Source of the DNA: Alistipes sp. | GTDB taxonomy: Bacteria; Bacteroidota; Bacteroidia; Bacteroidales; Rikenellaceae | NCBI GenBank assembly: GCA_017555695.1 | Contig: JAFZFX010000010.1 | Span: 1-40,576 of the forward strand | Direction: 5' to 3' | DNA length: 40,576 nucleotides | Part shown: positions 1 to 40,576 of the stretch, piece after piece | Numbering within the stretch: the first letter of the stretch is position 1 | Layout of the letters: each line of letters begins with the position of its first letter | The notes under the pieces: model-generated | Told to the model about the DNA's origin: nothing | What the model saw: the letters and a program-made list of their open reading frames with translations, nothing else | Databases searched by the model: none | Made by a program: the position numbers and the translations under genes

Positions 1-443
1 AGGTCGCACAAAGCCTTTTCGGGTGATGCTACCAAGAAAGCATATTCGCCCTTATGCATGCTTCTTACTCCAACGGAGAAAACATCTCGGGAAATGTACT
101 TGTAATCATAATTCCCTATAGGAGTATGAAAACTTCGAGAGTGCTTTACCGTCATGGATTGATGCGTGTACACAGCCTCTGGAATTAAGCCATAATATCT
201 TAATGCTGTTGACATAGAGATATATGAAGGCGCATAAAGATGATTGGCAATCAGTTCACTTGAAAGCATCTTTCCCGAATGTTCGGGATTGACGACATAG
301 AGCCCCCTCTTCAATCTTATAATATATCCATTCTTCTCAAGCCAAACAACCTTCTTATCTGCAGACTTAAGCTCAGGATATAGCGATTCGATAACTGAAG
401 TCGTTACAGGGATAGCTCCTATTTCCTTTAATTGCTTATTCAT
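1..443 (-). CDS. AbiEi-family antitoxin / transcriptional regulator, 3' end outside the window
   Basis: Reading the minus strand from the ATG at 441-443 gives about 147 uninterrupted codons running off the left edge, so the gene is partial at its C-terminus. The protein starts MNKQLKEIGAIPVTT and has a short winged-helix-like N-terminus, followed by a segment containing KRGLYVV, SYISMSTALRYYGLIPE and, near the cut, SPEKALCDL. These are characteristic of AbiEi antitoxins of type IV toxin-antitoxin systems and related Bacteroidetes regulators (family knowledge). In such systems AbiEi represses its own operon and the nucleotidyltransferase toxin AbiEii lies directly downstream. Here that position is beyond the left edge, so the toxin cannot be seen. 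Composition is more AT-rich than the genes to the right, which fits an acquired defence module. Family assignment is fairly sure; toxin pairing is inference. Confidence 0.8.
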   Translation of the reverse strand, partial: MNKQLKEIGAIPVTTSVIESLYPELKSADKKVVWLEKNGYIIRLKRGLYVVNPEHSGKMLSSELIANHLYAPSYISMSTALRYYGLIPEAVYTHQSMTVKHSRSFHTPIGNYDYKYISRDVFSVGVRSMHKGEYAFLVASPEKALCD

Positions 444-447
444 AATG

Positions 448-455
448 CAAATATA
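448..455 (-). promoter_or_regulatory. -7 element of the AbiEi gene promoter
   Basis: On the minus strand this reads TATATTTG, a perfect TAnnTTTG Bacteroidetes -7 box. It ends only 4 nt before the ATG, so the transcript would be leaderless or nearly so. No clear TTTG -33 box sits 19-21 nt upstream. Confidence 0.45.
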
Positions 456-786
456 GTAATATTTTGAACAATAAAAGAGTTTATTCTTCTTTTTCTATTC
501 AAATATTTTCCATTCCCGCGTTTTATCAATAAAAATCTAGCCTCTTTTTTACATAATCCCATCTTTACTACCTGAAAAAATCATATGATCTCATACATAA
601 TCCTTGTTTTTCAAAAGAAAACGACAAAGATTTCTCTTCTTTTGAGAAGGAAAAAGAGTATGTTTTGGCACTTCTCAGAAATTCCTATTAAAAGGTAGAC
701 GGATATAAAGAAACATATAACAAATACAAATGAGAGGAGCAAAGTGCATTTTATAAGAGTGTAAAGCCACTGCTATGACTAACCTC

Positions 787-864
787 TTAAATTTGGTGAT
801 AAAACCAGTTTAGTTTACTCACATTCTATATATACATTGGACTAAACTAAACCACTAAATTTAA
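787..864. repeat. Long imperfect inverted repeat in the intergenic region
   Basis: The left arm is TTAAATTT (787-794), GGTG, a 9-nt insert, then GTTTAGTTTA (808-817). The right arm is TAAACTAAAC (843-852), CACT, AAATTTAA (857-864). The outer 8-bp and inner 10-bp blocks pair perfectly. The 9-nt insert, with the preceding TGGT, could form its own small TGGT/ACCA hairpin. The left arm also contains TAAATTTG (788-795), which matches a -7 box. Function unknown: terminator-like structure, operator or mobile-element remnant. Confidence 0.55.
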
Positions 865-1178
865 CAGCAATCACAGGTGAAATTTCAGTTCCAATTAAAG
901 ACCATTTAACCATACAACGAAATGCAAATATGTTAAAAAATCTAAAAAAAATTGCGTTTTGCAGATTTTATGTGTTTCTTTGCAAAAATGCAGTCCCCTG
1001 CCTGTCCACCGAATGCACTCTTGTCCTTTGGTAAAACTTTGCAATATACTATGTGTCAAGTGTTTACAAAGTTCTAAATGGACGTTAAAAAACTCTGCAT
1101 CGGCAAGTAGTTGATTTAAGAGAATTACATTTTATAGACTTACAAGAATAGAACGAAAGAATCAAAATAGCTGACTAT

Positions 1179-1577
1179 ATGCCTCCTATTGACAATCAAT
1201 ACAAAATCAGGAATCAAGAGTTCCTGCAGGAATATGCGCAGAGGCCCGGGGTGAAGACTATGTTCAATGGTGTGATGTACCGGGTGATAAACAAGGGAAA
1301 TGGCCCTAAGCCGTCGCCCAAAAGTTTTATCTCCGTATATTACACGGGAAAACTCATCAATGGTAAGGAGTTTGACAAAACGCAGAAAGGACGCCCAGCG
1401 ACATTCCGCCTCAATGAACTTATCACAGGATGGTCTACTGCACTGCGTGAGATGCCCGTGGGTTCACGCTGGGAGATAGTTATCCCGTACCACCTTGGCT
1501 ATGGCTCGCGCTCGGCAGGAGCGATAAAGGCTTACTCTACGCTTATCTTTGACATCACTTTGTTGGATGTGAAATAG
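1179..1577 (+). CDS. FKBP-type peptidyl-prolyl cis-trans isomerase (short, cytoplasmic)
   Basis: The 132-residue protein is one FKBP domain preceded by about 35 residues. It catalyses cis-trans isomerisation of X-Pro bonds (family knowledge). Visible family features are VYYTGKLINGKEFDKT (about residues 53-68), the LITGWSTALREMPVGSRW segment and the IPYHLGYGSRSAG loop, ending in a typical LIFDITLLDV strand. No signal peptide or lipobox is present, unlike many Bacteroidetes FKBPs, so it is probably cytoplasmic unless a start further upstream was missed. It lies 96 bp upstream of the PhnA-like gene, same strand. Family sure, physiological role unknown. Confidence 0.9.
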   Translation: MPPIDNQYKIRNQEFLQEYAQRPGVKTMFNGVMYRVINKGNGPKPSPKSFISVYYTGKLINGKEFDKTQKGRPATFRLNELITGWSTALREMPVGSRWEIVIPYHLGYGSRSAGAIKAYSTLIFDITLLDVK

Positions 1578-1673
1578 GCGGTCAGCCATAATCAATGCGG
1601 CTTGCCTGGCTGCATCGGTGGGTAAATTTTGGCGCAAGCAAAACTTAAAGAATAAACGATAAAAAAGGAAATT

Positions 1674-2006
1674 ATGAGTGAAATTACCAAGTGTCCCAAG
1701 TGTGGTGGCGAATATGTATATTTTGACGGTTCACTTTATGTGTGCCCTGATTGTGCGTACGAGTTCGATGGTGAGAGCGTGTCGGCAGCGGCGAGTGTGG
1801 ATGTGCCGAAGGATAGCAATGGCGCAGAGTTGCTCGATGGCGATGCTGTGACTGTTATCAAGGATTTGAAGGTGAAGGGTTCGTCGATGGTCATCAAGCG
1901 CGGCACCAAGGTTAAGAGCATCCGTCTTACCGACAACCCCGAGGAGGTTGATTGCAAGATTGACGGCAGCAGCATCGTGCTGAAGACCTGCTTCCTGAAG
2001 AAGTAG
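1674..2006 (+). CDS. yjdM: PhnA/YjdM-like zinc-ribbon protein
   Basis: The 110-residue protein begins with a zinc ribbon, CPKCGGEY (7-14) and CPDCAYEF (about 24-31). A variable linker follows, then the conserved C-terminal PhnA domain with LLDGDAVTVIKDLKVKGSS and a basic VIKRGTKVKSIRL segment. This is the architecture and usual length of the PhnA/YjdM family. The family name is historical: a role in phosphonate use is not established for most members, so none is claimed. A purine-rich AAAAAAGGAAATT precedes the ATG. A strong terminator follows at 2061-2097, so the gene ends its transcript. Confidence 0.88.
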   Translation: MSEITKCPKCGGEYVYFDGSLYVCPDCAYEFDGESVSAAASVDVPKDSNGAELLDGDAVTVIKDLKVKGSSMVIKRGTKVKSIRLTDNPEEVDCKIDGSSIVLKTCFLKK

Positions 2007-2060
2007 TGCGTAGATAGATAGACGCCGCTCGTGTTAAATTTATGGCGGGCGTTAAACCAC

Positions 2061-2097
2061 GAGGTTAGTAGAATTGTTTTCTGCTAACCTCTTTTTT
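2061..2097 (+). terminator. Rho-independent terminator after the PhnA-like gene
   Basis: GAGGTTAG (2061-2068) pairs with CTAACCTC (2084-2091) and is followed by six T residues. The stem extends inward with a G-U pair. Confidence 0.85.
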
Positions 2098-2145
2098 GTT
2101 GTTTTGTTGGGCGAAGTGGGAGGTGCGGTGAGTCTGCCGATGAAG

Positions 2146-2191
2146 TGTCAAAATGTCGGATAATGGCATTTGGGGCTGTCAAAGTGTGACA
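2146..2191 (+). promoter_or_regulatory. Cluster of TGTCA-type elements upstream of clpB
   Basis: About 90-130 bp before the clpB ATG there is TGTCAAAATGTC (2146-2157). It is followed by an inverted repeat TGTCA (2177-2181), five bases, TGACA (2187-2191). No good TAnnTTTG box is visible before clpB. The repeated pentamer could be the binding site of a heat-shock regulator or an alternative promoter; this is inference from position and symmetry only. Confidence 0.35.
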
Positions 2192-2276
2192 AGAGGTGTG
2201 GGTTTATGTCCGATTTGGGCTTATGGCAAAGGATTTGCTTTTTGTTGGGTAAAGGAAAAACAAAAAACGAGATATT

Positions 2277-4880
2277 ATGAACATCAACTCTTTAACCATT
2301 AAGGCGCAGGAGGCTTTGCAGGGTGCGGTCTCTTTGGCGCGCGAGCGTGGTCAGCAGGCTGTTGAACCGATGCATCTATTGAGCACGCTCATTAAGGACG
2401 ACGACTCTCTGGCCGTGTTCCTGTTGGGTCGCGTAGGCGTGAATGTGGCTACGCTCAAGAGCGAGGTGGCCTCCGCGTTGGGTGCTATGGCTCGCGTATC
2501 GGGTGGCAATGGCGAGCAATACTTTTCGGGCGACACATCGAAGGTGATTCAGCGAGGCGTGGACTTCACACGCACATTCAACGATAAATACGCCTCGGTC
2601 GAGCATCTGCTGTTGGGTCTTGTGGCTGAGCGTGGCGCTGCGGCCGATATGCTCAAGCGCAATGGTGCTACCGAGAAGGATTTGGTTCAGGCCATCCGCG
2701 AGTTCCGCAAGGGCTCGACCGTCGATTCTCAAACTTCGCAGCAGGAGTTCAACGCTCTGGGTAAGTATGCCATCAACCTTAACGAGATGGCCCGCAGTGG
2801 TAAGTTGGACCCCGTTATTGGCCGTGATGACGAGATTCGCAGAGTGTTGCAGATTCTTTCGCGCCGCACTAAAAATAACCCCATTCTCGTAGGTGAGGCG
2901 GGCGTTGGTAAGACTGCCATTGCCGAGGGCATCGCCCACCGCATCGTGGATGGTGATGTGCCCGAAAACCTCAAGTCAAAGTCTATCTTCTCACTCAATA
3001 TGGGAGCGCTGGTTGCTGGTGCCAAGTATCAAGGCGAGTTCGAGGAGCGTTTGAAGGGCGTGGTACAGGAGGTTATTGCCAGCGACGGCGAGATATTGCT
3101 CTTCATCGACGAGATTCATACCCTGGTGGGTGCTGGTAAGTCGAGCGGAGCGATGGATGCCGCCAACATATTGAAGCCAGCACTTGCGCGTGGCGAGTTA
3201 CGCACGATAGGTGCTACGACACTCGATGAGTTTCAGAAATATTTTGAGCAGGACAAGGCTTTGGAGCGCCGTTTCCAGAAGGTGTTGGTTGATGAGCCTA
3301 CGACCGAGGATGCTATATCTATTCTGCGCGGTTTGAAGGAGCGTTATGAGAGTCACCACCAGGTTCGCATCAAGGACGAGGCTATCATTGCGGCCGTTGA
3401 GCTTTCACACCGCTACATCACCTCGCGCTTTTTGCCCGACAAGGCTATCGACCTTATCGATGAGGCGGCGGCACATCTGCGTCTGGAGATGAACTCTGTG
3501 CCCGAGGAGATTGACAACCTCGACCGCCGTATTCGCCAGCTCGAAATCGAGCGCGAAGCTATCCGTCGCGAGAATGACGAGCAGCGTGTTGAGGCGCTCA
3601 CGCGCGACATCGAGGAGTTGAAGTCTTCGGAGGCGGCACTTCGTGCCAAGTGGCAGGGCGAGCGTGATATCCTGCAGAAGATTCAGCAGAACAAAGACTC
3701 AATCGAGCATCTTAAAGTCGAGGCCCAGCAGGCCGAGCGCGCGGGCGACTACGGTCGTGTGGCCGAGATTCGCTATGGCAAGATTGTCGAGGCTGAGAAG
3801 CAGATCGATGCATTGCAAGAGCAGTTGCGCCTGACCACAACCAATGGAGATGCAATGATTAAGGAGGAGGTCGATTCGCAGGATATAGCCGATGTGGTAT
3901 CGCGTTGGACAGGTATTCCCGTGCAGCGTATGCTCTCGTCGGAGCGAGAGAAGTTGCTCAAGATGGAGGATGAACTGCACAAGCGCGTGGTGGGTCAGCA
4001 CAACGCCATCGAGGTTATTTCGGATGCCGTGCGCCGTTCGCGTGCGGGGTTGAGCGATGCTCGCAAGCCTATCGGCTCGTTCATCTTCTTGGGTACAACG
4101 GGTGTGGGTAAGACCGAGTTGGCCAAGGCTCTTGCCGAGTTCCTCTTCAACGATGACTCTATGCTCACCCGCATCGATATGAGCGAATATCAGGAGCGCC
4201 ACAGCGTATCACGATTGGTGGGTGCGCCTCCGGGATATGTCGGTTATGACGAGGGCGGACAACTCACCGAGGCGGTGCGCCGCAAGCCCTATTCGGTGGT
4301 GTTGCTCGATGAGATTGAGAAGGCTCACCCCGATGTGTTCAACATCTTGTTGCAAGTGCTGGACGATGGTCGTCTGACAGATAATAAGGGTCGCGTGGTG
4401 GATTTCCGCAATACGATAATCATTATGACCTCGAATATGGGCTCGCACCTGATTCAGGAGCACTTCTCGCAGTCGTTTGACGGTGGCACAGTCCCTGCCG
4501 AGGTGGTGGAGCGCACTCGCGACGAGGTGATAGAGTTGCTGAAAACACAGCTCAAGCCAGAGTTCCTGAACCGTATCGACGAGATTGTGATGTTCGAGCC
4601 TCTGACTCGCGCAGATATCGAGCGGATTGTCGATATTCAGATGTCAATCATCGAGCGTATGCTGGCTCATAACGGTGTGGAGTTGCACTATACCGACAAG
4701 GCCAAGCAGTTCATCGCACATCTGGGTTATGACCCGCTGTATGGAGCCCGTCCCGTCAAGCGCGTTATCCAGCGCGAGGTGGTGAACGACCTCTCGAAGC
4801 GCATCCTCTCAGGTGAGGTCAGTCGTGAGCGAGCGATAACGATAGATTCCGATGGAGAGAAACTGATTTTTACCAATTAG
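2277..4880 (+). CDS. clpB: ATP-dependent disaggregase chaperone ClpB
   Basis: This 867-residue protein has the full ClpB layout and usual length. An N-terminal Clp domain (about 1-145) is followed by AAA+ module 1 with Walker A GEAGVGKT (206-213) and Walker [10 protein letters not shown]. Next comes a long coiled-coil middle domain (about 405-530, heptad-like and rich in E, R and L). AAA+ module 2 has Walker A GTTGVGKT (606-613), and the sequence ends with a C-terminal D2-small domain. ClpB threads aggregated proteins through its hexamer pore together with DnaK (family knowledge). The middle domain separates it from ClpA/ClpC. It has its own 270-bp upstream region with TGTCA repeats and a terminator directly after, so it is probably monocistronic. 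Confidence 0.97.
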
Positions 4881-4901
4881 CCTCTCCGCCGCAGAGATAA
4901 T

Positions 4902-4938
4902 GGGGTTGTCCGATAGATAGTTGGGCAGCCCCGTTTTT
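4902..4938 (+). terminator. Rho-independent terminator after clpB
   Basis: GGGGTTGTCC (4902-4911) pairs with GGGCAGCCCC (4923-4932), including G-U pairs, and is followed by G and five T. The T tract overlaps the -33 box of the next promoter. Confidence 0.8.
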
Positions 4939-4967
4939 GTATATTTACGAATAAATGGTTACATTTG
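4936..4967 (+). promoter_or_regulatory. Bacteroidetes-type promoter of the DUF5106 gene
   Basis: TTTG (4936-4939), 20 bases, TACATTTG (4960-4967): an exact match to the TTTG-N19-21-TAnnTTTG consensus. It supports the ATG at 4996 and excludes the longer upstream reading frame. Confidence 0.75.
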
Positions 4968-4995
4968 CTTTTCGAAAAGAAACAAATTGGTAATT

Positions 4996-5922
4996 ATGAA
5001 GAGATTTTTAGTTGTGATATTTGCGCTCGGCCTGATGTCTAATGTGGCTATGGCGCAGGAGCAGGCTGCACAGACGCCTAGCGTAACATTCCCTATGGTG
5101 ACCGTCCCCGAGAGCATCATACAGCCTCAGGAGCGTGCCAAGTATTTGGGTGAGCACTTCTGGGATAATGTGGATTTTGCTACCGCTTCGGATGCTCTGT
5201 TGGAGCAGGGTTTGATTGATATGGCTTCGATTTTCCCGTTGCTGTCGGCTGATGTTATGACCTCGTCAATGGCGGCGTGGGTTGAGCGTGCAGGCGCAGT
5301 GAAGGGTGCTTTGAAGCGAGTTTTGACACTTGGCGATAAGTACCTCTACGATACGGCCTCACCTCTCTACAACGAGACGGCTTACCGCTCGCTGCTGCAG
5401 TCGGCGCTGGTGTCGAAGTCGATAGATAAGGCCGATAAAGAGCCCTACCAGAAGCAGCTGGTAATGTTGGAGATGAACAACGAAGGTATGTCTGCCGTAG
5501 ATTTTCAGATGCAGCTGACCGATGGTAGCAAGGCACAGCTCTCGGATGTGAAGTCACCCATCGTGATTCTGTTCTTCTACTCGCCCGAAAACCTCGATTG
5601 CAAGTTGCAGCGCTTCCGCCTCACACAGGCCAAGTTGGTGAACTATCTCCAGCGCGCAGGTGGCGTGAAGATTGTTGCCGTATGTGTCGAGGGTGAGAAG
5701 AGCGCTTGGGAGAAGTTCGTTGCCGACTCGCCCGCCGAGTGGTTGCACGCATACGATGCTGCGGGCAAGATTAAGGGCGACAATCTCTACGACTTGCGTA
5801 CTCTTCCCCGAGTTTATATGCTCGACGAGAACAAGACTGTACTCCTCAAGAATACCAAAGCCGACAACATTGAGCAGTACCTCATTCAGCTGATTCAATC
5901 AGCCGAAGGCGCCGCCGAATAG
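4996..5922 (+). CDS. Secreted DUF5106 / thioredoxin-fold protein
   Basis: The start is placed at 4996 because it gives a classical signal peptide (MKRFLVVIFALGLMSNVAMAQ) right after a strong promoter; an upstream in-frame start would overlap that promoter. The 308-residue protein has an N-terminal DUF5106-like helical domain with the characteristic RAKYLGEHFWDNVDF (about 48-62). A thioredoxin-like fold follows from about 178 (VDFQMQLTDGS..SPIVILFFYSPENLDCKL). The usual CxxC is absent: the position after FFYSPE reads NLDC with one cysteine, so it is not a normal dithiol oxidoreductase. It probably acts in the periplasm; role unknown. A terminator follows immediately. Confidence 0.82.
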   Translation: MKRFLVVIFALGLMSNVAMAQEQAAQTPSVTFPMVTVPESIIQPQERAKYLGEHFWDNVDFATASDALLEQGLIDMASIFPLLSADVMTSSMAAWVERAGAVKGALKRVLTLGDKYLYDTASPLYNETAYRSLLQSALVSKSIDKADKEPYQKQLVMLEMNNEGMSAVDFQMQLTDGSKAQLSDVKSPIVILFFYSPENLDCKLQRFRLTQAKLVNYLQRAGGVKIVAVCVEGEKSAWEKFVADSPAEWLHAYDAAGKIKGDNLYDLRTLPRVYMLDENKTVLLKNTKADNIEQYLIQLIQSAEGAAE

Positions 5923-5940
5923 GGTCGCAGAACAATACAA

Positions 5941-5979
5941 ACAAACAGGGCAGATGTTTCGTACATCTGCCCTGTTTGT
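5941..5979. terminator. Bidirectional terminator between convergent genes
   Basis: A perfect 17-bp stem, ACAAACAGGGCAGATGT (5941-5957) with its complement at 5963-5979, around a TTCGT loop. It separates the DUF5106 gene (plus) from the GT42-like gene (minus, stop at 5981). Confidence 0.85.
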
Positions 5980-5980
5980 A

Positions 5981-6877
5981 TTACGGCATTGGCTGTCGCT
6001 CGTAGGCGTCAATCATCGAGCCGCGGGTGTGGTTGATGATTCTCACGCCCCGGTGTGCGGCGTAGTCGCGTAGCACCTCGTGACCTCGGAAGAGCTCCGC
6101 CGTCTCGGCCAGGTAGGTGTACATCGAGTATGGTCGTGGTGGGTTGGTCGCATTAAAATATATCGGCTTCGGGTCGGCGGGTTGCTTGTCGTAGTAGTGG
6201 CTCTGCACGCGGCATAGGCGGTTCTCGTCGTCCACCATCAGTCCCTCCAGCAGAGTGTGGTCCACACCGTAGAGTTCGATGGTCTTATAACCGATTAGCA
6301 TACCTATAAACTCGCCATTCTGCACCACTGTGCCGAAGTTGCCCGAGCCCAAGCCTCGGTCGTAGCACCAGAATTCAATGTTGCGGAATCCCTTGTATAG
6401 AGTAGTGTGGAACGGTACGATGCGTATGTTGGGGTTGTGGCCTATGGCAGCCGCGTAGTCGAATTTTTCGGGGTTGTAGTACTGTACATAGAGTATCATC
6501 GGCCACTCGACCCTCTGTGAGAGCGCCTCATAGAGCGCCTCGGTGCGGGGTGACTTGCCCGCTTGGCGGAAGAACATCGGGTCGGAGAGGATGTAATATT
6601 TAGGCTTGATGGTGGCGAACTCCTCGCTCAGGGCAAAGAAGTTTACGGCCATCATATCGGCCTTCTCCCAGTGGCGGTCGGCAATCAGCTGTGGCATCTG
6701 GTCGGCCAGTGAGGGGCCGTTGCCGAGTATGGCCAGGCGCTTTGTGGGCAACATATCGAGTGCTCCCGCACGCCCTATATGGTTGCGGAAATCCTCCTTT
6801 GCGGCCATTGTCGCAAAGAACAGAGCACTCTCGAAAGTGTTGCGCAGGGCCGATATTATTTTCTCTGACAGACGCAT
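5981..6877 (-). CDS. Putative glycosyltransferase, GT42 (CST-I)-like / DUF115-like
   Basis: The 298-residue protein carries RLAILGNGPSL (47-57), the nucleotide-binding signature shared by GT42 sialyltransferases and DUF115/MptE-like proteins. As in the Campylobacter CST enzymes, an AVNFF segment (77-81), a glycine-rich SGNFGTVVQNGEFIG stretch (about 178-192) with GYKTIELYGVDH, and a conserved-looking QSHYYD (225-230) follow in the same order. In CST-II the His of the equivalent SHY is the general base (family knowledge from memory). A CMP-sugar synthase-like gene nearby supports a CMP-sugar-dependent enzyme. The start is the ATG at 6877; a TTG three codons upstream is less likely. It could instead be a DUF115-type protein of other function. 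Confidence 0.5.
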   Translation of the reverse strand: MRLSEKIISALRNTFESALFFATMAAKEDFRNHIGRAGALDMLPTKRLAILGNGPSLADQMPQLIADRHWEKADMMAVNFFALSEEFATIKPKYYILSDPMFFRQAGKSPRTEALYEALSQRVEWPMILYVQYYNPEKFDYAAAIGHNPNIRIVPFHTTLYKGFRNIEFWCYDRGLGSGNFGTVVQNGEFIGMLIGYKTIELYGVDHTLLEGLMVDDENRLCRVQSHYYDKQPADPKPIYFNATNPPRPYSMYTYLAETAELFRGHEVLRDYAAHRGVRIINHTRGSMIDAYERQPMP

Positions 6878-6896
6878 TTGACTCAATTTTATGCTA

Positions 6897-6930
6897 TTGC
6901 AAAACTAATAAAAAATCGTTACATTTGCAA
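6897..6930. promoter_or_regulatory. Overlapping symmetric divergent promoters
   Basis: Plus strand: TTG (6897-6899), 20 bases, TACATTTG (6920-6927). Minus strand: TTG (complement of 6928-6930), 20 bases, TAGTTTTG (complement of 6900-6907). Each end of this 34-bp block serves as -33 for one direction and -7 for the other. The plus promoter sets the GT2 start at 6935. Confidence 0.65.
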
Positions 6931-6934
6931 TATT

Positions 6935-7876
6935 ATGCAGAATACTCGCTTGTGTGACATATCGGTGGTCGTGCCTCTCTATAACAAAGTGGCGGAAATA
7001 GAACAGACCCTGCGCTCGGTTTTGGCGCAGACTATCTGCCCGCGCGAGGTTATCGTCATCGATGATGGCTCAACCGACGGTAGTGGCGATGTGGTGGAGC
7101 GTATGATGGCAGAGATGCCCTATCTGAAACTCGTGCGCCAACAGAATTCTGGCGTCAGCGCAGCCCGCAATCGCGCAATAGAGATGGCCGAAGGCGAGTG
7201 GGTGGCACTGCTTGATGGTGATGATATCTGGGAGCCTGATTTCCTGAAGTCTATATTGCTTCTAATCGAGCGTTGGCCCGAGTGCGGAGCCTACGCTACA
7301 GCCTTTTATGTCGATGATGGACGCAAACGCGTAGTGGGCTCAACGCCTACGCTAACGGGCAAGGTCGATTTCTTTGCAGAATCGATGAGTCGATATGTGC
7401 TTATCCCTTCGGCAACCGTCCTGCGCCGAGACTTGGTGCTTAAGTTGGGTGGCTTTCCTGTGGGTATGCGTATGGGCGAGGATCAATACCTCTGGACCAA
7501 GGTAGCTCGTACGGCTGAAGTGGCATTCTTCGCCGAGCCGATGATGACCTATCAGCGAGCTGCAACAAACCGCTCGGCGGCAATCTACCGCCCCGAACAG
7601 AGTGTCTTCTCGTTGGAGGATTTGTACGATGAGTCGGCCTCGGCTATCAGCAACGAATATGTGGCTCGTGTGGCACTCGGTAAGGCTATCGTCGAGAGTG
7701 CCCGAGGTGGTACGGCACAAGCACAGCGTACGCTGGAGTTCTTCGCCTATAACACGATGTCGAAACGATTGGAACGCAAGGTAAGAGTGCTGAACGCCCT
7801 GCCTCGATGCCTGCGTCCCGCCCTTCTTGCGGCGTATAACTACCTGGCGTGGATTATCGCCCGCAAAGGAATGTGA
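6935..7876 (+). CDS. Family 2 glycosyltransferase
   Basis: The start is set at 6935 (MQNTRLCDISVVVPLYNK) because the longer in-frame form from 6878 would begin upstream of the promoter. The 313-residue protein has a GT-A fold typical of GT2: VVPLYNK at the first strand, VIVIDDGSTDGSG for nucleotide binding, NSGVSAARNRAIEMAEGEWVALLDGDD with the DxD-type metal site, and a later MRMGEDQYLW matching the acceptor/catalytic ED region. It transfers a sugar from a nucleotide donor to a surface glycan precursor (family knowledge); donor and acceptor are unknown. No transmembrane helix is obvious, though the C-terminus is hydrophobic. It is divergent from the GT42-like gene and ends at a shared terminator. 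Confidence 0.9.
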   Translation: MQNTRLCDISVVVPLYNKVAEIEQTLRSVLAQTICPREVIVIDDGSTDGSGDVVERMMAEMPYLKLVRQQNSGVSAARNRAIEMAEGEWVALLDGDDIWEPDFLKSILLLIERWPECGAYATAFYVDDGRKRVVGSTPTLTGKVDFFAESMSRYVLIPSATVLRRDLVLKLGGFPVGMRMGEDQYLWTKVARTAEVAFFAEPMMTYQRAATNRSAAIYRPEQSVFSLEDLYDESASAISNEYVARVALGKAIVESARGGTAQAQRTLEFFAYNTMSKRLERKVRVLNALPRCLRPALLAAYNYLAWIIARKGM

Positions 7877-7908
7877 TGAGGTGATAGATACAAAATATCA
7901 ATGGCCGC

Positions 7909-7930
7909 GGAGGATTCTCTGCGGCCATTG
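7909..7930. terminator. Bidirectional terminator between GT2 and cytidylyltransferase genes
   Basis: CAATGGCCGC (7909-7918) pairs perfectly with GCGGCCATTG (7921-7930 and the bases just before), with a T-rich tract on both strands. The tight loop means the innermost pairs may not all form. Confidence 0.65.
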
Positions 7931-7964
7931 TTATTTTGTTGTGGCGTCTTAAATCTTAAACTAT

Positions 7965-8615
7965 TTAGCGGTTGAGGCCGGCGGTGACGATGGCTTCGGC
8001 GAGGAGGAAATCGTCGGGGTTGTCGATGTCCATACTCTCGATGCGGTCGGTGACGGCGGTGTAGGGGCGGAAGCCTATGCGGCGGTGGTTTTCTCTCCAG
8101 AGTTCGCGGCCGAAGATGAAGAACGCCGATGTCTCGACATATATCGGCTCGAGGTCCTGCGTGCGGGGTACATTCTCGAATGAGTAGTTCAGAGGCTCGT
8201 TCTGCCACCAGGCAAAGGTCTGTATCTTCTCTGCGCTGAATGCCGAGTCGTACTCGCCACTCTGCACCTTGCCGACGGCATCGGCTATGGTCTGCGTGCG
8301 GATGAAGGGCGAGGTGGCGTGTGCCAGGACATAGATGTCGGCCTCGACCTGCTGTGTGAAGGCGTCGTATATCTCGCGGCCGAGCGTAGTGTTGCTATCC
8401 AGGCTCTCGTCACGGCGCAGGAACTTCACACCCTCGGGCAGATGCTCGACGATGGCGGGGTTGCTGCAATAGACATACACCTCGTCGATGTTATCGACCT
8501 TTGTGAGCGTCTCCAGCAGATAGGCCATTAGCGGGCGGCCACCCAGCAGACGGAGGTTCTTGCCCTCGACGCGCTGGCTGTTGAGTCTTATAGGTACGAA
8601 TGCTACGGTTTTCAT
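7965..8615 (-). CDS. Acylneuraminate cytidylyltransferase-family protein (CMP-sugar synthase-like)
   Basis: The 216-residue protein starts MKTVAFVPIRLNSQRVEGKN, the N-terminal CTP-binding signature of NeuA/KdsB-type enzymes (R..S.R..GKN). A PLMAYLLETL helix, LAHATSPF (a version of the LxxTSPL motif) and a C-terminal ..DIDNPDDFLLAE (acidic metal-binding segment of NeuA-like enzymes) follow. Such enzymes join CTP to a nonulosonic or similar sugar, giving CMP-sugar plus pyrophosphate. No sialic, legionaminic or pseudaminic acid biosynthesis gene is in the window, so the sugar is unknown. It lies 15 bp downstream of the LuxE-like gene, very likely in one operon, and a terminator follows. Confidence 0.82.
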   Translation of the reverse strand: MKTVAFVPIRLNSQRVEGKNLRLLGGRPLMAYLLETLTKVDNIDEVYVYCSNPAIVEHLPEGVKFLRRDESLDSNTTLGREIYDAFTQQVEADIYVLAHATSPFIRTQTIADAVGKVQSGEYDSAFSAEKIQTFAWWQNEPLNYSFENVPRTQDLEPIYVETSAFFIFGRELWRENHRRIGFRPYTAVTDRIESMDIDNPDDFLLAEAIVTAGLNR

Positions 8616-8630
8616 ATCACTTTCGGTGGG

Positions 8631-9596
8631 TTATTGTACAAGCAGGTTGCAACCTCTGATATCGGCACCAGTGATGCGGCCATCGATTCTGAACGAGCCG
8701 TCGGCATAGGTGGCACCCATATCCTGCGTGGCGATGAACGCACACGACGAGGTGTTTGCCAGGTCTATAATATTTATTGCTCCGCGGCTGCCTCTGGGGA
8801 GCGAGCGCAGTGGGTTGTTTACATCGCGCACCATCACACGCATCCACTCTGGTGTGCGGAAGATGCCGTCGCCCGCAGAGTATCCCTGCGATGTCAGCTC
8901 GGCCATACCATACTCCGAGTGTATCTTCTCGACGCCAAATGCCGTTGTCAGTATGTGGTGGAACTCCGCCTTGGGTAGCTCCTCGCGCTGACCCTTCATA
9001 CCGCCTGTCTCCATTACGATGGTATTCTTGAGTTTTGGGGCATACTGCTCGGCCAAATCCCACAGAGCGTAGCTCACGCCCAGCAGAATCTTCGGCTTGG
9101 GGTCGGCCTCGATGTCAGCAATGAGTTTTTCGTATTCGTCGAGGTAGAAACCGCCCGAGCCGCATCGTGCGATGAGTCGGTCCACCATATAAACCAATGA
9201 CGAGCCCTCTCGCTGCAGATAGTTGGGCAGTAGGCCGTAGATGCTCCACTGCTCGGCTGCGCCGTAAAACGCCTCAAAAGCGGCTGTAAATGTGCGCTCG
9301 TAGTGTGCGAGGCTCTGCATCGGGTGGCGTGATGGGGTAGTGCCGCCCGTATTGCTCGAAGTGAAGACCTTTTCGGGTTCGCCCTCGCCGCAATAGATGT
9401 GGTGGGTCTTGAAGAGTTCAATCGGCAGGAAGGGAATCTCCTCCACACTTTTCACGCTGTCGGGGTCGATGCCCAGCAACTCGATGTACTGCCTGTAGGG
9501 CGCACACTCGCGTGCCTGGGATCTAAATAGCTCCAGCGCCGTGGTCACAAAACTCTCCTCGGAGTCTATGCCGAATATCTTATCCCACTCTTTCAT
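8631..9596 (-). CDS. LuxE/PaaK-like acyl-activating enzyme (acyl-protein synthetase family)
   Basis: The preferred start is the ATG at 9596 (MKEWDKIFGID), 5 nt after a TAnnTTTG box; an in-frame ATG-less extension to 9614 would run into that box. The 321-residue protein belongs to the adenylate-forming superfamily. It shows TSSNTGGTTPSRH (P-loop-like ATP motif, about residues 80-92), the HSEYGMAELTSQGY segment (substrate/adenylate A5-like motif) and a C-terminal RIDGRITGADIRGCN resembling the hinge (GRxxG). LuxE-type enzymes activate fatty acids as acyl-adenylates and hold them as thioesters (family knowledge). Bacteroidetes place such genes in polysaccharide clusters, where an acyl modification of a sugar is plausible (inference). 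First gene of a two-gene operon with the cytidylyltransferase. Confidence 0.78.
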   Translation of the reverse strand: MKEWDKIFGIDSEESFVTTALELFRSQARECAPYRQYIELLGIDPDSVKSVEEIPFLPIELFKTHHIYCGEGEPEKVFTSSNTGGTTPSRHPMQSLAHYERTFTAAFEAFYGAAEQWSIYGLLPNYLQREGSSLVYMVDRLIARCGSGGFYLDEYEKLIADIEADPKPKILLGVSYALWDLAEQYAPKLKNTIVMETGGMKGQREELPKAEFHHILTTAFGVEKIHSEYGMAELTSQGYSAGDGIFRTPEWMRVMVRDVNNPLRSLPRGSRGAINIIDLANTSSCAFIATQDMGATYADGSFRIDGRITGADIRGCNLLVQ

Positions 9597-9601
9597 CACA
9601 A

Positions 9602-9609
9602 CAAAGATA
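9602..9609 (-). promoter_or_regulatory. -7 element before the LuxE-like gene
   Basis: Minus strand TATCTTTG, an exact TAnnTTTG, ending 5 nt before the ATG at 9596. No clear -33 box 19-21 nt upstream. The predicted transcript would be almost leaderless. Confidence 0.45.
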
Positions 9610-9670
9610 CACAATTAACTCGAACTTCTCGCCTCGCCTTAGAAAAAATAGTCAATTATTATTAAATACA

Positions 9671-9718
9671 AAACCCGACCCAAGAAGTTGAATCTTCAAC
9701 CTCTTGAATCGGGTTTTT
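9671..9718 (-). terminator. Terminator after infC
   Basis: On the minus strand AACCCGA pairs with TCGGGTT at the base of a longer stem with AAGA/TCTT and GTTGAA/TCAAC blocks, followed by a T-rich tract. It closes the thrS-infC unit, so no rpmI-rplT follows. Confidence 0.75.
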
Positions 9719-9754
9719 ATATGTGGCCATTGTGGCCTATCTGCCAGTCTTGGA

Positions 9755-10363
9755 CTACTTCTTTGTGCCCTTGGGAGCAAGAATCATATTCATCTTCTTG
9801 CCATCGAGCTTAGGCATAGCCTCAACCTTTGCAATCTCCTCGAGGTCGGTGGCGAAACGCAACAGCAGAATCTCACCCTGCTCCTTGAAGACGATTGAAC
9901 GGCCGCGGAAGAATACAGAGGCCTTAACCTTTGCGCCCTCCTTGATGAAGTTCTCGGCGTGCTTGAGCTTGAAGTTGTAGTCGTGGTCGTCAGTCTGCGG
10001 ACCGAAACGAATCTCCTTGATTACAATCTTCACCTGCTTGGCCTTAATCTCCTTAGCCTTACGCTTCTGCTGGTAGAGGAATTTCTGATAGTCGGCGATG
10101 CGACATACGGGAGGATCTGCTTTGGGTGAAATCTCAATCAAATCCAGCTCCATCTCGTCGGCCATAGCCAAAGCCTCGCGAAGCGATACTACCGTATTGG
10201 GCTCGACATTCTCACCCACCAGACGAACCGTCTGAGCGGTAATCTCGTCGTTGATACGGTTGGGGTTCTCTTTCTCTACTCGTTTGCCTCGCATCCCCTG
10301 CTGAGGCTTGTTTCCGCCGTTCTGCACGGGACGCGGCGGAAAGGGTTTTTGTGTAATTGCCAA
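9755..10363 (-). CDS. infC: Translation initiation factor IF-3 with a non-ATG start
   Basis: The 202-residue protein has a 35-residue basic, proline-rich extension. The IF3 N-domain follows ([17 protein letters not shown], then [27 protein letters not shown]), then a lysine-rich linker and the C-domain ([37 protein letters not shown]). IF3 binds the 30S subunit, prevents 70S association and checks the start codon. No ATG exists upstream in frame before a stop; the only good start is TTG (10361-10363). The first internal ATG (residue 24) would remove part of the extension but not the core. Lies 61 bp after thrS and is probably cotranscribed with it. A rare start codon is a known route of infC autoregulation in other bacteria. 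Confidence 0.95.
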
Positions 10364-10424
10364 ATTAGTAAATGTTTGTATTACTTCTTATTTATTATGC
10401 GGATAATCTGCTCCTTTGGGGCGA

Positions 10425-12371
10425 TTACTCCATTTTGTTTGCTTCGATCTCGGCATCAACCAATCCAGTGATGTAAGCTGCGAACTCCTCAACGCTCATT
10501 GCGCCCTTGTCGCCCTCACCCTGAACACGAACCGATACCTTGCCCTCGGCAGCCTCCTTCTCACCTACAATCAAGAGGAAGGGGATACGCTTGAGCTCGT
10601 TGTCGCGAATCTTGCGGCCAATCTTCTCGTTACGCTCATCAACCTGAACACGCACATCGGCCTTGCCAAGACGCTTTGCCACCTCGTTGGCGTAGTCGTT
10701 GAACTTCTCCGAGATGGGCAGGATAACTGCCTGGTCGGGAGTCAGCCACAAGGGGAACTTACCAGCTGTGTGCTCCAACAATACGGCTACGAAACGCTCC
10801 ATTGAACCGAACGGCGCACGGTGAATCATAATCGGGCGGTGCAACTTGTCGTCGTTGCCCTTGTATGTAAGGTCGAAACGCTCGGGCAGGTTGTAGTCCA
10901 CCTGGATAGTACCCAGCTGCCAGCTGCGGCCGAGTGCGTCCTTAACCATAAAGTCCAGCTTGGGGCCGTAGAACGCAGCCTCGCCCAACTCAACAGTTGT
11001 GTTGAGGCCCTTCTCCTTACAAGCCTGGATGATAGCCGACTCTGCCTTCTCCCAGTTCTCATCCGAGCCGATGTACTTCTCGGTGTTGTTGGGGTCACGC
11101 AACGAAATCTGTGCTGTGTAGTTCTCGAACTTGAGTGTGCGGAAGATGTAGAGTACGATGTCGATAACCTTCTCGAACTCCTCCAGCAACTGGTCGGGGC
11201 GTACGAAGAGGTGAGCATCATCCTGTGTAAAGCTGCGTACGCGTGTCAAACCGTGCAACTCTCCCGACTGCTCATAACGATATACCGTACCGAACTCGGC
11301 CAGACGGACGGGCAGATCCTTGTAAGAACGGGGCTTCGAGCGGTAGATCTCGCAGTGGTGGGGGCAGTTCATAGGCTTGAGCAGGTACTCCTCACCCTCG
11401 AAAGGTGTGTGGATAGGCTGGAATGAGTCCTTGCCGTACTTTGCGTAGTGGCCTGATGTAACATACAAATCCTTGTTACCGATGTGGGGTGTGATAACCT
11501 GCATATAGCCGTAGTCCTTCTGAATCTGGCGCAAGAAACGCTCCAGACGGTCGCGCAACTCGGCACCCTTGGGGAGCCACATAGGCAGACCCTGACCTAC
11601 ACGCTGTGAGAACATAAAGAGTTCGAGGTCCTTACCCAGCTTACGGTGGTCACGCTTCTTGGCCTCCTCAATCATAGCCAGATACTCGTCGAGCATCGAC
11701 TTCTTGGGGAACGATACACCATAGATACGAGTAAGCATCTTGTTCTTCTCGTTACCACGCCAGTAAGCACCTGCTACCGATGTAAGCTTAACGGCCTTGA
11801 TAACACCCGTGTTGGGGATGTGCGGGCCTCGGCAGAGGTCGGTGAAGTCACCGTTTGTATAGAATGAGATTGTGCCATCCTCAAGGTCTTGAATCAACTC
11901 AACCTTGTACTGGTCACCCTTCTCGGTGAATGTCTTGAGAGCATCGGCTTTCGATACTTCTGAACGCACAAGCTCCTCCTTCTGACGAGCCAGCTCCTGC
12001 ATCTTCTTCTCGATGGTCTCCAGGTCGCCCTCGGTGATGGGTGTGGGTGAATCAACATCGTAGTAGAAACCGTTGTCGATGGCGGGGCCGATACCGAACT
12101 TGATGCCCGGATAGAGAGCCTGCAACGCCTCGGCCAACAGGTGCGATGATGTGTGCCAGAAGGCGTGCTTGCCCTCGGCGTCGTCCCACTTGTAGAACTT
12201 GATTGATGCGTCCTCGTCGATGGCGCGAGTCATATCGACAGTAGCGCCGTTTACCGAAGCGGCCAGACAGTCGGCAGCGAGACGAGGGCTGATGCTCTCG
12301 GCTACTTGGTAAGCAGTTGTCCCTTTGGCAAACTCCTTGACATTGCCGTCGGGGAAAGTGATTTTAATCAT
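10425..12371 (-). CDS. thrS: Threonine--tRNA ligase
   Basis: The 648-residue class II synthetase has the full domain set. A TGS domain (1-62) is followed by the editing domain with [11 protein letters not shown] (73-83, His pair). The catalytic core carries the zinc-binding NCPHHCEIY (around 335-343), [16 protein letters not shown] and [11 protein letters not shown], and the C-terminal anticodon-binding domain starts near 545 ([14 protein letters not shown]). It charges tRNA-Thr with threonine, editing mischarged serine. It precedes infC as in many bacteria. A 170-nt leader with a small hairpin lies upstream, which may control it. Confidence 0.97.
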
Positions 12372-12547
12372 AATTGTTATTTAAGTTTTATGTTTTGAGC
12401 CTTCGGCCGCTTCCACAATTACGAGACGGAATACGGTCTCGGCCCGATTATTTTTTTTTATTAAAGTTTCCTAAAGAGGCTCTTTCGGCGCCTTGCTTGT
12501 CCTCAAAATAGCTCTTTTAATAAAACTTTTCTTGCAAAAATGCAGAA
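12372..12547 (-). promoter_or_regulatory. thrS leader region with hairpins, possible regulatory leader
   Basis: Between the small membrane-protein gene and thrS, the minus strand contains a hairpin CGAGAC / GTCTCG (12422-12427 and 12436-12441) and a GGCCGAAGGC mini-hairpin (about 12400-12411). A T/A-rich tract lies at 12449-12464. No T-box signature and no good TAnnTTTG box were seen. thrS is autoregulated through its leader in some bacteria; here this is only a possibility. Confidence 0.3.
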
Positions 12548-12775
12548 TTACTCCTTCTGCTCTTTGCGCTCTTCGCGTTTTTTGCGAATGTAGTCGTAGA
12601 TGAAGTATCCTGCTGCAACGAGCACGCCCACCTCGGCAATGGTAGAGGCCCACTCTATCGCCTCGCCCGTGTTGGCTTTATAGACATTTGCGCCTAAGCC
12701 CACAACCGAGAGCATTGCGACGGCTATCCATAAGCCTAAGTTGCCGCGTGTATGTCTTGTTCCTCCCTCCAGCAT
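12548..12775 (-). CDS. Small two-helix membrane protein of unknown function
   Basis: A 75-residue protein starting 12 nt after pdxA on the same strand, probably translated from the same mRNA. It has two predicted transmembrane helices (about 13-33, LGLWIAVAMLSVVGLGANVY, and about 43-62, ASTIAEVGVLVAAGYFIYDY) and a strongly charged tail KKREERKEQKE. The positive charges after helix 2 predict a cytoplasmic C-terminus. I do not recognise the family; its proximity to pdxA and thrS gives no functional clue. Confidence 0.6.
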   Translation of the reverse strand: MLEGGTRHTRGNLGLWIAVAMLSVVGLGANVYKANTGEAIEWASTIAEVGVLVAAGYFIYDYIRKKREERKEQKE

Positions 12776-12787
12776 AGTGTATGCGGT

Positions 12788-13882
12788 TTAGTCGTTATCC
12801 TCTGGCAACTTCAAATCCTTGATCGATACATCACGACCCTTTTCGCGCTCGAAGTGCTGCAACGGACGAGCATTCCACTGTGCCCATTGGCGGCGGTGGC
12901 GTACGATATCCATTGCGGCGTAGATAGCGTTACGCATCGACTGCGCATCGGCTACACCCTTGCCTGCGATGTCGTAACCAGTGCCGTGGTCGGGCGATGT
13001 GCGTACGGCCGAAAGACCTGCTGTGAAGTTCACGCCGTCGGGCGAGATTGTCTTGAACGGAGTGAGTCCCTGGTCGTGGTACATAGCCAATACGGCATCA
13101 TATTTTGCATATCCGCCAGTCGCAAACAAACCGTCAGCGGGGAAGGGGCCAAATGCCAGGATACCCTCCTGGAAAGCCTCCTCGATGGCGGGCTTGATAA
13201 TCTCCTGCTCCTCGGTGCCGAGCATTCCGCCCTCACCCGCGTGGGGGTTGAGCGAGAGTACTGCGATGCGGGGCTCGACGATGCCGAAGTCCTGCTTGAG
13301 CGAATGGCGCAGTGTAGTGAGTGACTTTATAATCTTCTCCTTCGAGATGCTACGGCTAACCTCGGCCACGGGGATGTGAATTGTCACAAGTCCCACGCGC
13401 AGACGGTCGCTGCACATAATCATCATCGGCTCACCCTCGAAGTTGGCTGCCACGAACTCGGTGTGGCCTGTGTGCTGGAACTGCTCGCTTTGGGCTGTCT
13501 CCTTGTCGATGGGGGCTGTCACCAGCGCATCGATAGCGCCACGCTTGAGGTCTGCTACGGCACGGTTGAGCGCTTCGACTGCTGCCTTACCCGCATCCTT
13601 TGATGCTACACCAGGCTGGGGCTTAGCTTCGCCGCACTCCACCAAGTTTACCTTGCCGCGACGCGCCTCCTCGGCTGATGCCACGACATTGAAGTTTACA
13701 ACTCCATCCTCCTCCTTGTTGATGAGGGGCATATAAGCCTTTGCGGCCTGCTGTGAGCCATATACGATGGGGGTGAACATCTCTGTCTGACGCTCGTCGG
13801 CCAGGCTGCGGAGTATAACCTCCCATCCAACACCATTCGTATCTCCTTGAGTAATTCCTATCTTAAGTCTGTAATCTGACAT
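12788..13882 (-). CDS. pdxA: 4-hydroxythreonine-4-phosphate dehydrogenase
   Basis: The start is the ATG at 13882 (MSDYRLKIGITQGD); a longer form would need a TTG at 13903. The 364-residue protein matches PdxA in GITQGDTNGVGWEV near the N-terminus, GHTEFVAANF (metal-binding His), LSLNPHAGEGG, and MYHDQGLTPFKT with DHGTGYDIAGKG near the C-terminus. PdxA oxidises 4-phosphohydroxy-L-threonine with NAD+ in the DXP-dependent pathway to pyridoxal phosphate; PdxJ then uses the product. No other pdx gene is in the window. Slightly longer than the E. coli enzyme, mainly by an insertion (about 50-80). A TATATTTG box lies 25 nt upstream, next to an AT-rich palindrome. Confidence 0.94.
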   Translation of the reverse strand: MSDYRLKIGITQGDTNGVGWEVILRSLADERQTEMFTPIVYGSQQAAKAYMPLINKEEDGVVNFNVVASAEEARRGKVNLVECGEAKPQPGVASKDAGKAAVEALNRAVADLKRGAIDALVTAPIDKETAQSEQFQHTGHTEFVAANFEGEPMMIMCSDRLRVGLVTIHIPVAEVSRSISKEKIIKSLTTLRHSLKQDFGIVEPRIAVLSLNPHAGEGGMLGTEEQEIIKPAIEEAFQEGILAFGPFPADGLFATGGYAKYDAVLAMYHDQGLTPFKTISPDGVNFTAGLSAVRTSPDHGTGYDIAGKGVADAQSMRNAIYAAMDIVRHRRQWAQWNARPLQHFEREKGRDVSIKDLKLPEDND

Positions 13883-13907
13883 ATCAAAATCAATCGTTTT
13901 CAATCAG

Positions 13908-13936
13908 CAAATATACTAATAATTTCCAATTATTAG
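13908..13936 (-). promoter_or_regulatory. pdxA promoter -7 box with adjacent palindrome
   Basis: Minus-strand TATATTTG (13908-13915) is a perfect -7 box. Directly upstream, in the spacer between -7 and -33, lies a perfect 9-bp-arm palindrome, CTAATAATT-TCC-AATTATTAG (13916-13936), a candidate operator. No TTTG -33 box is evident. Confidence 0.45.
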
Positions 13937-13970
13937 CTTAATGTCGAGGTAATTGACGCCTTGCAACAAA

Positions 13971-13996
13971 AAAAACGGCTTTTTAGGGCCGTTTTT
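13971..13996. terminator. Bidirectional terminator after the SpoU methyltransferase gene
   Basis: AAAAACGGC (13971-13979) pairs with GCCGTTTTT (13988-13996); the minus-strand transcript ends in a run of eight T. It separates the trmH-like gene from the pdxA promoter region. Confidence 0.8.
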
Positions 13997-14040
13997 CTCT
14001 ATTTTTCGCCTATGCGTAGGCGCTTATTTACTATGTGGCG

Positions 14041-14781
14041 TTACTTCGCGCGGCGGCGGAACTCGGCGCAGACGATGCCCGTAGCCATCGCTACATTCAG
14101 TGACTCCGAGCCCTGTCTTTCAGGCGGGTACGACGGTATGAGTAGTCGGTGGCTGAAGTGGCGCGCGCACTCTGCGCTGACGCCCTTGCCCTCGTTGCCC
14201 ATAACTATCACGCCACGATTCTCGAGCGTCTGGCTCTCGTAGATATTTTCGCCATCGAGCATTGTGCCGTAGATGGGTATCTGCTTCTCGGCCGAGCGAG
14301 AGAGCAACGCCTCCAGGTCGAGGTAGTGTACTCTAACACGCAGTATAGCCCCCATCGTGGCCTGGATGACCTTGGGGTTGTAGCAGTCGGCAGTGGTTGC
14401 CGAGCAGAATATGTCGCTGATGCCAAACCAGTCGGCAAGGCGTATGATTGTGCCGAGGTTGCCTGGATTCTGCACTCCGTCGAGCGCCAACGACAAACTA
14501 TTATCGGGGGCCGTTGCGGGTGTCGAGAATCGTGGTTGCTCGACGATGGCCAAGCAGTTTGAAGCACTCTTGAGCTGCGAAATGCGCTCCATCTCTTTGG
14601 GTGTTACGACCTCGGCCTGACCTTGCAGAATACCCTCCAGAGCGTATATCTTGCGTATGCGAAGTCCCGACGCGATAATCTCGTTGATTAGCTTTTCGCC
14701 TTCGGCAATGAATAGTCGCTCCTCATCGCGGGTCTGCTTGTCGGCCAGTGAACGGACGAATTGTATCTCGGCTTTTGTCAT
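14041..14781 (-). CDS. TrmH/SpoU-family RNA 2'-O-methyltransferase
   Basis: The 246-residue protein begins with an RNA-binding substrate domain (MTKAEIQFVRSLADKQTRDEERLFIAEGEK). The knotted SPOUT fold follows: LALDGVQNPGNLGTIIRLADWFG (motif 1, with Asn and Arg for catalysis), VIVMGNEGKGVS (motif 2, SAM) and IPSYP..GSESLNVAMATGI (motif 3). It uses SAM to methylate ribose 2'-OH in rRNA or tRNA; the exact target cannot be told from the sequence. Its ATG overlaps the stop of rnz by 4 nt (ATGA), indicating translational coupling. Last gene of the operon, closed by a terminator. Confidence 0.9.
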   Translation of the reverse strand: MTKAEIQFVRSLADKQTRDEERLFIAEGEKLINEIIASGLRIRKIYALEGILQGQAEVVTPKEMERISQLKSASNCLAIVEQPRFSTPATAPDNSLSLALDGVQNPGNLGTIIRLADWFGISDIFCSATTADCYNPKVIQATMGAILRVRVHYLDLEALLSRSAEKQIPIYGTMLDGENIYESQTLENRGVIVMGNEGKGVSAECARHFSHRLLIPSYPPERQGSESLNVAMATGIVCAEFRRRAK

Positions 14782-15710
14782 AATCTTTGGCGTTTAGGCT
14801 CTATTAAAAATGTCTCCCCCTCGCGGGCAATATCCGTGGCGGGGAATATGGCACGACACTCCTCCAGCAGTGGCGTGAGGTCTCTGTAGCGTGACGAGAA
14901 GTGACCTATGAGCAGTCTTCCAGCGCCAGCCATAGTGGCCACCTTGGCGGCATCGGCTGTGGTGGCGTGGCCACGCTCCTTGGCTGTCTTACGCTCTGAG
15001 GCACAGTAGGTGGCCTCGTGGTAGAGCATATCGACCCCCTCGACCATCTTTGCCAGTCGTGCCGAGTAGTTGGTGTCGGAGCAGTAGGCGTAGGAGAGGG
15101 TGGAGTAGGGACGGTAGGTAATTGCCTTGTTCTCAATCACCTCGCCACTCTCCAAAGTCACATCTTCGCCTCGCTTGGCCGCCACAATCTGGGCCAGCGA
15201 GAGCGAGTAACGCTCGATGGCAAACTTGCTGACATTGAGCGGTGGCTCCTTCTGTCTAAAGAGGTAGCCCGCCGTCGGTACGCGGTGGCGTAGCGGCAGC
15301 GACCACACCTCGGTAGTGTCGTTTTCGAAGATTATCTGATGCTTGGTAGTGTCCACCTCAACCCACTCGGGAGTGTAGGGCAAGTCGCTCTCGCACAGGC
15401 GCAAAAAAGCCTCCAGCATCTCGCCAAAGGGGCGAGGTGCATAGATGCGTAGCGGTGTGCGGCGGCCATAGAGTCCCAGCGTCGATAGCAACGGAAACAG
15501 ACCATAGAGATGGTCGCCGTGCAGGTGCGAGATGAAGACAGCTCGCAACTTCAGTATCGAGACGCCACAACGGAACATCTGGCGTTGCACGCCCTCGCCA
15601 GCATCGACCAGAAAGAGTTGCTCGTTGATATTGACAACTTGCGCCGAGGGGTGTGATGTGGCGGTCGGCTTGGCCGAGGCATTTCCGAGTATGGTTACAG
15701 CTATTGACAT
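14778..15710 (-). CDS. rnz: Ribonuclease Z
   Basis: A 310-residue metallo-beta-lactamase-fold nuclease with the zinc-binding SHLHGDH (61-67), GNASAKPTATSHPS near the N-terminus (typical RNase Z GTS-like loop), LFLVDAGEGVQRQM, YSYA..DTNY-like segment and GHATTADAAKVA with a C-terminal GHFSSRY. RNase Z cleaves the 3' trailer of tRNA precursors. The length equals that of short (non-ELAC2) RNase Z enzymes. It starts 7 bp after trxB and overlaps the next gene by 4 nt. Confidence 0.93.
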   Translation of the reverse strand: MSIAVTILGNASAKPTATSHPSAQVVNINEQLFLVDAGEGVQRQMFRCGVSILKLRAVFISHLHGDHLYGLFPLLSTLGLYGRRTPLRIYAPRPFGEMLEAFLRLCESDLPYTPEWVEVDTTKHQIIFENDTTEVWSLPLRHRVPTAGYLFRQKEPPLNVSKFAIERYSLSLAQIVAAKRGEDVTLESGEVIENKAITYRPYSTLSYAYCSDTNYSARLAKMVEGVDMLYHEATYCASERKTAKERGHATTADAAKVATMAGAGRLLIGHFSSRYRDLTPLLEECRAIFPATDIAREGETFLIEPKRQRL

Positions 15711-15717
15711 CAGCTTA

Positions 15718-16644
15718 TTATTTCTTGCTCAACAGGTAACGCTCGCAGTCGAGTGCAGCGATGCAACCCGAACCAGCGGCTGTGATGGCCTGACGATAGT
15801 GGGGATCCTTCACATCACCTGCAGCGAAGACGCCCTCGATGTTGGTCTTCGATGTGCCAGGTACGACCTTGATGTAACCCTCCTCGTCGAGGTCTATCTT
15901 GCCTCTGAAGAGCTCGGTGTTGGGGTGGTGGCCGATGGCCAAGAAGAAACCGCTGATGTCGATAGTGGTCTCCTCGCCCGATGAGTGGCGCAGCAATGCT
16001 CCTGTTACGCCATCCTCGTCGCCCAAAACCTCCACGGTGTTGTACTCGAACATAACCTTGATGTTGGGTGTAGAGAATACTCTCTCCTGCATAGCCTTCG
16101 ATGCGCGCAAGAAGGGCTTTCTAACAATCAGATATACCTGCTTGCAGATCGATGCCAGGTAGGTTGCCTCCTCGCAAGCGGTGTCACCACCACCTACAAC
16201 GGCTACATCCTGCTTGCGGTAGAAGAATCCGTCGCAAGTGGCGCAGGCGCTCACGCCCTGACCGCGATACTTCATCTCAGAGCCCAAGCCCAAGTACTTA
16301 GCCGAAGCACCCGTAGCGATGATGATAGAGTCGGCCTGAACCTGCTTCTCGCCGTCGATAGTGGCAACGAAGGGACGAGAGTCGAAGTCCACATTTGTAA
16401 CCACACCGAAGCGTACATCAGCGCCGAAACGCTGTGCCTGACGCTTCAGGTCAGCCATCATCTCCGAACCCTTGATGCCCTCGGGGTAGCCAGGGAAGTT
16501 CTCGATATCGGTAGTTGTTGTGAGCTGTCCGCCGGGCTCGATACCCTCGTAAACGATTGGCGCAAGGTTGGCGCGTGAAGCGTAGATTGCAGCCGTGAAA
16601 CCAGCAGGACCGCTACCTATGATAAGACATTTTGTCTGTTCCAT
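15718..16644 (-). CDS. trxB: Thioredoxin reductase
   Basis: The 308-residue flavoprotein has the FAD-binding GSGPAG (11-16), the redox-active CATC (134-137) in an ACATCDGFF context, a second NADPH-binding GGGDTACEEA, and a C-terminal AAGDVKDPHYRQAITAAGSGCIAA. It reduces thioredoxin with NADPH. Its ATG is 44 bp after the WG pseudokinase gene, so it may be read through from the upstream kinase/VWA unit. The combination could reflect a redox or stress theme, but trxB is a housekeeping gene and chance placement is equally possible. Confidence 0.96.
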   Translation of the reverse strand: MEQTKCLIIGSGPAGFTAAIYASRANLAPIVYEGIEPGGQLTTTTDIENFPGYPEGIKGSEMMADLKRQAQRFGADVRFGVVTNVDFDSRPFVATIDGEKQVQADSIIIATGASAKYLGLGSEMKYRGQGVSACATCDGFFYRKQDVAVVGGGDTACEEATYLASICKQVYLIVRKPFLRASKAMQERVFSTPNIKVMFEYNTVEVLGDEDGVTGALLRHSSGEETTIDISGFFLAIGHHPNTELFRGKIDLDEEGYIKVVPGTSKTNIEGVFAAGDVKDPHYRQAITAAGSGCIAALDCERYLLSKK

Positions 16645-16688
16645 AATCTGTTGTATTTTATTGTTTTATGTAATTAATTATTCTCTTG

Positions 16689-17660
16689 TTAAATCACGGG
16701 CTCTACATCGCCGAAGGGGCACAACTGCTGTCCGAAATAGTCGAACACGCTCCACTTGCCGTCGATGCATACCATCGACTCGCCCTTGTGCGGGTTGTAC
16801 TCCACGATGTCGTATTGCGGCGGGATGATATACTCCCCTTGCTTGTTGATAAGGCCCATTCCTTCCGAAGTCTCCACCTCGGCACGACCTTCGCTGAAGT
16901 CGTTTACCCACAGATATTGCGGGCGGATAACGAAGCGATTATTGCTATCGACAAATCCCCAACCCTCGCTATCCTCTACGGCCACCAGACCTTCGCTCAT
17001 CTGACCCACCGTGATGTGGCCCTCGAAGGTGGTTGTCGCTCCATACGCAGCATACTCTACATCGCGCACAATCTGCTGCTGGGAGAACTCCTCCAACGCC
17101 GATTTCATACTCTCCAACGCCTCGTCGTCGCCACCCGAAAGATTTGTGGCATAGTACCAGCGTATGGGGTAGAGGCGGTTGTGGTCATCTATCAGCAGGT
17201 TTTCTACCTTCAGGTTGTTGTGCGATAGGTCGGCCTCTTGCAGAGCCTTGTGCAGTGCAGATACCGAGCCAAGTAGCGTAGCCGCATACTCCGCATCACT
17301 CGCCGCCGTAGCCCACTCTTCGGCAAAGGGTAGCCCCCTGCGAAGTGGCTCCAGCAGGATGTCGCTGCGGCGTAGTGTGCCGAGCGCATCTTCGTAGCAT
17401 ATCTCATCACGCAGTATCTTCAGTTCAGGAACGAACTCTACTGCGGTGTGGCGTTTTGTAGGGATGAACTTCTCGGCTCTGCGTAGCGACAGTGACGAAA
17501 GCGGCGCATAGAGCATATAGCGTCCATCCTCACACTCTATCTCGCACTCGGCAAAGAGTGTCGAACGACGAATCTCGCTGATGCACTTGATGTCTTTCAG
17601 TGTGCGGAAGTGGCTGTCGGGTGATTGCAAAGCCTCACGGAGCGAAGAGATAGTCATCAT
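16689..17660 (-). CDS. WG-repeat protein with degenerate protein-kinase domain (pseudokinase)
   Basis: The 323-residue protein has two parts. Residues 1 to about 200 are a kinase fold in which all catalytic residues are lost: the HRD-type loop reads SHNNLKVEN (H137, N139, N144), the DFG-type site reads PIRWYY (R157 where Asp is expected), and the beta-3 Lys position (around 50-52) has no lysine. Residues about 213-303 hold WG repeats: EGLVAVEDSEGWGFVD, SEGRAEVETSEGMGLIN and a third KGESMVCIDGKWSVFD. The N-terminus (MMTISSLREA..FRTLKDI) resembles that of the active kinase at 18547-19686 (MTTISNIVDA..WRTLRGI), so they look like paralogues. It follows the VWA gene after 2 nt, thus translationally coupled. 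Probably a scaffold or regulator; function unknown. Confidence 0.78.
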   Translation of the reverse strand: MMTISSLREALQSPDSHFRTLKDIKCISEIRRSTLFAECEIECEDGRYMLYAPLSSLSLRRAEKFIPTKRHTAVEFVPELKILRDEICYEDALGTLRRSDILLEPLRRGLPFAEEWATAASDAEYAATLLGSVSALHKALQEADLSHNNLKVENLLIDDHNRLYPIRWYYATNLSGGDDEALESMKSALEEFSQQQIVRDVEYAAYGATTTFEGHITVGQMSEGLVAVEDSEGWGFVDSNNRFVIRPQYLWVNDFSEGRAEVETSEGMGLINKQGEYIIPPQYDIVEYNPHKGESMVCIDGKWSVFDYFGQQLCPFGDVEPVI

Positions 17661-17662
17661 AG

Positions 17663-18517
17663 TTACTGCATATTATTTACGCTTCGTGAGCCAATGTTAA
17701 TAATCGACAACAACTCTATAATCGAGGCGTTGTATCCCATCCCGACAAATGGCGGTGTTGCGCCTGCCCCTTTGAGTTGCATAATAGCCTCGTTGAATAC
17801 CTCGGGCATCTCGCTCGAACACTCGGCCAGAGTGCGGGCGTAGCGGTCGGCGTGCGAAAGCTCCTCCGCCATCGGAAATACCATCGCGGGCAGGGTGTGG
17901 TTGGCCGAGATGTGTATGTTCAGCATCAGCACATTGCCATCCGAAGTCGAAACTCGGCGAATCTGCGAGCATACATCCGTTAGCTCTCTGTCGTCGCAGT
18001 CCGACGACTCGCCATCTGTAATGTTAATCACTACGGGCGGAAAACTCTCTCTGTTCTGCTCCGTGGCGCACCACTTCTCCACCATATCGCGTATGTGCAG
18101 CATTGCCTCATACATCGGTGTCTTGCCTTCGGCCTTGGGCTGAAACCACTGCGTCAGAGTGTGTTCCACCATAGCCGATGAGCCGTCGGGCATCGACTCC
18201 TCCACGGCCATTGTTGTGGGTTCGGGTGCCATTGCCGCCAACTCCTCCACCGATATGAATCCATCCTTGTGAAGTAGCATCTCCACCTCGTCGTTAGAGT
18301 AACCCACCACCGCTACATCGTAGTAGTTGCGCAGCGAGTCAATTCGGCGACAGCGGTCGATAATTTCCGTAATCAGAGAGCCTGCCATCATCGTCACAGC
18401 CTCGGCCTTGCTTAACATCATACGGCCCAGACGGATACGCTCCTGCATTGAGCCCGAGCGGTCGAGCGCAATGATGATAGCAGCGCGATGACGGCGTGTA
18501 ATCTCCTGTGAATACAT
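17663..18517 (-). CDS. VWA-domain protein with intact MIDAS site
   Basis: The 284-residue protein is a von Willebrand factor A domain: strand RAAIIIALDRSGSM with the MIDAS DxSxS (D19, S21, S23), a third ligand Thr in EGKTPMYEA (T133), and Asp in NITDGESSD (D168). No signal peptide or transmembrane helix, so cytoplasmic. It resembles the TerY-type VWA proteins that accompany kinases and PP2C phosphatases in bacterial signalling (family knowledge). Its own promoter lies 19 nt upstream, inside the end of the kinase gene. It is followed 2 nt later by the pseudokinase gene. The intact MIDAS predicts metal-dependent binding of a protein partner. Confidence 0.85.
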   Translation of the reverse strand: MYSQEITRRHRAAIIIALDRSGSMQERIRLGRMMLSKAEAVTMMAGSLITEIIDRCRRIDSLRNYYDVAVVGYSNDEVEMLLHKDGFISVEELAAMAPEPTTMAVEESMPDGSSAMVEHTLTQWFQPKAEGKTPMYEAMLHIRDMVEKWCATEQNRESFPPVVINITDGESSDCDDRELTDVCSQIRRVSTSDGNVLMLNIHISANHTLPAMVFPMAEELSHADRYARTLAECSSEMPEVFNEAIMQLKGAGATPPFVGMGYNASIIELLSIINIGSRSVNNMQ

Positions 18518-18536
18518 AAATCGGTGATTTTCTTCG

Positions 18537-18567
18537 CAAATATAGTCTATTTGTCTAAATTTTGCAA
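18537..18567 (-). promoter_or_regulatory. Internal promoter for the VWA-pseudokinase pair
   Basis: On the minus strand TTG (complement of 18565-18567), 20 bases, TATATTTG (complement of 18537-18544). The -33 lies within the last codons of the kinase gene (stop at 18547), so VWA and pseudokinase can be expressed without the kinase. Confidence 0.65.
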
Positions 18568-19686
18568 TAAATCAACGCTATTGACAATCTCCTCTCTGCC
18601 GTCGGTGTAGTGGGCTGTAGTGGTGCCGTTGCGCAGAGGTTTTATGCGTGTGCCTCGGTCGAAACTGCGCACTATGCGGCCGTCCATCGCCACCAGGTGA
18701 ACATATCCGCCCAGCTCTGCCACCATCACTCCGTCGGTCGGCTCGTAGCCGTTGTCGAAGTGGGGTTTTATCAGCCAGCGGCCGTCGGCGCAACATCCCC
18801 AGTAGCCGTTAATCTGGTCGAGATGTGGCGTCGAGTCGTCATCTTCAGGTGCGGAAGGCGAAAGAATGTTGCCGAGGTTGAATAATCGCGGAATGGGTGA
18901 AACGAGCATCTGCGACAGCCTGTACGCCTGCGCCATACCTTTGCGGGCAAAGAGTTCGCTGATGCGCTCCAATTCGGCTACATCACCTTTGATTATGCGC
19001 TGTGGCTGTAGGCGTGGTTCTTTGTATTGGCGGAAGTGTTCCAGCGTGGTGGGGTCTATCGCGGCGGTGTGTAGCAACACCGAGATAGCGGCTATCGAGT
19101 AGTCGTCTATGTGTTTGTCGTATAATGCGTTAGTGCGTAGTGGGTGCTGATAGGCGGCCGTTCCTGTTTCTAACGCCAGCTCGCCCGCCAGCGAGGGTAG
19201 GTATGCGGCATCCCAATCTATCGCCTCCATCTGGCCATCCTCTCGTACGATGATATTCTCGGGTTTCAGGTCGCCGTGCGCCCGCTCCGAGAGCAGTATC
19301 CCGCATGCCATTTGGTCGAAGGCCGCCGCCAGGAGTTTCAGCTCTTCGGCTGTGGCGGCACGACAGAGTGCCTCCTCCAATGTCACGCCCTCGATGTAGG
19401 GCGTCAGCAGGCAGTCAATCCACATCTTGCACCCCGTGATATCCACGATGCAGAGCTCGCGCTGAAGATAGGCCGAGCCGTATATCGCTGGCAGATGTTT
19501 GTTGGTGCGGGTGTAGCACTTCAGGCTCTTCTTCTGGCCGTTGTGCATCACTCGGAATGTCACGGCCGCATTGCCCGCCACAAAGCGTGGGCGTCGGCCC
19601 TCCATCTCGGGCACAATGCCGCGTAGCGTGCGCCATACGGTGTACGGGGCAGCTACGGCATCTACTATGTTCGAAATGGTTGTCAT
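18547..19686 (-). CDS. Hanks-type Ser/Thr protein kinase with C-terminal WG-like region
   Basis: The 379-residue protein keeps the kinase catalytic residues: beta-3 Lys K56 (KKSLKCY), HGDLKPEN (H137, D139, N144), a DFG-like AIDWDAAY (D157) and GTAAYQHP (175-182) in the activation/P+1 segment. It should therefore be active. Residues about 290-375 contain WG-like motifs (INGYWGCCADGRWLIKPHFDNGYEP, then VMVAELGGYVHLVAMDGR). No transmembrane helix, unlike PknB-type receptors, so it is cytoplasmic. First gene of the kinase-VWA-pseudokinase unit; no clear promoter was found upstream, where the SlyD terminator lies 31 bp away. Substrate unknown; the VWA protein and pseudokinase are the obvious candidate partners (inference). 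Confidence 0.85.
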   Translation of the reverse strand: MTTISNIVDAVAAPYTVWRTLRGIVPEMEGRRPRFVAGNAAVTFRVMHNGQKKSLKCYTRTNKHLPAIYGSAYLQRELCIVDITGCKMWIDCLLTPYIEGVTLEEALCRAATAEELKLLAAAFDQMACGILLSERAHGDLKPENIIVREDGQMEAIDWDAAYLPSLAGELALETGTAAYQHPLRTNALYDKHIDDYSIAAISVLLHTAAIDPTTLEHFRQYKEPRLQPQRIIKGDVAELERISELFARKGMAQAYRLSQMLVSPIPRLFNLGNILSPSAPEDDDSTPHLDQINGYWGCCADGRWLIKPHFDNGYEPTDGVMVAELGGYVHLVAMDGRIVRSFDRGTRIKPLRNGTTTAHYTDGREEIVNSVDLLQNLDK

Positions 19687-19717
19687 CCAAGCCTTTGTGC
19701 TGATGTGATTATATCAA

Positions 19718-19755
19718 AACAGGGCTGCACGACATCCTCTGCCGACAGCCCTGTT
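19718..19755 (-). terminator. Terminator after the SlyD-like gene
   Basis: A perfect 10-bp stem, AACAGGGCTG (19718-19727) with CAGCCCTGTT (19746-19755). On the minus strand it is followed by TTGATATAAT, a short T/A-rich tract. Confidence 0.7.
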
Positions 19756-19773
19756 AAAATTATTTGTAGCGAA

Positions 19774-20334
19774 TTAGTTGCAACCGCAGTCGCAATCCTT
19801 CTCGCCACCCTCGCAGCCACCTTCGCAACCGCCCTCGCAGTCACCGTGGCAACCGCAGCTGCAGCCGCCCTGAGCAGCCAAATCCTCGGGTGTTACATCG
19901 CGTACCTCTACAACCTCAACATCGAAGTTCAATGTCTTGCCAGCCATAGGGTGGTTGAAGTCCATCTTAACTGTCTCCTCGGCTACCTCCTTCACAACGC
20001 CCATCATGCGGTTGCCCTGTGCGTCGCTCATAGGAATCTGGTTGCCAACGAACAACATCTCGTCAGCCACCTTACCGTCAATCATAAAGATATTCTTGGG
20101 CAGATCTACTACAGCCTCGGGGATAATCTCGCCGTAACCGTCGGCGGGAGCCAATGTGAACGATACCTTATCGCCAGCCTCTTTGCCCATAATTGCGCCC
20201 TCGAACTTGGGCAACAACATACCTGCACCGCATACAAACTGCAAGGGCTGACCCTCGCGTGACTGGTCTGCAATCTGTCCGTCTACTGTCAGCGTGTAGT
20301 GTACTGACACCATCTTTGAATTTTCTACTTTCAT
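19774..20334 (-). CDS. slyD: SlyD-like FKBP isomerase with Cys-rich metal-binding tail
   Basis: The 186-residue protein starts with an FKBP domain (VSVHYTLTVDGQIADQS, LPKFEGAIMGKEAGDKVSFTLAPADGYGE). A flap (IF) domain is inserted as in SlyD (about 80-125), and the sequence ends with AAQGGCSCGCHGDCEGGC and further repeats: nine Cys plus one His in about 30 residues. SlyD is a prolyl isomerase and chaperone whose tail binds nickel and other metals, in E. coli helping hydrogenase maturation (family knowledge). The tail here is Cys/Gly-rich instead of His-rich, which predicts zinc or copper-type binding (inference). A consensus promoter is 50 nt upstream, divergent from the DUF4838 gene. Confidence 0.92.
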   Translation of the reverse strand: MKVENSKMVSVHYTLTVDGQIADQSREGQPLQFVCGAGMLLPKFEGAIMGKEAGDKVSFTLAPADGYGEIIPEAVVDLPKNIFMIDGKVADEMLFVGNQIPMSDAQGNRMMGVVKEVAEETVKMDFNHPMAGKTLNFDVEVVEVRDVTPEDLAAQGGCSCGCHGDCEGGCEGGCEGGEKDCDCGCN

Positions 20335-20383
20335 TATAATGTGTGTTTTTAGTTATTACTCTACTTTTAGTAATTGAATCATA

Positions 20384-20415
20384 CAAAGATATACACTTCG
20401 CTCCGAAGTGCCAAA
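20384..20415 (-). promoter_or_regulatory. Promoter of the SlyD-like gene
   Basis: Minus strand TTTG (complement of 20412-20415), 20 bases, TATCTTTG (complement of 20384-20391). Consensus spacing. Leader of about 45 nt. Confidence 0.7.
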
Positions 20416-20430
20416 TTTCGAAAAGAAAAT

Positions 20431-20462
20431 TTTGTTTTTATATATGGAATACACTAATTTTG
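20431..20462 (+). promoter_or_regulatory. Promoter of the DUF4838 gene
   Basis: TTTG (20431-20434), 20 bases, TAATTTTG (20455-20462). Exact consensus, with about 25 nt of leader before the ATG pair at 20494. Its -33 box lies 15 bp from that of the divergent SlyD promoter. Confidence 0.7.
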
Positions 20463-20493
20463 CTTGTGTTTATAATTCTAACTAACATAATAG

Positions 20494-22245
20494 ATGATGA
20501 AAAAAATACTTGCGATAATTTGTGTGGTGGTCGCTATTTTTGTGGCATTTGGGAGGAGTCAAGATACTCTTTTGTTTAATGACGGACAGAGTGAATATTC
20601 AATTGTTTTATGTGATGATGCCTCTATATCAGAACAGACCGCCGCGAAAGAGTTGCAGGGTTATCTGCAAAAGATTAGTGGGGCTCTGCTCCCGTTGCTA
20701 AATAGTAATGAATTGGTAGAGGGCGGCAAACATATATATGTTGGTTTTAACGAGGAGTATGCTGCCGAATATGGTGTAGAACTCCCCAAAGACAGTGATG
20801 AAGGATACACCTATCGCACTGTTGGTGATAACATCTGGATTTATGGTGGCAAGAATCGAGGCACGATGTACGGAGTCTATTCATTCCTCGAAAATGAGTT
20901 TGGCGTAAGGTGGTACACCGTAGATTATACAAAGATTCCTACTGCCAAAAAGTGGAGAGTAAAAGAGTTGTGCCATAGCGAACAGCCATTTATACAATAC
21001 CGTTTTGTGCAATATTTTAACGCAGATTATGGCGATTGGCAGGCTCACAACAAATGTAATTCGGCCACTTGGGTTGCTGAAAATGAATATGGAGGACTTA
21101 CTGCATATTGGGAGGGGCACACTTTTAGACTATTCATAACTGCCGACGAGTATTTCGAGGAACATCCCGAATATTTTTCTCTACGCGAGGGTGTGCGCAG
21201 ACCGAATGAGCAAGTGTGTCTGTCAAATCCCGAAGTGTTGCAGATATGTATCGACAAAATGAAACATACTATCGAGGAAAATCCATTGTTTGATGTGTAT
21301 AGTATGTCGCAAAATGATAACCCTTTCCCTTGCGAATGTGAAAAATGTCGTGCTTTAGAGGAGCAATATGGCGGACATTCGGGTATAATTCTTTGGTTTG
21401 TCAATCAAGTTGCAGATGCCATGAAACCATTATACCCCGACAAATATATTGGTACATTTGCCTATCAATATTCACTTGAAGCCCCCACAGGTATCGTTCC
21501 GCGCGATAATGTGGTTATACGACTTTGTAGTTTCGGATTTTGTTTTGCGCACCCGTTAGATGAGTGTAAATATAACGAAGAGTTTGTTCCGATTATTGAA
21601 AAATGGTCGCAGATAGCACCGAATCTTTACATTTGGGATTATGTGGTTAATTTTTGGCAATATGTAGCACCATTCCCGAACTTTAATGTCTTGGCGAATA
21701 ACATAAAGTTGTTCAAAAAACACAATGCCATAGGTGTTCGTGAGCAAGCCGACTATCAGTCTAATGGTGGTGAGTTTTCGGATATGAAGGCTTGGGTGTT
21801 GTCAAAATTGCTATGGAATCCATATCAAGATACTCAAGAGTTGGTATCTCAATTTATAAAAGACTTTTACGGCGAGGCTGCACCTTATGTTCAAAAATAT
21901 TTTGACCTATGTCATTCGCTGATAAAGGATGACACTGAGATGATTTTCTATATTGATGCACACAACCCTCTCTATACTGATAAGTTTGTAAAGGAGGCTA
22001 AAAAGATAGTAACCAAAGCACAACAAGCAGTCGAAAATTCTGATGAGGAGATGCGTCTGCGTGTGGATATGGTTGCTTTGCAAGTGGATTATTTGCGATT
22101 GTATCGTACTCCTCAAGAGACTTTGGCCGACGGAACATACGATTGGGTCTGGAATTTTGTTCGAAAACACAATATCCGCATACACGAAATGCAGGATATT
22201 GAAAAAACAATTCAAATCTACAACGATACTTATCTTGAGAAATAA
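20494..22245 (+). CDS. Secreted DUF4838 (alpha-glucuronidase-like) protein
   Basis: The 583-residue protein starts with a signal peptide (MMKKILAIICVVVAIFVAFGRSQ). An N-terminal GH67-N-like domain follows (TAAKELQGYLQKISGALLP, then GTMYGVYSFLENEFGVRWY), then a long TIM-barrel-like region typical of DUF4838 with SMSQNDNPFPCECEKC (a CxCxxC cluster) and FVNQVADAMKPLYPDKYIGTFAYQYS. DUF4838 members sit in Bacteroidetes polysaccharide-use genes and are suspected glycoside hydrolases; activity here is unproven. Base composition is clearly more AT-rich than the neighbours, and the gene stands alone between its promoter and a terminator, which suggests horizontal acquisition. Confidence 0.85.
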   Translation: MMKKILAIICVVVAIFVAFGRSQDTLLFNDGQSEYSIVLCDDASISEQTAAKELQGYLQKISGALLPLLNSNELVEGGKHIYVGFNEEYAAEYGVELPKDSDEGYTYRTVGDNIWIYGGKNRGTMYGVYSFLENEFGVRWYTVDYTKIPTAKKWRVKELCHSEQPFIQYRFVQYFNADYGDWQAHNKCNSATWVAENEYGGLTAYWEGHTFRLFITADEYFEEHPEYFSLREGVRRPNEQVCLSNPEVLQICIDKMKHTIEENPLFDVYSMSQNDNPFPCECEKCRALEEQYGGHSGIILWFVNQVADAMKPLYPDKYIGTFAYQYSLEAPTGIVPRDNVVIRLCSFGFCFAHPLDECKYNEEFVPIIEKWSQIAPNLYIWDYVVNFWQYVAPFPNFNVLANNIKLFKKHNAIGVREQADYQSNGGEFSDMKAWVLSKLLWNPYQDTQELVSQFIKDFYGEAAPYVQKYFDLCHSLIKDDTEMIFYIDAHNPLYTDKFVKEAKKIVTKAQQAVENSDEEMRLRVDMVALQVDYLRLYRTPQETLADGTYDWVWNFVRKHNIRIHEMQDIEKTIQIYNDTYLEK

Positions 22246-22267
22246 TCTATCTTGAAGTGATAAAGAA

Positions 22268-22302
22268 AATACCCCAAAAGTTGCTTAAACTTTTGGGGTA
22301 TT
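22268..22302. terminator. Bidirectional terminator between DUF4838 and gcvP genes
   Basis: A perfect 15-bp stem, AATACCCCAAAAGTT (22268-22282) with its complement (22288-22302), loop GCTTA. Flanked by A/T-rich tracts on both sides, between convergent genes. Confidence 0.85.
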
Positions 22303-22321
22303 ATTTAATGAGTTTGTGGTT

Positions 22322-25153
22322 TTAATCCACATTGCAGCAAACCAAGTTGCGGTCGCCGTAGCCGTTGTCAATCTTCGTAACATAGGGGAAGAACTTCGAG
22401 GTCTTGACCCACTCCAGCGGGAAGACTGCCTCCTGACGAGAGTAGGGGTGTGACCACTCGCCCGCCAGTTCTACGGCTGTGTGGGGTGCGTTCACCACCA
22501 CATTGTCCTTCTCGCCCGATGCGGCCGCAGCCTCGCACTCGCGCTTAATCTGCACCAGCGCCTCCATAAAGCGATCCATCTCGGCCTTGGGCTCCGACTC
22601 GGTAGGCTCAACCATCAGCGTCTCGTGTACGGGGAACGAAAGTGTCGGGGCGTGGAAGCCGTAGTCCATCAGTCGGTGGGCTATGTCGCCACAGTCGATG
22701 CCGTAATCCTTCTTGAAGTTTGTGAGGTCGAGAATCATCTCGTGACCTACGCGGCCAGTCTCGCCCGAATAGTATGTGCGGAACTCATCTTTCAGAGCCG
22801 ACGACATATAGTTGGCATTGACGATAGCCATCTCGGTAGAGTGGCGCAATCCCTCCTCACCGAGCATCTTGATGTAGCCGTAGGTGATGGGCAGCAACAT
22901 TGCCGAGCCCCAGGGTGATGACGATACGGCTGTGATGCCATCCTCGCCGCCCGTAGCCATTACGGGGTGTGACGGCAGGAAGGGCTTGAGGTGCTCGGCC
23001 ACACAGATGGGACCTACGCCAGGACCACCACCGCCGTGAGGCATTGCGAAGGTCTTGTGTAGGTTCAAATGGCACACATCGGCACCGATATATCCAGGGT
23101 TGGTCAGACCAACCTGTGCGTTCATATTTGCTCCGTCCATATATACCTGGCCGCCAGCGTCGTGTACGGCATCTACGATGTCGCGGATGCGGCTCTCGAA
23201 TACACCGTGAGTCGAGGGGTAGGTAACCATCAGACCGCACAACTCTGAAGAGTACTCCTCGGCCTTCTTCTGCAAATCCTCTACATCGATGTTGCCGTTC
23301 TCGTCGCACGCAACGGTCACAATCTTCATACCTGCCATAGCGGCCGATGCGGGGTTGGTGCCGTGTGCCGATGCGGGGATAAGGATGATGTTACGGTAGC
23401 CCTGGCCGCGACTCTGGTGGAAGGCACGGATAACCATCAAACCTGCGTACTCGCCCGCAGCGCCCGAATTGGGTTGGAGTGAGCAGCCAGCGAAGCCAGT
23501 AATGGTGGCCAAATCCTTCTCCAGCTCGGCGATGAGCTCGGTGTAACCCTCGGTCTGGTCGGCGGGAGCGAAGGGGTGTATATTCTGGAATCCTGCCAGC
23601 GACAGGGGCTGCATAATGGCTGCAGCGTTGAGCTTCATTGTGCAAGAGCCGAGCGAAATCATCGAATTGGCCAGCGAGATGTCGCGCAACTCCAACTGCT
23701 TGATGTAACGCATCATATCACTCTCCGAGTGGTACTTGTTGAAGATAGGCTCGGCCAGGATGGGCGATGTGCGCTGTACATCCTTTGCGATTCGTGCCTT
23801 GTCGGCCGCCTTCACAGCCTTGGGCTTGCGACCCTTGGCCTCGGCAAAGATGGCGATAACGGTGTTAATCTCGTCGAGAGTGGTCACTTCGTCGGTCGAA
23901 AGGCGCACCTTGCCCTCGGCGGGGTAGAAGAAGTTGATGCCAGCCTCCAGCGCTATATCCTGAATTACGGCAGCCTCGGCCTCCACCTCCACGGTGTCGA
24001 AGATGTTGCGGTGCGAAAGCTTGTAGCCCATAGCCTCCAACGCATCGGCAATAGCTACGGCCGAAGTGTGAGCCGTTGTAGCGGCACGGCGCAGACCCTC
24101 GGGGCCGTTGTAGATGCAGTAGAAGCCAGCCATCGATGCCATCAGGGCCGATGCTGTACATATATTAGATGTGGCGCGCTCGCGCTTGATGTGCTGCTCG
24201 CGCATCTGCAACGACATACGCAGAGCCTTGTTGCCCAGGCGGTCCACCGATACGCCGATGATACGGCCAGGGATGTTGCGCTTGTAAGCCTCGCGGCAAG
24301 CCATATAACCTGCACTCGGGCCTCCGAAGCCCATCGGGCAGCCCAGGCGCTGTGTAGAGCCTACGGCGATATCGGCACCCCACTCGGCGGGAGGTGTCAA
24401 GAGTGCCAAAGCGAGAATGTCGGCCTCGGCAGCCACCAACGCACCAGCGGCGTGAGCCTTTGCGGCAAAGGCCTCGTAGTTGCAGACCTGACCCGACGCT
24501 GTGGGATACTGCACCAATGCGCCGAACTCCTTGCCTGTGAACTCGTATGTGGCGAAGTTGTCGATGATAAGCTCAATGCCGAATGGCTCGCTGCGTGTGA
24601 GCAATACATCGAGTGTCTGCGGGAAGATATCCTTATCCACGAAAATGCAGTTGCGACCCTCCTTCACGGCCTCGCGTGAGCGCAGGGCATACATCATCAG
24701 CATAGCCTCGGCTGCGGCTGTAGCCTCGTCGAGGAGCGAGCAGTTGGCAATCTGCATACCTGTAAGCGAGAGGATGGCAGTCTGATAGTTAAGCAATGCC
24801 TCGAGACGACCCTGCGAAATCTCGGCCTGATAGGGTGTGTATGATGTGTACCAAGCGGGATTCTCAAATACATTGCGGCTAACCACTGCGGGTACGGCTG
24901 TGGGGTAGTAACCCATACCGATGAACGAGCGCAGGCTCTTATTCTTGGCTGCAAGCTCGTTGATGTGTGCTGCGAACTCATACTCGCTCATACCCTCGGT
25001 GGGGAGCGCAATGGGTTTCTTCAGACGGATAGAGGCAGGGATAACCTGCTGGATGAGCTCCTCAACCGACTCTGTGCCGATGACCTTCAGCATCTGGTCG
25101 AGCTCCTCTTTGTTGGTAACGCCAATATGGCGATTCATAAATTTGTCAAACAT
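22322..25153 (-). CDS. gcvP: Glycine dehydrogenase (decarboxylating), P protein
   Basis: A 943-residue homologue of the single-chain P protein, with N-terminal half (MGYYPTAVPAVVSRN, then YQAEISQGRLEALLNYQT) and C-terminal half (MKLNAAAIMQPLS, then GYTELIAELE). The PLP-binding Lys is K700 in NLHKTFAMPHGGGGPG. It decarboxylates glycine and passes the aminomethyl group to the lipoyl H protein of the glycine cleavage system. gcvT and gcvH are not in the window. The 73-bp gap to the upstream YbjQ-like gene shows AAAAGGA directly at the ATG, which may be chance. Full-length for the fused form. Confidence 0.97.
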   Translation of the reverse strand: MFDKFMNRHIGVTNKEELDQMLKVIGTESVEELIQQVIPASIRLKKPIALPTEGMSEYEFAAHINELAAKNKSLRSFIGMGYYPTAVPAVVSRNVFENPAWYTSYTPYQAEISQGRLEALLNYQTAILSLTGMQIANCSLLDEATAAAEAMLMMYALRSREAVKEGRNCIFVDKDIFPQTLDVLLTRSEPFGIELIIDNFATYEFTGKEFGALVQYPTASGQVCNYEAFAAKAHAAGALVAAEADILALALLTPPAEWGADIAVGSTQRLGCPMGFGGPSAGYMACREAYKRNIPGRIIGVSVDRLGNKALRMSLQMREQHIKRERATSNICTASALMASMAGFYCIYNGPEGLRRAATTAHTSAVAIADALEAMGYKLSHRNIFDTVEVEAEAAVIQDIALEAGINFFYPAEGKVRLSTDEVTTLDEINTVIAIFAEAKGRKPKAVKAADKARIAKDVQRTSPILAEPIFNKYHSESDMMRYIKQLELRDISLANSMISLGSCTMKLNAAAIMQPLSLAGFQNIHPFAPADQTEGYTELIAELEKDLATITGFAGCSLQPNSGAAGEYAGLMVIRAFHQSRGQGYRNIILIPASAHGTNPASAAMAGMKIVTVACDENGNIDVEDLQKKAEEYSSELCGLMVTYPSTHGVFESRIRDIVDAVHDAGGQVYMDGANMNAQVGLTNPGYIGADVCHLNLHKTFAMPHGGGGPGVGPICVAEHLKPFLPSHPVMATGGEDGITAVSSSPWGSAMLLPITYGYIKMLGEEGLRHSTEMAIVNANYMSSALKDEFRTYYSGETGRVGHEMILDLTNFKKDYGIDCGDIAHRLMDYGFHAPTLSFPVHETLMVEPTESEPKAEMDRFMEALVQIKRECEAAAASGEKDNVVVNAPHTAVELAGEWSHPYSRQEAVFPLEWVKTSKFFPYVTKIDNGYGDRNLVCCNVD

Positions 25154-25226
25154 TCCTTTTATATATTTTTATTTGTATCTCTTGTTGCAAGTATCTAATA
25201 TTTCACATCCTTCAATCGTGGTCTCT

Positions 25227-25547
25227 TTAGTCGAGCTTTACGGCTGTGCCCGAGGCTGTCACCATCAACATGCCACCGTTCTGGCCCAATACCTCGTAGT
25301 CGATGTCGATGCCTACCACAGCGTCGGCACCCATAGCCATTGCTCTCTGGCGCATCTCGTTCATTGCCGAGTCGCGAGCCGAGATCAACTCCTTCTCGTA
25401 GGTGTTCGAGCGGCCTCCAATAAAGTCGCGTATGCTTGCGGCAAAATCCTTTATGAAGTTTATGCCTACAATGACTTCTCCAAATACAACACCTTTGTAT
25501 TCTGTAATAGTTCTGCCTTCTATGGTGGGCGTGGTTGTGAGTATCAT
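25227..25547 (-). CDS. YbjQ/UPF0145-family protein
   Basis: The 106-residue protein is full length for the family: [22 protein letters not shown] at the start, a helix with [41 protein letters not shown], and a short [10 protein letters not shown] end. YbjQ-like proteins form pentameric rings, with a proposed heavy-metal-binding surface; function is unknown. It lies 20 bp after the nucleoside kinase gene and 73 bp before gcvP. Confidence 0.88.
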
Positions 25548-25567
25548 CGTTGTTTCGTTTTTTTAGT

Positions 25568-27238
25568 TTAGTACTTAAAACTGCTACCGCCGATAAATTC
25601 GCGCAGGATAGATGTGGGCGGTATCTCGTCAGGCGAGATGGGTGTGAAGTTGTCCAGGAACTTCAGCAGACGCACCGCCTCACCATACTCGGGTGCAGTG
25701 TCGGGCACCTCTCTCAAGATAGGCTCAATCTTGGGACGCAACACCGCAATCTCGTAGAAGAGCGAGGTGTTAAACATCACATCGGCGTTCTCCTGGTAGG
25801 GGAATATATGCTTGCCCTCGCCTCGGCGCACGCTCGGCCAGCGTTGCAATGTGGCCAGCGCATCGCTGCCGCGTGTTGCGTAGTCACGAGTGATGCGTCG
25901 CAGCAGGCGGTTGTCGGATGTAGATATACGCGAGAGGTTGTCCATCGCTACGGCTGTCAGACACGAAGCATAGATGCAGAACTTCTGGTCGCGGGGGATG
26001 CTGGGTGTCAGGTTGGGGTTGAGGCCGTGGATACCCTCCATAATGAGTATCGAGCGCTCGTTAAGTTTCAGCGGCTTCTCGTGCCATTGGCGCGAGCCCG
26101 TGATGAAATCATAGCGGGGCACCTCGACACTTTCTCCATCGATAAGGCGCTGCAGGTCGCTGTTGAGCAACTTTAGGTCGATAGCCTCCAGGGCCTCGTA
26201 GTCGTAGTCGCCCGACTCGTCACGCGGAGTCTGGTCACGATTCACGAAGTAGTCGTCCAACGAGATAAGCACGGGGTCGAGACCCAATATGCGGAGCTGT
26301 ATGCCGACACGCTTTGCCGTAGTGGTCTTGCCACTTGACGAAGGACCCGAAATCAACACTACGCGTGTGCCCTTCTCGCGGTTTGCAGTAGATATCTGGT
26401 TGGCGATGCGGGCAATATTATTCTCGTGGAAGGCCTCGGCAATCTTTATAAGCTCGCTTGTGTCACCCTTCTGTACCTTCTCGTTGAGGTGGCCTACGGT
26501 CGGCACACCCATAATGTTCACCCAGTCGTGATACTCGCTGAAGACATCGAGCATACGATCCCAATGCACATTCATATCCAGCACCGCAGGGTCTTCGCGT
26601 GTGGGCAGAGCCGCATAGAAGCCGTTGTAGTAGCGCTTGATGTCGAACAAGTGGATGTAGCCCGTGTCGGGGGTGAGCGCACCGTGGAAGTAACCTACGG
26701 TGTCGTCGAGAGTGTATATCTCGCTGTATAGTCGTTTGCGTGTGTGCAGCAACGAGAGTTTGTCCTCATAACCCTTGCGCTCATAGATGGTGTGTACCTC
26801 GTCTGTGGGCAGAGAGTAGTGATGGATGGGGAAACGGCGGTCTATGACCTCCTGAATCTTCAGCTTGAGAGCCTTTATCTCGTCGTTGCTTATGGGGTCG
26901 TTGTCGCCGAACTCGCAGTAGAAACCGCAGCCAACCGAGTGGCGTATGTAGAAGGTGCGCTGGCCGTAGAGGTCCCACACCGCCTTTTGCAGGATGAACG
27001 ATATGGTACGCTGATAGACACGATAACCCTCAAAGTGCGAAATGTCGATAAAGCGGATGTTTACAGGCTTGTAGATTCTGTAATTCAAATCCTTTATTAC
27101 ATTATTGACATAGGCCGCCAAGATGGGGTATTTGGTCTGGATACCCAACTGCTGTTGCAACTCCAGAAGAGATGTGTCGGCCTTTATCTCGATGTTCTGG
27201 CCGATATTCTCACACACAATTTTTACACGCTTGGTCAT
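25568..27238 (-). CDS. Nucleoside kinase, uridine-kinase type with N-terminal TGS-like domain
   Basis: The 556-residue protein has an N-terminal TGS-like domain (about 1-60, ..IEIKADTSLLELQQQL) and a segment resembling the ThrRS second additional domain. The uridine kinase/phosphoribulokinase domain starts near residue 290, with P-loop GPSSSGKTT (about 297-305), LISLDDYFVNRDQTPRDE and a C-terminal RRITRDYATRGSDAL. It is expected to phosphorylate a nucleoside or pyrimidine with ATP/GTP; the exact substrate is unclear. This fusion is common in Bacteroidetes and Firmicutes. First gene of a possible three-gene unit with the YbjQ-like gene and gcvP. TATCTTTA upstream is a near-match to a -7 box. 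Confidence 0.88.
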   Translation of the reverse strand: MTKRVKIVCENIGQNIEIKADTSLLELQQQLGIQTKYPILAAYVNNVIKDLNYRIYKPVNIRFIDISHFEGYRVYQRTISFILQKAVWDLYGQRTFYIRHSVGCGFYCEFGDNDPISNDEIKALKLKIQEVIDRRFPIHHYSLPTDEVHTIYERKGYEDKLSLLHTRKRLYSEIYTLDDTVGYFHGALTPDTGYIHLFDIKRYYNGFYAALPTREDPAVLDMNVHWDRMLDVFSEYHDWVNIMGVPTVGHLNEKVQKGDTSELIKIAEAFHENNIARIANQISTANREKGTRVVLISGPSSSGKTTTAKRVGIQLRILGLDPVLISLDDYFVNRDQTPRDESGDYDYEALEAIDLKLLNSDLQRLIDGESVEVPRYDFITGSRQWHEKPLKLNERSILIMEGIHGLNPNLTPSIPRDQKFCIYASCLTAVAMDNLSRISTSDNRLLRRITRDYATRGSDALATLQRWPSVRRGEGKHIFPYQENADVMFNTSLFYEIAVLRPKIEPILREVPDTAPEYGEAVRLLKFLDNFTPISPDEIPPTSILREFIGGSSFKY

Positions 27239-27360
27239 AGTTCGTAAAGTTGAGGTTCGACAAAATCATATTTGTTGTGGTAAAGATACACAATTTATTT
27301 ATAACACCTACGCGTATAGGCTATTTATTTTCTCCAAAATACACCTATGATTGAACAAAA

Positions 27361-27388
27361 ACCCCACCGAACTGGTGCTCGGTGGGGT
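27361..27388 (-). terminator. Terminator after rsmG
   Basis: ACCCCACCGA (27361-27370) pairs with TCGGTGGGGT (27379-27388); the minus-strand transcript continues into TTTTTG. Confidence 0.8.
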
Positions 27389-27448
27389 GACTCTTAAATT
27401 ATGTGATTCGTAGCGGTGTGGCAAGCGGTGACTTGCTTAGTTAAAGGG

Positions 27449-28072
27449 CTATTTCTTTGTGTAAACCACCTTCTTGGTCTCGAAGAACTCCTCGTCGAAG
27501 AAGTCTGAGATGTTGTACTGAGTCCATTGCATCTTGGTGGCGGCAAGCTCTTCGCTAAGGTCGCCTCCCTTGAGGTAGAGGATGCCATTGGGGAGTGTGC
27601 CCTTTTGGCCACGCTCTATTTTGTTCCATATCCACTTGACGAATGTGGGCATCTCTGTTACGGCACGCGAGATGACATAGTCAAACTGTTCGGGAATCTG
27701 CTCGACACGCACATTACGGGCGTCGATATTATTGATGCCTGCGCCTTCGCATACGCCCTTTACGACGGTGATTTTCTTGCCGATGGAGTCGGCCGAAACG
27801 AACTTCACATCGGGGAAGAGAATAGCCAGCGGAACACTCGGAAAACCACCTCCGCAGCCTACATCCAGCACTCTTGCACCTGGCTCAAAACGGCACACCT
27901 TGGCAATTGCCATCGAGTGCAGAATATGGCGCAGATAGAGTTGGTCGAAGTCCTTGCGTGAGACAACATTTATCTTGGCGTTCCAGTCGGCATAAAGGTC
28001 ATAGAGTGCCGTGTATTGCTCGCGCTGACGCTCGCTCAAATCGGGAAAATATTTCGTAAGCAGACTAATCAT
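27449..28072 (-). CDS. rsmG: 16S rRNA (guanine527-N7)-methyltransferase RsmG
   Basis: The start is the ATG at 28072 (MISLLTKYFPDLSERQ), as RsmG proteins normally have a short helical N-terminus; the longer frame to 28126 would overlap the end of rlmN. The 207-residue SAM-dependent enzyme has VLDVGCGGGFPSVPLAILFPD (SAM-binding motif I), FVSADSIGKKITVVK and YVISRAVTEMPTFVKWI. It methylates N7 of G527 in 16S rRNA. Located 19 bp after rlmN: two RNA methyltransferases in one operon. Confidence 0.94.
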   Translation of the reverse strand: MISLLTKYFPDLSERQREQYTALYDLYADWNAKINVVSRKDFDQLYLRHILHSMAIAKVCRFEPGARVLDVGCGGGFPSVPLAILFPDVKFVSADSIGKKITVVKGVCEGAGINNIDARNVRVEQIPEQFDYVISRAVTEMPTFVKWIWNKIERGQKGTLPNGILYLKGGDLSEELAATKMQWTQYNISDFFDEEFFETKKVVYTKK

Positions 28073-28091
28073 AGTGTCGTCGGTTTTTAGA

Positions 28092-29114
28092 TTATTTGTT
28101 GCGCTCGGATGTTGATAGCAGACCACAGGCGGCCTGTATATCTTCGCCTCGCGAGGCGCGTATAGTTGTGTGTATGCCCTTGGCAGTCAGTGCATCGCGG
28201 AAAGCCACCATACGCTCCTGCGGCGGCGAGAAGTAGGGCGAATCGGGAATCTTGTGGAATCGGATGAGATTCATTCTGCACTTGATACCGTTGAGCAGTC
28301 GGCACAACTCCTTGATGTGTGCGGGCGAGTCGTTCAGACCCTCCATTACGATGTACTCAAACGACACTCGGCGCTGACCCGTAAAGTCATATCGGCGCAG
28401 TATGTCGCACACTTCGCGGATGGGGTAGGCGTTCTCGATTGGCATAATCTCGCGACGCTCCTCGTGGAAGGGGTTGTGGAGGCTGACGGCCAGATGAACC
28501 TTTGTGCTGTCGAGCAGTGTGGCAAGTTCTCGCGCTACGCCGGCCGTCGAGAGTGTGATGCGTGTGGGTGACCATCCGAAGCCCCACTCGGCAGTGAGTA
28601 TCTCGATGGCGTCCAGCACATTCTGCATGTTATCCAGCGGCTCACCCATACCCATAAAGACGATGTTTGTCAGGCTTTCACTCTCGGGGATCGACACCAC
28701 TTGATTGATTATCTCGCCAGCCGAGAGCGAATGTTGTAAGCCCTGGCGTGCGGTGGCGCAGAAGCGGCAACCCATACGGCATCCCGCCTGCGACGATACG
28801 CAGAGCGTGGCACGGTCGCGGTCGGGTATGTATGCCGACTCGATATATTGGCCCTGCGTGGTGGGGAAGAGGTACTTCTTCGTGCCATCCACCGAGATAC
28901 TTTCGCGCAGCGGTGCAGCCAACCCCAACGAGTAACGCTCCTCAAGCAGCGTGCGTGCCTTGAGCGAGAGGTCGGTCATCTGCTGTATCTCCTTCACGCG
29001 ACGAACATAGAGCCAGCGCGCGATTTGCTTGGCCGTAAATCGTGGCAGGTTCTCCTTTTCGCATAACTCGGTTAAACCCTTCAGTGTCTTTCCGTATAGG
29101 CTCTCTTTTACCAT
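28092..29114 (-). CDS. rlmN: Dual-specificity 23S rRNA A2503 / tRNA A37 C2-methyltransferase RlmN
   Basis: The 340-residue radical-SAM enzyme has the iron-sulfur motif C112-x3-C116-x2-C119 (QAGCRMGCRFCAT) and a conserved C-terminal Cys (C330 in IQAACG). It also has the typical FMGMGEPLDNMQNV, TLSTAGVA and AVSLHNPFHEERREIMP motifs. It methylates C2 of A2503 in 23S rRNA and A37 of some tRNAs. Upstream is a TACTTTTG -7 box (29147-29154). First gene of the rlmN-rsmG unit. Confidence 0.95.
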   Translation of the reverse strand: MVKESLYGKTLKGLTELCEKENLPRFTAKQIARWLYVRRVKEIQQMTDLSLKARTLLEERYSLGLAAPLRESISVDGTKKYLFPTTQGQYIESAYIPDRDRATLCVSSQAGCRMGCRFCATARQGLQHSLSAGEIINQVVSIPESESLTNIVFMGMGEPLDNMQNVLDAIEILTAEWGFGWSPTRITLSTAGVARELATLLDSTKVHLAVSLHNPFHEERREIMPIENAYPIREVCDILRRYDFTGQRRVSFEYIVMEGLNDSPAHIKELCRLLNGIKCRMNLIRFHKIPDSPYFSPPQERMVAFRDALTAKGIHTTIRASRGEDIQAACGLLSTSERNK

Positions 29115-29146
29115 CTGTCAAGTGTGTAAATATTGCTCTCCGACGA

Positions 29147-29154
29147 CAAAAGTA
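29147..29154 (-). promoter_or_regulatory. -7 element before rlmN
   Basis: Minus strand TACTTTTG, matching TAnnTTTG, 32 nt before the rlmN ATG. No clear -33 box. Confidence 0.4.
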
Positions 29155-29208
29155 AAAATTTTTTGAAGATTTTTATTGGCTCTGCGCTCTTTTTTGGAAT
29201 TTTATGAT

Positions 29209-29216
29209 TATATTTG
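29209..29216 (+). promoter_or_regulatory. -7 element before the TonB-like gene, long leader
   Basis: TATATTTG, exact -7 consensus, without a well-placed TTTG -33. The predicted 5' untranslated region is about 175 nt and contains a small ATCATC-gttt-GATGAT hairpin (29237-29252) near its start. The leader is G/T-rich and has no open frame worth noting. Confidence 0.4.
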
Positions 29217-29397
29217 CCAAAACAACTGCGGGCATAATCATCGTTTGATGATGTCTGTGGGGTGTGGTTGATGTGTTATCGCGTTGAGTGATAGTGCGTT
29301 GTGTGTTGGAAATGGTTGGGCGTGGGCTTTTGGTCTGCTCCGAAGCATAGCCACCTGGAACTACTGAAAACAAATTAAATTGAAATAAACTAATAGT

Positions 29398-30084
29398 ATG
29401 GAACTTAAAAAATCACCTAAAGCAGACCTTCAGAATAAGAAGGGATTGTTTCTTGAGATTGGTTTGATCATCTCATTGTTGCTCGTGATTGCTGCTTTCC
29501 TCTATGCTCCCAAAGAGTATCGTATCGAGCAGGTAGACCTTAACTATGGTCCTATCGAGGAGGAAATCACTGAGATTACTCGTAACGAGCAGAAGCCACC
29601 TGAGGTACCCAAGAAGATTGAGATCCAGGTTGTGTCTGATATCCTCGATATCGTGACTAACGATACGAAGATTACTACCGATATCTCTTTCGAGGACTTC
29701 GGTGACGATTTGGAGATTACTACCAAGGTTGTTGAGGTAGAGGAGGAGGAGATTGAGGAGGATACTCCTTACATCCGCGTTGAGAAGATGCCCTCATTCC
29801 AGGGTGGTGACCTTAACGCATTCCGTAACTGGGTACAGAGCAGAACTCGCTACCCCCAGATTGCACAGGAGAACGGTGTTCAGGGTCGTGTAGTGTTGGC
29901 TTTCGTAATCGAGAAGGATGGTTCGCTCACCAACATCGAGGTGTTGCAGACTCCCGACCGTTCTTTGGCTGACGAGGCTGTACGCGTATTGCAGACTTCA
30001 CCCAAGTGGGAGCCGGGTATGCAGCAGCAGCAGGCTGTTCGTGTAAAGTACACATTGCCTGTTCAGTTCACGATCTCTAACTAA
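29398..30084 (+). CDS. TonB-family energy transducer
   Basis: The 228-residue protein has a short cytoplasmic N-terminus rich in Lys, one transmembrane helix (about 19-38, LFLEIGLIISLLLVIAAFLY) and an acidic periplasmic linker (EEEEIEEDTPY). The TonB C-terminal domain (about 135-226) contains YPQIAQENGVQGRVVLAFVIEKDGSLTNIEVLQ and WEPGMQQQQAVRVKYTLPVQF. It couples the proton motive force to outer-membrane receptors. ExbB/ExbD are not next to it, so they must be encoded elsewhere. The linker is acidic and lacks the Pro/Lys repeats of classical TonB, as often in Bacteroidetes. A terminator follows. Confidence 0.92.
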   Translation: MELKKSPKADLQNKKGLFLEIGLIISLLLVIAAFLYAPKEYRIEQVDLNYGPIEEEITEITRNEQKPPEVPKKIEIQVVSDILDIVTNDTKITTDISFEDFGDDLEITTKVVEVEEEEIEEDTPYIRVEKMPSFQGGDLNAFRNWVQSRTRYPQIAQENGVQGRVVLAFVIEKDGSLTNIEVLQTPDRSLADEAVRVLQTSPKWEPGMQQQQAVRVKYTLPVQFTISN

Positions 30085-30097
30085 TAATAAACATAGA

Positions 30098-30134
30098 GTA
30101 TCCCGTAATATTTCGTTGCGGGATGCTTTTTTTT
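30098..30134 (+). terminator. Terminator after the TonB-like gene
   Basis: GTATCCCG (30098-30105) pairs with CGGGATGC (30119-30126), extended inward by GTAA/TTGC-type pairs, and is followed by eight T. Confidence 0.85.
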
Positions 30135-30150
30135 TACCCATAAGTCAGCA

Positions 30151-31374
30151 ATGGCAAAACCCAAAAACGAAAATATTACAACCCCCAGCGACGAAGTGGT
30201 TGACACGCGTGAGCGTGCCGTAGTGGTGGCAGTTATCCGCGATGGTCAGAGCGTAGAGCAGACCGAGGAGTTCCTCGGCGAGTTGGAGTTTCTGGCCGAG
30301 ACAGCCGATATTGTGACTGTACGCCGCTTTACACAGCGCCTCCCGCAGCCCTCATCGCGCATATATGTAGGACCCGGTAAGTTGGAGGAGATTGCAGCCT
30401 ACTGTGCCGAGAACGAGATCGATGTTGTCATCTTCGACGACGAGCTCTCGCCTGCGCAGACCCGCAATATCGAGAAGGTTATGCCGTGCCGTCTGTTGGA
30501 CCGCACACGACTCATTCTCGATATCTTCCTCTCTCGTGCACGCACAGCCTATGCCAAGACTCAGGTGCAGTTGGCGCAGTATGAGTATATGCTGCCCCGC
30601 CTGGCAGGTCTGTGGACCCACCTTGAGCGTCAGCGTGGTGGTACAGGTACGCGTGGTGGTGCTGGTGAGCGTGAGATTGAGACCGACCGTCGTCAGGTGC
30701 GTAACCGCATATCTAAACTCAAGGAGGAGCTCTCGAAGATTGACCGCCAGATGGCCGTGCAGCGCTCGAATCGTGGTTCGATGGTGCGCGTGGCGTTGGT
30801 GGGATATACCAATGTGGGTAAGTCTACGCTTATGAATCTTGTGTCGAAGAGCGAGGTCTTTGCCGAGAATAAACTCTTCGCTACGCTCGATACAACGGTT
30901 AGAAAGGTGGTCTTCGACAACCTGCCCTTCCTGCTGTCTGATACAGTAGGTTTCATCCGCAAGTTGCCCACCGAGCTTATTGAGTCGTTCAAATCTACAC
31001 TCGATGAGGTGCGCGAGGCCGACTTGTTGGTGCATGTGGTAGATATCTCTCATCCTAACTTCGAGGAGCAGATAGCCGTAGTTAAGCAGACGCTGCAGGA
31101 TATTGGTGCTGGCGATAAGCCCGTCTACCTTGTATTCAATAAGATTGATGCTTATACCTACGAGAAGAAGGACGAGGACGACCTCACCCCCGCAACACGC
31201 CGCAACCTCTCGCTCGATGACTTGAAGAAGAGCTGGATTGCAAAGGCCAACACGCCTTGCATCTTCATCTCGGCTGCCGAGCGCCAGAATATAGACAAGT
31301 TGCGTTCAGACCTCTACGGTATGGTGCGTGAGATTCACGCGGGCCGCTACCCGTTCAACAATTTTCTCTACTAA
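30151..31374 (+). CDS. hflX: GTPase HflX
   Basis: The 407-residue protein has the HflX N-terminal domain (SSRIYVGPGKLEEIA, then DELSPAQTRNIEK and DRTRLILDIFLSRA). A glycine-rich RGGTGTRGGAGERE loop and a coiled helix with EIETDRRQVRNRISKLKEELSKI follow. The G domain has G1 GYTNVGKST (about 217-225), G3 DTVGF and G4 NKID. HflX is a ribosome-splitting GTPase active in stress and heat shock. The gene starts 17 bp after the upstream terminator, with no clear promoter of its own; partial readthrough is likely. Confidence 0.95.
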   Translation: MAKPKNENITTPSDEVVDTRERAVVVAVIRDGQSVEQTEEFLGELEFLAETADIVTVRRFTQRLPQPSSRIYVGPGKLEEIAAYCAENEIDVVIFDDELSPAQTRNIEKVMPCRLLDRTRLILDIFLSRARTAYAKTQVQLAQYEYMLPRLAGLWTHLERQRGGTGTRGGAGEREIETDRRQVRNRISKLKEELSKIDRQMAVQRSNRGSMVRVALVGYTNVGKSTLMNLVSKSEVFAENKLFATLDTTVRKVVFDNLPFLLSDTVGFIRKLPTELIESFKSTLDEVREADLLVHVVDISHPNFEEQIAVVKQTLQDIGAGDKPVYLVFNKIDAYTYEKKDEDDLTPATRRNLSLDDLKKSWIAKANTPCIFISAAERQNIDKLRSDLYGMVREIHAGRYPFNNFLY

Positions 31375-31420
31375 ACAAGAGAGCAAAGCAGGGGACTGCA
31401 AATAGTCTCCCGAAAATATA

Positions 31421-31453
31421 GAGCCTGGCTAACATCAGTAGTTAGCCAGGCTC
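31421..31453. terminator. Bidirectional terminator between hflX and the ABC ATPase gene
   Basis: A perfect 13-bp stem, GAGCCTGGCTAAC (31421-31433) with its complement (31441-31453), loop ATCAGTA, between convergent genes. Confidence 0.85.
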
Positions 31454-31460
31454 TTGTGTT

Positions 31461-32225
31461 TTATTGCTTTATTGCGCTGAATAGGTTGCTGACAAAGTTT
31501 GTCGCTTGTTCTTGCTTTGCGGTGAAGAGGCGTTCGATGTGACCGCTGCGTACCATCTCCTGCGTAGGCATTATGTGTAACTCGGGTGGCGCAATGAGTG
31601 CTATCGAGTCGCAGAGCGAGATGGCAATGTCGAGCTCGTGGGTCGAGAAGAGTATGCATTTGCCCTCGTCGTGTGCCAACTGGCCGAGGAGCGTACACAA
31701 CTCATAGCGGTTGGGCATATCGAGGAACGCCGTAGGCTCGTCGAGCAGAATGATGGGCGTCTGCTGTGCCAATGCGCGGGCAATCATTATTCGCTGACAC
31801 TCACCGTCCGACATTCTATCCATCGTCTTGTCGGCGTAGTCGCTCATACCTACGGCCGCCAACGACTGCTCTACTATGAGTCTATCCTCATCCTGCATGC
31901 GGCCTATCCAGTTGGTGTAGGGCGCACGACCAAGAGCCACTACATCGCGGCACCGCAGGTTGGCGATGCGTACCTTGTCGGTGGTGACAAAGGCGACGAG
32001 TGTTGCCATTCGTGCCGCCGAGAGCGACGAGATATCCTCGCCGTCGATACTAATCGTACCCTCCTGCACCGTGCCTATGCCCGCTATGGCGCGCAGTAGA
32101 GTACTCTTGCCCGTTCCGTTGCGGCCGATGAGTGCCGTAAGGCATCCTGCGCCTATCTCGGAGCTAAGGTGTTCGATAAGCGTGCGCTCGTCGTAGCCCA
32201 ATCTGAGGTTTTGGAATCGTATCAT
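31461..32225 (-). CDS. ABC transporter ATP-binding protein, FecE/BtuD type
   Basis: The 254-residue ATPase has Walker A GRNGTGKST (34-42), an ABC signature SDGEC (139-143, Asp in place of the second Gly of LSGGQ), Walker B IILLDEPTAFLD and a following switch His in FSTHELD. It energises import with the FecCD-like permease and the substrate-binding protein directly upstream. Substrates of this family are ferric siderophores, haem or cobalamin; which one cannot be told. It starts 4 bp after the permease gene and ends at a bidirectional terminator. Confidence 0.92.
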   Translation of the reverse strand: MIRFQNLRLGYDERTLIEHLSSEIGAGCLTALIGRNGTGKSTLLRAIAGIGTVQEGTISIDGEDISSLSAARMATLVAFVTTDKVRIANLRCRDVVALGRAPYTNWIGRMQDEDRLIVEQSLAAVGMSDYADKTMDRMSDGECQRIMIARALAQQTPIILLDEPTAFLDMPNRYELCTLLGQLAHDEGKCILFSTHELDIAISLCDSIALIAPPELHIMPTQEMVRSGHIERLFTAKQEQATNFVSNLFSAIKQ

Positions 32226-32229
32226 AGTG

Positions 32230-33234
32230 TTAAACGATGTTTTTGTTTCTGATGACTACCCACACCACGATAGGTATGCCGAGCAGAGCCGTGATGGTGT
32301 TTACGGGTAGGGCGAGCAACTTCGAGCCGATGTCGCACAGTAGTAATGCAACAGAGCCCGTGAGAGCCGATGCGGGGAGCAATATGCGGTGATCGGCACT
32401 ACGGAAGAGCATCCTCGATAGGTGAGGAATCGCCAGACCTATAAAGCCGATAGGACCGCAGAATGCAGTGATAGTACCTGCCAACAGTGTTGTCGAGAGC
32501 AGAATCATCGCTCGCGTGCGTCGTATGTTAAGGCCCATCGTGCGGGCGTAAGCCTCGCCCAGGAGCAATATATTCATAGGCTTGATAGCCGCTACAGCCA
32601 CCGCCAGACCCGCAACGATAGCGGGAGCAACCAGCATTAACTGTGAGGAGCTAACATCGCCCAACGATCCCATAGTCCATACGATGAAACTCTTTAACGA
32701 CTCTTCGTTGCTCAAGTACTGCAACACCTGCACTACGGCGCTGACGGCCGAGCCAATCATCATTCCGAGGATGAGTATCACCATAATATCCTTTATGCGA
32801 CGGCTCACGGCAGCCACTACGGCCAATATGCCTGCTGCACCTATCCACGCAGCGCCAGCAATGCCGAGTGTCGATAGCAGTGGCGACGAAGCCACGCCCA
32901 TCAACGGCGCACCGAGGATGAAGAGCGCCACGCCGAGGCTTGCACCCGAACTCACGCCCAATACATAAGGGCCCGCCAGCGGGTTACGGAACAGAGTCTG
33001 CATCTGCAGTCCGCTGACCGATAGTGCTGCACCGGCCAGGATGGCTACAGCGGCTTTCAACAGTCGTATGTCGATGATGATTTTTGCCTTCGTAGGGTCG
33101 CACTCTCCTCCCGTGAATGCCGCCCAGATGTCGCTCAGCGGAATGTTCACCGAGCCGACGGCAATGTCGAGGGCAAAGAGCACCACCACCATCGTGGCGA
33201 GCAAAGTGAATAGTGTGGTTGTGCGATGCTGCAT
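32230..33234 (-). CDS. FecCD-family ABC permease
   Basis: The 334-residue protein contains about nine to ten hydrophobic helices and the family signatures SGLQMQTLFRNPLAGPYVLGVSSGASLGVALFIL, MTLG-like TMGSLGDVS and GPIGFIGLAIPHLSRML. It forms the membrane channel of a BtuC/FecCD-type importer for iron-siderophore, haem or cobalamin. Tightly packed between the substrate-binding and ATPase genes. Confidence 0.92.
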   Translation of the reverse strand: MQHRTTTLFTLLATMVVVLFALDIAVGSVNIPLSDIWAAFTGGECDPTKAKIIIDIRLLKAAVAILAGAALSVSGLQMQTLFRNPLAGPYVLGVSSGASLGVALFILGAPLMGVASSPLLSTLGIAGAAWIGAAGILAVVAAVSRRIKDIMVILILGMMIGSAVSAVVQVLQYLSNEESLKSFIVWTMGSLGDVSSSQLMLVAPAIVAGLAVAVAAIKPMNILLLGEAYARTMGLNIRRTRAMILLSTTLLAGTITAFCGPIGFIGLAIPHLSRMLFRSADHRILLPASALTGSVALLLCDIGSKLLALPVNTITALLGIPIVVWVVIRNKNIV

Positions 33235-33243
33235 ATCTATAGT

Positions 33244-34398
33244 TTATTCTAATCGAGTGTAGTAGTATAGCTCCTCGTTGGGGGCTGTGGGTAACTCCAC
33301 CTCGGGGTGGAATATCTTTATCAAATCGCGCAGAATCACATCGGGGCGCACTACGCCCGACTCCCAAAAGTCGTTGCCTCCCGACGGATTCATTCTGCGT
33401 GTACAGTTATAGACCTCACCGCGCTTGACACAACCTACATCCGATAACTTTGGGTAGCGGCTGCGTAGCTCCTGCAAGGAGTAGATTTGCCCAACATTGA
33501 GCCAGCAGTCGGCCGACGATACAAGCATATAGGCCTGTTCGTTGTCGATGGTGGCCGAGGTGTTACCCGTCTGGCGGTCGTAGAGGTAGTCGCCCGCAGC
33601 GTCGGCTATCAGTCGAGCCATATAACTATGCGTCGAGGGCATATACCAACTGTCGCCGTAAGGCGTGTTGAGCATAACCTTTGGCTGTGACTCGCATCGT
33701 GCGGCAATCTCCTTCAGGGCGTTGTATCGCTCGGGGATGGTGCTGAAGATAGCCTCGCCCTGCTCTCTGCATCCCGCTATGTGTGATAGCGCCACCAGCC
33801 ATTCGGCTTTGCCAAGTGGGGAGTGTTCGACATACTCGCCGATGTAGGTGTAGGCGATGCCTAATTCGCGCAACTTACCCTCCATAGCACTTGCAGCATT
33901 CACGCCGTAGAGCAGTACGATATCTGGGTCGAGCGCTACAAGCAATTCGTAATCTATATTGTTGTCGTAGCCAATGTCGCCAATCTTGTCGCGGTTGCGG
34001 CTTACATAATCATCCGTGATGAAATCTATGCCCGAAACACCTACGATGCTCTCGCTGCAACCGATGGTGGAGAGCATAGCCACATAGCTAGATGACATAC
34101 AAACGATGCGTTCCGCCGCACCCTCGATGCGTTGTACCGAAGAGTTGTCGTAGTTGCCGAATCGGCCGTCGGGGTCTATTAGTAGGGTGTGGGTTATCCC
34201 CTCTGCTCCTTGCCAGGGGTTACGACTCTCGATGATTGTGGCTCGTCCGTCAGCCGTCGAGCGAATCTCGAAACCAGAGGCGTATTGTGGCGAATATAGC
34301 ACCTCGGTAAAGAGCGACGAGTCGAACTTCTCGTCCGACTCACACCCAGTGCATAACGCCGCAAGCAAACACAATATATATAATATAAGTCCTCTCAT
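33244..34398 (-). CDS. Substrate-binding lipoprotein of the FecBCD-type importer
   Basis: A 384-residue lipoprotein: signal peptide with the lipobox-like LCTGC (Cys at about 19), then a helical-backbone metal-receptor fold. Recognisable parts are RIVCMSSSYVAMLSTIGC (N-lobe), ALDPDIVLLYG, the long inter-lobe helix and a C-terminal RRMNPSGGNDFWESGVVRPDVILRDLIKIFHPE, typical for Bacteroidetes iron or cobalamin binding proteins. Its ATG overlaps the stop of the LTA-synthase-like gene by 4 nt. No TonB-dependent receptor is adjacent and no cobalamin riboswitch was seen, so the ligand is unresolved. Confidence 0.88.
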   Translation of the reverse strand: MRGLILYILCLLAALCTGCESDEKFDSSLFTEVLYSPQYASGFEIRSTADGRATIIESRNPWQGAEGITHTLLIDPDGRFGNYDNSSVQRIEGAAERIVCMSSSYVAMLSTIGCSESIVGVSGIDFITDDYVSRNRDKIGDIGYDNNIDYELLVALDPDIVLLYGVNAASAMEGKLRELGIAYTYIGEYVEHSPLGKAEWLVALSHIAGCREQGEAIFSTIPERYNALKEIAARCESQPKVMLNTPYGDSWYMPSTHSYMARLIADAAGDYLYDRQTGNTSATIDNEQAYMLVSSADCWLNVGQIYSLQELRSRYPKLSDVGCVKRGEVYNCTRRMNPSGGNDFWESGVVRPDVILRDLIKIFHPEVELPTAPNEELYYYTRLE

Positions 34399-36245
34399 CG
34401 TTGTAATAAATCCTGATGCATTGTCTGTACCATAGCCTTGCCACCCAAAGTGAGTGACTCGGTGTTGCTGCCCTCGCTCTCGATTATGCTGTTGCTGGTT
34501 GCGTTGTAGCGCACATAACCATCCGCAGAGATTACTCCAAAGCCATTGTTGAATGACCAGAAGCCGAAGTGAGGTATGCGGCTGTCGAGTATATCGTGGC
34601 TCAAGGCGAAGTCGCTACACTCCACGCCCATCTGTCTAAGCAGTGTCACGGCAAGGTCGGCCTGCGATGAGTAGGTGCCGATGGCGAGACCTCTATACTC
34701 CTCGCTGATGGCGCCTCCCGTCCAGAGCATAGGTATGCGCTGGCGCTGCAGTTCGCCCGCCTGCAACTCCGAAGGGTAGGCCAGGCTGTGGTCGGCAATC
34801 AGCACCACGACCATATCGTCCCAGGCTGGTGACTCGCGCCACTTGCCAATCATACGACCCACGCATTCGTCGGTGAATGCGGCGGCGTTGAGTATCTTGT
34901 TCTCAAACTTTGAGTAGGGTACATCGAAAGGCTCGTGTGAACTCAGCGTAAGCAGCGTAGCGAAGAAGGGTTTGTTGCCGGCGGCAAGCTCCAATACCTC
35001 GTCGGCAAAGTAGGGGCAGACCGCATTGTCATCGTAGCCCCACTGCGCCAGCGGTGCCTCGATGGGCAGGTTGTGCTGGTCGTTGATGCGCTCGACGCCT
35101 GTGCCGTAGAGGTAGGATATGGTGTTGGTGAAGTTGGCATCACCGCCATAGGTGAATGTCGTAAAGTAACCCTCGCCCTGCAACGAGCGCGCAATGGCGG
35201 GTAGCGTGTGGGCCTTCTGCGGGTACTTCATCACCGATACTGTCGGGTGTGTGGGGTAGCCACTCATTATGGCCACCGTGCCTCGGTCGGTGCGGAACGA
35301 GTTGGCAAACATATTCTCAAACCAAATACCCTCTCGCTTTAGGGCGTTCAGGTGGGGTGTCACCTCCTCGCCGTTGATGCTCTCATCGGTTATCGTGCGG
35401 CCGAAACTCTCTAAAATCACCAACACCACATTGGGGCGCTGGGTGGAGAGCACTTGTAGGCTGTCGGCTCCCATCTGTGGTTCGCCACGCAACGCGAGCA
35501 ACTGCTGACGGCACTCCTCGTCGCTAAAGTAGCGATAATCTCCCTCTCTGAGTTCCGAGCGCGAGGCTGACGAGAGGAACGAGAATGTGGGGTTTGTCGC
35601 GGCCTGATTCAGGAACATATTGCTGCTGAAATATACCTTGCTGACATTGGCAGGTGCGGTGCCTACGCCGCCGCGGATAGCCAAAAAGAGCAGACCGCCC
35701 ACGCCTATCATCACTACGGTGGAGAACACGCGGCTGAGGATGTTCTGGCGATAGGGCTTGTATATGCGGCTACACCATCGCCATAGCACAATCAGCAGTG
35801 CGGCGTATGCCACAAAGAGCACCACCGACGGCAATATGTCGCTTGCGGTAGCGCTTGCTGCGGCCTCCTTGGGTGTGGCCAGGTAGGGCAGGATGGTGCT
35901 GTCGAGGCGGAAACCCCAATAGCGGAACAAGCCGATGTCGAATGCCACGAGCAGCGAGGCCACGATGGCCATCACTACAAAATATGTGTTCAGTACTCGT
36001 CGCATAACCCTCTCGGGGATGGTTACCCATACCGCTACGAGCATCGCCAGCCACGGAATGACGCAGATGTATCCCGCTACCGTAGAGTCGAGCAGGAGTC
36101 CGTGCAATGATACGCCCAACAGCTCGCTCGCCGAAGACTCGGCCGCCTGTTGAGCATACCACAGCAAAAAGAGTGGCTTCTGCAGAGCCATAGCCAGCGT
36201 AGTGGTTATATATGTGGCGACAACAAAAAGTATTTTGCGCAGCAT
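34395..36245 (-). CDS. LTA synthase-like membrane phosphatase/sulfatase (alkaline-phosphatase superfamily)
   Basis: The 616-residue protein has about five transmembrane helices in residues 1-200 and a large periplasmic domain. That domain has metal-site motifs VVLVILESFGR (Glu), the Thr nucleophile in FRTDRGTVAIMSGYP (about residues 323-337) and VLIADHS (Asp, His). Related enzymes transfer phosphoglycerol or phosphoethanolamine onto lipids or glycans (LtaS, MdoB, EptA type); the Gram-negative acceptor here is unknown. First gene of a tightly overlapping operon with the ABC importer genes, an odd pairing. Promoter at 36276-36308. Confidence 0.85.
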   Translation of the reverse strand: MLRKILFVVATYITTTLAMALQKPLFLLWYAQQAAESSASELLGVSLHGLLLDSTVAGYICVIPWLAMLVAVWVTIPERVMRRVLNTYFVVMAIVASLLVAFDIGLFRYWGFRLDSTILPYLATPKEAAASATASDILPSVVLFVAYAALLIVLWRWCSRIYKPYRQNILSRVFSTVVMIGVGGLLFLAIRGGVGTAPANVSKVYFSSNMFLNQAATNPTFSFLSSASRSELREGDYRYFSDEECRQQLLALRGEPQMGADSLQVLSTQRPNVVLVILESFGRTITDESINGEEVTPHLNALKREGIWFENMFANSFRTDRGTVAIMSGYPTHPTVSVMKYPQKAHTLPAIARSLQGEGYFTTFTYGGDANFTNTISYLYGTGVERINDQHNLPIEAPLAQWGYDDNAVCPYFADEVLELAAGNKPFFATLLTLSSHEPFDVPYSKFENKILNAAAFTDECVGRMIGKWRESPAWDDMVVVLIADHSLAYPSELQAGELQRQRIPMLWTGGAISEEYRGLAIGTYSSQADLAVTLLRQMGVECSDFALSHDILDSRIPHFGFWSFNNGFGVISADGYVRYNATSNSIIESEGSNTESLTLGGKAMVQTMHQDLLQR

Positions 36246-36275
36246 CTCTACCTTAATAATTATTAATTAATGATG

Positions 36276-36308
36276 CAAAGATAGGTAAATTATGGTTCAA
36301 AATTCAAA
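36276..36308 (-). promoter_or_regulatory. Promoter of the LTA-synthase-like / ABC importer operon, with palindrome downstream
   Basis: Minus strand TTTG (complement of 36305-36308), 21 bases, TATCTTTG (complement of 36276-36283). Just downstream, before the ATG, lies a perfect 14-bp palindrome TTAATAATTATTAA (36253-36266), a possible operator. Confidence 0.6.
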
Positions 36309-36406
36309 ATCACAAAAAGTAAATCGCCCGCCTTTATCTTTTTTGATTTTTCGTTGTAAGAACTTTTTTTGTAACTTTACATTGTGTGACTAACTTGTGG
36401 TGCTGT

Positions 36407-37096
36407 ATGAATGTTAGGGTATTATTAATTTTGTTATTGGCGAGTCTCTCAGTGACCTCCTATGCTCAAACCCGCAAACCAAAAATGATGCGATGGGAGC
36501 CAGCGGAGGAGACGAGTGTTGCGTCTGGAGGCCGAAATGTCAAATATATACTTCATAACCCCTCGTTGAGTAAGATTAGTTTGAGCGAATATTTTAATCT
36601 GGAGGTTGTGGATATTCCCGAGAATCTCGAAAGCGTGCTACGCCGTTACCCTTGCTGGGTAGTGGCAAGAGTTGCAGATACGAGCGTGTATGATGGTGAA
36701 CATTATGTGGAAAAAGATGTCTATGGCAGTGAAGATTATCCTTTTCACAATGTTTTCGTGTTTAAGCATAGAGGGTATTGGCAATATAGTGTGGCCTCTG
36801 CGATGCTTGGGCCTGCGGTAGCGACTGACCCTAATGTTGTAGCCGAATTTAGAAAGTATAACGACCCTCACGATGTTTTCCCATTGCAGGTGATAATGTG
36901 CGGAAAAGGTAATAAATATGTCATAGGGGTTGAAAAAGTAATGTATGAAAATGGTAAGCCCCAACCTTCAGGCTCGTTTTTGACATATCTCATTCAGCCA
37001 GCGTCGCGCGAAAAACTCAAGCAGATGAAATCTTTGGTTAAAAAGGCTGCTGTAGTCGCGCAGTACAACAAAGAGATTAAGGAGTTTTTGGATTAA
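36407..37096 (+). CDS. Secreted protein of unknown family
   Basis: The start is taken at the ATG 36407 because it gives a clean signal peptide (MNVRVLLILLLASLSVTSYAQ), whereas the longer frame begins at a GTG. The mature part (about 208 residues) has no motif I recognise. It is rich in aromatic residues, with LRRYPCWVVARVADTSVYDG and HNVFVFKHRGYWQYSVAS, and ends in a Lys-rich helix. It is somewhat AT-richer than the ribosomal genes after it. It has only a weak TAACTTTA-type box upstream. It is probably periplasmic or exported; no function can be inferred. Confidence 0.75.
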   Translation: MNVRVLLILLLASLSVTSYAQTRKPKMMRWEPAEETSVASGGRNVKYILHNPSLSKISLSEYFNLEVVDIPENLESVLRRYPCWVVARVADTSVYDGEHYVEKDVYGSEDYPFHNVFVFKHRGYWQYSVASAMLGPAVATDPNVVAEFRKYNDPHDVFPLQVIMCGKGNKYVIGVEKVMYENGKPQPSGSFLTYLIQPASREKLKQMKSLVKKAAVVAQYNKEIKEFLD

Positions 37097-37151
37097 ATCG
37101 ATTAAGTGTAGGTGCGAGAGGGTAGTGTGAAACAAAAAAAACTCAAAAAAT

Positions 37152-37181
37152 TTTGTTTTACACGAAAAAGTTGTACCTTTG
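37152..37181 (+). promoter_or_regulatory. Promoter of the rpsF-rpsR-rplI operon
   Basis: TTTG (37152-37155), 18 bases, TACCTTTG (37174-37181), about 40 nt before the rpsF ATG. Spacing is one base below the usual 19-21. Confidence 0.6.
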
Positions 37182-37220
37182 CACCGCTAAATAGCATAAA
37201 AACATTTAATTAATTCTATT

Positions 37221-37568
37221 ATGAACAATTACGAAACCGTTTTCATTGTCACTCCCGTCCTTTCAGAGGCACAGGTAAAGGAGGTTGCTGACAAATTCCA
37301 GGGCATCATCACCGAGAACGGCGGTCAGATTGTGAATGTGGAGAACTGGGGCTTGAAGAAGCTTGCTTATCCTATTCAGAAGAAGACTACCGGTTTCTAC
37401 TTCCTCGTTGAGTTCGAGGGTGAGGGCAATCTTATCGAGAAGCTTGAGACTGGCTACCGCCGTGACGAGCGCATCATTCGTTTCTTAACTTTCAAGCAGG
37501 ACAAGTTCGCTGTAGAGTACTCTGCAAAGCGTCGCGCCAAGCTTGCTAACAAATCACAGGAGGAGTAA
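37221..37568 (+). CDS. rpsF: 30S ribosomal protein bS6
   Basis: A 115-residue S6 with [24 protein letters not shown], the conserved [28 protein letters not shown] strand region and an [13 protein letters not shown] motif. It binds the central domain of 16S rRNA together with bS18. No Shine-Dalgarno sequence is present upstream. Its last codons (QEE) supply the GGAGG that precedes rpsR. Confidence 0.96.
37557..37565 (+). promoter_or_regulatory. Strong Shine-Dalgarno sequence of rpsR
   Basis: CAGGAGGAG in the last codons of rpsF; the GGAGG core (37559-37563) is 8 nt before the rpsR ATG at 37572. Such strong sequences are rare among the other starts in this window. Confidence 0.75.
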
Positions 37569-37571
37569 ACT

Positions 37572-37850
37572 ATGGCACAGGAGAATGTAAAGGGCGGTGA
37601 GATTCGCTATTTGAATCCCGTATCAGTTGATGTAAAGAAGAAGAAGTACTGCCGCTTCAAGAAGTTGGGCATCAAGTATGTAGATTATAAGGACGGTGAG
37701 TTCTTGAAGAAGTTCCTCAACGAGCAGGGTAAGATTTTGCCCCGTCGTCTGACAGGTACATCTCAGAAGTTCCAGAAGAAGGTGGCTCAGGCTGTTAAGC
37801 GTGCTCGTCACTTGGCTATTCTGCCGTTCGTAACAGATTGTATGAAATAA
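37572..37850 (+). CDS. rpsR: 30S ribosomal protein bS18
   Basis: A 92-residue S18 with [60 protein letters not shown]. It partners bS6 in the 30S platform near the 3' end of 16S rRNA. The start is 3 nt after the rpsF stop, with a GGAGG 8 nt before the ATG. Confidence 0.97.
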
Positions 37851-37856
37851 TAAAGA

Positions 37857-37861
37857 GGAGG
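37857..37861 (+). promoter_or_regulatory. Strong Shine-Dalgarno sequence of rplI
   Basis: GGAGG inside AGAGGAGGAG, again exactly 8 nt before the ATG (37870). Same spacing as at rpsR. Confidence 0.75.
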
Positions 37862-37869
37862 AGAGCAAT

Positions 37870-38307
37870 ATGGAGGTTATTCTTATCAAAGATGTAGAGA
37901 ACTTGGGCTATGCTAACGACATCGTAAATGTTAAGCCCGGTTACGCAAACAATTACTTGATTCCTCAGGGTTACGCTAAGGCTGCAACAGCTTCTGCTAA
38001 GAAGGTATTGGCTGAGAACTTGCGCCAGCGCGCTCACAAGGACGCCAAGATTTTGGCTGACGCTCAGGCTTTGGCCGAGAAGATTGCTAACTTGCCTTTG
38101 GTTATCACTGTTAAGGCCGAGGAGGGTAAGATTTTCGGTGCTGTAACATCTGCTGATGTTGCTGAGGCTTTGGCTGCTAAGGAGGTAACTGTAGACCGCA
38201 AGGCTATCACTGTAGAGTCTATCAAGACTGTAGGTGAGTACACTGCCGAGGTTAAGTTGCACCGCGAGGTTAAGGCTACTGTATCATTGTCAGTAGTTGC
38301 TGAGTAA
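37870..38307 (+). CDS. rplI: 50S ribosomal protein bL9
   Basis: A 145-residue L9 (usual about 147). The N-terminal RNA-binding domain has MEVILIKDVENLGYANDIVNVKPGYANNYLIPQGYAKAAT, followed by a long connecting helix and the C-terminal domain (GKIFGAVTSADVAEAL). It binds 23S rRNA near L1. Last gene of the operon; no ssb is between rpsF and rpsR, as is common in Bacteroidetes. Confidence 0.97.
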   Translation: MEVILIKDVENLGYANDIVNVKPGYANNYLIPQGYAKAATASAKKVLAENLRQRAHKDAKILADAQALAEKIANLPLVITVKAEEGKIFGAVTSADVAEALAAKEVTVDRKAITVESIKTVGEYTAEVKLHREVKATVSLSVVAE

Positions 38308-38345
38308 TTTTGTTGTCTTAAAGCTGTTTTCGGCGTTACGCTCGT

Positions 38346-38388
38346 AGTAAAAATGCTCACATACATCAAGTATGCTCCGCTTTTTACT
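38346..38388. repeat. Imperfect inverted repeat, possible repetitive extragenic element
   Basis: AGTAAAAA (38346-38353) and TTTTTACT (38381-38388) form the outer stem; CATAC (38360-38364) and GTATG (38370-38374) form the inner one with loop ATCAA. The layout (GCTCACATAC...GTATGCTCCGC) resembles short intergenic repeats that occur in many copies in other genomes; copy number here cannot be checked. Confidence 0.5.
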
Positions 38389-38436
38389 CATTCGCAAGCC
38401 TTGAAAACCCACTTTAATACAAGCAAAATATATGTT

Positions 38437-38469
38437 AAAGCAGATTCCTTTATGGGGTCTGCTTTTTTT
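38437..38469 (+). terminator. Terminator of the rpsF-rpsR-rplI operon
   Basis: AAAGCAGA (38437-38444) pairs with TCTGCTTT (38458-38465), followed by T residues through 38469. Confidence 0.75.
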
Positions 38470-38534
38470 GTGCTCCGCTTTTCGTTCGGTCGCAGTTTCA
38501 AAATAGTAGCCGTTATGTGAATTTTCAGATAGAA

Positions 38535-38564
38535 ATGCTCGACTTCTGTCGGGCATTTTTTTTT
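38535..38564 (+). terminator. Second, stronger terminator
   Basis: ATGCTCGAC (38535-38543) pairs with GTCGGGCAT (38548-38556), one G-U pair, loop TTCT, followed by eight T. It lies 66 nt past the first terminator; in the minus direction it may also serve the anti-sigma-like gene. Confidence 0.8.
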
Positions 38565-38687
38565 GCTCTTTTTTTGCGCCGTGTAGCGGATAGATATTCA
38601 CTCCATTTATTTTTACCAACAATGGTGAGTGATAAAAGAAAAGGCGAGCCGAAGCCCGCCCTTGAAAATACTTATGGGTGTCGAGGA

Positions 38688-39932
38688 TTACAAGCCGCCA
38701 TCGACTAACCACACTTTGCTTTTATTGTCGTTGCGAATCGCAAGTGTCAAACTCTCTTTGCTGCTGTCGGCAAGGACGACTTTACATTTTACAAACTGTC
38801 CTGCATACAATCCCGAAGTGAATGCTCTGCCGATTGATTTAATCTCCAATCCTTTGTACTTGTTCTCCAAAGTTTTGCGTAGGTCACCTTGGTAAAAGTA
38901 TAACGCCGTATTGAGAACATTCTCATCCCAATCCTTCATAGCCTCCAGTATAATCTTTGCTGCTTCGTCGGCTGTGATGCCAGCAAGCGGAGTGGGGCCG
39001 TTTTGCTTAAAATCAACATCGGTAAAAGTAACCTTGCTGAATGAATCTTTGTTGTACAAATCATTAACAGCTAAAGGCTCGTTATAGGCAATGCTTTCGC
39101 TCTCGATGATTGTGATAGCCTGTTTGCCAACTATCGCCTTTATGCGCATCTTTATCAATTCGCCAGTCGATTTTGCGAATGAGTATTCACGAATGGTATT
39201 AGATTCGGCGATAGATGTGTTTAGCATATAATCGCTCTCCGAGAAGTTACCTTGCGCCTCTGTTGTAGCCTGCACGATTATCAACTCGCCGTTGTCTATA
39301 ATCTCATATCTCGCGCCTTTGTTTCTCTCGGCGGTGCGCAGCTCGGCGTTGAGTAGCAGACGAGGGTCGAGCAAAACTGCAAGGTCGTTATCCGAATACC
39401 CCTTGTGTTCCAATTTCCATCCAACGCCTTCGCCATCCTTCTCTATCCAATTATATGCGTAGTTGCCCGATTCGTCAGCACCCTTGTAGAGTGCGACGCG
39501 GCCATTCTTTTTCTCGATACTCCACATCATCGGCTCGTCGTAGATAACTTTAACCGTCGCGGGAATGAAGTCGAGTGTGGGGTCGATGTAATCTATCGGT
39601 TCGTCATGGGCGGTGCGTACGCTTAACTTCATAATCATTGTCTTGACCTCTTGAGCTGCGACGATTGCTTGTGAGAAGTATTTGCGTGCCGCGTGGGCGT
39701 TGGTCGAAGTGTTCAGCATAAATGTTATTGCTATTGCCACTACGGCGGCCATCGATGTTGCCGCTCCGAGCCAATATCGGATTCGGCTCTTGCGAGGCGC
39801 AGTCTGCTGGTTTTGTTCCGCCGCCGCGCGGAGTATTCTCTCTCGTAGGTCAGAGGATGGCTTTACCTCTACTTTGGGTGTGAGCATATCGATAATCTGC
39901 TCATCTTGTCTGCTATAATCTTGCTCTTTCAT
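38688..39932 (-). CDS. Anti-sigma-factor-like membrane protein with large extracytoplasmic domain
   Basis: The 414-residue protein follows the ECF sigma gene after 11 nt. Residues 1-50 are cytoplasmic with SSDLRERILRAAAEQ, a short helix that could hold the sigma factor; the zinc-anti-sigma HxxxCxxC motif is absent. One transmembrane helix (about 53-72, YWLGAATSMAAVVAIAITFM) leads to an about 340-residue periplasmic region without a recognised domain. Most of that region reads like a secreted beta-rich sensor (VKVIYDEPMMWSIEKKNGRVALY). Position and topology suggest that it restrains the sigma factor and senses an envelope signal. Direct homology to known anti-sigma factors is not certain. Confidence 0.68.
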   Translation of the reverse strand: MKEQDYSRQDEQIIDMLTPKVEVKPSSDLRERILRAAAEQNQQTAPRKSRIRYWLGAATSMAAVVAIAITFMLNTSTNAHAARKYFSQAIVAAQEVKTMIMKLSVRTAHDEPIDYIDPTLDFIPATVKVIYDEPMMWSIEKKNGRVALYKGADESGNYAYNWIEKDGEGVGWKLEHKGYSDNDLAVLLDPRLLLNAELRTAERNKGARYEIIDNGELIIVQATTEAQGNFSESDYMLNTSIAESNTIREYSFAKSTGELIKMRIKAIVGKQAITIIESESIAYNEPLAVNDLYNKDSFSKVTFTDVDFKQNGPTPLAGITADEAAKIILEAMKDWDENVLNTALYFYQGDLRKTLENKYKGLEIKSIGRAFTSGLYAGQFVKCKVVLADSSKESLTLAIRNDNKSKVWLVDGGL

Positions 39933-39943
39933 AATCTCGTTTT

Positions 39944-40435
39944 TTAGTTGATAAATGATTGTCTTAATTTCTCTATTCCACTCGCGAAGCGACTTTTTAT
40001 GGTAGTTACGGGTTCGTCGAGAAGTTCTGCGATTTCGGTAAATTTCAAACCTGCGTGTATGTGTAGTCTAATCACTTCGGTTTGCGGTTCTGATAAATGT
40101 GCTAATAGTCGTTCGATGCGGTTGAACTCCTCCTCGGCCTCCATTTCGTCGCTACGAGATGGTGTGGGATTGGATGTTACCTTCTCCAGAGGTTTCAGGC
40201 GTGATTTGTGTCGCATAAAATCGACACAACCATTGGAAACGGTGCGGAAAAGATAGGCCTTTGGGTTGGCGAGTGGTGTGGTCAATGATGTGACTTTCAA
40301 AAAGGCATCTTGCACAACGTCCTCCGCATCACTCCTGTTACCTAATCGGAAGTAGGCGTAGCGGAAGAGTTGTTCTTGCCACTCATCTATCCATTTGGCG
40401 AGTTGTTCGATGTTGGTTTTTGAGTTAAGTTTCAT
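39944..40435 (-). CDS. ECF RNA polymerase sigma factor
   Basis: The start is the ATG at 40435 (MKLNSKTNIEQ); a TTG two codons earlier is less likely. The 163-residue protein has sigma region 2 (QEQLFRYAYFRLGNRSDAEDVVQDAFLKV, about 20-48, with the -10 recognition helix after it). Region 4 has LSEPQTEVIRLHIHAGLKFTEIAELLDEPVTTIKSRF (helix-turn-helix). Regions 1 and 3 are absent, as expected for ECF factors. It would direct RNA polymerase to stress- or envelope-related promoters. The downstream membrane protein is its probable anti-sigma. A perfect palindrome lies 18 nt upstream. Confidence 0.9.
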   Translation of the reverse strand: MKLNSKTNIEQLAKWIDEWQEQLFRYAYFRLGNRSDAEDVVQDAFLKVTSLTTPLANPKAYLFRTVSNGCVDFMRHKSRLKPLEKVTSNPTPSRSDEMEAEEEFNRIERLLAHLSEPQTEVIRLHIHAGLKFTEIAELLDEPVTTIKSRFASGIEKLRQSFIN

Positions 40436-40453
40436 ATTCAAAATGTTTATATT

Positions 40454-40469
40454 TCAAACGCACGTTTGA
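40454..40469. promoter_or_regulatory. Perfect palindrome upstream of the ECF sigma gene
   Basis: TCAAACG-CA-CGTTTGA: 7-bp arms and 2-bp spacer, 18 nt from the ATG at 40435. Candidate operator or part of an autoregulated promoter. Confidence 0.5.
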
Positions 40470-40576
40470 CTATAAGACGCGAAAGTATGAAAAAAGACGA
40501 AATCCATTGTGAAAAATTTGATAATATTTGCTTTTGGGTTGAGCCGCGAGGAGGAAGCGGGGATTTATTCTCAATA

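Follow-up and report, generated by a model that had tools for sequence, protein, structure and literature searches.

A von Willebrand A protein between a kinase and its predicted pseudokinase paralogue: a near-core Rikenellaceae module that looks like a TerY-P descendant

Here, we describe a gene triad of the Rikenellaceae in which a TerY-like von Willebrand A protein (VWA) is encoded between an active-type Ser/Thr kinase (KIN) and a catalytically decayed paralogue of that kinase (PSK). The triad is a near-core chromosomal module in this family. Judged by its sequences, it looks like a TerY-P descendant in which the phosphatase was lost and the kinase duplicated, one copy now being a non-catalytic partner. 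We give a probability of about 0.5 to the reading that it forms a TerY-P-derived cytoplasmic phosphorylation switch, in which KIN is active and PSK controls by binding after the loss of a PP2C phosphatase.

The window, by which we mean the whole stretch of 40,576 nucleotides analysed (contig JAFZFX010000010.1 of the Alistipes sp. assembly GCA_017555695.1), belongs to a genome of 53 contigs totalling 2.18 Mb. An initial annotation, made from the letters alone, had reported three adjacent minus-strand genes, and the open reading frames of KIN, VWA and PSK do lie there, transcribed in the order KIN (19686-18547), VWA (18517-17663) and PSK (17660-16689) with intergenic gaps of 29 nt (KIN/VWA) and 2 nt (VWA/PSK):

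18547..19686, minus strand: KIN, active-type Ser/Thr kinase, 379 aa, with an N-terminal TIS...RTL segment, a kinase domain and a degenerate WG-like tail
17663..18517, minus strand: VWA, 284 aa, a von Willebrand A protein resembling TerY and bearing a complete MIDAS
16689..17660, minus strand: PSK, 323 aa, predicted pseudokinase lacking part of the C-lobe, with WG repeats at its C-terminus
16995..17660, minus strand: kinase-homologous part of PSK, residues 1 to ~222
16692..16994, minus strand: WG-repeat part of PSK, residues ~223-323
19716..19754, minus strand: stem-loop ending in TTTT, located between KIN and its FKBP neighbour, candidate terminator

An FKBP gene lies upstream of KIN, and a thioredoxin-reductase-like gene follows PSK at a distance of 44 nt. 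Folding 52 bases around the FKBP-KIN hairpin gave -26.4 kcal/mol, a shuffle-free estimate, and the hairpin was absent from a consensus terminator scan that required loops of 3-8 and five T in eight. Because the hairpin is a possible terminator, a separate transcript may begin at the triad.

VWA matched the PADLOC TerY model at 1.8e-50, the same model recognized 30/30 VWA rows, and the metal-site residues previously called intact (D19, S21, S23, T133 and D168) are all present and invariant across those rows. KIN matched the PADLOC STK_OB model at 6.7e-18, covering residues 99-214 only, and this model again recognized all 30 KIN rows; the match of KIN to Pfam Pkinase was weak (5e-6, below the Pfam cut-off). 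In a joint alignment with PSK and with the PP2C-linked kinases found outside the family, KIN carries the full catalytic set that had been claimed for it, K56, H137, D139, N144 and D157. The catalytic Asp (D139 of KIN) is present in 30/30 KIN rows, 10/10 PP2C-linked kinases and 0/33 PSK rows, and the DFG Asp in 30/30, 10/10 and 2/33, respectively. At the beta-3 column (56), KIN has Lys in 26/30 rows and Arg in 4/30, and the PP2C-linked kinases have Lys in 4/10 and Arg in 6/10. KIN is, by these residues, probably a working kinase. AlphaFold, given a three-sequence input, gave no usable model of it (pLDDT 42.2). WG or WG-like C-termini had been proposed for both kinases; this stood for PSK (Pfam WG_beta_rep, 3e-17) and not, by Pfam, for the window's KIN, which had no WG match up to E 1, yet 20/30 KIN rows match at E 0.01. 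The eight Pfam families listed for the KIN rows, compared at the level of sequence only, include no OB-fold or zinc-ribbon family.

The proposal that KIN and PSK are a duplicated pair was borne out by direct comparison. BLASTP aligned the two proteins at 27% identity over 192 columns (E 1e-9), and in a profile-profile comparison the 33 PSK rows and the 30 KIN rows aligned along 430 columns with probability 100 and E 6e-67; a chance likeness was rejected on these two values. As a single sequence, PSK had no Pfam kinase match and reached PDB kinases only at E 0.58, while its family profile matched them with a best E of 9e-6. The substitutions reported in the initial annotation were confirmed, with Asn149 in place of the catalytic-loop Asp, Arg167 in place of the DFG Asp and Tyr in place of the beta-3 Lys; the numbers attached to them (H137, N139, N144 and R157) did not hold, being those of the aligned KIN, and in PSK's own numbering the positions are H147, N149, N154 and R167. 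Homology and missing catalytic residues together mark PSK as a predicted pseudokinase.

Comparison across the family suggests that this decay was stepwise, with the catalytic Asp gone in all 33 PSK rows (Asn in 25/33) and C-lobe shortening and total Lys loss seen in the window's genus. The beta-3 Lys is retained in 8/33 rows overall, that is in 8/15 from other genera and 0/18 from the window's genus, and the DFG position is Arg in 18/18 same-genus rows and 0/15 other rows. The median distance from DFG to the WG part is 139 residues for PSK of other genera (15 rows), 134 for KIN (17 rows with a placeable WG part, the window's KIN excluded) and 55 for PSK of the window's genus (18 rows). Single values, such as 55 for the window's PSK and the intermediate-looking 128 of row L102 within the same genus, are rough because the WG part of the window's PSK served as the reference for placing the WG start. 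About 80 kinase C-lobe residues are gone in the window's genus, a shortening absent from the initial annotation. Stages of the decay are extant, as full-length dead kinases elsewhere and half-kinases in the window's genus, and a pseudokinase decay graded across genera is available for study. The AlphaFold model of PSK was middling overall, with block means of 62-90 over residues 1-60 and under 50 over residues 65-78 and 108-178.

Next, we considered how widely the triad occurs. A scan of genome contigs yielded two loci, both from Alistipes, and the counts hence come from whole-genome searches; they cover related genomes, not independent events. VWA matches were found in 226/250 family genomes, including 104 of the 110 good ones and 22/22 genera, with a single match in all but a few. 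KIN matched in 75/80 family genomes and PSK in 221/250, many of the PSK matches outside the window's genus spanning the WG part only. Among the 116 same-genus genomes with both positions listed (the window's included), PSK lies immediately 3' of VWA in 105, which answers the earlier call for a check of conserved gene order; in the remaining 11, the two are on separate contigs (9) or on one contig beyond the distance limit (2). Across 41 loci (the window and 40 others), PSK follows VWA in 37 and KIN precedes VWA in 33; PSK was not found 3' of VWA in four, one of which stops at a contig end. Linkage of KIN to VWA, drawn from the 50 of 75 KIN genomes with listed positions and so from a different genome set than the PSK-VWA counts, was adjacent in 21 and spaced by 900-3500 nt in a further 16; the remaining 13 have KIN far from VWA, on the opposite strand or on a different contig. 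Part of the 900-3500 nt spacing is unaligned KIN tail. A DUF4954/DUF6819 gene lies directly before VWA in three loci checked.

Losses of KIN and VWA tend to coincide. Among 80 genomes, KIN and VWA are both missing in four, KIN alone in one and VWA alone in one (Fisher 1.6e-5, with genomes treated without kinship correction), and one genome (G122) has VWA and PSK matches and no KIN match. The nine-gene row GcvP-FKBP-KIN-VWA-PSK-TrxB-RNase Z-TrmH-PdxA is complete in 6/20 same-genus loci and partial in the other 14, in part from ORF calling. Open reading frames were taken stop to stop with profile matches, since greedy picking took antisense frames in GC-rich loci. The PSK alignment (A1) and tree used 36 loci with L065 (frame-split), L072, L080 and L081 omitted, the KIN alignment (A2) and tree used 32 loci with L081, L090 and L094 omitted, and a third alignment (A3) held the window and 29 of the 40 loci.

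The initial annotation had also held that no phosphatase is present and that a pseudokinase takes its place, naming a nearby PP2C gene in related strains as the finding that would speak against it. We looked for such a gene with a broad profile built from eight family PP2Cs and nine outside PP2Cs, and found none in 42 Rikenellaceae loci (the window, L063-L102 and L128) at E up to 1, in keeping with the earlier view, as is the missing catalytic Asp of every PSK row. When each family PP2C was left out in turn, the profile recovered 8/8, with a worst E of 0.0032. The silence of a profile built from outside PP2Cs only is weak by itself because it missed the unrelated PP2Cs in L127, L129 and L130. 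Outside the family, the picture differs. Besides the window's own genome and one of the same family, the VWA profile matched 2/117 genomes in an order-level search, and besides its own genome 11/246 in a phylum-level search; 11 of these 13 outside genomes were examined (G374 and G513 were left out), and they are not independent because they are drawn from seven genera. A PP2C gene clearly adjoins VWA in 10/11 of these loci; in the eleventh (L125), the match is weak and lies at the edge of a contig. A kinase matching the KIN profile lies near VWA and PP2C in 10/11, with L125 again the exception. Pfam PP2C_2 was found in 3/6 of the outside neighbours tried, L126 among them falling below the Pfam cut-off. 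One cyanobacterial plasmid carries VWA, PP2C and kinase in tandem. A plain TerY-P system with a neighbouring phosphatase was rejected for the Rikenellaceae on the contrast between 0/42 family and 10/11 outside loci.

Phosphatases do exist elsewhere in some family genomes. Pfam PP2C_2 matched genome-wide in 13/80, and in the eight of these 13 where both it and VWA were positioned, the two were on different contigs every time; conversely, the triad profiles run on eight PP2C loci gave one weak VWA match, to another VWA protein (L103). The PP2C of the window's genome sits on a separate contig (C43) in an FHA-PP2C-FHA-protease-TonB-kinase cluster and could act in trans on the triad. A SpoIIE-type phosphatase was considered as a substitute and rejected, none being adjacent in the six genomes with VWA positions listed. 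SpoIIE-type matches occurred in 14/41 family genomes, one of them the C43 PP2C itself, and the nearest to VWA was ~8 kb away (G003).

In a 73-row kinase tree, PSK forms one side of a branch with 100/100 support, as do the PP2C-linked kinases. KIN was not monophyletic in the best tree, and constraining it as a clade was not rejected (p 0.26). The root was our choice, and the duplication would become older if the tree were rooted on the PSK branch instead. WG repeats occur in 36/36 PSK (rows partly selected by their WG part, which affects this count), 21/33 KIN and 0/10 PP2C-linked kinases, and their presence in PSK and KIN and absence from the PP2C-linked kinases favours a duplication on the Rikenellaceae side. 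We tentatively suggest, as a scenario we would not bet on, that in an ancestor of the Rikenellaceae an anti-phage kinase-phosphatase switch became a core regulator, the PP2C was lost, and the duplicate kinase, deprived first of catalysis and later of much of its C-lobe, became a binding-type controller of its sister kinase, acting via a metal-site VWA adaptor.

In the switch that we favour, KIN would be the catalytically working kinase, VWA would dock via its MIDAS metal site, and PSK, the dead KIN duplicate, would have inherited control once PP2C was lost. Its effect would be exerted by binding, not catalysis: PSK retains the N-lobe and WG repeats, its ATP-site residues having decayed together with much of the C-lobe in the window's genus, and these retained parts, together with VWA, could set KIN activity. 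Partners often switch kinases on or off at the N-lobe, and eukaryotes have examples of dead kinases controlling active members of their family. We infer that PSK binds VWA and/or KIN, and its effect on KIN would likely be allosteric. Several observations run against this reading, among them the genomes in which KIN is unlinked or far (13/50), the loci in which it was not found preceding VWA (8/41), those in which PSK was not found following VWA (4/41), G122 without a KIN match, the column-56 Arg in 4/30 KIN rows (an Arg shared with 6/10 PP2C-linked kinases), the C43 PP2C and the non-monophyly of KIN in the best tree.

The PADLOC matches of every KIN row to STK_OB and every VWA row to TerY, together with the finding that TerY-P shielded Pseudomonas aeruginosa PAO1 against some phages (PMC10889362), would also suit a divergent anti-phage system, in which TerY-P-like infection sensing leads to target phosphorylation and the dead kinase serves as sensor or inhibitor. 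We consider this unlikely: VWA is present in nearly all good family genomes, mostly as a single match, the full housekeeping row is found in 6/20 same-genus loci, and VWA matches were absent from phage records and numbered two, at ~30% identity, in plasmid records. Defence genes are typically patchy and mobile. The near-core spread, the one housekeeping neighbourhood in nearer relatives and the scant phage and plasmid matches speak for a cellular over a mobile-defence role, and the module probably serves housekeeping or stress, not phage defence.

A further question is whether KIN takes part at all, since the adjacency of PSK and VWA (105/116) is tighter than that of KIN and VWA (21/50, in a different genome set), and PSK might pair with VWA alone, for example as substrate or adaptor, KIN being a neighbour with a separate job. 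The tendency of KIN and VWA to be absent jointly, and the KIN-type kinase beside VWA and PP2C in 10/11 loci outside the family, make this improbable in our view. We find it very hard to believe that PSK is a functionless gene decaying within a conserved block. Its branches are longer than those of KIN, it has shrunk in the window's genus, it is apparently split between frames in L065, and one listed same-genus match (G189) contains a stop; against this, six residues (F18, E86, F255, E257, G275 and G310) are invariant across 33 rows, the DFG-position Arg is uniform within the genus and absent outside it, and dN/dS was below 0.26 in all 12 comparisons, including all four of PSK, values that are rough because dS exceeded 1 in 9/12. 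As far as such rough estimates tell, PSK appears to be under purifying selection. If the switch reading is true, TerY-P parts would have moved from defence to apparent core physiology.

Several known systems share parts with the triad. Bacterial Ser/Thr pseudokinases are largely unexplored by experiment; a review of them (PMC12599244) names the families ActPs1-3, GLW, CP1, DYD and DLHK in its section list, and PSK resembles such proteins as a kinase-family protein with altered HRD, DFG and Lys motifs. The review's text contains no word beginning with bacteroid or vwa, and the PSK family appears to lie outside those described there, set apart by descriptions, not sequences. The initial annotation knew of no description of the KIN-VWA-PSK arrangement, and we likewise found none in open-licence papers. 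The conserved order points to a likely partner kinase and adaptor for a bacterial pseudokinase. The kinase-kinase-phosphatase module KKP of the Pseudomonas prophage Pf6 also has two kinases, which act jointly; as described in the accessible text of PMC11341870, it has a phosphatase and both kinases are jointly toxic, whereas here a VWA protein is present, a phosphatase is not nearby and one kinase lacks the catalytic Asp. The closest comparison is with TerY-P, in which VWA, PP2C and kinase genes make up a triad and for which a metal-sensing phosphorylation switch has been hypothesized (PMC11090510, in the part available). TerY-P-like modules are anti-phage (PMC11090510, PMC10889362), and the VWA-PP2C-kinase linkage is noted also in the available part of PMC7159879. 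The VWA and kinase of our triad are homologous to those of TerY-P, and relatives of its VWA outside the family sit with PP2C and nearly always with a kinase. Unlike TerY-P, the triad has no PP2C, its kinase is duplicated with one copy dead, and its spread is near-core and chromosomal. At the C-terminus, to which PMC11090510 assigns an OB-fold or zinc-ribbon fusion in TerY-P kinases, the sequences of the triad's kinases suggest WG repeats instead. By its predicted parts, the triad agrees with TerY-P in VWA and kinase and departs from it in PP2C, and offers a testable case of how a phosphorylation switch might work without a neighbouring phosphatase.

In the alignment of 30 sequences of the active-type Ser/Thr kinase KIN (A2), the Pfam domain TCAD9 (Ternary complex associated domain 9) was matched in seven, with a best E-value of 1.9e-4. 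The beta-3 Lys position is occupied by Arg in the KIN sequences of the relatives' loci L095, L097, L098 and L101. PSK, the pseudokinase with WG repeats, seems to be broken across two frames at about 6860-8359 of L065 (genome G008), which is not so in the genus mate L079. At L068 (genome G015), a degenerate kinase-plus-WG gene (4756-5961) stands ahead of the TerY-like gene VWA, not behind it, and the KIN match of this genome is on a different contig from the VWA locus.

Directly preceding VWA, in part of the genus, is a DUF4954/DUF6819 hexapeptide-type gene:
L093:4248-5981, immediately before VWA, between KIN and VWA
L098:4266-5993, immediately before VWA, between KIN and VWA
L102:4169-5896, immediately before VWA

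The window also carries, on the opposite strand, a gene that was possibly acquired, the GC content of the stretch in which it lies being 40-42% vs 51-57% in the adjoining kilobases:
20494-22245, DUF4838 / GH67-N-like gene

At 5610-7841 of L129, a different VWA gene adjoins a 475-aa PP2C protein, and the genome of this locus (G122) is without a KIN match. The window's own genome (G000) holds a separate cluster on contig C43:
L127:4666-11400, FHA, PP2C, FHA, FHA-trypsin, TonB, Ser/Thr kinase
This cluster is a candidate for either a phosphatase acting in trans or an unrelated signalling system.
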